In this document: positions 1 through 37,460 of the stretch, piece after piece
Layout of the letters: each line of letters begins with the position of its first letter
Numbering within the stretch: position 1 is the first letter of the stretch
NCBI GenBank assembly: GCA_012729755.1
Contig: JAAYCN010000112.1
Span: 1 to 37,460 of the forward strand
From: Chloroflexota bacterium
GTDB lineage: Bacteria; Chloroflexota; Anaerolineae; Anaerolineales; Anaerolineaceae
Length of the DNA: 37,460 nucleotides
Direction: 5' to 3'
Program-made: the position numbers and the translations under genes
Notes under the pieces: generated by a model
What the model was told of the DNA's origin: nothing
Databases searched by the model: none
The model's input: only the letters and a program-made list of their open reading frames with translations

Positions 1-49
1 AGATTAATAAACCATATTTGCCACAGTTCTTTAAATAGCAGGTAAATCG

Positions 50-892
50 ATGAAAAAACAGTTGATAGTAAACGCCGACGATTACGGACACATGGAAGGA
101 GTTTCGAGGGGAATTCGTGACGCGCATCTGCATGGAATTGTGACTTCGACGTCAACAATGATGAACCGGCCTTTTGCGGTTCAAGCGCTTAAGCTTGCCA
201 TGGAAGAGACACCCAAGCTTGGTTTGGGAGTTCACCTATGCCTGACCAGCGGCAGGCCAGTATTGCCGGTTGAGAGGGTTAAAAGCCTTGTCAAAGCTGA
301 CGGCTTGTTTTGTCGTCCGCCAGAATTTCGCGCGAGGTTAGATCAACTTGATATCGATGAAGTAAGAGCGGAATGGCACGCTCAGGTTGAACAGTATGTA
401 AAAACAACCGGACGCAAACCGGATCACCTCGATTCGCACCATCACTCATCCTATTTCACAGAAGCATTATTTGAAGAGATGTTTGAGCTGGCAGCCGAAT
501 TGCGCTGCCCAATCAGGCGCCCCTTTGGCGAGGGGGCTGGCTACTTGCCTGGTCAGCTCTCTGCAGAGCATTTTCAAGAGATGGTGGCAAATTTCGCTGA
601 TAGTCCAAGTGCACCTCAACCGTTGACTACCCAGGGTTTTTATGGCACTTTCTATGATGAGGGTGCCACCAAAGCCAATCTGCTTGAAATATTGCATAAA
701 GTGATCGACCACCCGACCTTTACTACTTTTGAATTGATGTGCCATCCCGCATTTGTGGATGATGAACTGATGCAAACTTCCAGTTACAATGAGCAGCGAG
801 AACGGGAACGTCAGTTATTACAGGACCCGGACGTGCTCAGTCTGGCGAGAAATCAACTAACTTTGATCAATTTTAGCCAGCTTAACGCATAG
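50..892 (+). CDS. ChbG/YdjC-family carbohydrate deacetylase-like protein
   Basis: A 280-residue protein of the YdjC/ChbG family, cytoplasmic metal-dependent deacetylases that remove acetyl groups from chito-oligosaccharides and related N-acetylated sugars. The N-terminal NADDYG motif (residues 8-13) supplies the family's catalytic/metal aspartates. HLDSHHH, near residues 126-132, supplies metal-binding histidines, and a further conserved MCHPA stretch occurs near the C-terminus. Length is normal for the family and there is no signal peptide. The ATG follows a weak AGG ribosome site. A hairpin terminator follows directly, so it appears to be the last or only gene of its unit. Family is clear; the exact sugar substrate cannot be read from sequence. 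Confidence 0.9.
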   Translation: MKKQLIVNADDYGHMEGVSRGIRDAHLHGIVTSTSTMMNRPFAVQALKLAMEETPKLGLGVHLCLTSGRPVLPVERVKSLVKADGLFCRPPEFRARLDQLDIDEVRAEWHAQVEQYVKTTGRKPDHLDSHHHSSYFTEALFEEMFELAAELRCPIRRPFGEGAGYLPGQLSAEHFQEMVANFADSPSAPQPLTTQGFYGTFYDEGATKANLLEILHKVIDHPTFTTFELMCHPAFVDDELMQTSSYNEQRERERQLLQDPDVLSLARNQLTLINFSQLNA

Positions 893-919
893 GTTTTTGT
901 TCAGGTAAAAACAAAGGTG

Positions 920-953
920 AAATAAGCAGGATGTGCATCCCTGCTTATTTGTT
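920..953 (+). terminator. Hairpin terminator after the deacetylase gene
   Basis: Perfect 11-bp inverted repeat, arms 920-930 (AAATAAGCAGG) and 940-950 (CCTGCTTATTT), with a 9-nt loop. The descending arm ends in a T-rich stretch. It lies 28 bp after the stop codon and 30 bp before the next start. Confidence 0.65.
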
Positions 954-979
954 ACAATACACAGAAAACGAGGTTTAAT

Positions 980-2653
980 ATGCCTTCTGATACCCAAGTC
1001 ATCTTCTCAATGAGCCGTGTCGGCAAACTTTACCCACCCAATAGACAGGTTTTGCGAGACATCTCGCTGGGTTTCTATTATGGCGCAAAAATCGGCGTAT
1101 TAGGGTTGAATGGTTCAGGAAAGTCAACCTTGCTGAGAATCATGGCTGGCAAGGACGAAGACTATCAGGGCGAAATTGCCCGTTCCAAGGGCTATACATT
1201 CGGTTTGCTCGAACAGGAACCACAACTGGATGACAGCAAAACAGTGATCGAGGTGATTAAAGAAGGCGTTCAGCCGATTGTCGACTTATTAGAAGAGTAT
1301 GACCGGATTAATGACGCTTTTGCTGATCCGGAAGCCGATTTTGATCTCTTAATTGAAAAGCAGTCCAAATTGCAGGAACAGTTGGAGCATGTCGACGCCT
1401 GGAATCTGGAAAGCAACCTCAAACTTGCCATGGGTGCGCTTGGCTGTCCACCTGGTGAAACACCTGTCTCTGTGCTTTCGGGCGGTGAACGCCGCAGGGT
1501 CGCGCTGACCCGTTTATTGCTGACTGAGCCTGATATTCTGCTGCTCGATGAGCCCACCAACCATCTGGATGCAGAATCGGTCGCCTGGCTTGAGCAGCAT
1601 CTGCAGCAGTACAAGGGTACGGTTATCGCGGTGACGCATGACCGTTATTTTCTCGATAAAGTGGCTGGCTGGATTTTAGAGCTTGACCGCGGACATGGCA
1701 TTCCGTGGCGAGGGAATTACTCCTCCTGGTTGGCGCAGAAGCAGGAGCGATTGCGCATAGAAGAGAAAAGCGAATCTAAAAGACAGCGAACACTGCAGCG
1801 GGAACTCGAATGGATCCATATGTCGCCCAAAGCGCGCCAGTCCAAAGGTCAGGCAAGAGTGACTGCTTATGAAAAGCTGTTTTCCCAGGAATATGAAAAG
1901 GAACGCAAGGATCTCGAAATCTATATTCCCTCTGGACCAAGGCTGGGAAATGTCGTTATTGAATTGGAAGGAATTTCCAAAGGGTTCGGTGACCGGAAAC
2001 TCATTGAGGACTTAACCATCAGTGTTCCGCCTGGTTCGATTATTGGGGTGATTGGTCCTAACGGAGCGGGTAAATCGACGCTGATAAAAATGATCGCAGG
2101 TCTGGTTGAGCCAGACAGCGGCTCATTGCGTCTCGGCGAAACGGTCAAGCTGGGCTATGCTGATCAGAGTCGTACGTTTGACCCGGAGCTGACAGTCTTT
2201 CAGGCGATTACTGGAGGCGCTGATAATTTAGTGCTCGGGGATATGACCGTTAACGGACGCGCATATTGCGCCTCATTTAACTTTACGGGCTCAGAACAGC
2301 AGAAAGAGGTCAAGACCCTGTCTGGTGGCGAGAAAAATCGGGTTTTTTTGGCGCGTACGCTGACCGCGGGGGCTAACGTGCTTCTGCTTGATGAACCGAC
2401 AAACGATCTCGATGTCAACACCCTTAGAGCGTTGGAAGAAGCGCTGGAGAATTTTGCCGGCTGCGCGGTTGTGGTCAGCCATGACCGATGGTTTCTGGAC
2501 CGCATTGCTACGCATATTCTGGCTCTGGGGCATGAAGAGAAACCGCGCCTCTTTTTGGGCAACTGGTCTGACTATGAGGCCGATCAAATTGCCCGCTATG
2601 GCGAAAAATACCTGAATAACAGAGTGGGATACCGTAGTTTGACTAGAGATTAG
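980..2653 (+). CDS. ettA: Energy-dependent translational throttle protein EttA (ABC-F)
   Basis: A 557-residue ABC-F ATPase with two nucleotide-binding domains and no membrane segments. Walker A motifs are GLNGSGKST (residues 42-50) and GPNGAGKST in the second half. Both halves carry an LSGGE signature and an LLLDEPTN Walker B. The charged region between the domains has the interdomain (PtIM) linker typical of the family. Length and the second-domain start (ELEGISKGFGDRKLI) match EttA rather than Uup or antibiotic-resistance ABC-F proteins. EttA binds the ribosomal E site and gates the first elongation steps according to ATP/ADP ratio. The ATG has a GAGG ribosome site at 970-973. Confidence 0.95.
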   Translation: MPSDTQVIFSMSRVGKLYPPNRQVLRDISLGFYYGAKIGVLGLNGSGKSTLLRIMAGKDEDYQGEIARSKGYTFGLLEQEPQLDDSKTVIEVIKEGVQPIVDLLEEYDRINDAFADPEADFDLLIEKQSKLQEQLEHVDAWNLESNLKLAMGALGCPPGETPVSVLSGGERRRVALTRLLLTEPDILLLDEPTNHLDAESVAWLEQHLQQYKGTVIAVTHDRYFLDKVAGWILELDRGHGIPWRGNYSSWLAQKQERLRIEEKSESKRQRTLQRELEWIHMSPKARQSKGQARVTAYEKLFSQEYEKERKDLEIYIPSGPRLGNVVIELEGISKGFGDRKLIEDLTISVPPGSIIGVIGPNGAGKSTLIKMIAGLVEPDSGSLRLGETVKLGYADQSRTFDPELTVFQAITGGADNLVLGDMTVNGRAYCASFNFTGSEQQKEVKTLSGGEKNRVFLARTLTAGANVLLLDEPTNDLDVNTLRALEEALENFAGCAVVVSHDRWFLDRIATHILALGHEEKPRLFLGNWSDYEADQIARYGEKYLNNRVGYRSLTRD

Positions 2654-2660
2654 GAAACGA

Positions 2661-2695
2661 AATTAAAAAAATAAAAGCCCCGGTTTTTCCGGGGC
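2661..2695 (-). terminator. Rho-independent terminator of the cold-shock gene
   Basis: Stem GCCCCGG (2677-2683) / CCGGGGC (2689-2695) with a five-base loop. Read on the minus strand it is followed by a long T-rich tract (2676 down to 2661), the canonical intrinsic terminator arrangement, 24 bp after the csp stop. The plus strand lacks a T tract, so it probably acts mainly for the minus strand. Confidence 0.9.
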
Positions 2696-2718
2696 AGAGA
2701 ATGTTACTCGTCTTGCGC

Positions 2719-2934
2719 TTAGTCGAGGGCTTTAACTTCTTGAGCTTGGGGACCCTTGGCGCCCTGGGTCACTGAGAACTCAACCGCCTGCCCTTCTTTG
2801 AGGGTTTTGAAACCATCACCAAGGATAGCGCTAAAATGGACGAATACGTCCTTTTCGCCTGAATTGCGGGCAATAAAACCATAACCCTTCTCACCATTGA
2901 ACCACTTGACGGTTCCAACTTCACGTTCTGCCAT
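2719..2934 (-). CDS. csp: Cold-shock protein (CspA family)
   Basis: A 71-residue single cold-shock domain, an OB-fold RNA/ssDNA chaperone. RNP1 is KGYGFIAR (residues 16-23) and RNP2 is VFVHF (30-34). The opening [11 protein letters not shown] is diagnostic. A strong ribosome site (GGAGGA near 2945-2950) precedes the ATG. The gene is monocistronic, with its own sigma-70-like promoter at 3044-3072 and terminator at 2661-2695. The implied 5' leader of about 100 nt resembles the long structured leaders of other csp mRNAs, which control cold-induced translation; that regulation is inferred here. Confidence 0.97.
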
Positions 2935-3043
2935 AACTTCCTACTCCTCCGTAGACATAAAAAAACGATTAAAATATGTTGCAGGAGGTTCTGGCTTGAA
3001 GGTGTCACACACTCAGGGGAAAGAACTTCCGTTAACTAAACTA

Positions 3044-3072
3044 AATATACACCTTTTCATGACTCTCGTCAA
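3044..3072 (-). promoter_or_regulatory. Sigma-70-type promoter of csp
   Basis: On the minus strand, TTGACG (3067-3072) is separated by exactly 17 bp from TATATT (3044-3049). The predicted start near 3037 gives a leader of about 100 nt before the csp ATG. Confidence 0.7.
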
Positions 3073-3131
3073 ACATTTTCGCCTGTCAACCTGTGAGGTG
3101 TGAAGACAAAACTGGAATGGTGATGCCATGT

Positions 3132-3437
3132 TTATGACGGTTTCGTTTTGTTTCCCTCAAAGAATTCAACCAGACCAGCCAAAATCAGCATGAAAGCGAC
3201 CCCTTCGTCTAAATTGCCAATAAAGGGAACATTATCCGGGATCAACTCAAATACTCCGAAAGTTGGATTCAGAATATAGATCAGGCCGAGAATAGCCATG
3301 CCAAAAACCAGCCAACGCGGCCAGCCCCGACTCGAAAGTGGTTCAATGATCCTCTTGACAAAATCTGAAAGTCCAATTGGATTCTGTTGTTCTTGTTCGG
3401 GCTGTTCACCGATGTCAATAATCTTTTTCTGAGACAT
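3132..3437 (-). CDS. Small membrane protein, DUF1232/YkvA-like
   Basis: A 101-residue protein of unknown function. A charged N-terminal third precedes a hydrophobic segment (about residues 42-62, WLVFGMAILGLIYILNP). The stretch LIPDNVPFIGNLDEGVAFMLILAGL resembles the DUF1232 core pattern iPd-P-iGylDD. It ends in a short charged tail. It is the last gene of a minus-strand run, 22 bp after the GH4 glycosidase gene. The family call rests on that short motif, so it is tentative; the gene itself looks real from its position, start and composition. Confidence 0.75.
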   Translation of the reverse strand: MSQKKIIDIGEQPEQEQQNPIGLSDFVKRIIEPLSSRGWPRWLVFGMAILGLIYILNPTFGVFELIPDNVPFIGNLDEGVAFMLILAGLVEFFEGNKTKPS

Positions 3438-3459
3438 TTTACTCCTTCTAAGTTCCTGA

Positions 3460-4845
3460 TTATTTCCAAAACTGAGGCAACCAGCTTCGATTTGCTTCTA
3501 GAATATCATCCAACAAAGATTCGGCGATATCAAGATCGTCTACGACTGGGTCGAGCAGGAGGCTCTGTATGCCTAATTGACGGTCTCCATTTACGACCGA
3601 ATCAACGCAGAGCTGACTGGCTGTCACCTCACGATGCAGCAAGCCAGTAATGCTCTTGGGAAGCTCGCCGATTTTTTCAGCGCGAACTTTTGAATCAGAT
3701 AAATAGGCCGGCACTTCGACTACCGCGTTGTCAGGTAATCCCGTGATAGCGCCCTGGTTGGGGATGTTCACTGCTTCCCAATAATACTCTTTGTCACTCA
3801 ACAGCCCTTCGATGACTTCCAGCGCACCCTCTGAATGGGTATCATTAAACATATCCGTACTCTCTCGCTTGGCGATTAGGTCAGATACATGATCCCACTG
3901 GAAGTCGCGGACATATGCCATCAACTCCCAGTTATAGAGTGAGAGGTCGTATTTTTCCCATGGTTTGGTTTGAGGGTTGCTCATCCAGGGCAGGTATTCA
4001 TCGAGGTGTTCATCGCCTGGAATGGGAAACAATGCGAAGTGATCAAAGACCTTGCGGGTCAAAGGCTCAAATTTTGCGTCTAAAGCTTTCCAAGCTTGTC
4101 TGAAGACCGGATAGAGGTCCTGACCCGTTTTCCGGTCGGTCAAAGCAGTCATCCAGGTGAAGTGATTGAGCCCAGCCGCCTGTATTTTGAAATGTTCCAA
4201 ACCTATTTTTGCCATGCGCGATGAAGCAACGTAATTGGCAGGGTCCGCATGAGTGCTCACAAAGTCTTCACCATCATCCAGACCATAAAAGGGGGCAAGG
4301 GCTTTGGTGACCATCGCGTACCCCATGGCAAGTTGATGACACAAACCTATTGTTTTGATTGAAGAATATTCGTTCAATAAATAACAAAGCCTGGTCATGG
4401 GATTGGTGAAATTGATAAACCAGGCATCAGGACAAACTGCTTCCATGTCTTTGGCAATGCCAAGCACAGTGTTGATGTTTCGAGCCGCGTGGGCGAATCC
4501 ACCCGGCCCGCCATTTTCGCCATAGGGTTGGCGGAGACCATATTTGGCGGTCAGCTCGTAATCCTGTTGCCAAAGTTTTTCGCGGGGTTGGGTCTCGAGC
4601 GAACTGATGACAAAATCACTCCCCGGCAGGGCTGGTTTATGAGAGGAGTGGGAGCTGATCAGCTTTCCACAGCCCCATTCGTCATTCAGCCAGAGGGCGA
4701 GTTGGCTCATCAGGTCAAGTGATTCGGCGTTGGTATCCACCAGTGCGATTTCCGCGCCGCGCAGTTTTTCAGACTGGAGCAAGGTTATCAGCGTGCTCAG
4801 TCCAAAAGAGACGCTGCCCGCACCGATGCATGTAATTTTGGTCAT
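3460..4845 (-). CDS. Family 4 glycoside hydrolase (NAD/Mn-dependent)
   Basis: A 461-residue GH4 protein. GH4 enzymes hydrolyse alpha- or beta-glycosides by an NAD+-dependent oxidation-elimination mechanism needing a divalent metal. The N-terminus begins with a Rossmann motif (CIGAGSVSFG, residues 5-14). INFTNPM, GLCHQ (the Cys and His are metal ligands in the family) and AGLNHFTWM follow in order. Length fits. No phospho-sugar specificity can be assigned: GH4 includes alpha-glucosidases, alpha-galactosidases, alpha-galacturonidases and 6-phospho-glycosidases. The ATG has an AAGGAA ribosome site and lies 13 bp after the NfnAB-like gene, suggesting cotranscription. Confidence 0.9.
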   Translation of the reverse strand: MTKITCIGAGSVSFGLSTLITLLQSEKLRGAEIALVDTNAESLDLMSQLALWLNDEWGCGKLISSHSSHKPALPGSDFVISSLETQPREKLWQQDYELTAKYGLRQPYGENGGPGGFAHAARNINTVLGIAKDMEAVCPDAWFINFTNPMTRLCYLLNEYSSIKTIGLCHQLAMGYAMVTKALAPFYGLDDGEDFVSTHADPANYVASSRMAKIGLEHFKIQAAGLNHFTWMTALTDRKTGQDLYPVFRQAWKALDAKFEPLTRKVFDHFALFPIPGDEHLDEYLPWMSNPQTKPWEKYDLSLYNWELMAYVRDFQWDHVSDLIAKRESTDMFNDTHSEGALEVIEGLLSDKEYYWEAVNIPNQGAITGLPDNAVVEVPAYLSDSKVRAEKIGELPKSITGLLHREVTASQLCVDSVVNGDRQLGIQSLLLDPVVDDLDIAESLLDDILEANRSWLPQFWK

Positions 4846-4858
4846 TCTGGTTCCTTAG

Positions 4859-7150
4859 TTACGCTTTGTTTTCCAGGTATTCGAGCATGGCCTTAGCGGC
4901 TTTACGGCCGGCGCCCATTGCCAATATGACAGTTGCGCCACCGGTTACGATGTCTCCGCCCGCAAATACACCGGGAATGGAAGTCTGCATGGTCAGAGGG
5001 TTGACCTGGATGTGTCCATATTTATCAACGACAAGCGAAGGCGTCGTTTTGGAAATAATCGGGTTGGAGCCGTTACCGATGGCGATGATGGCGGCGTCAA
5101 GCGGCATTAAATAATCAGAACCAGACACAGGGATAGGACGCCGCCGGCCGCTCGCGTCGGGTTCTCCCAACTCCATTTGAATCAGGTTGACGCCGGTAAT
5201 TTTGCCAGAGTCGTTCCCGACAAATGAAACTGGATTGCGTAGATATTCGAAGCGTACACCTTCAGCTTTCGCGTGGGCGATCTCCTGCACTCGACCAGGC
5301 ATTTCCGCTTCACTGCGGCGATAAATGATCGATACCTCCGAAGCGCCAAGCCGTACGGCGACCCGAGCCGAATCAAGGGCGGTGTTGCCGCCACCAAACA
5401 CGCCGACTTTTTTGTTGAACATATTCAAGACTGGCGTATCCACCTTTGGATATTCATACGCTTTCATAAGGTTAACGCGAGTCAGAAATTCGTTCGCCGA
5501 GTAGATCCCCACCAGTGATTCACCGGGCAAATTCAAGAAATTGGGCAGTCCCGCGCCAGACCCGATGAACAGCGCCTCGAAGCCTTCTGTTCCAAGCAGG
5601 TCATCGATCGAGTAAGTTGCCCCAATCAGTGTGTTAGGGACAAACTTGACGCCTTGCGCGATCAGCGCGTTTACTTCGTTGCTGACGATCGCTTTTGGCA
5701 ATCGGAATTCCGGAATGCCATAGCGTAAGACCCCTCCGAAGTCATGGAAAGCTTCAAACACAGTCACATCACAACCAGCTTTTGCTAAATCGCCCGCGCA
5801 GCTTAAAGCGGCTGGACCTGAACCAATCATGGCAACTCGATGAGGTTTGGCGGTATGGACAGGTTGAGGCTTTGAAGCGTCATTCTCGGCGTAATAATCA
5901 GCGACAAACCGTTCCAACGCGCCGATATTGATTGGATTGTTTTTGCGATTAAGGATGCAGGCGCCTTCACATTGGTCTGATTGAGGACAAACCCGCCCAC
6001 AGACACGGGGAAGCGCGTTTTCTTCTTTTATCTTTTTGCCGGCGGCGAGTATGTCACCTGCGAGGAGCAGCTGAATAAATTGAGGGATAGGGACAGAAAC
6101 AGGGCAGCCTTCAACACATTTCGGCTTCTTGCAATTGAGGCAGCGCGACGCCTCTTGTTTGGCCATTTCGAGGTTGAACCCTAAGGCTACTTCGCTGAAA
6201 TTGGTCACCCGATCACTGACCGATCGCTCAGGAATCTCCAATCTTGGGCCTTGATGATCCTCCGGCGACAATTTGGGTTCGTCCGCCAGTAACTCGCGCA
6301 CCTGAGTGTCAATCCGACAATCTTCGGGATGGTTATAGGCGCGGTTGCGTTGCATAATGGTATCAAAATCAACCAGATGGCCATCAAATTCGGGACCCTC
6401 AACGCATGTGAAGCGCACTTTGTCACCCACCTGAACGCGGCACCCTCCGCACATGCCAGTTCCATCGATCATGATAGTGTTTAAACTGACTGTTGTTGGA
6501 ATTCCGAAAGGACGTGTGGCCTCGGCAATACTCTTCATCATCGGCAAGGGCCCGACCGCAAGCACATGATCGATTTTTTTGCCATCATTGATCAGGTTGA
6601 GCAGTTGATTGGTCACAAAACCATGCATGCCATACGAGCCGTCGTCGGTCGTGTAATAGGCTTCATCACTAACTTCATTGATCTCATCCATCAGGATGAT
6701 CAGGTCTTTGCTGCGCGCGCCAACGATGCTGATGACGTGGTTGCCAGCCTTTTTCAGCGCTTTGGCAACTGGAAAAGCCACCGCTGCCCCCAACCCTCCG
6801 CCAATCACAGCGATATTGCCATAATTTTTAATCACTGAGGCGTTTCCGAGAGGGCCAAACACGTCATGGATGACTTCGCCCTCCTCCATCTGATTGAGCA
6901 TTTGGGTGCTCTTGCCGACTCCCTGAACAACCAGTGTGATAATTCCAGCGCGCGGATTCTGATCGACAATTGTTAAGGGCACCCGCTCGCCATTGTCTGA
7001 TAAGCGAATGATTACAAACTGACCTGGTTTTGACTTGTTGGCGATCTGGGGCGCGTAGATTTGAAATTTAACGATCCGGTCAGCTAAAACTTGCCTGGAA
7101 ACAATACTCCCATTCATTCTCGTCGAAGTCGTCGCAGGTGCGTTTGTCAT
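4859..7150 (-). CDS. Fused NfnAB-like ferredoxin:NADP+ oxidoreductase / GltD-type flavoprotein
   Basis: A 763-residue fusion. Residues 1 to about 300 match the FAD/NAD(P)-binding subunit of sulfide dehydrogenase/dihydroorotate dehydrogenase-like reductases (NfnA). They carry the [2Fe-2S] motif with Asp229, Cys234, Cys237 and Cys249. Residues about 310-763 match the glutamate synthase small-subunit/NfnB family. That half has cysteine sets C337/C340/C345/C349 and C384/C388/C394/C398 for two [4Fe-4S] clusters, then FAD (IGSGPA) and NADP (GVFGGGNTALDSARVAVRLG) Rossmann motifs. In separate-subunit organisms NfnAB bifurcates electrons between NADH, ferredoxin and NADPH. AAGGAGT precedes the ATG. 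The frame is continuous across the junction. Confidence 0.92.
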   Translation of the reverse strand: MTNAPATTSTRMNGSIVSRQVLADRIVKFQIYAPQIANKSKPGQFVIIRLSDNGERVPLTIVDQNPRAGIITLVVQGVGKSTQMLNQMEEGEVIHDVFGPLGNASVIKNYGNIAVIGGGLGAAVAFPVAKALKKAGNHVISIVGARSKDLIILMDEINEVSDEAYYTTDDGSYGMHGFVTNQLLNLINDGKKIDHVLAVGPLPMMKSIAEATRPFGIPTTVSLNTIMIDGTGMCGGCRVQVGDKVRFTCVEGPEFDGHLVDFDTIMQRNRAYNHPEDCRIDTQVRELLADEPKLSPEDHQGPRLEIPERSVSDRVTNFSEVALGFNLEMAKQEASRCLNCKKPKCVEGCPVSVPIPQFIQLLLAGDILAAGKKIKEENALPRVCGRVCPQSDQCEGACILNRKNNPINIGALERFVADYYAENDASKPQPVHTAKPHRVAMIGSGPAALSCAGDLAKAGCDVTVFEAFHDFGGVLRYGIPEFRLPKAIVSNEVNALIAQGVKFVPNTLIGATYSIDDLLGTEGFEALFIGSGAGLPNFLNLPGESLVGIYSANEFLTRVNLMKAYEYPKVDTPVLNMFNKKVGVFGGGNTALDSARVAVRLGASEVSIIYRRSEAEMPGRVQEIAHAKAEGVRFEYLRNPVSFVGNDSGKITGVNLIQMELGEPDASGRRRPIPVSGSDYLMPLDAAIIAIGNGSNPIISKTTPSLVVDKYGHIQVNPLTMQTSIPGVFAGGDIVTGGATVILAMGAGRKAAKAMLEYLENKA

Positions 7151-7197
7151 AAAAGACTCCTTGTCAAAATATGATTTTTAATTTTAAGTTGAAATGA

Positions 7198-8100
7198 TTA
7201 TGGCTGCAATATGTCCACGCACCAATAGAGAGATTGATTTTTGGCCTGATCAAGTGTGTGAACGACACAATAACGGCCGGGTGAAAGTGATTCCCTGGGA
7301 TGAAGAATGGTGCAGTTCTGTTCAGCGGGCGTAACCAAAAATGGGATTTCCTTGCCTTCCACATCCATGAATTTGATCGTTTCAATCGAGACCATATTCG
7401 TGTAAAGCACCAATTCCGGCTTGTCGCGGGTGACCTGGGGAATGCCCTGAGAATCGGAGGGATTACCAAGCTTCAGTTCCATCTCAGTATATTCATCGCC
7501 CGTCCTGACATAAATCCCTTCGGCCGGGGGCAATTCGACAAGCACCGGGGTCGGCCTGGTGAGGAAGGGCAAATTGAGGTTAAGCAAGGTCTTTCCGGCC
7601 AAGATCCCAATGACGACAAAAACCATCATGGTCAAGCCGTATAGCAAGACATCAAGCCAGGCTTTGTGTGGCTTGGGCATTTTGGCATTATCGGATTTAA
7701 AGACAGGTTCTTGCGGTTGGGGGATGGGACGCGCAGCTTCGGCTTGAACGCCGGCGTTGATGGCGGCCGCAGCCTGAGCGGGCGTGAGCGGTTCAGGAGA
7801 CTTAAAAACACCGATTGGGCGTGTATAGTCAGAGAGTTTTTCTCCGGGTTTTTGGGGGATATATTTCTTTCGCTGAATAAAGGCTAAGCCGCGTTGCGCA
7901 GGCCGGTTTTCCGGATCGATTTCAAGCGCTTTTTTGAGAAAAACAGTCTGCTTTTCTTCATCTTCGATGATTGCAGACAACCAAACCCAGACATTCGCGT
8001 TCTCTGGTTCTTCAACGATGGCATCTTTAAGATGGGCAAGAGCTTCTTCCATCATGCCGGCTTTGGCTGCGTCGATACCTTGTTGAAGCGCTGAAGTCAT
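7198..8100 (-). CDS. TPR-containing single-pass membrane protein
   Basis: A 300-residue protein of unknown role. Residues about 1-75 form tetratricopeptide-like repeats (EEALAHLKDAIVEEPENANVW, then a second unit ending EIDPENRPAQRG). A Pro/Ala-rich linker follows. One transmembrane helix lies at about residues 155-182 (VLLYGLTMMVFVVIGILAGKTLL), and a C-terminal domain of about 110 residues is presumably extracytoplasmic. I chose the ATG at 8100 over one at 8130 because GGAGA sits 8 nt upstream of it. It is the first gene of the run TPR-NfnAB-GH4-DUF1232. The function of the outer domain is not recognised. Confidence 0.85.
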   Translation of the reverse strand: MTSALQQGIDAAKAGMMEEALAHLKDAIVEEPENANVWVWLSAIIEDEEKQTVFLKKALEIDPENRPAQRGLAFIQRKKYIPQKPGEKLSDYTRPIGVFKSPEPLTPAQAAAAINAGVQAEAARPIPQPQEPVFKSDNAKMPKPHKAWLDVLLYGLTMMVFVVIGILAGKTLLNLNLPFLTRPTPVLVELPPAEGIYVRTGDEYTEMELKLGNPSDSQGIPQVTRDKPELVLYTNMVSIETIKFMDVEGKEIPFLVTPAEQNCTILHPRESLSPGRYCVVHTLDQAKNQSLYWCVDILQP

Positions 8101-8235
8101 AGTTAGGTCTCCGTGTTGGAAATAGTGCAACCTTTGTACCAGATTTTACCATAATGCGTTATTTTACTGAGGTTATTGCGCTTTATAAACTGTGTACCAT
8201 GTGCTGACCCCCTCACACTTTGTGATAAGTCTGTC

Positions 8236-8264
8236 TTGCGGATTTTATTATGGGAATGTATAAT
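8236..8264 (+). promoter_or_regulatory. Promoter of tRNA-Pro
   Basis: TTGCGG (8236-8241), a 17-bp spacer, then a perfect TATAAT (8259-8264). It ends 17 bp before the mature tRNA 5' end. Confidence 0.8.
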
Positions 8265-8281
8265 ACGGGTCTTGTTGAAAT

Positions 8282-8359
8282 CGGGGCGTGGCGCAGTCCG
8301 GCTAGCGTGCTTGCATGGGGTGCAAGAGGTCGAAGGTTCAAATCCTTTCGCCCCGACCA
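8282..8359 (+). tRNA. tRNA-Pro (anticodon GGG)
   Basis: The acceptor stem CGGGGCG (8282-8288) pairs with CGCCCCG (8349-8355). Discriminator A8356 is followed by an encoded CCA (8357-8359). The anticodon stem CTTGC/GCAAG encloses a 7-nt loop with anticodon GGG at 8317-8319 and G37. The T-loop is TTCAAAT. The CGGGG start is characteristic of tRNA-Pro. It reads proline codons CCC/CCU. Confidence 0.97.
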
Positions 8360-8362
8360 CGA

Positions 8363-8396
8363 GGGAAGCAGTCGCATTTGATTGCTTCCCTTTTGT
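8363..8396 (+). terminator. Terminator of tRNA-Pro
   Basis: Stem GGGAAGCA (8363-8370) / TGCTTCCC (8383-8390) with a 12-nt loop, followed by TTTTGTT. It begins four bases after the tRNA CCA. Confidence 0.85.
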
Positions 8397-8588
8397 TGTA
8401 TAACGGGCATGCCATCCGTCTATGGTGGAGGATGTCTACGAAGGGCATAGTTGCTGACGAACTCCAAAGCAACCCTCAAGGCTTATATCGTGGGGTGCGA
8501 GAAATCATAGCCTGATGAACAGAAACCTGATATTAGGGCGTATTATGTGTCCCAGTAGAGAGTGTAATACTTTTTTCTGGCTGAGTAT

Positions 8589-9392
8589 CTATTGCAGTTC
8601 AAGACTTTCCGCGTTGTACCAATGGAAACCGTTTTCCGCGCAATATGCATTGATCTTGCTTGAAAGATACTTATCCGCGCCATATTCGAGCAAATATACG
8701 GGCAAACCGTAATCGTTTACTTTCGAAAGATACTCTTTAAAATAGCCTGTAACTTCTTCACTCTGCGCTTTATAGCTATGATTCTCAAAGTCTATGGCGG
8801 TAAACACCGTTTCCTGATTTATCCCGTCGAATAGTGACAGGGCTATATCCTTTTCTATGCACTTTGAAACAAAGGTATCGCCACCGTTGATAACTTGTTT
8901 CAGATTGTATTTTTTCAATCCACCCAAAATCTTGCAAAGTCCCCGGAAAATATCTTCTGTCGGATAATTGTAATAGACATCGGCATTGTCCAGAAAGAAT
9001 CCATCGAACCCCATATCCGCGTACTGTTTGCCTAATTCATCGATGATAAAGCTTTGCCACTCAGGAGAAGCCACATCGATCCACCCCTCATCCGGCCAAT
9101 CCTCGTAAACACTAAGGACAAGTCCTTGAAATCGATTGTAATAGGGGCGGTACTTTTCAATAGAACCTATATTCAGATAGCCATACACCGTTTTCCCGGC
9201 AGAATGTAATGCTTTGATCTGCTCTGTAGAAAATTCCGACGGCTCGATTACAACGAGCCTGTATTGGCTCAGCTTGTCGATTTCATTTCCATTAATACCG
9301 AGAAAAACGCCATACTCCTGTGGCTGTCGTGTTGTACATCCGATTAGGAACGGCAAAATGCAAAAACTGATAAAGAATAGTAGCTTTTTCAT
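8589..9392 (-). CDS. GH114-like (endo-alpha-1,4-polygalactosaminidase family) lipoprotein
   Basis: A predicted lipoprotein of 267 residues from MKKLLFF. A hydrophobic signal ends in lipobox LIGC at about residue 19, so the mature protein should be membrane-anchored outside the cytoplasm. The TIM-barrel body shows the family pattern: VYGYLNIGSIEKYRPYY, GWIDVASPEWQSFI and MGFDGFFLDNADVY, with an acidic catalytic site. Relatives cleave galactosaminogalactan-type or related amino-sugar polymers; the true substrate is unknown. The longer reading frame starts at 9440, but the signal peptide favours 9392. No clear ribosome site is seen for either start. The gene is visibly more A+T-rich than its neighbours and lies next to a tRNA, which hints at acquisition. 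Confidence 0.85.
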   Translation of the reverse strand: MKKLLFFISFCILPFLIGCTTRQPQEYGVFLGINGNEIDKLSQYRLVVIEPSEFSTEQIKALHSAGKTVYGYLNIGSIEKYRPYYNRFQGLVLSVYEDWPDEGWIDVASPEWQSFIIDELGKQYADMGFDGFFLDNADVYYNYPTEDIFRGLCKILGGLKKYNLKQVINGGDTFVSKCIEKDIALSLFDGINQETVFTAIDFENHSYKAQSEEVTGYFKEYLSKVNDYGLPVYLLEYGADKYLSSKINAYCAENGFHWYNAESLELQ

Positions 9393-9485
9393 ATTGGTGT
9401 TTAAGCAAGGATTTACCTGTTTTGACTGCCTGCTGATCATTGATTAATTGAAAATCTTAAAAGTGCGTATCACTACTTATGCCAG

Positions 9486-9526
9486 AAAAAGGTCAGTTTC
9501 CGCCTGTCTTTTTTGTCTTAACTGAC
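9486..9526 (-). terminator. Possible terminator after the methyltransferase gene
   Basis: On the minus strand GTCAGTT (9526-9520) can pair with AACTGAC (9498-9492), followed by CTTTTTCT. The stem begins inside the final codons and the loop is long, so confidence is low. Confidence 0.35.
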
Positions 9527-10261
9527 AATTCCATAGGCGTAAAAAGTCGGGATGAAGACGGTCGCTTCACCGGAAAGCCAGGATTCTTTTGCTTTTTCTC
9601 TGAGCGATAAAATCTCGTCCACCGGGACGAAACCGCCCAAATCCCAGGCGATCACGTCCCATTCCGCGTCAAACTCCGCTTCCTCCGGGTTACGCCATTC
9701 GCCTCCCAAGAGGCCTAATTTCACATCTTCCAGCCCGCTTTGGCGGAAGAGAAGACCTAATTTGCGGCCCATCATGATGTCGACACCCTGAAACTCTAAA
9801 GACCTGTTTTGATAGTTGCCGATGTAGCTGAAAATATGTGGGTAATCGACACGTGAAGCATAATCGGGCTCGGCAAACGCGATCACCGCCCCGCCGCGAT
9901 GGGTGACCCTCACCATTTCTTTGAGAATCGATAATGGATCATCCAACCAGAGCAAAAGGTAATGACAAACCACGAAATCGAACACACCACCGCATACTGG
10001 CAGGTGGCGGCCATCCGCACAGATACTTGAAAGATCCGGCAGGTTTTTTTTAGCAAACAGCGAGCGGCTCAATTCAATATCTACTGCGCATGGCCACGCG
10101 TGAAGCGCCTGAAAATCGGACATGAGCGCCCCAGTACCACTGCCGACCTCGAGAATGCGGTTGCCGGGCTGAACACCGAGCTTATTGAGCAGGAAGCTGC
10201 GGAGGTTGCGCGTCCATCCCGCTTGAAACTGATAACGCCGGTGCCAATCAGTCAGCTTCAT
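9518..10261 (-). CDS. Class I SAM-dependent methyltransferase
   Basis: A 247-residue soluble methyltransferase. The SAM-binding glycine motif ILEVGSGTGAL is at about residues 38-48. An acidic VDIEL and DFVVCHYLLLWLDDP (Methyltransf_11-like motif II region) follow. The middle segment MVRVTHRGGAVIAFAEPDY is typical of small-molecule or peptide methyltransferases of this fold. The start codon overlaps the stop of the preceding radical-SAM-like gene (ATGA at 10258-10261), so the two are translationally coupled. It is the last gene of the five-gene run. The substrate is unknown; context suggests the product or co-substrate of the radical SAM pair. Confidence 0.9.
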   Translation of the reverse strand: MKLTDWHRRYQFQAGWTRNLRSFLLNKLGVQPGNRILEVGSGTGALMSDFQALHAWPCAVDIELSRSLFAKKNLPDLSSICADGRHLPVCGGVFDFVVCHYLLLWLDDPLSILKEMVRVTHRGGAVIAFAEPDYASRVDYPHIFSYIGNYQNRSLEFQGVDIMMGRKLGLLFRQSGLEDVKLGLLGGEWRNPEEAEFDAEWDVIAWDLGGFVPVDEILSLREKAKESWLSGEATVFIPTFYAYGIVS

Positions 10262-11367
10262 TCATCCATCTTTCTTTTTGACCAGATATCCTCAAAACTA
10301 TCCGATAGCCAGTTGCCCATCTTTTCCTGCCAGGTGTTGTCCGCATACACCTCACCTTTTGGTGAGACGCTCAATTCGGTGTAGCTTTCTTTTCCAGTTA
10401 TTGCCATATCAACCATTGTCGGGTGATGGTATTCCACAGGTATGGGAAGATCATTGATGAGGCGCAGCTCATAAGAGGAGATATCTTCGGTCAGTTGCAG
10501 AGCGAATTTATCCGCGATTGTCGCTGGGGAGATGACTGAAAACGCGTTAGCGCCAAGCTTGGACAGGGAATCGAGAATTGGTCCATAATCTACGCCCTCA
10601 CGAACAACCAGCCCCACACAGGTAAACAAGTCAAGAGGTAAGATTTGCTGAAGAGCGGTTTGGATAAGCGGATCGGAGGGTTCATAGATCGCGTAGAGAT
10701 GATCCAAGCCGGACTCGATCATGCGAGCTACATATGCAGAATCGGATAATTTTTGACCACGGCTTACCAAACCGCTAACCAATCCGAATTCTTCTGTATA
10801 AGCTAATAAATCGGTCAGATATTCAACCTCGGTTGGTTCACTGCCACAGAAAAGAATGTGTGGTATCCCCGCTTCGTAAGCTTTTTTGATGATGTTTTTC
10901 CAGTCGTCCAATTTGAGGTTTACCTTTAATCCAAGCGATCCGCCGTTAAGGTAGCAATCAAGACGATAGGGCGCGGAGAGGTTGTCGACATCGTTATGTG
11001 CTTCAAATATGCCCTGGTGTTCTGGGTCGAGATCGATTGTGGTAACCAGTTCTTCCAATTGATGATGGAGCAGTGTAACGTCAGTTAAGCAAGTTTGGGG
11101 ATCAACCTTAAAATGTGAAGCGACAAGCCTGGCGTTCTCCTGATCAGACTTTCCGTTGATCAGGTTATAGACCATTTCAGTGGCTGTCTGGTTGAGATGC
11201 AGGATAGTTGATGCGTTCACGATCAACACGCCTTCTCCATCGGGTTCAACCCGAAGATGCAGGCGATATTGAGGTGTTTTGTTTTCAGGCGTGTGATAAG
11301 TGTAAAATCCTTGGGGAATAGGCTTTGGATTTTCAAATATTGCGCGTAGCTTCTCGATTATATTCAT
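10258..11367 (-). CDS. PqqD-like/radical SAM-like pseudoenzyme (lacks cluster cysteines)
   Basis: A 369-residue paralogue of the radical SAM protein encoded immediately upstream. The two align over their length. N-terminal PqqD-like blocks correspond (HLRVEPDGEGVLIVNASTI here, HLRVDQDQSGVMILDASQV there), as do LSAPYRLD/LSAPYRMD, GIPHILFCGSEPT/RIPHVVFTGGEPT, ESGLDHLYAIYEPSDP and the C-terminal LSDSFEDIW. The CxxxCxxC segment is absent: the aligned region reads YLNGGSLGLKVNL. All SPASM cysteines are also missing. It should therefore not bind Fe-S clusters or cleave SAM. The ATG at 11367 has a GGGAG ribosome site; an earlier ATG at 11379 overlaps the previous stop (TAATG). Role inferred: a partner or peptide-binding scaffold for the active enzyme. 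Confidence 0.88.
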   Translation of the reverse strand: MNIIEKLRAIFENPKPIPQGFYTYHTPENKTPQYRLHLRVEPDGEGVLIVNASTILHLNQTATEMVYNLINGKSDQENARLVASHFKVDPQTCLTDVTLLHHQLEELVTTIDLDPEHQGIFEAHNDVDNLSAPYRLDCYLNGGSLGLKVNLKLDDWKNIIKKAYEAGIPHILFCGSEPTEVEYLTDLLAYTEEFGLVSGLVSRGQKLSDSAYVARMIESGLDHLYAIYEPSDPLIQTALQQILPLDLFTCVGLVVREGVDYGPILDSLSKLGANAFSVISPATIADKFALQLTEDISSYELRLINDLPIPVEYHHPTMVDMAITGKESYTELSVSPKGEVYADNTWQEKMGNWLSDSFEDIWSKRKMDE

Positions 11368-11378
11368 AATTGCTCCCA

Positions 11379-12731
11379 TTAGCTAAATACTTCAATGATC
11401 GGTTCAACTGTCTGATGCTCTCTGGCAAGTGGACAACCACCGCCGCATTCCAACAGAAAATCGCAACGTCTGCATCCGTCTGGAATATTCTGTCGATGCC
11501 TCAGGGATTCAGCCAGAGGATGCTGCCAGATGCTTTCCCACGAGTTCGAGAGAATGTTGCCGAGGCTCTCATAATAAGATTGGCAGGGCAGCACGTCGCC
11601 ATTTGGCTCGAGGCACATGTTGTAATATGCCGCGGTGCAGCCTTTGACGCCAAGCGACAAAAGCAGGGGGTTAAAGTGGCAATACTGGGTTGGGGTGTAC
11701 CAGATCAGCTGCTGGCCACTGTTTTGGGTAAACTTAGTCGCTTTTTCCAGAAGCGGGGGCAAATCGTTTTCTTTCAAGCCGGTCTGGACTGTTGCCCCGT
11801 GTCCTGAATAAATTAGAGCGTTGATGCCGATGGTGGGGACGTGCTCGTCTGCCAGGAAGGTAAGAATTTCATCCAACCTGCCTGCATTACTGCTCAGTAA
11901 AGTCGTGTTAGTCATCAAATAAAGTCTGGAATTGACAGCATTTCTCAAGCCCTCACGGGTTTCTTCCCATGCGCCTCGCGCCAGCACCATCTGATCATGC
12001 ACATCCGGGTCATTGGACTCAACAGTGATCTGCACATGATCAAGACCCGCTTCGACCAAACGGTCGACAAACAATTTATCAGCCAACCGCCTGCCATTGG
12101 TGTTCAAGCCGGTCACCATGCCTTTTGTTTGCGCGTAGCTGACGAGGTCAATCAGGTCATCTCTCAACGTTGGTTCTCCGCCAGTGAAAACAACGTGTGG
12201 AATGCGTAATTCCCAGAGGTGGTCGATAATCTCAAACCATTTTTGAGCAGGCAGTTCCGGAAAATGGCGCTCTCTGGCATTGTAGCAATGGGCGCAATTG
12301 TTATTGCAGCGGTATGTGATTGCCAGATCCATCCGGTACGGAGCACTGAGAGTTGAAGAGAAGGGCATCGCAGACACCAAATCAAGGTCACATACCGGAC
12401 AAAGCGCCTGTTCTTTGTCAATTAATGCGCTGGTTTGAGCTGAAATTCGCTCAAAGTCCATTTCTGCCTGTTGTCTGTCGATGCGATAATGTTTCAGAAT
12501 GGCTTTAACCGCTTGCGTGCGTTCGATCTTATTCAAGACCAGCCAGGCAATGAAGGTCGCGGTGGGGTTTAGATGAACTACCTGTGAGGCATCTAAAATC
12601 ATCACACCGCTCTGATCCTGGTCAACTCGCAGGTGCACCCTTGATTTTGAATGCTCGGATTCTTGATCAAAGGTATATAAGCCTGTCTCAGGCAAATCTG
12701 GCAATGCTCGTTGAAAAAGCTTGAGTCGCAT
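11379..12731 (-). CDS. Radical SAM/SPASM peptide-maturase-like enzyme with PqqD-like N-terminus
   Basis: A 450-residue enzyme with three parts. Residues about 15-105 resemble a PqqD-like RiPP-recognition domain. A CPVC pair lies at 111-114. The radical SAM core begins near 130, with C142, C146 and C149 (CNNNCAHC) for the SAM-binding [4Fe-4S] cluster and TGGEP at 183-187. A SPASM domain has C365, C373, C383, C420, C423, C429 and C433 for auxiliary clusters. This layout resembles PqqE-like enzymes that modify ribosomally made peptides. Its ATG lies only 12 bp after the stop of the gene encoding the Cys-Ala-tailed protein, and its stop overlaps the next gene. I infer that it modifies that tail; sequence alone cannot prove this. 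Confidence 0.92.
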   Translation of the reverse strand: MRLKLFQRALPDLPETGLYTFDQESEHSKSRVHLRVDQDQSGVMILDASQVVHLNPTATFIAWLVLNKIERTQAVKAILKHYRIDRQQAEMDFERISAQTSALIDKEQALCPVCDLDLVSAMPFSSTLSAPYRMDLAITYRCNNNCAHCYNARERHFPELPAQKWFEIIDHLWELRIPHVVFTGGEPTLRDDLIDLVSYAQTKGMVTGLNTNGRRLADKLFVDRLVEAGLDHVQITVESNDPDVHDQMVLARGAWEETREGLRNAVNSRLYLMTNTTLLSSNAGRLDEILTFLADEHVPTIGINALIYSGHGATVQTGLKENDLPPLLEKATKFTQNSGQQLIWYTPTQYCHFNPLLLSLGVKGCTAAYYNMCLEPNGDVLPCQSYYESLGNILSNSWESIWQHPLAESLRHRQNIPDGCRRCDFLLECGGGCPLAREHQTVEPIIEVFS

Positions 12732-12743
12732 GCGTAAATAAAG

Positions 12744-14471
12744 CTAACGGCCACCGCCGGCACAGGCACAGGCACAGCCCGCGCATGCACAGGCACATGC
12801 GCAAGAAGAGCCTCCTCCGCCTCCTCCCCTGAAACCACCACCTGAACGAGGTTGAGCCGGGATTGGGTTGGTACGGGAAGTAACAGAGCCAGTGAAGACG
12901 CCCACATTCCCAATCAGGCTGGCGGTCATGGCTGAAGCGTTATTGACCATTGAGGCAGCAAAATCAGCACCTGGGATACTCAACGGGCGTGAGGTAGTCG
13001 TTGAAGGACTGCTGGAGGGCTTTGGTGAGCTCAGGACTCCGCCACCACTGCGATATACCGGATCGTAACGCCCCCACCATCTCGGCAAGATCACAGGACC
13101 GCCACTGAAGGTACGCTCGGTGCGGGGGCCGTATTCTTTGTCGAGCATTGTCCATTCGAGCGCTTTCTCATATGTTGCCATCTTGACCTCGGGCGTTGCC
13201 GAACCCTCGACAGATGACCACGCTCGAGCGACGATATCCTTGTAATAGGCGACCGTCTCAGGAACTGAAAAACCTTTCATTTTATCTGTGACAACCTTAA
13301 CCAGGTCAATAATGGTTGATCGAAGAGCGCGTCGACGGGCTTCTTTGTCTTTGGATTTGAAGGCTAAAATAAAGCTTTTCTCATATTCATGGAGGTCTGC
13401 CGGCATTGGATCCTTCACCAGGATTTCAAGCGGCTCTTTTTGAGCAACCATAACGGCATCTTTCTTGATTACACCAAACAGAATCATGGTCAAGATGCGG
13501 TCAATAGGTTGTTCCATCAGAATGCCGGCTTCAACAGCTGTGAGACCGCGTTTGATGCCGTGCCCTTCGATTGAAATCTTTGGGGGAAGATATTCCATTT
13601 TACGCTTCTCATGATCTTTAGCGTTTTTAGCGTTTTTGATGACGGCAGCAATGAATATTGCCAGCGGAATCAGTCCAAAAAGGCAGGGTGTGCAGCTTAA
13701 TATTTCGGACCAGAAACTCGAACTCGAGCCTTGATTGTTGCCGCTGTTAAATGTCACTCCGATCGCGTTGCTCGGTACAGTGCTGGCTGGAAAGGCAGCC
13801 CCAAACAGGTAAGATGTGTGAGTGTCGGCTTCATCGCTGTACCATGAGTAGTAAACCCGCCCATCGGTTGTTGTGGAAGCCTCTACCTCCTGGGTCTGGG
13901 GAAATTTTCCAGGTTTGTAGTAAACACCCTGATCTGTTCCCACACCAGGTGGGAGAATGATGGTCATCCGATATTGCGTGTTATTGGATCGATCGAAGGA
14001 CGAGTCGAAATAGGAGGGAGTGAACTGGAAATTAGCGAAATTCTCTTTATCTTCGCCATCGTAAGGGGTGAGAAATTTCGTGATGCCGTAGACGTTGGCT
14101 GTCACGACTCCTGTTGCGCCAGAAGGAATAGCGTTGTTTTTTAAACCGAGTTCAACGCCATGGACGTATTCTGAGTTTTGAATATGTGTGATCGGAATTT
14201 CGTTTATCTGAGCGGAAATATTCTTGACCTGATATTCCGCGTAAGGCAAACCCAGGTCCACGAAATCAATCGGTTTCCCACTCGGCGAGTTTTTAAAATC
14301 CATGAGGTACTTGAGAGTTAGCGTTCCGTCTGACTCGATGTAAGCCTCAACCTCATAGCGAGTAACTTTGAATTCGTAGTTCTGGGCTGAAACGTTTGTG
14401 ATCGGCAGAATAAAAATCAGAAGACAAATCAAAAACGTTGTTATTATGAGGAAACGAGATTTTTTTACCAT
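12744..14471 (-). CDS. DUF2207-type membrane protein with glycine-rich Cys-Ala tail
   Basis: A 575-residue protein starting MVKKSRFLI. A signal peptide (about 1-29, ending NVSAQ) precedes an extracytoplasmic DUF2207-like domain of about 225 residues. One transmembrane helix lies at about 256-278 (CLFGLIPLAIFIAAVI), then a cytoplasmic region of about 270 residues, and a Ser/Pro/Gly-rich stretch. The end is extraordinary: GGGFRGGGGGGSS followed by alternating Cys-Ala (seven Cys) and GGGR. Many DUF2207 proteins end in glycine runs; the regular Cys-Ala pattern and the adjacent radical SAM gene are what stand out. The ATG at 14471 overlaps the upstream stop, favouring it over a frame extending to 14585. 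Function unknown. Confidence 0.88.
   Translation of the reverse strand: MVKKSRFLIITTFLICLLIFILPITNVSAQNYEFKVTRYEVEAYIESDGTLTLKYLMDFKNSPSGKPIDFVDLGLPYAEYQVKNISAQINEIPITHIQNSEYVHGVELGLKNNAIPSGATGVVTANVYGITKFLTPYDGEDKENFANFQFTPSYFDSSFDRSNNTQYRMTIILPPGVGTDQGVYYKPGKFPQTQEVEASTTTDGRVYYSWYSDEADTHTSYLFGAAFPASTVPSNAIGVTFNSGNNQGSSSSFWSEILSCTPCLFGLIPLAIFIAAVIKNAKNAKDHEKRKMEYLPPKISIEGHGIKRGLTAVEAGILMEQPIDRILTMILFGVIKKDAVMVAQKEPLEILVKDPMPADLHEYEKSFILAFKSKDKEARRRALRSTIIDLVKVVTDKMKGFSVPETVAYYKDIVARAWSSVEGSATPEVKMATYEKALEWTMLDKEYGPRTERTFSGGPVILPRWWGRYDPVYRSGGGVLSSPKPSSSPSTTTSRPLSIPGADFAASMVNNASAMTASLIGNVGVFTGSVTSRTNPIPAQPRSGGGFRGGGGGGSSCACACACAGCACACAGGGR
12747..12809 (-). repeat. Short repeat encoding the Cys-Ala tail
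   Basis: The last 63 coding bases of the DUF2207-type gene. On the plus strand they show reiterated GGCACA/GCACAG hexamers (clearest at 12759-12777). They encode CACACACAG then CACACAG and GGGR. Perfect and near-perfect hexamers mean slippage could change the number of Cys-Ala units between strains. Confidence 0.8.
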
Positions 14472-14833
14472 TTTGGCTCTTCGGTGATTTCGTAAGTTGT
14501 GCCGCAGCTGTGGCATTTGACCATAGCTGCGCCATTGGCGAGTGTGATATCGCTGGCGTCCAGCGGGGCTCCGCAGGAAGCACATTTCATTGAGTCTAAT
14601 TTGATATTTCCGGGCAGGTCGAGTTTGACAGTGACATTTTGAGCTGTCTTTGTGGCAGATGTCGTAAGACGTGCGCCGGCATAAATCAATACCAACCCTG
14701 CTCCGAGCCCAATCAACCCGGCTATTCGCCAGGCTGAGTCGCCGGTCGCGCCAAAGCTTCCTAAAATCAAAAGCAAAGAGAACATAAGCAGAATTCCTGC
14801 TAAAACATAAGCAATAATTCCGGCTGTTTTCAT
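14465..14833 (-). CDS. Small two-helix membrane protein with C-terminal zinc ribbon
   Basis: A 122-residue protein, first gene of the cluster. Two hydrophobic helices (about residues 6-28 and 36-54) are followed by a short linker and a zinc ribbon with CASC (about 84-87) and CHSC (about 106-109). AGGAGG (14840-14845) lies six bases upstream of the ATG, and a TATAAT-like element is at 14868-14873. The TAA stop overlaps the start of the DUF2207-type gene, so the two are coupled. Function is not known. With a membrane anchor and a zinc site it could be an accessory of the DUF2207 protein. Confidence 0.85.
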   Translation of the reverse strand: MKTAGIIAYVLAGILLMFSLLLILGSFGATGDSAWRIAGLIGLGAGLVLIYAGARLTTSATKTAQNVTVKLDLPGNIKLDSMKCASCGAPLDASDITLANGAAMVKCHSCGTTYEITEEPKW

Positions 14834-14867
14834 GTTATTCCTCCTGGTTGGTTGTTTTATAAATCAC

Positions 14868-14873
14868 ATTATA
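14868..14873 (-). promoter_or_regulatory. Putative -10 element of the Cys-Ala tail/radical SAM run
   Basis: Minus-strand TATAAT at 14873-14868, about 35 bp upstream of the first ATG of the run. No good -35 hexamer is seen at 16-18 bp, so an activator or another sigma factor may be needed. Confidence 0.45.
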
Positions 14874-14905
14874 ATCAGATTTTTAATGTAAAACCTATAT
14901 ACAAT

Positions 14906-14953
14906 ATTCATTCAAAAATGATATCATCATTCGAAGAATCACACAGAATGAAT
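14906..14953. promoter_or_regulatory. Nested inverted repeats between rex and the radical SAM run
   Basis: Three palindromic blocks in 48 bp. ATTCATTC (14906-14913) is mirrored by GAATGAAT (14946-14953). Between them are the perfect palindrome ATGATATCAT (14918-14927) and ATTCGAAGAAT (14929-14939). They sit in the 146-bp divergent region, so they could be operators for either side. They do not match the usual Rex operator (TTGTGAA-N4-TTCACAA). Confidence 0.45.
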
Positions 14954-14979
14954 GACGGAACAAATTTTTAAGGTGCTTT

Positions 14980-15603
14980 ATGATGGAAAATTCACAAATC
15001 CCTGACATTGCTGTCTCAAGACTGCCGGTTTATCTGCAAACACTAAATCTGTTGCTTAGGGAAGGGACAGAGGTGGTCTCTTCACAGAAACTGGCTGACC
15101 TGTTGGGAACAACGGCGACACAAATCCGCAAAGATTTATCATTCTTTGGCGGTTTTGGAAAGCAGGGCTCTGGGTACAACGTGATTCGATTACACGAAGC
15201 GCTTAAAGACATTTTGCACTTGAACAAAATCTGGAAAGTTGCCTTATTTGGCATGGGTCATTTGGGCCAGGCTTTGTTGCGATATCAGGGTTTAGCGAGG
15301 AGAGGGTTCGAAATCGTATTGGCTTTTGATGTGAATGAAGCGGTCATCGGCAAGAAAATCAACGGCATGACGGTTCTTAATGAGGCTCACCTTGAACAGG
15401 AATTAAAGAAGCAAAATGTTCAGATTGCCATCCTGACCGTTCCGGCGAAGGATGCCCAAAGGTTGGCTGACCGGCTGGTTTTGTCGGGCATCAAAGCTAT
15501 TTTGAGCTATGCGCCGATCACCATCAAAGCGCCTGATAATGTTCAGATTTCATATGTTGAACCCGTTCTGCAGCTGCAGAAGATGACTTTTTATTTGGAA
15601 TAA
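14980..15603 (+). CDS. rex: Redox-sensing transcriptional repressor Rex
   Basis: A 207-residue Rex. The N-terminal winged helix (about residues 1-80) has the signature LADLLGTTATQIRKDLSFFGGFGKQGSGYNV. A Rossmann domain beginning VALFGMGHLGQAL binds NADH/NAD+, and a short C-terminal swap helix (LQLQKMTFYL) completes the dimer. Rex represses fermentation and respiration genes until the NADH/NAD+ ratio rises. The start is ATG 14980 or the adjacent ATG 14983; AAGG at 14970-14973 fits both. It diverges from the radical SAM run and converges with the MreB-like gene with only 9 bp between stops. Confidence 0.96.
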   Translation: MMENSQIPDIAVSRLPVYLQTLNLLLREGTEVVSSQKLADLLGTTATQIRKDLSFFGGFGKQGSGYNVIRLHEALKDILHLNKIWKVALFGMGHLGQALLRYQGLARRGFEIVLAFDVNEAVIGKKINGMTVLNEAHLEQELKKQNVQIAILTVPAKDAQRLADRLVLSGIKAILSYAPITIKAPDNVQISYVEPVLQLQKMTFYLE

Positions 15604-15612
15604 ACTGTCAAG

Positions 15613-16614
15613 TTAATTGGGGTGGTTGCGCAGGATCACATCCAAAAGCGCGAAACCTTTGGCTGTTCCTTCAACTGTGCAGGTAACTGGATTCTCGACG
15701 ACATAAGCAGGGATGCCCAACGCTACCGTCAGATATTTATCCAGACCTTTTAGCAATGAAGTACCGCCGCAAATGGCGACTCCACGATCGATAATATCGG
15801 AAATAAGTTCCGGAGGGGTTTTTTCGAGAACGCGCTGGGCTGTTGTCACGATCTCTTCCAATGGCTGCTGCATGGCATCCACGACCTCATTGGTGGTGAG
15901 TGTGGCGGGTTTTGGGAGACCGGTGACCTGGTCCTGCCCTTGAATTTCCATGGTTTTTTCTTCTTCAGCGGGCAACGCCGCGCCAATTCGCAGCTTTAAA
16001 AGTTCCGCGGTAGGTTGTCCAATTACCAGGCCATATTTCTTCCGGACATAGCTGATAATTGCTTCATCAAGCTTCAAGCCTGCTGCCTGGGAGGTCTCTG
16101 CGCTGACGATGCCTGTCATGGAAATAACAGCAGCCTGAGTAGTGCCGCCGCCCATGCAGATAATCATGTTACCTGTTGGAGTGTTAATGGGCAGGTCGAC
16201 ACCGAGCGCCGCGGCCAGCGGTTGGGGGATCCAGTTCACTTCACGCGCCCCAGCGCCTAGCCCAGCTTCCTGCACCGCTCGTCGTTCAACTGAGGTAATG
16301 CCGTAAGGAACGCTGATGAGCACTTTGGGCTTAAAGAAAAGGGTGGGACCGGTGACTTTTTTTATCAGTTCCTTAAGCAGAATTTCGGTGAGTTCATACT
16401 CAGCGATCACGCCATTGCGCAGGGGGCGGATAACTTCGATTGATTCCGGCACGCGCCCCATCATGCCCAGGGCGGTGGTACCGTATTCAACCATTTTCAT
16501 CTCATCGACGACAATAGCCACCACTGTCGGTTCCTGAACCAGGATCTGAGAACCTTCCGCGATCTGAATATTGAATGTGCCGAGGTCGACACCGAGCTCT
16601 CTTGAAAATGCCAC
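15613..16614 (-). CDS. MreB-like actin homologue with altered phosphate-2 loop
   Basis: A 333-residue bacterial actin of normal MreB length. The phosphate-1 motif GVDLGTFNI (residues 8-16) is intact. The phosphate-2 loop, usually VDIGGGTTE, reads ICMGGGTTQ (152-160). The usual Asp is Cys153 and the usual Glu is Gln160. The usual IEEPMAAA reads IPQPLAAA (129-136). These are positions normally tied to Mg/water handling in ATP hydrolysis, so filament dynamics may differ. The start is GTG at 16614 with AGGA upstream. No mreC or mreD lies nearby. Likely a divergent MreB paralogue acting under the membrane; cell-shape function is inferred from family. Confidence 0.88.
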   Translation of the reverse strand: MAFSRELGVDLGTFNIQIAEGSQILVQEPTVVAIVVDEMKMVEYGTTALGMMGRVPESIEVIRPLRNGVIAEYELTEILLKELIKKVTGPTLFFKPKVLISVPYGITSVERRAVQEAGLGAGAREVNWIPQPLAAALGVDLPINTPTGNMIICMGGGTTQAAVISMTGIVSAETSQAAGLKLDEAIISYVRKKYGLVIGQPTAELLKLRIGAALPAEEEKTMEIQGQDQVTGLPKPATLTTNEVVDAMQQPLEEIVTTAQRVLEKTPPELISDIIDRGVAICGGTSLLKGLDKYLTVALGIPAYVVENPVTCTVEGTAKGFALLDVILRNHPN

Positions 16615-16678
16615 TGTTTTCCTATTATTTCAAATAATTTTGATAAATTTTACCATCTGACAAGAGTATCTAAATAGT

Positions 16679-17257
16679 CTAATGGTCAAAGTATTGTAGA
16701 ACTGTGCGCAATTTATCCTCAACGGTGTCAGGTGTATCACGGGGAATGCTCTGGATCGCGCTTTGCGCTTCTACAATACTATATCCTAATCCGACCAGAG
16801 CCTCAAGGACTTGGTCTTCAACCTGACTGATGCGGTGGGATATCTCACCTTCAAGCCCGCCGACGATCTTGCCTTGCATATGGATGAGAATCTTTTGCGC
16901 GGTTTTCTTGCCGACGCCCGGGACACGGGAAAAGAATTCGGGCTGTTCATTCAACACAGCACGGCGGATGTTGTCGATGGAAAGATTCGAAATGATGGAT
17001 AAGGCCAGTTTTGGTCCCACCCCATCCACGCCCAGAAGTTGAAAGAAAAGCTGTTTTTCATCGCTGCTTTCAAAGCCATACAGCGCTAAAAGATCTTCGC
17101 GCACGACCAGATGTGTCTGCAAGCTCAATCGTTGTCCCAGTTCGAGCGTGGGGAGCACTGATTTTGAAATGAAAATCTCAAAGCCAATTCCCTGAACCTC
17201 AAGAATAACAGTGTCTGAAGTGAGGGCGATAATTTTGCCGGTGAGAGAGGCGATCAT
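16679..17257 (-). CDS. ruvA: Holliday junction DNA helicase subunit RuvA
   Basis: A 192-residue RuvA. N-terminal OB domain (MIASLTGKIIALTSDTVILEVQGIGFEIF), two helix-hairpin-helix motifs (LLGVDGVGPKLALSIIS and RVPGVGKKTAQKILI) and a C-terminal domain III that contacts RuvB. RuvA tetramers bind four-way junctions and load RuvB. The gene starts one base after the trmH stop, last in yebC-ruvC-trmH-ruvA. ruvB is not in this window. Confidence 0.95.
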   Translation of the reverse strand: MIASLTGKIIALTSDTVILEVQGIGFEIFISKSVLPTLELGQRLSLQTHLVVREDLLALYGFESSDEKQLFFQLLGVDGVGPKLALSIISNLSIDNIRRAVLNEQPEFFSRVPGVGKKTAQKILIHMQGKIVGGLEGEISHRISQVEDQVLEALVGLGYSIVEAQSAIQSIPRDTPDTVEDKLRTVLQYFDH

Positions 17258-17258
17258 T

Positions 17259-18059
17259 TTAGTTTTTTCCTTTATGACTAAGATAAGTCTGATAAAGGAT
17301 TATACCTGTCGCCACGGAGATGTTCAGAGAATCAGCTGTCCCCTCCATCGGAATGCTGACCATGTCGGCAGCGGCTGAAATAAGCGTGGTTGGGAGCCCT
17401 TCCCGCTCTGAGCCCATTAGGATGAGACAGGGATCCGGGTAGTCAAATGTAAAACAGGATTGCTGAGCTTTGTCTGACGTGCCAATAATAGGAAGTGAAT
17501 TTGTTTTTGCCCAATCAAGAAACTTGGCTGAATCGGATTTGACCAGGGGAACGGTGAAAACAGATCCCATGGAGGCTTTAACCGAAACTGGATCATAAGG
17601 GTCGGTTGAATTGTTGAGAAGAATCAGCCCGCTGGCGCCGACAGCGTCGCAAGTGCGCATGATTGTACCAAGATTGCCGGGATTTTGAATCGAGTCCACC
17701 GCGACGAAAATACCGGATCGGGCAGTTGATAAGTTCTGGAGTTCAACCCATTGCTGTCTGATAACGGCGGCGATTCCCTGGGGTTTGTCTTTACGCGCTA
17801 ATGAATTGAAAACTTCCGCACTGACTTCAATGATTTCAACATTGTTTTTTTGTCTGAAAGCATCGAGGACTTCCCGTCCATAACCGCTGATCAATTCAGA
17901 ATCAGCATAAACAACTGTTTTTAAGTCAGCCTGAGAATCTAACGCCTGACCTACCGCTTTAAGTCCTTCGGCTAAGAATAACCCTGACTGTTTGCGGTGT
18001 TTGGCATCCAGCAGCTTGCGGATTTCGACCATTCGGGGGTTCGAGAGACTGGTGATCAT
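17259..18059 (-). CDS. TrmH/SpoU-family RNA 2'-O-ribose methyltransferase
   Basis: A 266-residue SPOUT enzyme. An N-terminal substrate-binding region (LLDAKHRKQSGLFLAEGLKAV) is followed by the catalytic knot. The knot carries the three SpoU motifs: VDSIQNPGNLGTIMRTCDAVGASGLIL, LILMGSEREGLP and IPMEGTADSLNISVATGIILY. It should methylate ribose 2'-OH in 23S rRNA or tRNA using SAM; the target is not assignable. The ATG at 18059 shares its A with the ruvC stop (TGATG), preferred over a frame extending to 18110 within ruvC. An RNA methyltransferase between ruvC and ruvA is an unusual placement. Confidence 0.92.
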   Translation of the reverse strand: MITSLSNPRMVEIRKLLDAKHRKQSGLFLAEGLKAVGQALDSQADLKTVVYADSELISGYGREVLDAFRQKNNVEIIEVSAEVFNSLARKDKPQGIAAVIRQQWVELQNLSTARSGIFVAVDSIQNPGNLGTIMRTCDAVGASGLILLNNSTDPYDPVSVKASMGSVFTVPLVKSDSAKFLDWAKTNSLPIIGTSDKAQQSCFTFDYPDPCLILMGSEREGLPTTLISAAADMVSIPMEGTADSLNISVATGIILYQTYLSHKGKN

Positions 18060-18559
18060 CAGTTGGCTCGACCAATTGCTGAATTCAAGCCAATGGATGC
18101 TTGATGACATAAGGCAACTGCCAGAGCGTCTGCCGCATCGTCAGGATAAGGAATGGCGTCTAATTGTAAAAGCACTTTTACCATCATCTGAATCTGTTTT
18201 TTATCCGCGCGGCCGCTTGAGGTGATTGCCAATTTAATTTCGTTTGGTGTGTATTCGTGCAAAGGTATTCCAGACTGTTGCAGGCACAATCTAATCACGC
18301 CGCGCCCTTCGCTGACTGCCATGCCGGTGGTAACATTCTTTGAAAAAAACAGCTTTTCAAGACCGCAGGAGCTTGGGCGATATTCCGTGAGCAGCTGAGA
18401 CAATGCTTCATATAAATAGACCAAGCGGCTGGAAGTTTCCTTCACAGCCGTTGCGTCAATTACTCCATATTTAATCAGGATGGGATTGCCAGCAGGATCC
18501 TGATCGATAATGCCAAACCCGGTGATCGCGATCCCCGGGTCAATCCCCAATATCGGCAT
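18059..18559 (-). CDS. ruvC: Crossover junction endodeoxyribonuclease RuvC
   Basis: A 166-residue RuvC resolvase of usual length. The RNase H-like acidic residues are visible: Asp7 (ILGIDPGIAITGFG), Glu68 (GLEKLFF) and Asp141/Asp144 (PDDAADALAVALCH). It cuts Holliday junctions symmetrically as part of the RuvABC resolvasome. It lies six bases after yebC and overlaps trmH by the TGATG junction. Confidence 0.96.
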   Translation of the reverse strand: MPILGIDPGIAITGFGIIDQDPAGNPILIKYGVIDATAVKETSSRLVYLYEALSQLLTEYRPSSCGLEKLFFSKNVTTGMAVSEGRGVIRLCLQQSGIPLHEYTPNEIKLAITSSGRADKKQIQMMVKVLLQLDAIPYPDDAADALAVALCHQASIGLNSAIGRAN

Positions 18560-18565
18560 GGAATA

Positions 18566-19321
18566 TTATTCAGCCTCCATCAAGGCCATTGCCTCATCGG
18601 TTATCTTGAGGTTCGTGTAAACATTCTGAACATCATCACTATCCTCAATTGTTTCGATGATTTTCATGACCGAGACAGTTTGTTCGGGATCGAGCTCGAC
18701 CTCTTGCTGAGGTACCATGCGCAAACCGGCTTCTTCAGGTTTGATTCCAGCAGCTTTCAGGCTGTCGTTGATGGATTTGAACGTATCGATTGCGCCGATA
18801 ATCTCAATATATCCATCTTCCTCAACGACATCATCCGCGCCGGCTTCGAGTGCGGCTTCAAAGACTTTATCGAAATTCTTGCCATCTGAGACGACCGAAT
18901 AGACGGCTTTTCGGTCGAATTGCCACATCACAGAACCATTATTAGCCAAATCACCGCCAGCGCGGGTAAGCAGATGGCGCAGTTCAGCTACGGTGCGGTT
19001 GCGATTCTCAGTGACACATTCGATCACTGCGGAAACGCCTTTACCGAGATAACCTTCATAGGTAATTTCTTCGAGCTCAACACCCGATTTGTCTTCACCT
19101 GTTCCGCGTTTTATGGCGCGTTCAATGCTGTCTTTCGGCATGTTACTGGCCCTGGCACGTTCGATGGCGAGGTAGAGGCTCACGTTCATTCCGGGGTCAC
19201 CCCCGCCTTCACGTGCGGCGAGCGCGATTTCGCGTGCTAATCGGGTGAATACAGCGCCTTTCTTGGCGTCAGCGGCACCCTTTTTTCGTTTAATTGTGGA
19301 CCAGTGGGAATGTCCAGACAT
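18566..19321 (-). CDS. yebC: YebC/PmpR family protein (TACO1 family)
   Basis: A 251-residue YebC protein with the classic start MSGHSHWSTIKRKKGAADAKKG. The three-domain family is classed as a DNA-binding transcriptional regulator in older work; newer work on family members points to relief of ribosome stalling at proline stretches. GGAGA lies about 7 bases before the ATG and a TATAAT-type element is at 19366-19371. Association with ruvC is widespread in bacteria. Confidence 0.95.
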   Translation of the reverse strand: MSGHSHWSTIKRKKGAADAKKGAVFTRLAREIALAAREGGGDPGMNVSLYLAIERARASNMPKDSIERAIKRGTGEDKSGVELEEITYEGYLGKGVSAVIECVTENRNRTVAELRHLLTRAGGDLANNGSVMWQFDRKAVYSVVSDGKNFDKVFEAALEAGADDVVEEDGYIEIIGAIDTFKSINDSLKAAGIKPEEAGLRMVPQQEVELDPEQTVSVMKIIETIEDSDDVQNVYTNLKITDEAMALMEAE

Positions 19322-19365
19322 ATGCAGATCTCCTTAAAATACTAATTCGAAAATTACAGTGAATT

Positions 19366-19371
19366 ATTATA
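19366..19371 (-). promoter_or_regulatory. Putative -10 element of the yebC-ruvC-trmH-ruvA unit
   Basis: Minus-strand TATAAT at 19371-19366, 45 bp upstream of the yebC ATG. The matching -35 region is weak. Confidence 0.5.
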
Positions 19372-19413
19372 CCATCCGACTGGGTGAGTTGCGTGCTTTC
19401 ATTTGGAGTTACC

Positions 19414-19823
19414 AGGGCAATCGCATCTAGATGAGTGACTTTAGCTAAATAAAATGCGAGTCTTTTGGTTTGATATCAGGCTTCCCCTTGGGAAGCTGGC
19501 GGGTAATTAAAGAGATGAAGTGAAAGATGAGAATGAGAAAAATAATAAATATTGGAATGGGGCAAGGCTCACGCATGCTATCAGCGTCGCTTCGCACCGC
19601 CTCCCGCATGCTACGCCCTTCCCCAACCCCCTACCCGTTTTGTGTTTCCTTCTCGCTGGTCTCATCCTTCAAACAGCCTTGCCTCACCAGCCAATAAGTC
19701 ACACCACGTTTATCATCAATCAATTGCTACATCCAATAATCAGCGTCATATAAAATCTTCTGAACCTCTCCAAAGAGAGGGCTTAATGACTTGTTTGCCT
19801 GAAAAATAAGATGCGATTGCCCT
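19414..19823. repeat. Non-coding element with perfect 15-bp terminal inverted repeats
   Basis: AGGGCAATCGCATCT at 19414-19428 is exactly mirrored by AGATGCGATTGCCCT at 19809-19823, bounding 410 bp with no convincing gene. Inside are the hairpin GCTTCCC-CTT-GGGAAGC (19480-19496), a 9-bp direct repeat CGCATGCTA (19572-19580 and 19605-19613), and the hairpin CCTCTC-CAAA-GAGAGG (19765-19780). The last could terminate the mrfAB transcript. No clean target-site duplication flanks the ends, although TTTGGAGT occurs just outside both. It fills nearly all of the 514-bp gap between the MrfB-like gene and yebC. It looks like a MITE-type element or a decayed insertion; no transposase is present. Confidence 0.55.
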
Positions 19824-19835
19824 GTTTGGAGTACT

Positions 19836-21059
19836 TCATTTGGAAAGCCTGGCATTAAGACGATTGAGACGATGTTGCCAACTTGATAACGCAGCTGTTT
19901 GTTTCAGGCTTTTGGAAGTACTGACGAGTTCAATTGCCTGATTGCAGATTTCGAAGGCGCGTTTGAAATTCTTGTTGATGTGTTCGTGATACTTGGCCAT
20001 CTCGAGCAGCGCGTCGAGCGAACCGATCTGACTCGCTTCTTCCCAAAGGGGTAGGGCGAGATGATATTGGCCATTACGTTTGTGAAGCCTGGCTTTCCGC
20101 AGCAAAAGCTCGAGGCGTTCTTCCTGTGGCCTGTCAAGATGGTAGCCTTTTATATAAATTTCTTCGGCTAATTCTGAATCCCCCAGTGATTCAATTAAAC
20201 GGCCAACCGAAGTAAGGTCTTTGATCTCCTTGGTTTCCCAGGCTTTTGGATTGGCGAAAAGGTCCGCGAAAAATGCGAATAAAGCTGCCAGACTGATAAC
20301 ATCAACCTTGTTGTGATAGAAAACACCGACAAGTGGCTCAGCGTTCCCATCGCGCAGATACTGGTTATAAAACTCCGGCACAAGGTATCCGGGTATTTCG
20401 CTGTCGTCTCTCTGAAGGCATAAAATTTGCTGTTCGATGTTCCCCAAGTTGCACTGGGCGAGGCGGTTTCGCCAGATTCGACGGGTAAGGTGCAGCAGAT
20501 CGTAATGAGGCAGGTCAATAAAAGGTGATCGCATTCCCTGTAAGATGAAGCGAGTGTTTAGAATTGGGATGTCAAAGGATTTGCCGTTGTACGTGACAAT
20601 TCCCCGCATGCCATCACAAAACTCCGCCAGCGCAGTTACCATTGCTGTTTCTTCCGCGGGATTTCTGAGAAAAAACTGCTCAAGCACTAATTCGTTGTCG
20701 ATAAATCGGGCGGCACCAACCATAAAAGCGATCGTACCTGTGCCGCTGGAAAGTCCGGTCGTTTCGGTATCGAGGAACACCAAATCTTCGAGTTTTAATT
20801 GATCAGGTTGACTGCTTCTCGCCCATGAAGCGATTTTAGTGAGTTGAAGCGAAGGCACAATCTTTTGGTTGCCGTGTTGATAGCTGTTTGGGTAATGGTG
20901 CAGTGACGAAAAAACGCTGCCGTAAATGGTTTTAATTTCATGGCCAGTGAGAAGTTGGCTGATATCCCGGTGTTTCTTTAACGGTCGGTCAGGTTTTTTT
21001 TCAATACCGACTTGCACGCCCATACGTTTTAATTTCTCAGTGAGTTCCTGCCAATCCAT
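19836..21059 (-). CDS. MrfB/YprB-like exonuclease with RNase H fold and TPR-like C-terminus
   Basis: A 407-residue protein. An N-terminal segment of about 90 residues precedes a DEDD-type 3'-5' exonuclease domain (RNase_H_2/YprB). The visible acidic motifs are FLDTETTGL (Asp about 97, Glu about 99), YNGKSFDIPIL, and HNKVDVISLAAL. The C-terminal ~130 residues form TPR-like helical repeats. Bacillus subtilis YprB is MrfB, the metal-dependent exonuclease partner of the MrfA helicase in mitomycin C adduct repair. The start ATG at 21059 shares its A with the helicase stop (TGATG), preferred over a frame extending to 21161. Coupling to an MrfA homologue strongly supports the assignment. Confidence 0.88.
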   Translation of the reverse strand: MDWQELTEKLKRMGVQVGIEKKPDRPLKKHRDISQLLTGHEIKTIYGSVFSSLHHYPNSYQHGNQKIVPSLQLTKIASWARSSQPDQLKLEDLVFLDTETTGLSSGTGTIAFMVGAARFIDNELVLEQFFLRNPAEETAMVTALAEFCDGMRGIVTYNGKSFDIPILNTRFILQGMRSPFIDLPHYDLLHLTRRIWRNRLAQCNLGNIEQQILCLQRDDSEIPGYLVPEFYNQYLRDGNAEPLVGVFYHNKVDVISLAALFAFFADLFANPKAWETKEIKDLTSVGRLIESLGDSELAEEIYIKGYHLDRPQEERLELLLRKARLHKRNGQYHLALPLWEEASQIGSLDALLEMAKYHEHINKNFKRAFEICNQAIELVSTSKSLKQTAALSSWQHRLNRLNARLSK

Positions 21060-23566
21060 CAAAACAAACCTTTGAGTAACGCAAGCGCTTCTGCCTTGCC
21101 GCCATAGCCCTCTTCCCCACTTGGACCGACGCAGGCGGGGCAGCCATCCGTACAACCGCAATCATCAATCATTTCGATCGCCTTATGGATCCAGCTTTGA
21201 TGAAGTTCAAAGAGCCTTTCTGACAGGCCAAGCCCTCCAGGAATATTATCGTAAACAAGAATTACCGGGCGGTTCCCATCAAGCACAGAACGCAGTTCAG
21301 CCATCACGTTGATATCTTCACGGTCGCACATAATCAAGAGTGGGGCAAGGTTGCGCAGCGCGTAACTGGCGCCAGCTAGACCGCTGCGCATTTGTACGGC
21401 GATTTCTGCCTGGTGGTGACAGGTTGGACAGAGCGTCACCAGGTTGGAAGCATTATTCGCCTGTGAGGGGTCGAAAAAGCTGCGGAAGGGTTGGATGTGG
21501 TGGACGTGCAAAGAAGATCGCTCTGGCCTTGCTCCGCATCCACGGCATTGATAATTGTCGCGAAGCAGGATCTTCTCCCTTAGCTTTGGCCAGCCAACCC
21601 CGTAACGATTCGGATCGGCTGTCCATTGGTTGCTTTCACGCAGCCGTTCAATGAAGGTTGGATTGAAAGTCATCCAGAAACCAGTTGTTTCAAGTGAGTG
21701 AGGCGGCAAGTTGACTTCCCCATGACCAATTGTCTCGTTCGTGAACCAGCGAACCTTGCGATAGCCAACAACCTGGAGCAATAGATTCAGGTTTCCAAAG
21801 TGTTTTGAGAAATTATTGAGGTCTTCATGTTTAATGCTCGAGAATTCTTCGATGGTGGTCTGTTGGGTAGGCAGGGTATAAAAATCGCTCTCAACCCGCT
21901 GCAGCTCGCAGCGACCGTTCTCGAGATCCAGCGACTTTACCTCGTAACTCTCCGCTTCATGCAGATAGATGGCTTCAGGATGCACCAACCAACTGGCGCT
22001 GCCTGCGTCTATCTGCCCAACTGTATGTGGCCCATCTGGGGTTGTCTCAATGAGTGTTACGACATGGGGTGTTGAGCTGCGCAGGGAGACTTGCCCTGAA
22101 GGGAACTGATCGGCAACCCAAAAATATTTTTCATTCTGTTTATTAAGCTCCCCTGTTTGGGAGAGCAGTTCGAGATAACTCTGGGTCAGGGAGATGGGTA
22201 CCAGACCATATTCCTCATCTACTTTGAAAGGCAGTTCAAAAGCTGCGCAACGCAGATGCTGGAGGAGGATGGACAGGTTGTTGGGGTCAATCAGCGCGTT
22301 TTCAGGGGAGGAGCCAGACAGATATTCCGGATGAGCGGCGAGGTATTGGTCCATCGCGTCGGGTGAGGCAATCAGCATTGCCAATGAGGTTTGTTGTTTG
22401 CGGCCTGCGCGCCCTGCGCGTTGAAGAGTGTTTGCGATCGAGCCTGGGTAGCCGATCAAAAGAACTGATTCCAGATCGCCAATGTCAATCCCCAATTCAA
22501 GCGCTGATGTTGCCACGACTGTTTTGATTTCGTTTGTCTTGAAGCCCTGTTCAATTTCCCGGCGCTCTGACTTGAGATAACCGCTGCGGTATCCGCGGAT
22601 CATGTGGCGAAGCATTGGGTTTGCCCGTTGAAGCATGTAAGTCAGAATCATTTCGACCGTGCGGCGTGTGCGTGAAAAAACGAGCGTCTGGCGACCATTT
22701 TCAAGCATTTCGCTCGCTAATTTGACCCCGATCTGCAGGGCGCTTTTGCGCAACCCGAGTTGTGGATCGATCAGCGGTGGGTTGTAAACGATGAAATGGC
22801 GTTTGCCGTGAGGTGAACCATCTTCAGCGATTAATTCAACCGGTCGCTCAATCAGGCGTTCCGCCAGCTCTCGCGGGTTGCCGATGGTTGCTGAGGTAAG
22901 AATGAATTGCGGAGACGCGCCATAGAAGGCCGCCACACGTTTTAGCCGGCGAATTACATTGGCGACATGTGAGCCGAATACGCCGCGGTACGTGTGCATT
23001 TCGTCGAGAATTACGAAACGCAGGCCGCAGAAAAAACGCTGCCAGAGTGTGTGATGAGGCAAGATGCCCTGATGAAGCATATCGGGGTTGGTGATGAGAA
23101 TATTCGCCGTTTTGCGAATGTTAGCACGTTGATTTGATGGCGTATCGCCATCATAAACAGACGGCATAATTGGCGTGACGCCGTGGAAACCCTCAGAAAA
23201 AGTCAGCAAATTTCGCAGTTGGTCCTGAGCGAGGGCTTTGGTTGGAAAAAGGTAAAGAGCGGTTGAATGAGGCCTGCTGATGAGTGTGTTTAACACCGGA
23301 AGGTTATAAGCCAGCGTTTTGCCACTGGCTGTGCCCGTCGAAAGCACGACATTGTCGCCATTTTCGAGATGCATCCAGGCCAAGAGCTGATGCATATAAA
23401 GCTGCGCATAGCCTAATCGAATAAGAACTTGCTGAAGATCCGGTTGAAGCGCGTCGGGCAGGTTCGCCCACATGCCTGCTGTTGGCTGCGCGACTTGCCA
23501 GCTGGTCACACATTTGTTAAATTCAGGATCTTTTTTCCATGTTTCGAGCAGGAAATCAACTTCCAT
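21059..23566 (-). CDS. MrfA/YprA-like DEAD-box helicase with inserted HNH domain
   Basis: An 835-residue superfamily 2 helicase. Walker A is GTASGKT (78-84) and the DEAD-type box is DEMH (188-191). SAT and the C-terminal motifs SALELGIDIG and LQRAGRAGRK follow. The C-terminal DUF1998-type region ends in a four-cysteine site C803, C805, C809, C812. Between them, at about 659-718, lies an HNH nuclease-like module with CRGC (674-677), HVHH (687-690), an Asn and CPTCHH (713-718). B. subtilis MrfA, which lacks this module as I recall it and is about 750 residues, unwinds DNA for MrfB in mitomycin repair. The insertion could add nicking activity or only zinc-dependent DNA binding. Confidence 0.9.
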   Translation of the reverse strand: MEVDFLLETWKKDPEFNKCVTSWQVAQPTAGMWANLPDALQPDLQQVLIRLGYAQLYMHQLLAWMHLENGDNVVLSTGTASGKTLAYNLPVLNTLISRPHSTALYLFPTKALAQDQLRNLLTFSEGFHGVTPIMPSVYDGDTPSNQRANIRKTANILITNPDMLHQGILPHHTLWQRFFCGLRFVILDEMHTYRGVFGSHVANVIRRLKRVAAFYGASPQFILTSATIGNPRELAERLIERPVELIAEDGSPHGKRHFIVYNPPLIDPQLGLRKSALQIGVKLASEMLENGRQTLVFSRTRRTVEMILTYMLQRANPMLRHMIRGYRSGYLKSERREIEQGFKTNEIKTVVATSALELGIDIGDLESVLLIGYPGSIANTLQRAGRAGRKQQTSLAMLIASPDAMDQYLAAHPEYLSGSSPENALIDPNNLSILLQHLRCAAFELPFKVDEEYGLVPISLTQSYLELLSQTGELNKQNEKYFWVADQFPSGQVSLRSSTPHVVTLIETTPDGPHTVGQIDAGSASWLVHPEAIYLHEAESYEVKSLDLENGRCELQRVESDFYTLPTQQTTIEEFSSIKHEDLNNFSKHFGNLNLLLQVVGYRKVRWFTNETIGHGEVNLPPHSLETTGFWMTFNPTFIERLRESNQWTADPNRYGVGWPKLREKILLRDNYQCRGCGARPERSSLHVHHIQPFRSFFDPSQANNASNLVTLCPTCHHQAEIAVQMRSGLAGASYALRNLAPLLIMCDREDINVMAELRSVLDGNRPVILVYDNIPGGLGLSERLFELHQSWIHKAIEMIDDCGCTDGCPACVGPSGEEGYGGKAEALALLKGLF

Positions 23567-23575
23567 GATGCATGA

Positions 23576-24421
23576 TTACTTACGTGAGGCTTTTTTCTTT
23601 CTCGCGTTACTGACCAGAAAATCCATTATCGGATAGATTAACCCACCCATGTGAGTGGCTGCCCAATGAAGAAATTTGGCTTCACTACCCGGGATAACTT
23701 GGCTTTTCCTGACGAGCACACCGCTCAGTATTTCAGCGGCAACTTCGTCCGCGCTTATAGCCTTATCCGACCCAGCGATAACATGTGTCTCATAGGGTTT
23801 ATATTGCGCTTCCCAGGCTAATTGAGGAGTATCAGTATCTGGTGGATAAACAATAGTGACCTGAATTCCCTTGGGTTTCAGTTCGCACCTTAGCGCGTCG
23901 CTGAAACCACGCACCGCAAATTTGGACCCGCTGTAAGCTGTGTAGCCGAAAACGCCAATCACGCCAGCCATCGAAGAGATATTTACGATGGCGCCGCTGC
24001 CGCGGTCAAGTAATGCCGGCAGAAAATGTTTGACGATATTGACAGTTCCGTGATAGTTGAGGTCCATGGTCGTTTTAAAAACGTCCAAGGGAATTTCCTC
24101 GACATACCCAGGTCGCGACATGCCAGCGGAATTGAAAATAAAATTCGGAAGGCGCTCAAGGTCAAGATAAGGCGTTAGTTTCTCCGTAAGCGCCTCAAGA
24201 TCGGTCACATCCAGCGGCACAACTTCAATCGTCTGGGTGCGCAGGCTGCACAGCGGTTTTAATATTTCGGCTGCCTGATTAAGCTTGTTCTCGCCGCGCG
24301 CGATTAAGATGACGGAGCCACCACATTTGACGAATTGTTTCGCGATTGCCAGACCAATTCCACTGGAGCCACCAGTGATCAATGCAGTTTTATCGTTGAT
24401 GTCGAGATGTTTAGTGGCCAC
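23576..24421 (-). CDS. SDR oxidoreductase, 3-ketodihydrosphingosine reductase-like
   Basis: A 281-residue short-chain dehydrogenase. It has the NAD(P) motif TGGSSGIG (about 16-23), NSAGM in place of NNAG, catalytic Ser in NISSM and the YxxxK pair in YSGSK. The post-catalytic VYPPDTDTPQL and the hydrophobic C-terminus with a basic end resemble eukaryotic-type 3-ketosphinganine reductases (KDSR/Tsc10) more than typical FabG. No serine palmitoyltransferase gene is in the window, so a sphingolipid role is only a possibility. The GTG start at 24421 lies inside the end of the FmdB-type gene (11-bp overlap), implying coupling. Confidence 0.85.
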   Translation of the reverse strand: MATKHLDINDKTALITGGSSGIGLAIAKQFVKCGGSVILIARGENKLNQAAEILKPLCSLRTQTIEVVPLDVTDLEALTEKLTPYLDLERLPNFIFNSAGMSRPGYVEEIPLDVFKTTMDLNYHGTVNIVKHFLPALLDRGSGAIVNISSMAGVIGVFGYTAYSGSKFAVRGFSDALRCELKPKGIQVTIVYPPDTDTPQLAWEAQYKPYETHVIAGSDKAISADEVAAEILSGVLVRKSQVIPGSEAKFLHWAATHMGGLIYPIMDFLVSNARKKKASRK

Positions 24422-24635
24422 AGGAACCGCAATTCCCTGAGGTACAGCCCGAACACGACGAACCCGAATGGGTAAGCGATTGGCCCTCAGAAATAGCGTT
24501 GCAGACGGAAATCATCCGATTGGAAACCTGCTGACGGCATGCGGGACAGCTGATCGGGTCGTCGGCTTCAGCCATTTTACGTATGGCTTCAAAGGTGTGT
24601 TGACAGGAAGGACATTTATATTCATAGATAGGCAT
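24411..24635 (-). CDS. FmdB-family zinc ribbon protein
   Basis: A 74-residue protein beginning MPIYEYKCPSCQHTFE, the hallmark of the FmdB/CxxC_CxxC_SSSS putative regulatory family. CPSC (8-11) and CPAC (about 30-33) form one zinc ribbon. The Ser/Gly/Cys-rich tail (SGSSCSGCTSGNCGSCGH) adds cysteines. Function is unclear in the family. It overlaps the SDR gene downstream and follows the threonine dehydrogenase-like gene by 23 bp. Confidence 0.9.
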   Translation of the reverse strand: MPIYEYKCPSCQHTFEAIRKMAEADDPISCPACRQQVSNRMISVCNAISEGQSLTHSGSSCSGCTSGNCGSCGH

Positions 24636-24658
24636 AATTATGACCTTTGCGTGTAGCG

Positions 24659-25687
24659 TTAATCCCCTCTGGCGTGGTAGCGTGCCTTAATGGCAGGGAT
24701 AAGATATTCGTCAAAGGCTCGTTTCTGATCATATTCAGGATGCCAATCCCAATCATTTCGCGCTGCGGCATCGCTGATGTCATTTGGCCAGGTGTCAACG
24801 ATGCCTTGCCGCTTCACATCCGGAACAAAGTTGATTTCGGCTCCCGGAAAGGCCTTCAGGGTGATCTCACGGATTTCATTAGCGTCCGGATTGAAGCTGG
24901 TCACGTTGTAAACGTTCTGAGTTAGCCGTGAGCGGTCGGCTTCCTGGAGCATGATCAGCGACCTGATTGCGTCGGGCATGACCATAAAAGGCAGGGTTGC
25001 GTCTGGCCTGACAAAGCAGTTGTAGTTCTCACCTTTTGCCGCTGCGTGCAGCATTTCAGGCCCATAGTCGCTGGTACCACCGGTAGGGATGGTTTCGGCG
25101 CTGATTAACCCGGGGAATCGCAACGCGCGGAAATCTACTGACAAACTGCTGTTTGAATCAGCAGCCAGCTGACGATAGTAGTGGTTGTAATAGCGCCCCA
25201 GGTGCTCGCAATAGAGTTTGTTGCAGCCATACATCGTGGTTGGGTTGAGATATTCAGACTCGGCAAGTTTGCCCGAATTTTGTTTTGCCTGAAGGCTGGG
25301 CAGGCCATATACAGCGATGGAACTTGGATATATGAACTTGACGGATTGACCCTGCCAGTTTGACTGTTCAACAGCAAGCCTCAGCAGGTTGAGCGTGCCC
25401 TCAACGTTGATGCGGTGAGCGGTTTCAGGGTTGTATTCTGCTTTGGTTGAGAGTATGGAAGCAAGATGATAAATTGTGCGAATTTTGTGTTCAACTACCA
25501 GGCGTCCTAACAGAACCTGGTCCAGAATGTCGCCGACAATTGCCGTTAACACTTCGGACTTCAACGCCGGGTCAAGCGGATTGACGTCAAGGGCAACGAT
25601 CGGGTACCCTTTGTTTGAAAGGTAATGAATTAATCCGTGACCAATCTCCCCGTTTGCACCGGTAATTAATACAACTTCCTCTCGCAT
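24659..25687 (-). CDS. SDR-type L-threonine 3-dehydrogenase-like epimerase/dehydrogenase
   Basis: A 342-residue extended short-chain dehydrogenase. The NAD motif is TGANGEIGHGL (about 9-19), with YPSSIAVYG and the catalytic TMYGCNK. The block RFPGLISAETIPTGGTSDYGPEMLHAAAKG is characteristic of UDP-galactose-epimerase-like threonine dehydrogenases, which oxidise L-threonine to 2-amino-3-ketobutyrate. The partner lyase (kbl) is not in this window. GGAGAG precedes the ATG. Alternative: another NAD-dependent sugar epimerase, which fits the motif block less well. Confidence 0.87.
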   Translation of the reverse strand: MREEVVLITGANGEIGHGLIHYLSNKGYPIVALDVNPLDPALKSEVLTAIVGDILDQVLLGRLVVEHKIRTIYHLASILSTKAEYNPETAHRINVEGTLNLLRLAVEQSNWQGQSVKFIYPSSIAVYGLPSLQAKQNSGKLAESEYLNPTTMYGCNKLYCEHLGRYYNHYYRQLAADSNSSLSVDFRALRFPGLISAETIPTGGTSDYGPEMLHAAAKGENYNCFVRPDATLPFMVMPDAIRSLIMLQEADRSRLTQNVYNVTSFNPDANEIREITLKAFPGAEINFVPDVKRQGIVDTWPNDISDAAARNDWDWHPEYDQKRAFDEYLIPAIKARYHARGD

Positions 25688-25703
25688 TTCTCTCCTTTTT
25701 TAA

Positions 25704-26402
25704 CTAAATTGGGAAGTGAATATTGACCTGTCGGATGCCCTTGGTCCTGGTATTGGCAATACGTACTACCAAGACCGTCATGTCATCGCGTGGTCGTCCT
25801 GTGTCTTGGCTGATAGCGCTGGTGAGGATGAAATCAGCCAGTCCCTGGACGGAAGGTTCCTGTTCGTCAAGCATGGATTCGAGCAGCATGGGCAGGTCAA
25901 TCGGCTGATTTGTCTGTTGCCCAGCGCTGTAGATACCGTCTGAGAAAAGCACAAAAGTGCTTTCACGGTCGATGGCGAACTGATATACGGAGGGTGTACC
26001 TGATTCGTTACCCTCCAGGTCAGCTTCCAATCGCAAAAAATCCACGATGCCGTCCCGAATAAAAAGAATCGGGATGGTGTGATTCTTGGTGATCACGATT
26101 GTGCTTGATTCAAGGTCGCATGAAATAATGCTCAAGTTGACCTCGGCGCGGTTTTGGTGCTCACTTTTTATCCCCGAAAGTACCGCGCGGGCAGAAGCGC
26201 CGTCATGAATGCCTTCACTGATCAGCGTCATGGTGCGGTGTACAGCTTTCATCGTAACCATCTTTGAGCGGCGGCCTGAGATCTTACCTTCGGCCATGAC
26301 GAAAGAAATGCCGCCATTGGGGCGTTCGATCACTTCAATCTTGTCACCCTGTTCAGGGGAAGAGTAACGGTCTACCTTTGCGATTGCTGCTTGAATTTCC
26401 AT
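25704..26402 (-). CDS. SpoIIE/PP2C-type serine phosphatase
   Basis: A 232-residue stand-alone PP2C-like phosphatase domain without sensor or membrane segments. Conserved pieces include LFSDGIYSAG and the C-terminal metal motif RDDMTVLVV. The first metal motif, usually containing Asp-Gly, reads FVMAEGKISGRRSK, so the usual Asp is Glu. In bacteria such proteins dephosphorylate anti-sigma-factor antagonists or other Ser/Thr-phosphorylated regulators. No kinase or antagonist gene is adjacent. It diverges from the nuclease lipoprotein gene with 60 bp between. Activity is uncertain because of the Glu substitution. Confidence 0.85.
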   Translation of the reverse strand: MEIQAAIAKVDRYSSPEQGDKIEVIERPNGGISFVMAEGKISGRRSKMVTMKAVHRTMTLISEGIHDGASARAVLSGIKSEHQNRAEVNLSIISCDLESSTIVITKNHTIPILFIRDGIVDFLRLEADLEGNESGTPSVYQFAIDRESTFVLFSDGIYSAGQQTNQPIDLPMLLESMLDEQEPSVQGLADFILTSAISQDTGRPRDDMTVLVVRIANTRTKGIRQVNIHFPI

Positions 26403-26462
26403 TGCTCCATTTTATCGCATCTTTCGCCAAAAAGTCATTTTCGAATGAAGTAAAATCAAAAT

Positions 26463-28385
26463 GTGAGAAAGAATCAATTTTCTGTATTGGGATTTATTGC
26501 GCTAATCGCCGTTTTTATTCTGGGCTCTTGCCAGTTTACCCCGACTTTTCAGCCCAAAACGTCGGTTCCCGATTTTCCCATTGCTCCGGGTCTGGCAACG
26601 ATAGCCGTCTCTTCGGCAACATATGAACCTGGCGCTGTGACACGTATTAGTGAGATTCAGGGCGCGCAGCACCGCTCGCCGATGGATGGTCTTGAGATTC
26701 AGAATGTGAGCGGCATTGTAACCGCACTGACCGGCAGCGGTTTTTATCTTCAGGATCCGAATCCAGATGAAGACCCAGCCACCTCTGAGGGAATTCTGGT
26801 GGTTTATGGCATTTTCGGCAAAGTGAGCGTTGGTGATTCCCTGGTAATTAAGAGCGGTAAGGTCCGGGAATTCAACCCGAAAGGGATTGGTGAGAATTCA
26901 CTTACGATCACGCAGATTGTGACAAAGGACATCGAAATTATCTCAGGCAATAATCCTTTGCCCGAACCGGTTGTTTTGGGCCGAACCGGGAGGGCTATCC
27001 CCAATCGGATGATTGAAAATGACGCCAAAGGCTTCATGAGCCGCGACAATGTTTTTGACCCGGACGAGGATGGGATTGATTTTTATGAAAGCCTCGAGAG
27101 CATGCGTGTTCAGATTAATGACGCGATTGGCATCAATACCGTCTCAGTTCACCGCGAGGTTGCTGTTGCCGCTGATCGTGGCGTTGATGCTGGCGATTTC
27201 GCGAAGTCTGGGGTGATCCTGCTGCGGGAAGATGACCAAAACCCTGAACGTTTAATCCTCGACGACCAGTTTATCAATATGCCCAAGGTGAGGTTAGGCG
27301 CAAAGTTCGTTCGGCCGATTATTGGAATCGTTACTTACGATTACGGATACTTCCGCGTTTCACCGACACAAAAAATTGTCTTCGACCAGGCGCCTAAAGC
27401 TGATCCTGTGGTCAAAGCATTAATTGATCCGGCAAAGTTAAGCGTGCTCACCTACAATGTTGAGAATCTTGACGCGCTGTCCAATCCATCACGAGTAAAA
27501 CGGCTTGGCGAGCAAATCGTCAAAAACCTGGGTGCCCCTGACATGATTGGCTTCCAGGAAATTCAGGATAACGATGGCATTGGCTTTTCGAATCAGACTT
27601 CGGCTGACCAGACCATTGAAAGCATTATTGACGCGATCCAGTCATTCGGAGGACCAAAATATCGCTATCTCAATATTGACCCGGTTTTGAACGCTGATGG
27701 CGGTCAGGATGGCGGGAATATTCGTGTAGTTATACTTTATCGAACGGATCGGGGATTAAGTCTGCCGTTTTTCAAGCCGGGCAATGCCACACAGGCGGTC
27801 GAAGTGATTAATCGAGGCGACAAGCCGACACTGACGCTTAACCCAGGGCGAATTGAACCTGACGCCTACGCCTTTCAGGATGGGCGTAAACCGCTCGCGG
27901 CTTTGTTCAGGTTCAATGGACAGGACCTTTTCGTAGTGGTGAACCATTTTAAATCCAAGGGTGGCGATGGCCCACTGTATGGCGATGAACAGCCGCCGCG
28001 ACTGGTGACAGAAGGACAGAGGGTGCTGCAGGCAGAGGCGGTCAATCGGTTTGTTTCAAAGATCACCGACATTGACCCTGACGCGAATATTATTGTGATG
28101 GGTGATCTCAACGACTTCCCGTGGTCTAAAGCACTGAAATCGCTTGAGGCCAATCAGCTGGCTAATATTTATTCTCATATCCCGGAAGACGATCATTACA
28201 CCTACATCCACGAGGGAAACGGTCAGGTGTTGGACTACATTCTGATGAGCCATCAATTGGAAAAAATGTTTGAGAGCGGCTTTCCAGTTCATCTGAATAC
28301 TGCCTTGTTGCCTGACGAAAAGTTGAGCGACCACGACCCGGTTCTGGCGATTTTCGATTTTCAAGAGTACAGTAGCCATTTTTAA
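26463..28385 (+). CDS. Secreted lipoprotein nuclease (OB-fold plus EEP domain)
   Basis: A 640-residue predicted lipoprotein. The signal (about 1-23) ends in lipobox LGSC. The N-terminal half has an OB-like domain (ISEIQGAQHRSPM...VSGIVTALTGSGFYLQDP), as in ExeM/NucH-type extracellular nucleases. The C-terminal third is an endonuclease/exonuclease/phosphatase fold with LTYNVENL, FQEIQDNDG, VVNHFKSKGG, VMGDLNDFPWS and SDHDPVLAIF, giving the metal Glu and catalytic His/Asp residues. Likely degrades extracellular DNA for nutrients or phosphate. The start is GTG at 26463 with no Shine-Dalgarno; a TAAAAT lies six bases upstream. Confidence 0.9.
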   Translation: MRKNQFSVLGFIALIAVFILGSCQFTPTFQPKTSVPDFPIAPGLATIAVSSATYEPGAVTRISEIQGAQHRSPMDGLEIQNVSGIVTALTGSGFYLQDPNPDEDPATSEGILVVYGIFGKVSVGDSLVIKSGKVREFNPKGIGENSLTITQIVTKDIEIISGNNPLPEPVVLGRTGRAIPNRMIENDAKGFMSRDNVFDPDEDGIDFYESLESMRVQINDAIGINTVSVHREVAVAADRGVDAGDFAKSGVILLREDDQNPERLILDDQFINMPKVRLGAKFVRPIIGIVTYDYGYFRVSPTQKIVFDQAPKADPVVKALIDPAKLSVLTYNVENLDALSNPSRVKRLGEQIVKNLGAPDMIGFQEIQDNDGIGFSNQTSADQTIESIIDAIQSFGGPKYRYLNIDPVLNADGGQDGGNIRVVILYRTDRGLSLPFFKPGNATQAVEVINRGDKPTLTLNPGRIEPDAYAFQDGRKPLAALFRFNGQDLFVVVNHFKSKGGDGPLYGDEQPPRLVTEGQRVLQAEAVNRFVSKITDIDPDANIIVMGDLNDFPWSKALKSLEANQLANIYSHIPEDDHYTYIHEGNGQVLDYILMSHQLEKMFESGFPVHLNTALLPDEKLSDHDPVLAIFDFQEYSSHF

Positions 28386-28468
28386 TAACCTGCTCCATAT
28401 TTTTTCGCCTAATTGTCACACATTCTCTTTTGGATTTATGTAAGATTTAAGATAAAATCAGTAACAGT

Positions 28469-28530
28469 TTGACATAAAAATATAAATGTGTATTTTATAT
28501 AGCGTTCTGACTGTTTTACCGGGTTATAAT
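28469..28530 (+). promoter_or_regulatory. Promoter region of the sugar ABC transporter operon
   Basis: Consensus TTGACA at 28469-28474 with TATTTT 16 bp downstream (28491-28496), and a second perfect TATAAT at 28525-28530 lacking a good -35. The 195-bp upstream region is A+T-rich, as expected of a regulated promoter. Which -10 is used is unresolved, and no clear operator palindrome is seen. Confidence 0.5.
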
Positions 28531-28580
28531 TAGACAAAATGTCAGACAGGAATTCTTAATATTCATCACTGGAGGCCTCA

Positions 28581-29744
28581 TTGTTAGAAGCAACCACAGC
28601 GGAAAAAGATGTTAAGAGAAAAGGGCTGCACTATCTTAACATTCGTGAACAGTTGACAGGCTATTTATTCATCCTTCCAGCATTTTTAATCATCTTCATC
28701 TTCGGTCTCTTTCCAATCGCCTACTCGATCTATATGAGTCTCTTTGATTGGGGCATCGTCAAGGGCAAGTTCGTCGCTGACAAGAACTACATCATGATTT
28801 TTGGTTCCTGGAAGAACCTTTTGATAATTCTGGTTGGCGTTGGTTTGCTGATCGCCGCGGAATGGGTCTGGAAAAAGGCTTTTCGGAGTAATAAAAACGG
28901 TGAGATGATCGCAAAACTGCTTGGCGCCGTTGTCTTGCTCGCTGGCGGTGGGCTGTTTGTGACCGGTTGGATGCAAATGGCGGAATCTGGTAATGCCCAG
29001 TTTCTGAATTCTCTGATTGTGACGCTTTATTACGCTCTCGGCACAGTTCCGGCTGAAATCATTCTAGGCATGGTTTTAGCTTACATTCTTTACCAGGAAA
29101 TTGTCGGTAAAGAAATATTCAGAATGCTTTACTTTTTGCCGTATGTAACGCCGTCGGTGACTACCGCGGTAGTTTTTCAGATTATTTTCTCTTCGCGCGA
29201 TACTTCGCTTGCGAATCGTCTGATTGGATGGTTCGGGGCTGACCCGCTGAAGTGGCGATTTGAACCCAAGCCCTTTCTGAACCTGTTGGGGATTAATCTG
29301 AAAGGTTTTTTGGCCGGACCGAGCCTGGCGCTCATTTCAATCATGCTATACGGCATATGGTCGTTTGTGGGGTATAACACGGTCATTTTTCTGGCTGGGC
29401 TGGGAAATATTCCCAAAGAAACCTACGAAGCAGCTGAGATCGATGGTGCAAGCAAGTGGGATATGTTCAAAAATATCACCATGCCGTTGCTCTCCCCAGT
29501 CACTTTTTATCTGACGCTGATTGCCTTTATCGGTACGTTTAAAGCTTTCAATCATATTTATGTCATGCGAACACCCAGCGCGGGTGTTTCTGTGGTGACC
29601 GCGAGCCTGATGATTTTTGACCGCTTTTACAAAGCGAACCAATATGGGGTGGCAACTGCTCAGGCGATTGTGCTTTTCTTGATTATCCTCGGGTTGACTT
29701 TTGCCCAAAACAAATTAATGTCTGATAAGGTGTTCTATGGTTAA
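28581..29744 (+). CDS. Carbohydrate ABC transporter permease (MalF/UgpA type) with two-helix insertion
   Basis: A 387-residue inner-membrane permease. A first helix (about 28-50, ending YSIYMSLFDWG) is followed by the standard permease core from about 140. The EAA loop is at about 283-303 (EAAEIDGASKWDMFKNITMPL), which docks the ATPase. Between helix 1 and the core (about 76-135) are two extra hydrophobic segments (79-95 and 111-129) separated by a basic loop. They make it some 60-90 residues longer than ordinary UgpA-like permeases. The TTG start has GGAGG at 28571-28575. It overlaps the second permease by 8 bp. No ATPase gene is in the cluster. Confidence 0.93.
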   Translation: MLEATTAEKDVKRKGLHYLNIREQLTGYLFILPAFLIIFIFGLFPIAYSIYMSLFDWGIVKGKFVADKNYIMIFGSWKNLLIILVGVGLLIAAEWVWKKAFRSNKNGEMIAKLLGAVVLLAGGGLFVTGWMQMAESGNAQFLNSLIVTLYYALGTVPAEIILGMVLAYILYQEIVGKEIFRMLYFLPYVTPSVTTAVVFQIIFSSRDTSLANRLIGWFGADPLKWRFEPKPFLNLLGINLKGFLAGPSLALISIMLYGIWSFVGYNTVIFLAGLGNIPKETYEAAEIDGASKWDMFKNITMPLLSPVTFYLTLIAFIGTFKAFNHIYVMRTPSAGVSVVTASLMIFDRFYKANQYGVATAQAIVLFLIILGLTFAQNKLMSDKVFYG

Positions 29745-30627
29745 TACAGCTTTAGATATTGCATCCGCAGCTAAAAGGAAAAACAACCGCGTTGGATATT
29801 ACCTCGGCAAAGCCATCCTTTATCTTATTCTGATTCTCGGCGCGGTTATTTTTATCTTCCCATTTTTCTGGATGATTTCGACCTCGCTGATGACGTTGGG
29901 TGAGACGATCACGCGGGTGATGCTTCCCAAGGTTCCTCAATGGCAGAACTACATTACTGCGTGGAATGAAGCAAAATTCTCAAAATATTTCCTGAACAGC
30001 ACATTAATCGCATTAGGCACTATCGCTGGTTTATTGTTTACCTCGATTCTGGCGGGATACGCATTTGGGAGAATTGAATTCAAAGGGAAAAATATCTTCT
30101 TTGCGCTCTTTCTGGCGACGATGATGATTCCTGAATCTGTTACTTTAATTCCAAACTTCCTGATGATCCAAAGCAAGATTATCCCTTTGCCCGGCGGTTC
30201 ATGGATGAACACTTATTGGGCTTTAACAGTACCTTTTATGGCGAATGCTTTCAGCGTTTTTCTGCTAAAGCAATTCTTTGCCCAGGTGCCTAAGGAGCTG
30301 TGGGATGCAGCGCGAATCGATGGGGCTGATCACTTGCGGTTCCTTGTTCAAGTCGTGTTGCCAATCAGTAAAGCTCCGATCATGACCGTCTTGCTGTTTG
30401 CTTTCACAGGCGCGTGGAATGCCTTCCAGTGGCCGTTATTAGTGACAACCAAAGAGGTCTGGCGGCCGATGATGATCGGGCTTTGGAACTTCACCAGCGA
30501 AGCTGGCCCTGAGACACACCTGCTGATGGCGGGCGCGGTTATTACGCTGGTCCCGATTCTTGTTGTCTATTTCATTACCCAGAAACAGTTCACACAGGGT
30601 ATTGCGACAACTGGCTTAAAGGGTTAA
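29737..30627 (+). CDS. Carbohydrate ABC transporter permease (MalG/UgpE type)
   Basis: A 296-residue inner-membrane permease with six helices. It has the MalG-type start (LGAVIFIFPFFWMISTSLM) and the EAA loop WDAARIDGADHLRFLVQVVLPISKAP for ATPase docking. It forms the heterodimeric channel with the upstream MalF-type protein, whose gene it overlaps by 8 bp. Substrate is set mainly by the binding protein downstream. Confidence 0.95.
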   Translation: MVNTALDIASAAKRKNNRVGYYLGKAILYLILILGAVIFIFPFFWMISTSLMTLGETITRVMLPKVPQWQNYITAWNEAKFSKYFLNSTLIALGTIAGLLFTSILAGYAFGRIEFKGKNIFFALFLATMMIPESVTLIPNFLMIQSKIIPLPGGSWMNTYWALTVPFMANAFSVFLLKQFFAQVPKELWDAARIDGADHLRFLVQVVLPISKAPIMTVLLFAFTGAWNAFQWPLLVTTKEVWRPMMIGLWNFTSEAGPETHLLMAGAVITLVPILVVYFITQKQFTQGIATTGLKG

Positions 30628-30703
30628 GATTAATTATGGATACTACGGAAACTCAACCCTTCCGAGGTCAACTATTCAACTGTTCAAAATGGAGGTTTTG
30701 ACA

Positions 30704-32146
30704 ATGAAGAAATTCGTTCCGATTTTTGCAATCATCCTGATTGCGGCCATGGTTCTTGGCGCCTGCGCGACCCCAGCTCCGGCACCTACCGAAGCCCCGA
30801 CGGAAGCGCCTGCTCCTACTGAGGCTCCAGCCGAAGAACCCAAACCCACTGAGGCCCCTGCTGAAGAGCCTGCCTCTGTATGGGCGGATGTGACCCCTGC
30901 CAAGAATATTGTTTTCTGGCACCAGCATACCAAAGCGCGTGAAGAAGCGTTGAAAGCTATTGTTGATGAGTTCAACGCAACCAACGAGTGGGGCATCACT
31001 GTCGAGCCTGTCCTCGCTGGCAGCTACTCTGAAATTTTCAACAAGGTCAACGCCATGCTCAATACTCCTGAGATGCCCGATGTGTTTGTCGGCTATCAGA
31101 ATCAGGTTGCTACATATCAGCTGGCCGACGCTGTGTTCGACATGAACACCGTCATTGACGATCCCCAGTATGGTTTGAGCGCTGATGATCAGGCTGACTT
31201 TATTCCAGCCTTCTTCAAGCAGGACGTCTTCCCGCTGTATGACAACCAGCGCCTTGCTTTGGCCCCCAATCGTTCCATGGAAGTTATGTATTACAACATG
31301 GACTGGCTGAAGGAACTCGGTTACGATGCTCCTCCAGCGACCCCAGAGGAATTCAGAGAAATGGCCTGCAAGGCTGCTGAGACCCCATTCTCAGGTAAGA
31401 AAGGCGATGCCAAGAGCGTTGGCTATGAGCTGTCAATCGACACCTCCCGCCTCGCTTCCTGGACGTTTGCTTTTGGCGGCGACATCTATGATTCCGCGAC
31501 CAATCAATACACCCTCAACAGCCCCGCGGCTGTTGAAGCAATGACCTTCATTCAGGGCCTGTTCAAAGATGGCTGTGCCAGCCTGGTGACTGAAGCCTAT
31601 GGCGACCAGACCGACTTCGGTAATGGCAGTCTGCTCTTCGCGGTTGGCTCCAGCTCCGGTTTGACCTTCTACGAATCAGTCGTCAAGGAAGGCGCTGGCT
31701 TTGAGTGGTCTGTTGCTCCACTGCCTCATACCGGCGAACCTGCCCAGAACATTTACGGTGCCAGCGTTTCAATCGCCAAGACCACACCCGAACGTGAATT
31801 GGCCGCATGGCTGTTCATCAAGTACTACACCAGCCCCGATGTCCAGGCCAAATGGGCCGAGGCTTCACAGTACTTCCCGGTGCGCACCTCGGTTGCCGAG
31901 AAGATGGCTGGCTTCTTTGATGCCCATCCTTCATATAAGACCGCCTGGGAACTCCTGAAATATGGCAAGTTTGAACCCGGTGTGCCAGGCTACGACTTTG
32001 TTCGCGGCAATGGCGTTGATGGCGTCAATGAAATCATGGCTAAGATTGTGGATGATCCCACCGTCGACGTCAAGGCTGAACTTGACGGCCTGAATGAGCG
32101 CGCCAATCAGATTTTGGCCGATCAGCTCGCCACCATCAAGAAATAA
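30704..32146 (+). CDS. Extracellular sugar-binding lipoprotein of ABC transporter
   Basis: A 480-residue family 1 solute-binding protein. Signal MKKFVPIFAIILIAAMVLGAC ends in a lipobox, anchoring it outside the membrane. Residues about 23-56 form a low-complexity Pro/Ala/Glu/Thr tether (PTEAP and AEEP units). The mature domain begins with NIVFWHQHTKAREEAL and contains the family block AAWLFIKYYTSPDVQAKWAE. ATG 30704 is chosen because GGAGG (30691-30695) lies 8 bases upstream. Codon use is noticeably more C-ending than in neighbours, consistent with high expression. The bound sugar cannot be inferred; an oligosaccharide is likely. Confidence 0.95.
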   Translation: MKKFVPIFAIILIAAMVLGACATPAPAPTEAPTEAPAPTEAPAEEPKPTEAPAEEPASVWADVTPAKNIVFWHQHTKAREEALKAIVDEFNATNEWGITVEPVLAGSYSEIFNKVNAMLNTPEMPDVFVGYQNQVATYQLADAVFDMNTVIDDPQYGLSADDQADFIPAFFKQDVFPLYDNQRLALAPNRSMEVMYYNMDWLKELGYDAPPATPEEFREMACKAAETPFSGKKGDAKSVGYELSIDTSRLASWTFAFGGDIYDSATNQYTLNSPAAVEAMTFIQGLFKDGCASLVTEAYGDQTDFGNGSLLFAVGSSSGLTFYESVVKEGAGFEWSVAPLPHTGEPAQNIYGASVSIAKTTPERELAAWLFIKYYTSPDVQAKWAEASQYFPVRTSVAEKMAGFFDAHPSYKTAWELLKYGKFEPGVPGYDFVRGNGVDGVNEIMAKIVDDPTVDVKAELDGLNERANQILADQLATIKK

Positions 32147-32161
32147 GATATTTCTAACGAA

Positions 32162-32197
32162 AATCACCCCGTACACATGTGCGGGGTGATTTGTTTA
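32162..32197 (+). terminator. Terminator of the sugar ABC transporter operon
   Basis: Perfect 10-bp stem AATCACCCCG (32162-32171) / CGGGGTGATT (32182-32191) with a partly self-complementary loop, then TTGTTT. It lies 15 bp after the binding-protein stop. Confidence 0.9.
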
Positions 32198-32207
32198 ATG
32201 CTATACT
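32179..32207 (+). promoter_or_regulatory. Putative tmRNA promoter overlapping the upstream terminator
   Basis: TATACT (32202-32207) lies 10 bp before the mature tmRNA 5' end. A -35-like GTGCGG (32179-32184) sits 17 bp upstream. It resembles the TTGCGG of the tRNA-Pro promoter and lies within the terminator loop and 3' stem. Confidence 0.5.
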
Positions 32208-32216
32208 ATGTGAACC

Positions 32217-32616
32217 GGGGATGCCAGGTCTCGACGGGAGAAGCTGAGTCCGGATTGCGAGCCGAGAGGTACCGACCTCGTTAACTCAGTACACCAAACA
32301 AGTGCCAATCGCACTTCTTATGCTACCCTCCCACTTGCTGCATAAGCAGGTGTGAAGTAGCTGACCTCCCCAAAACGGCGAGGTCACGCTCCCTGAGGCC
32401 GTTCGTCCGACCGGAATCAGCAAGAGTGTCATAAAAGTCGGAATGCTGTCTGTCAGGCCGTGAGGCGGACTTAAGAGGGCTTTCGGGCTCAAGCGGATTG
32501 TCTTTCAATAGTTTAGCTGGTTGATCTGTTGAAGGATGAAAAAGAATAACCGGCTACGCTCGTAGAAATTCGAGGGTCTAATCTTTCGGACGCGGGTTCG
32601 ATTCCCGCCATCTCCA
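32217..32616 (+). ncRNA. ssrA: Transfer-messenger RNA (tmRNA)
   Basis: A one-piece tmRNA of about 400 nt that rescues stalled ribosomes by trans-translation. The 5' GGGGATG (32217-32223) pairs with CATCTCC (32609-32615), with one G-T pair. The characteristic GGTCTCGACGGG follows the 5' end, and the 3' T-arm is GCGGGTTCGATTCCCGC. The resume codon appears to be GCC at 32304. The frame 32304-32345 encodes ANRTSYATLPLAA then TAA, a 13-residue proteolysis tag ending in the expected small hydrophobic LAA. CCA is not fully encoded after the discriminator A32616. Pseudoknot-forming segments follow the tag frame. Confidence 0.96.
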
Positions 32617-32620
32617 CCTC

Positions 32621-32650
32621 AAAAAACGGCTTCATCCGAAGCCGTTTTTT
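32621..32650. terminator. Bidirectional terminator between ssrA and ligA
   Basis: A-tract plus stem CGGCTTC (32627-32633), loop ATCC, then GAAGCCG (32638-32644) and a T tract. The A and T tracts extend the pairing to 13 bp and give a terminator on both strands for the convergent ssrA (+) and ligA (-). Confidence 0.92.
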
Positions 32651-32656
32651 GTATCG

Positions 32657-34675
32657 TCATTTGAGCATGTCATATAGCGTATTCTCATCAATCACGGGCA
32701 CGCCAAGTTCGAGCGCCTTAGCATATTTTGACCCAGCGTCAGCGCCCATCAAAAGATAACTGGTCTTCTTGCTGACTGACCCAGACACTGTTCCGCCGTT
32801 TTCGCGAATTAATTCGGCGGCTTGATCGCGGCTGAGGTTTGGCAAAGTGCCTGTGATAACGAAAGTTAAACCTTTGAGCTTCAGCGGTTGGTCGGCCTCA
32901 ATTTTTGTTTCAACCACCGGCCAGACGCCGTATTGACGAAGATTTTCCATCAAATTCTGATTTTGAATTTGGCGCAGCCAGTCCAAAATGGATTGGGCGA
33001 TGTTTGGGCCAACGCCTTCAACTGTGCGCAAATCATCGAAGCCTGACAGTTTAAGAGCATCAAGATTCTTAAATTTCTCAGCCAGCTTGCGGGCAGCGAC
33101 TTCTCCGACGCCGCGAATTCCCAAACCGATAATCAACCTGAAAAGTGGGTTTTGTTTTGAGGCTTCGATGGCCTGGAGCAGATTATCCGCCTTTTTGTCC
33201 CCGAATTTGTCCAGCGTGAGCAGCTGGGCTTTGGTGAGGGCATAGAGATCAGCGGCCGAGTGAATTAATTGATTATCAACCAGCTGGATGACAATCTGAC
33301 TTCCGAGTCCGTCGATATCCATCGCGCCGCGCGACGCGAAATTCTCAATGGTGCGTGTCAATTGAGCAGGACAGGAGGCGTTGACGCAATAGTAAGCCAC
33401 CTGGTCGGGGTCTTTTTCTATTTCAGCGCCGCATGACGGACAACAGGGGGGAGCAGAAAACGGCAGTTGGCTGCCATCCCTTTTTTCGGGCAGTGACGCG
33501 ATGATATACGGGATAACCTCGCCAGCGCGCTTCACAAGCACTCTGTCTCCAATGCGGATATCCTTTTCTTTGATGAAATCAAAGTTGTGGAGGGTGGCCT
33601 GTTTGACTATCACGCCGCTAATATTAACGGGCTCAAGGATTGCCAGCGGTGTCAAGACACCGGTCCTTCCCACATTGACTTGAATATCGGTCAAAGCGGT
33701 TTCCACTTCAACCCCCGGGTATTTGTAAGCGAGAGCCCCTCGGGGATCTTTCCCGACAGCGCCAAGGCTTCGGTAGAGATCCTGATCATTGATTTTAATT
33801 ACCAATCCATCCGCATCATAATTCCAGTTATGCCTCTCGACGCCCGCTGCTTCGCATATTGTGATTACTTCTTCGATTGAATCAGCATGCCATCGCAGTG
33901 GAGTAACCGGAAACCCCAGCTTAGCCAGGTATTCAAGTATGCCGAGTTGGGTTTCGGGGATCGGATCTGATGACTGGAGGATCTGATAGATAAAGAGCTT
34001 CAGCGGCCGACCCGCAGTGACCGAAGAATCCAGCTGCCGCAGTGAACCTGCGGCGGTATTGCGCGGGTTGAGGTAAAGCTTCTCGCCTTTTGACGCCAGC
34101 TCAGCATTAAGTTTTTCAAAATCGGTTTTGAAAATGATGGCTTCACCGCGCACGACGATCTCTTCAGGCATGTGGAGCGTTTTATCAACGGGTATTCTGA
34201 GGGGCAAACTGCGCAGGGTTTTAAGATTTTCGGTGATGTCTTCGCCAACCAACCCGTCACCGCGGGTGGCGCCGAGCGCAAACTGCCCAGCGTGATAATG
34301 CAGCACGACTGTCAAGCCATCCAGTTTTGGTTCAAGAACAAAATCCGCCTTTGCGACTCGAGGGTCAAGTTTGAGAATGCGCTGGTACCAATCGATAGTT
34401 TCCTGGCTCCCGAACCCATTTGAAAGGCTGAGAATTGGGGCGGGATGGTTAACCTTTACGAATCGATCAAGAGGGGCTGAACCAACTCTTTGGCTGGGTG
34501 AATCAGCTGTGACCCAATCCGGATGGTTTTTCTCAATTTCTTTCAGCCGATTAAAGAGCTGGTCATAATCAAAATCACTGATTATGGGCTGGTCGAGGGT
34601 ATTGTAAAGATAATTATGATAGTTGATTGTCTCGCAGAGCTGTTTATATTCTTGATAGAGGTTATTATCTGTCAT
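32657..34675 (-). CDS. ligA: NAD+-dependent DNA ligase LigA
   Basis: A 672-residue bacterial replicative ligase of standard length. Domain Ia is followed by the adenylation domain with catalytic Lys117 (LEPKLDGL), the OB domain, and a four-cysteine zinc finger (CCPSCGAEI...YYCVNASCPAQL). Helix-hairpin-helix repeats (GIRGVGEVAARKLAEKF and VEGVGPNIAQSILDW) follow, then a C-terminal BRCT domain (LKGLTFVITGTLPNLSRDQA). It seals nicks during replication and repair. GGAGG lies four bases before the ATG. The gene begins 19 bp after tRNA-Arg on the same strand, so read-through from the tRNA promoter is possible. Confidence 0.98.
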   Translation of the reverse strand: MTDNNLYQEYKQLCETINYHNYLYNTLDQPIISDFDYDQLFNRLKEIEKNHPDWVTADSPSQRVGSAPLDRFVKVNHPAPILSLSNGFGSQETIDWYQRILKLDPRVAKADFVLEPKLDGLTVVLHYHAGQFALGATRGDGLVGEDITENLKTLRSLPLRIPVDKTLHMPEEIVVRGEAIIFKTDFEKLNAELASKGEKLYLNPRNTAAGSLRQLDSSVTAGRPLKLFIYQILQSSDPIPETQLGILEYLAKLGFPVTPLRWHADSIEEVITICEAAGVERHNWNYDADGLVIKINDQDLYRSLGAVGKDPRGALAYKYPGVEVETALTDIQVNVGRTGVLTPLAILEPVNISGVIVKQATLHNFDFIKEKDIRIGDRVLVKRAGEVIPYIIASLPEKRDGSQLPFSAPPCCPSCGAEIEKDPDQVAYYCVNASCPAQLTRTIENFASRGAMDIDGLGSQIVIQLVDNQLIHSAADLYALTKAQLLTLDKFGDKKADNLLQAIEASKQNPLFRLIIGLGIRGVGEVAARKLAEKFKNLDALKLSGFDDLRTVEGVGPNIAQSILDWLRQIQNQNLMENLRQYGVWPVVETKIEADQPLKLKGLTFVITGTLPNLSRDQAAELIRENGGTVSGSVSKKTSYLLMGADAGSKYAKALELGVPVIDENTLYDMLK

Positions 34676-34694
34676 GTTGCCTCCGGATAGAAAA

Positions 34695-34766
34695 TGTTCC
34701 CGGTGAGATTCGAACTCACATGACTGGCTTCGGAGGCCAGTGCCTTATCCATTAGGCCACGGGAAC
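34695..34766 (-). tRNA. tRNA-Arg (anticodon CCG)
   Basis: On the minus strand the acceptor GTTCCCG (34766-34760) pairs with CGGGAAC (34702-34696), discriminator A at 34695. The anticodon arm CTGGC/GCCAG encloses CTCCGAA, with anticodon CCG at 34733-34731. The T-loop is TTCGAAT. CCA is not encoded. It reads the arginine codon CGG. Confidence 0.97.
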
Positions 34767-34776
34767 AAACTCGCCT

Positions 34777-34782
34777 ATTATA
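34777..34782 (-). promoter_or_regulatory. -10 element of tRNA-Arg
   Basis: Minus-strand TATAAT at 34782-34777, 10 bp before the mature tRNA 5' end. A TTGCCG lies 19 bp upstream inside the end of the HIT gene; the spacing is long, so the -35 is uncertain. Confidence 0.55.
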
Positions 34783-34789
34783 CTCAAAA

Positions 34790-35200
34790 CTACGCGATTT
34801 TCGGCAACTGGCCAATCATCGCGTCAAATTCACCCCTGAATTCAGGGTGTTTCTGCCAAATAACATTGTTTCCATCCCCCAGGTGGCGGGGGATGATATG
34901 AAGATGCAGATGAAAAACGTCCTGCTGGGCTTGCGATCCGCAATTGGTCAGAAAATGAAAATTATTTAGACCAAGGTGTTCACGATAAACCAGCGCAATT
35001 TTCTGAGTGGCCAGATTGACTTTGCTTAAAAGGGTTGGCGGAACGTCAAGAAAATTTTCATAATGGATTTTTGGGATAACAAGGGTATGAAATCTCGAAA
35101 CCGGAAAAATATCCAGAAAGGCCAGAACGTCATCATCTTCGTAGATCTTAGCGGCTGGCGCTTCGCCTCGCACAATCTGGCAGAAAACACAATCACTCAT
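34790..35200 (-). CDS. HIT-family nucleotide hydrolase/transferase
   Basis: A 136-residue histidine-triad protein. It begins CVFCQIVRGEAPAAKIYEDDDVLAFLDIFPVSRFHTLVIPK and has the catalytic triad HLHLHIIPRH with a preceding NCGSQAQQDVFH. HIT enzymes hydrolyse nucleoside phosphoramidates or dinucleoside polyphosphates. Cys4 and Cys7 match the zinc-binding pair of Hint-type proteins. The ATG at 35200 is chosen over in-frame ATGs at 35209 and 35218 because AAGGAG lies 9-10 bases upstream. It overlaps the DUF2344 gene by 8 bp. Confidence 0.93.
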   Translation of the reverse strand: MSDCVFCQIVRGEAPAAKIYEDDDVLAFLDIFPVSRFHTLVIPKIHYENFLDVPPTLLSKVNLATQKIALVYREHLGLNNFHFLTNCGSQAQQDVFHLHLHIIPRHLGDGNNVIWQKHPEFRGEFDAMIGQLPKIA

Positions 35201-35834
35201 TCTGAACATCTCCTTCAAAACTCATTCCAACCCGAGTGATCGAAACGGTTGCGGGGTTGATGCCGGCTAAAAGCAAGATCTCATCGACCCGCCCTGTCGC
35301 GCCAGGAATGGCAGACAATTGCATGCGCGCGAGGCTCGGGCTTATCCATTCGAGGTTTAAGATGCATGGCTTGATATCCAAAGATTTGCCTCGCCGTTCA
35401 ATGATCAGGTTGGGGTCAGCCAGCAGAGCGGTTAATTTTGCCTGCGGATCAGGGGTATTGAGAAAGTCAATTGAAAAGGTGCTTTCTCTCAGGCTATCCT
35501 GCAGACTTGGCATTTTATTGGGAACAACTCTGGCCTTATGAAAGCGCAAACCCAGCGGGGATGCCTGATTAAGCCTGCTGAGCACTTCGGGAATAGCGAT
35601 GTGATCGTCCAGCCAGATATCCAGAACTTCGGCGGTACTTTCCTGACCTAAGGGGAGCGCGCTGGCCAGATTTAAGCGGACTTTAGGGTTGAAGCCCTGT
35701 GAATATCTCAGCGGCAAGCCGGAACGCCTCAGGCAGCGTTCGATCAGCCGCTGCAGATCGAGATGACCGACAAAGCGCAAGTCGCCGGCTTTGCTGAAAG
35801 TCAGTCTGAAGCGAACAGGCTCATTCGAATTCAC
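35193..35834 (-). CDS. Radical SAM-linked protein (DUF2344/TIGR03936)
   Basis: A 213-residue protein of the DUF2344 family, recognised by FRLTFSKAGDLRFVGHLDLQRLIERCLRRSGLPLRYSQGFNPKVRLNLASALPLGQES. The family occurs almost always beside, or fused to, the TIGR03960-type radical SAM protein, as here, and its biochemical role is unknown. The GTG at 35834 is preferred: it overlaps the upstream stop as GTGA and has GGGGGTG just before it. A TTG start at 35846 would add four residues. Confidence 0.9.
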   Translation of the reverse strand: MNSNEPVRFRLTFSKAGDLRFVGHLDLQRLIERCLRRSGLPLRYSQGFNPKVRLNLASALPLGQESTAEVLDIWLDDHIAIPEVLSRLNQASPLGLRFHKARVVPNKMPSLQDSLRESTFSIDFLNTPDPQAKLTALLADPNLIIERRGKSLDIKPCILNLEWISPSLARMQLSAIPGATGRVDEILLLAGINPATVSITRVGMSFEGDVQNE

Positions 35835-37460
35835 GGACACCCCCAATACACATCTGCGGCAGTTGGGCGCAGATCTGAAAAGCTGTCAAGGATACCGCAA
35901 TAGTAACAGCCGTTGCGGCAGTCAATTCGTATCTCTCCTGACTGGCTGGCCAGAAACTCACGTTTCAGAAATTGCTTGCGTACCCCAGTGGAAATGTGTT
36001 CCCAGGGGAGAATTTCATTGAGGTCGCGCGTTCGATATGCGTAAAAATCAGGATCGAGGCCATTATCGGCAAAAGCGTCCAGCCATGCCTGTTTGTTAAA
36101 CTTATCCGACCAGGCGTCAAATTTCGCGCCGTTCAGCCATGCTTGTTGAATGACAGCGCTGAGACGACGGTTGCCTCTCGAGAGCCAGGCCTCAACGAGT
36201 GATGACTCGGGTGAGTTGTAGGTGAGTTTGATGCCAGATTTGCGGGTTCCGTCTTTGAGAAAGTATATTTTTTGATTGAGGGTCTCGAGTTTTTCACTGG
36301 CATACCATTGAAAGGGCGTATGCGGCTTGGGAATGAAACCGGCTACGCCAATGTGAACCCTTACCCGATTGCCTCTAATTTTCCTGCCAATGCTCAAGAC
36401 CTTGCGGGAAAGATCCAAAATAGCCTGAACATCTTCCTGTGTTTCACCCGGCAATCCAACCATGAAGTACAACTTCAAACTCAGCCAACCATGCTCAAAG
36501 ACAGTTTTGACTGTATCAAGAAAATCTGATTCGTTGAGTGGTTTATTGATCACAGCGCGCATGCGTTCAGTGGCAGCCTCAGGCGCTAAGGTAAAACCAC
36601 CCGAAGGTTTCAGTTCCTTCAGCTCATCCATCAAATCTACCGAGAAAGAAGCAATGCGCAGTGAAGGCAGACTCAACTGAACTCGCCTGTTGGCGAAGCG
36701 CAGGTACGCTTTTTTTATCAGCTCAAGGATTTTTATGTGATCGGAGGAGGACAGCGAAAGCAGCCCGACGGCTTCGTAGCCGGTAGCATTAAGGCCTTTT
36801 TCGATTGCATCGAGAATTTCCTCAACCGGTCTTTCACGAACTGGTCGATTAACAGCGCCAGCGTGACAGAAACGGCAACCGCGCGTACATCCGCGCATGA
36901 TTTCAACCGCGATGCGGTCGTGCACAATGTCCACATTTGGCACGATAAAGTCTGTTGTCGGGGGAGGGAGTTTTGCGACAATGCGTTTGGTGACAGTTTC
37001 AGGGATGTCGTCGAAAACGGGCTTGATAGATCGAATAGTTCCGTTCTCATGGTAGTCAACCGCATAGAAAGCCGGCACGTACACCCCGTGAATAAGCGCG
37101 AGGGAATGCAGCAACTCAAGTTTGGATTCTCCGGCTGACCGCCACGCCAGGTAAGCCGCGGCAATTTCGAGCACGATCTCTTCGCCCTCGCCAATCACAA
37201 AAGCGTCAAAGAAATCAGCCATGGGTTCTGGATTAAAGCATGCCTGGCCACCTGCAATAATCAGCGGATGAGCGTCATTGCGGTCTTTTGAACAGAGGGG
37301 AATATTCGCCAGATCGAGCATGTTTAAAACGTTTGTGTAAATCGACTCGTAGGGCAGAGAGAAACCGATGATGTCAAATTCGGATAATGCTTTTTTTGAT
37401 TCAAGCGAAAACAGGGCGATACGATGTTCCCGCATGGCCTGCTCCATATCAATCCATGGA
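35831..37460 (-). CDS. B12-binding-type radical SAM protein (TIGR03960), 5' end outside window
   Basis: Partial: 543 codons including the stop, open to the right edge. An ATG at 37447 exists, but the frame continues upstream as PWIDMEQAMR, a family-conserved block, so the true start lies beyond the window. A cobalamin-binding-like Rossmann region (IIGFSLPYESIYTNVLNMLDLANIPL) comes first. The radical SAM core then has RGCTRGCRFCHAG (CxxxCxxC), LAPEAATERMR and YFMVGLPGETQEDV. A C-terminal Cys-containing end (DCRNGCYYCGI) may hold another cluster or zinc. Function is uncharacterised. It is coupled to the DUF2344 gene by a GTGA overlap, then to the HIT gene. Confidence 0.93.
   Translation of the reverse strand, partial: PWIDMEQAMREHRIALFSLESKKALSEFDIIGFSLPYESIYTNVLNMLDLANIPLCSKDRNDAHPLIIAGGQACFNPEPMADFFDAFVIGEGEEIVLEIAAAYLAWRSAGESKLELLHSLALIHGVYVPAFYAVDYHENGTIRSIKPVFDDIPETVTKRIVAKLPPPTTDFIVPNVDIVHDRIAVEIMRGCTRGCRFCHAGAVNRPVRERPVEEILDAIEKGLNATGYEAVGLLSLSSSDHIKILELIKKAYLRFANRRVQLSLPSLRIASFSVDLMDELKELKPSGGFTLAPEAATERMRAVINKPLNESDFLDTVKTVFEHGWLSLKLYFMVGLPGETQEDVQAILDLSRKVLSIGRKIRGNRVRVHIGVAGFIPKPHTPFQWYASEKLETLNQKIYFLKDGTRKSGIKLTYNSPESSLVEAWLSRGNRRLSAVIQQAWLNGAKFDAWSDKFNKQAWLDAFADNGLDPDFYAYRTRDLNEILPWEHISTGVRKQFLKREFLASQSGEIRIDCRNGCYYCGILDSFSDLRPTAADVYWGCP

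Follow-up and report, generated by a model that had tools for sequence, protein, structure and literature searches.

A five-gene cassette in a Chloroflexota bacterium of the family Anaerolineaceae is, taken as a whole, best explained as a protein-maturation system in which a radical SAM/SPASM enzyme (B) modifies the Cys-Ala tail of the large membrane protein encoded next to it (A), and we regard this reading as probable. Tail modification is the best explanation because an RRE-bearing radical SAM enzyme is tied to a gene whose Cys-Ala tail is near-invariant.

Organization of the cassette

The window, by which we mean the whole stretch of DNA analyzed (37,460 nucleotides), is one contig of a 2.2-Mb genome, and the relatives compared with it are Anaerolineaceae/Anaerolineales MAGs of the Chloroflexota. 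Five co-oriented genes, namely Z, A, B, C, and D in that sequence, occupy positions 9518-14833 of the minus strand. This confirms the sequence-only reading, which had described a five-gene, same-strand cluster with overlaps or gaps of at most 12 bp: Z and A overlap by 7 bp, A and B are separated by 12 bp, B and C overlap by 1 bp, and C and D overlap by 4 bp. The features are as follows.

14465-14833, minus strand: Z, first of the five genes, a small membrane protein whose C-terminus carries a zinc-ribbon-like CxxC...CxxC (ORF and translation)
12744-14471, minus strand: A, 575-aa membrane protein, remote DUF2207 relative, with the Cys-Ala tail
13617-13685, minus strand: predicted transmembrane segment of A, about residues 263-285 by hydropathy (helix 267-288 in the model)
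12852-12986, minus strand: two-helix block of A, residues 496-540, PGADFAAS...FT..VT..TNP, between two variable linkers
12747-12806, minus strand: Cys-Ala tail of A, SCACACACAGCACACAGGGR, proposed substrate (core) of the radical SAM enzyme
11379-12731, minus strand: B, radical SAM/SPASM enzyme with an N-terminal PqqD-like RRE (Pfam)
12285-12308, minus strand: CX3CX2C motif of B; the SPASM cysteines lie in the C-terminal third of B
10258-11379, minus strand: C, degenerate B paralogue that keeps the RRE and the radical SAM-type barrel
9518-10261, minus strand: D, class I SAM-dependent methyltransferase (Pfam)

For A we prefer the ATG at 14471, which gives 575 aa, over the 613-aa ORF that begins at 14585. 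The zinc-ribbon matches of Z are weak and lie under the cutoffs of the Pfam and NCBIfam profiles, and nearly every locus that has enough sequence shows a Z homologue immediately upstream of A. No separate gene for a precursor peptide is present in the operon, where no gap exceeds 12 bp, and the flanks hold no candidate. The dedicated short precursor that defines a sactipeptide or ranthipeptide system is thus missing, and the Cys-rich stretch instead forms the C-terminus of A, a membrane protein of 575 aa. Likewise, neither a peptidase nor an exporter was found among the ORFs of the cassette or by Pfam and NCBIfam. A Rex gene lies divergently upstream of the cassette in the genus and in some relatives. 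Regulation of the cassette by Rex was considered and rejected, as Rex-box-like sites are not clearly more numerous in the window than chance would give.

A membrane protein with a near-invariant Cys-Ala tail

Protein A consists of a signal peptide, an extracytoplasmic beta-sandwich, one transmembrane segment, a cytoplasmic domain, a Gly-rich linker, and the Cys-Ala tail. Its structural model agrees with this layout, showing a signal helix, the beta-sandwich, a transmembrane helix at residues 267-288, the cytoplasmic domain, helices at 501-534, and a disordered end. A Lys/Arg-rich stretch directly follows the transmembrane segment, which places the C-terminal half and the tail, by prediction, in the cytoplasm.

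The family assignment of A is remote. The sequence-only reading had labeled it a DUF2207 protein, a label that fails by Pfam (PF09972/PF20990; 14.3 bits, against a gathering cutoff of 24.4) and is kept here as remote homology only. None of the 23 members of the A alignment matches the DUF2207 Pfam profile at an E-value of 0.01; however, profile-profile comparison with two genuine DUF2207 proteins by hhalign gives 99.2% (E = 1.9e-19) over 473 columns that include both domains. Membership in TIGR04222 was likewise rejected, with 16 bits in the inspected member against a cutoff of 43 and 2 of 23 members at an E-value of 0.01, and A reaches no Pfam or NCBIfam cutoff. Its PDB matches (ribophorin I and the N-terminal domain of M1 aminopeptidase) are driven by the beta-sandwich and are uninformative on the tail. 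The sole experimental lead we found on the scaffold family comes from streptococci, in which cells that have lost a DUF2207 protein tolerate acid and oxidative stress less well and form less biofilm (PMC10457818).

The end of A reads SCACACACAGCACACAGGGR, with seven cysteines, and follows the Gly-rich linker. This tail, already noted in the sequence-only reading, proves to be near-invariant: CACACACAGCACACAGGGR is found exactly in 64 of 85 distinct C-terminal ends, and the remaining ends differ mainly in repeat number (3+3, 5+3, 3+4). Pairwise identity averages 0.94 in the tail, compared with 0.62 in the cytoplasmic domain and 0.46 in the ectodomain. The tail codons for Cys, Ala, Gly, and Arg show free synonymous variation at every position, and therefore it is the protein, and not the DNA itself, that is under selection here. 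Cys and Ala are equal in number in all variants of the core but one (CACD, in G564), which would fit thioethers from Cys to Ala, although other SPASM chemistries are possible. Ahead of the tail, block 496-540 is better conserved (0.58) than the linkers that flank it (0.28 and 0.39), and it contains two helices (501-520 and 523-534) that are modeled at low confidence. From its conservation and its modeled fold, this block is a candidate for the leader-like segment that the RRE would recognize.

An intact radical SAM enzyme, a degenerate paralogue, and a methyltransferase

The sequence-only reading had placed three enzyme-like proteins beside A, and the present analysis confirms them. Protein B scores above the Pfam cutoffs for Radical_SAM (92.8 bits), SPASM (39.7), and PqqD (26.2, cutoff 23.4), so that it combines in one protein the CX3CX2C motif (CNNNCAHC, residues 142-149), the SPASM cysteines, and the PqqD-like RRE of an RRE/radical SAM/SPASM maturase. 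Every B homologue in the alignments retains the conserved cysteines. The NCBIfam models that B matches best, namely PqqE, NirJ2, and the mycofactocin maturase, give scores far below their cutoffs (120 bits for the PqqE equivalog TIGR02109, against a cutoff of 381), and its nearest solved structures are PqqE (the closest, 6c8v), SkfB, BlsE, SuiB, and CteB.

Protein C lacks both the CX3CX2C motif and the SPASM cysteines and has just four scattered Cys; CX3CX2C is absent from the C of the window and from each C homologue displayed. Its PqqD score of 22.8 is just below the cutoff of 23.4. The model of C (mean pLDDT 80) matches SuiB and SkfB from within the N-terminal winged-helix/RRE region to the C-terminal end, and matches PqqE across the barrel; its structural neighbors also include CteB. 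All C proteins form one clade (support 100/100). Protein D matches Pfam Methyltransf_11 with 53.1 bits and is frequent in these loci, though it is not obligate and is absent from several of them.

Co-occurrence of A and B

We examined the distribution of the two genes in 251 Anaerolineales genomes and, at the level of the phylum, in 400 Chloroflexota genomes. In the order, 196 genomes have both A and B, 3 have A alone, 6 have B alone, and 46 have neither (A in 199, B in 202), which is a strong association when genomes are counted without phylogenetic correction (Fisher p 6e-40). In the phylum, the radical SAM clade is present in 30 of the 400 genomes, and a Cys-tailed partner accompanies it in all 30 (p 3e-43, genomes again counted without correction for shared descent). 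Tail, B, and C are vertically inherited, mostly within one order, and the genome counts therefore overstate the number of independent events. Among 61 relatives A is present in 47, where every homologue with an intact C-terminus carries the tail, and B or C adjoins it wherever the contig continues.

The nine mismatches in the order are mostly contig ends or weak matches. Each of the three A-positive genomes without B, out of 199, has its own explanation: A is truncated at a contig end (G517), the match is a partial domain in a 1001-aa frame (G574), or the protein is a true DUF2207 protein with a tail that contains no Cys (G439). Of the genomes with B alone, three have loci cut at contig ends (G002, G012, G460) and one holds a weak, unrelated radical SAM protein (G038). 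The last two, both draft assemblies, contain a lone C (G154) and a B+C locus without A in which the start of B is disrupted (G592), and these are either real exceptions or assembly faults. Joint absence is seen as well, as the single-contig genome G233 has neither A nor B and six congeners have both. Finally, one locus (L041) has A and C without a nearby B, and the B2-type radical SAM gene of that genome lies on a different contig; the pairing of A with a radical SAM enzyme therefore cannot be put down to linkage alone. The tail is thus not commonly found without the enzyme, nor the enzyme without the tail, two outcomes that would have spoken against the sequence-only reading.

Natural variants

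Two genuine DUF2207 proteins from genomes without the radical SAM clade have Gly/Ser/Phe tails of the GGGGGFSGG type and no Cys, as expected if Cys tails go with a maturase. A distant sister pair, present in three genomes (G434, G193, G070), consists of a related membrane protein with a (CHSA/CVHDA)n tail, followed directly by a PqqD-radical SAM-SPASM gene, and in both tail types nearly every Cys is preceded by Ala. Some families have B2, a related radical SAM protein with a Cys-rich end of its own, which sometimes lies next to an A-like protein that has no tail. The gene order in a deep branch is B2, dead paralogue, A, with D also present in one locus, and this dead paralogue keeps the SPASM cysteines and lacks CX3CX2C. 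We considered that a dead paralogue arose twice, once as C and once as the deep-branch form, and set this aside, since the data do not reject one common origin (AU p 0.41).

In one lineage (g31), which counts as one event, C is absent and the tail has drifted (GGGSGR, CACAGGGGGR, CACDSC); C is therefore an aid and not a requirement. Of the proposed system, the part concerning B holds, while C is missing in one lineage and D from several loci. It is B, and not the whole gene set, that is the obligate partner of A, and the related enzyme B2 substitutes for it in some families.

Proposed mechanism and its alternatives

In the scheme we favor, A would be made with a signal peptide and one transmembrane segment, leaving its C-terminal half in the cytoplasm and ending in (Cys-Ala)n-Gly-(Cys-Ala)n-Gly-Gly-Gly-Arg. 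B belongs to a kind of enzyme that modifies ribosomal peptides; its RRE would bind the conserved helical block ahead of the linker, and B would modify the tail on the cytoplasmic side. The firmest part of this scheme, which we consider highly likely, is that B has the tail as its substrate. Given the tail as substrate, the chances are about even that the chemistry forms a Cys-derived thioether, for example to the Ala alpha-carbon. C, with an RRE and a barrel and no cluster ligands, could form a complex with B as TrnD does with TrnC in thuricin CD, where TrnD is modeled mainly on the leader, destroying the radical SAM cluster of TrnD costs little activity, and only one of the two radical SAM proteins needs its cluster (PMC12093266). 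By this analogy, C is somewhat more plausibly than otherwise a non-catalytic partner that helps to hold the substrate. More tentatively, D may methylate the tail or an intermediate. A biological role for A as a redox- or metal-responsive membrane protein is suggested with low confidence. The fullest version, in which a radical SAM enzyme, together with a twin that has evolved to be non-catalytic, builds a chain of Cys-Ala cross-links across the order as a permanent redox or metal site on a DUF2207-type protein, is a possibility to which we give slightly less than even weight.

Besides the two exceptional draft genomes and the shared descent noted above, two further observations count against the scheme: an alternating Cys-Ala sequence also suits a plain metal-thiolate tail, and the full scheme cannot be universal because some loci lack C or D. 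The tail could accordingly be an unmodified metal-thiolate module for Cu, Zn, or Fe, with B and C acting on another substrate and the operon held together by shared physiology. CxC repeats do suit metal binding, Z is zinc-ribbon-like, and Cys-rich modified peptides such as the bufferins chelate copper (PMC12452194). However, B and C bear peptide-binding domains of the PqqD type in an operon that offers no other short substrate, the co-occurrence persists when the genes are unlinked (L041), and relatives without the radical SAM enzyme have Cys-free tails, which together make an unmodified tail quite improbable. Barely less improbable is that A is an oversized RiPP precursor whose tail, once modified, is released as a free peptide, the remainder being leader and membrane anchor. 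A recognition-like block, a Gly-rich linker, and a core do resemble a leader-core layout, but the cassette has no peptidase or exporter, a tail predicted to be cytoplasmic would need export, and the ectodomain and cytoplasmic domain of A are conserved too (identity 0.46 and 0.62).

A closer competitor accepts the tail as the substrate of B and differs in the product, which would be, for example, epimerized Ala, oxidized Cys, or a modified C-terminus, and leaves the main chemistry to D. In its favor, epimerases, C-C cyclases, and oxidases are all members of the SPASM family (PMC8326336), and neither PqqE nor NirJ2, which B matches best in NCBIfam, makes thioethers. On the other side, the fact that the core variants, CACD (G564) excepted, keep as many Cys as Ala favors Cys-directed chemistry, and the structural neighbors of C include the sactisynthase SkfB and CteB. 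We hold the non-thioether products to be rather unlikely.

Relation to known systems

The closest known concept is a group of TIGR04222 membrane proteins whose Cys-rich, low-complexity tails, encoded near MNIO enzymes, have been proposed, though not proven, to be substrates (PMC12452194). In both cases a RiPP-type enzyme accompanies an integral membrane protein whose C-terminal tail is Cys-rich and of low complexity. The differences are that our enzyme is a radical SAM/SPASM protein, that the tail of A is predicted to be cytoplasmic and theirs periplasmic, and that the pairing of A and B is far tighter than their loose association. SkfB, CteB, and TrnC/TrnD share with the cassette an RRE, a radical SAM domain, and a SPASM domain beside a Cys-rich ribosomal sequence. 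Unlike the substrates of sactipeptide and ranthipeptide maturases, the probable substrate here is the end of a 575-aa membrane protein rather than a free short peptide; unlike in TrnC/TrnD, the second protein (C) has lost its clusters by evolution; and unlike bacteriocin clusters, the cassette has no exporter or peptidase and is present in most of an order, not sporadically. PqqE, together with PqqD, resembles B in giving its best NCBIfam E-value (120 bits) and its closest structure (6c8v), but there is no PqqA-like peptide here and the RRE is fused to B. DUF2207 proteins such as SMU.243 (PMC10457818) are like A in having an ectodomain, a transmembrane segment, a cytoplasmic domain, and a Gly-rich C-terminus, whereas the two ordinary members examined have neither Cys in the tail nor a radical SAM partner. 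In the literature searched, we found no description of a radical SAM enzyme paired with a DUF2207-type protein and nothing relevant on combinations of SPASM, Chloroflexi, and Cys-rich or membrane-protein tails.

What is known of radical SAM peptide chemistry comes largely from short secreted peptides and from cofactors. Here the tail is very probably what B modifies, which would be an undescribed way to finish a large membrane protein. That A is present in some four fifths of the genomes sampled from the order and is vertically inherited argues for a housekeeping role. C is a naturally dead radical SAM paralogue that has been kept across most of the order, and thus offers a clean test system for non-catalytic partners, and the cassette as a whole provides a handle on DUF2207 proteins. 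If the proposal is true, membrane proteins finished by radical SAM enzymes would make up a wider class, to which the related pairs that have other Cys/Ala-rich tails would belong.

Genes flanking and interspersed in the cassette

Two genes lie beside the cassette in the window:

8589-9440, same strand as the methyltransferase gene D and 77 bp downstream of it: glycoside hydrolase GH114-type protein
14980-15603, divergent, upstream of the cassette: Rex-type redox-sensing repressor, from Pfam domains

No homologue of the GH114-type protein was found among the related loci searched. The divergent gene, whose product, alongside its Pfam domains, we take to be a redox-sensing repressor of the Rex type, is present in the genus and in some relatives, and no convincing Rex box was seen in the window.

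In some families a gene for a conserved protein of ~340 residues (L046:11042-12079; L137:7978-9003), which has no Pfam or NCBIfam matches, sits between the radical SAM gene B and its degenerate paralogue C. Two loci of one family also carry, close to C or D, a candidate gene that is presumably dual-specificity-phosphatase-like (L136:1319-1867; L046:14550-15167).

Variant and sister systems

The genus-level lineage g31 (loci L128-L134) lacks C, and the tail, invariant elsewhere, drifts there. In one g31 genome (G564), the B gene is located on a different contig and its product has altered SPASM cysteines, while the tail shows Ala to Asp replacement.

A sister system, in which a PqqD-radical SAM-SPASM gene immediately follows one for a DUF2207-like membrane protein with terminal (CHSA/CVHDA)n repeats, occurs in three genomes, two belonging to a different family within the class and the third to a different class:

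L121:4792-8114, sister system
L149:77-3255, sister system
L120:2649-5824, sister system

The B2-type radical SAM protein, which replaces B in some families, can itself end in a Cys-rich stretch, e.g. GGGGCSGCSGSC (L039:12458-15057; L077:1063-4192; also L138 and L147), and in L039 and L077 it adjoins a tail-less protein resembling A, the DUF2207-type membrane protein. Such an enzyme may target itself or something else.

Follow-up and report, generated by a model that had tools for sequence, protein, structure and literature searches.

We identified, in a 37,460-nucleotide contig of a Chloroflexota bacterium from the family Anaerolineaceae (the whole stretch analysed, hereafter the window), a 369-residue pseudo-radical SAM protein, B (10258..11367, minus strand), which is a paralogue of the enzyme encoded next to it, A, and has lost all the iron-sulfur cysteines that A conserves. 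We propose, with a probability of roughly 0.6, that B and A are the two subunits of a split radical SAM maturase, with B recognising the substrate and A acting as the catalyst. The computed observations are the loss of the cysteines, the retention of B under selection, the conservation of the cassette in which it is encoded, and a swap of evolutionary constraint between the domains of A and B. Judged from these sequences, the two copies may split one job, with A responsible for the chemistry and B for the recognition of a membrane protein with a Cys-rich tail.

The minus strand of the window carries a compact run of genes, Z, C, A, B and D. Z (14465..14833) is a small zinc-ribbon (CxxC...CxxC) membrane protein whose reading frame overlaps the beginning of C (12744..14471, with the likely start MVKKSRF), a distantly DUF2207-like membrane protein that is the presumed substrate. 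A (11379..12731) is a radical SAM/SPASM enzyme with a PqqD-like domain of its own and 13 family-conserved cysteines, and D (9518..10261) is a SAM-dependent methyltransferase and a conserved member of the cassette. The initial annotation described the frame of B as intact and coupled on both sides, as we also find: 14 nt, including the stop codon, separate the stop of A from the start of B, and the stop of B and the start of D share an ATGA overlap. Across related loci, Z lies 5' of C in 78 of 92, the misses including all B2-type loci (see below) and several contig ends. In some families, the gene for a conserved protein, about 345 residues long and hydrophobic at its C-terminus, lies between A and B (L090 8655-9689, L134 7779-8819 and L137 7752-8792). 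In the window, the cassette is adjoined by a GH114-family glycoside hydrolase with a lipoprotein-like start (8589-9440).

The frame of B is open at the annotated place, and its longest form starts from an ATG at 11379 (373 aa). The ATG at 11367 (369 aa) falls in a column occupied by Met in 67 of 72 orthologous B open reading frames (ORFs) and is preceded by GGGAG, a ribosome-binding-like site (11373..11377, minus strand); because of the conserved Met column and this upstream site, we prefer the 11367 start and the coordinates given above. B aligns with A at 28% identity (E 9e-40) along 406 columns, from the PqqD-like domain through the barrel into the first part of the SPASM region. The 13 cysteines conserved in A each occur in 32 or more of 36 A proteins; the linker between the PqqD-like RRE domain and the barrel holds two of them, the CxxxCxxC motif three and the SPASM region eight. 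At these 13 columns, not one of the 67 aligned B proteins has a cysteine, which bears out the earlier description of B as a paralogue of A devoid of iron-sulfur cysteines. In the segment of B matching the CxxxCxxC loop of A in the alignment (10912..10965, minus strand), the loop is shortened and the motif cysteines are all gone, and the columns of the last four SPASM cysteines are gaps in 67/67 B proteins, so that this C-terminal part was deleted, with no substitution. The remnant of the GGEP motif kept by most B orthologues reads CGSEP in the window (10834..10848, minus strand). The initial annotation had placed the GEP-motif region at CGSEPT; the altered residues are a local drift of the window's B, as the second G and the E of GGE are each retained in 62/67 B proteins.

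The probable PqqD-like RRE domain of B comprises residues 20-109 (11041..11310, minus strand), on the evidence of the Pfam PqqD profile and a structural model. The window's B scores 22.7-22.8 bits against PqqD, just below the cut-off of 23.4, and 13.9 bits against Radical_SAM, below the cut-off of 29.5; across the family, at E 0.01, PqqD is detected in 57/67 B proteins, Radical_SAM in 62/67 and SPASM in 7/67. The model of B (pLDDT 87.4, pTM 0.86) shows four strands and three helices in the RRE region. Compared with the maturases SuiB and SkfB, it yields VIA-align Z scores of 21.2 and 21.1 over 295-298 residues covering the RRE and the barrel, the SuiB alignment beginning at residue 24, and Foldseek E values of 1e-11 and 2e-9; PqqE was also matched. 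Thus, by fold, whether judged by profile or structure, B belongs to the radical SAM superfamily. By its residues, it is neither a catalytic radical SAM protein, as none of the 67 family members has any of the three CxxxCxxC cysteines, nor a carrier of SPASM auxiliary clusters, as all eight corresponding cysteines are absent from the 67 B proteins.

We searched 101 related genomes for B and C. The B query matched 78 of the 101, a figure that includes matches to the paralogue A, and the fetched loci contained 72 B ORFs, one of them from a duplicate locus, with the order C, A, B in most. For the B alignment, 67 of the 72 ORFs were used; those dropped were L110, which duplicates L067, L094 and L102, both truncated at contig ends, and L050 and L051, for which the start or end is unsure. 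About 70 intact orthologues are spread across several families of the window's order. In 23 gene pairs from close relatives, the dN/dS of B is 0.08-0.22, with dS near saturation in several pairs and past saturation in L034/L035. A search of the genome contigs for related loci returned no match. The intact orthologues and the dN/dS values agree with the earlier statement that B is not a decaying pseudogene, and the check for purifying selection that had been proposed with it came out in its favour. A duplicate merely heading for loss, as the fast evolution of the B barrel and the strong divergence of B in the window's genus might suggest, is already contradicted by the same data, namely intact frames in about 70 loci over several families and the low dN/dS, and is hardly credible.

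The presence of A without B in 12 genomes, from the same class and other families, provides a natural comparison. In these genomes, the next match to the A profile reaches at most 105 bits, whereas B proteins score 200-370, and this is the basis on which B was called absent. C is present in 11 of the 12 (only as a fragment in G106; none was found in G105), and C, A and D also occur together without B, with D directly 3' of A in B-less L115, L116, L120-L123 and L125. Given these C-A-D cassettes, B is an addition, and the chemistry as such does not generally require it.

We compared the evolutionary rates of the two domains in A proteins with B (36 of 72 A ORFs, mostly those with clear starts), in lone A enzymes (10 of the 12 loci, L115 and L116 being left out as near-copies of L114) and in B. 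The RRE/barrel ratio of tree lengths is 1.76 for A with B (n=36), 1.11 for A without B (n=10, a small sample from one part of the tree) and 0.77 for B (n=35); in site bootstraps, the ratio of A with B exceeded that of each other group in 20/20 replicates. In the 35 genomes with both proteins, mean pairwise identities are 0.39 (A) and 0.44 (B) for the RRE, and 0.66 (A) and 0.42 (B) for the barrel. Among 17 disjoint genome pairs, which are not entirely independent, the RRE-minus-barrel identity is higher for B than for A in 17/17 and the RRE identity itself in 14/17. By the same difference, lone A enzymes (5 pairs) are distinct from A with B (Mann-Whitney p 0.009). Pfam PqqD is detected in 21/36 A proteins with B, compared with 12/12 lone A enzymes and the 57/67 B proteins mentioned above. 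The RRE of B is also closer to the lone enzymes than the RRE of A is in 32/35 genomes, and the barrel in 0/35. This closeness may be partly due to descent, because the tree places B beside the lone enzymes, and the rate ratios do not rest on it. Hence, where B is present, the RRE of A evolves fast and that of B slowly, and within B it is the barrel that has relaxed. In a mere spare copy, the domains should relax alike, and those of B do not. Because the RRE of B stays constrained while that of A relaxes, these findings indirectly support a substrate-binding role for B.

The same pattern bears on two other roles that B might have. As a regulator, it would be a decoy or inhibitor holding C or A until modification of the tail is due, which accords with the kept RRE fold and with the co-expression with A that the gene order makes probable. 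This role does not predict the relaxation of the RRE in A, there is no sign of any switch, and we regard it as quite unlikely. Alternatively, B could be an enzyme of another kind, maybe one that binds SAM through GGE and uses it without a cluster; the second G and the E of this motif are each retained in 62/67 B proteins of a gene under purifying selection. However, B cannot bind the iron that anchors SAM in the radical SAM superfamily, the motif has drifted to CGSEP in the window and is lost in B2, and the barrel is the very part of B that is relaxed, all of which makes another enzymatic activity very unlikely.

A role on the side of the methyltransferase has to be weighed more seriously. The B gene is linked as tightly to D, its neighbour in 62 of the 68 loci that have D on the same strand, as to A, from which it is separated by at most 150 nt in 54 of 62 loci (in several others, 1-3 genes intervene), and D is therefore a further possible partner of B. 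B could be a platform that presents the tail to D, which lacks an RRE of its own, before or after the radical step, and where B is unlinked to A (L081, L092 and L113), D accompanies it. However, D directly follows A in the B-less loci listed above, and such a platform alone does not account for the relaxed RRE of A in the presence of B; we consider this role unlikely, though less so than the other alternatives. The recognition-subunit reading is itself compatible with exchange of partners: in G068, G081 and G093, B adjoins C, A is absent and a different enzyme, A2, is encoded elsewhere, which fits B belonging to the substrate side. Against strict pairing count the 97%-complete genome G289, in which B is present and neither A nor C was found, as well as G066 and G091, where B lies beside D on another contig than C; no A was found in G091.

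The presumed substrate C starts with a signal-like N-terminus, has a single additional hydrophobic stretch around residue 265 and ends in a tail of the form (CA)nG(CA)3-4GGGR, which in the window is CACACACAGCACACAGGGR (12747..12803, minus strand). Because only one hydrophobic stretch follows the secreted N-terminal part, the tail is probably cytoplasmic. We gathered 93 C ends, 64 of which are CACACACAGCACACAGGGR and one of which has S replacing the central G; as these ends were chosen by the tail pattern itself, the count is not a rate. The tail is near-invariant among C orthologues (L031-L148), and in type-2 cassettes the order of the repeats is 3+4 (CACACAGCACACACAGGGR) instead of the usual 4+3. 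C was found in 75 of the 101 related genomes; where only C or only A/B was seen, the contig ends in several cases, and G051 carries a partial C and lacks A/B. The resemblance of C to Pfam DUF2207 is distant (14.3 bits, cut-off 24.4, E 0.049), and no match to NCBIfam TIGR04222 was obtained at E values up to 1. L149 (5075-8227) encodes a related pair that falls outside the A/B clades, a radical SAM protein and, beside it, a C-like protein that ends in a different Cys tail (SACHSACVCHSACHSACHSACVSNF). A literature search on the Cys-Ala tail or the cassette returned nothing except a paper on TIGR04222 membrane proteins. The system is common in the window's order, where a near-invariant Cys-Ala tail of a membrane protein is probably radical-modified.

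We envisage the following scenario for the recognition role of B. The ancestor of the cassette probably encoded one enzyme with an RRE and a catalytic barrel, as in present B-less cassettes. After duplication, A would have kept the iron-sulfur chemistry while its RRE relaxed, and B would have lost all clusters and kept the RRE. The RRE of B could then bind C through a leader-like segment, for which the conserved LPG..FAAS...Ft..vt..TNP.P stretch preceding the Gly-rich linker is a candidate. Binding there would bring the Cys-Ala tail into the catalytic centre of A, which would carry out a radical modification of the tail. This modification may be a thioether, as SPASM enzymes acting on Cys-rich peptides in general would suggest, and D would methylate before or after the radical step. 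The initial annotation had proposed B as a heterodimer partner, for example one binding the substrate tail. Its substrate-side role finds support in the constrained peptide-binding RRE of B and the relaxed one of A; as the site of binding, by analogy with known RREs, a leader-like stretch is to be expected rather than the Cys tail. For the putative A-B complex, a tethered single-chain AlphaFold model of the L061 proteins, built with 13 paired rows, gave a pTM of 0.52, a score that does not fix the relative orientation and speaks neither for nor against an interface; a larger A-B alignment with unpaired rows was set aside because B-only rows aligned to the A half.

Sister cassettes, A2-B2-C2, carry a second pseudo-family, B2, which lacks CxxxCxxC and has lost the GGE motif, and in which C..C.....C...C near the end is kept in most complete-ended copies. 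In trees of 85 and 62 of the 200 collected sequences, B groups next to the lone A enzymes and B2 is separate from it, either close to A2 or on a long branch, with support of 100/100 each. A single clade of B and B2 was not rejected by AU tests (p 0.354 and 0.234), and domain-wise trees were poorly resolved and added nothing on the origins of B and B2. Independent origins of the two families are favoured. The RRE/barrel rate ratios in the second cassette type, 2.08 for A2 and 1.19 for B2, point in the same direction as those of A and B; against this counts plain pairwise identity, by which A2 is intermediate between the lone A enzymes and A with B. We tentatively suggest, as a possibility of distinctly lower probability than the role proposed for B, that the maturase split twice independently, into A/B and A2/B2, each time yielding one copy that stays catalytic while its RRE fades and another, devoid of clusters, that retains the RRE as a dedicated recognition subunit for a protein tail. 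If so, this would be a division of labour through complementary decay, and B2, having kept the last four SPASM-type cysteines, would represent an intermediate or a parallel route. A2 enzymes also have a Cys/Gly/Ser-rich C-terminal extension of their own, for example, GGGCSGCSGSCG (L065 4063-5745, L106 283-2229 and L109 3182-4966), which is perhaps a second tail-like region.

Pseudo-radical SAM families have already been named, and B falls far under the cut-offs of both that we compared. TIGR04150 (with TIGR04148/TIGR04149) is likewise radical SAM-like and is named pseudo-rSAM in NCBIfam; B scores 15.2 bits against its cut-off of 250. TIGR04347 (family pseudo-SAM/SPASM protein) is, going by its NCBIfam name and like B, an inactive relative of SPASM-type radical SAM enzymes; B scores 22.6 bits against the cut-off of 525, and the active-type A scores more (109 bits). 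Our literature search found no paper explaining the function of pseudo-radical SAM proteins encoded beside active ones, and the natural B-less cassettes described here yield a testable answer, namely, that recognition has been taken over by the dead copy. SuiB and SkfB, RiPP maturases that share the fold of B over the RRE and the barrel, are active enzymes with clusters, whereas B lacks the cysteines for any. PqqD is a stand-alone RRE, in contrast to the RRE of B, which rides on a whole dead radical SAM barrel next to an A that retains its own relaxed RRE. Excerpts of the literature on PqqD describe it as a separate peptide-binding chaperone serving the radical SAM enzyme PqqE (PMC10906245). 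In the excerpted text of PMC4573289, the neighbours of TIGR04150 are a peptide and an active radical SAM protein; here, by contrast, a membrane protein ending in a Cys-Ala tail is the presumed substrate, and the cassette also includes a methyltransferase. As described in excerpts of PMC12452194, the RRE of MNIO systems is often located on a separate partner, and the MNIO family also occurs beside membrane proteins with Cys-rich ends; TIGR04222 membrane proteins, with Gly/Ser-rich, Cys-containing C-terminal regions, are encoded beside a RiPP-type enzyme. C differs from the TIGR04222 systems in that its enzyme is a radical SAM protein rather than an MNIO and its tail is probably cytoplasmic, whereas the TIGR04222 tails are predicted to be periplasmic.
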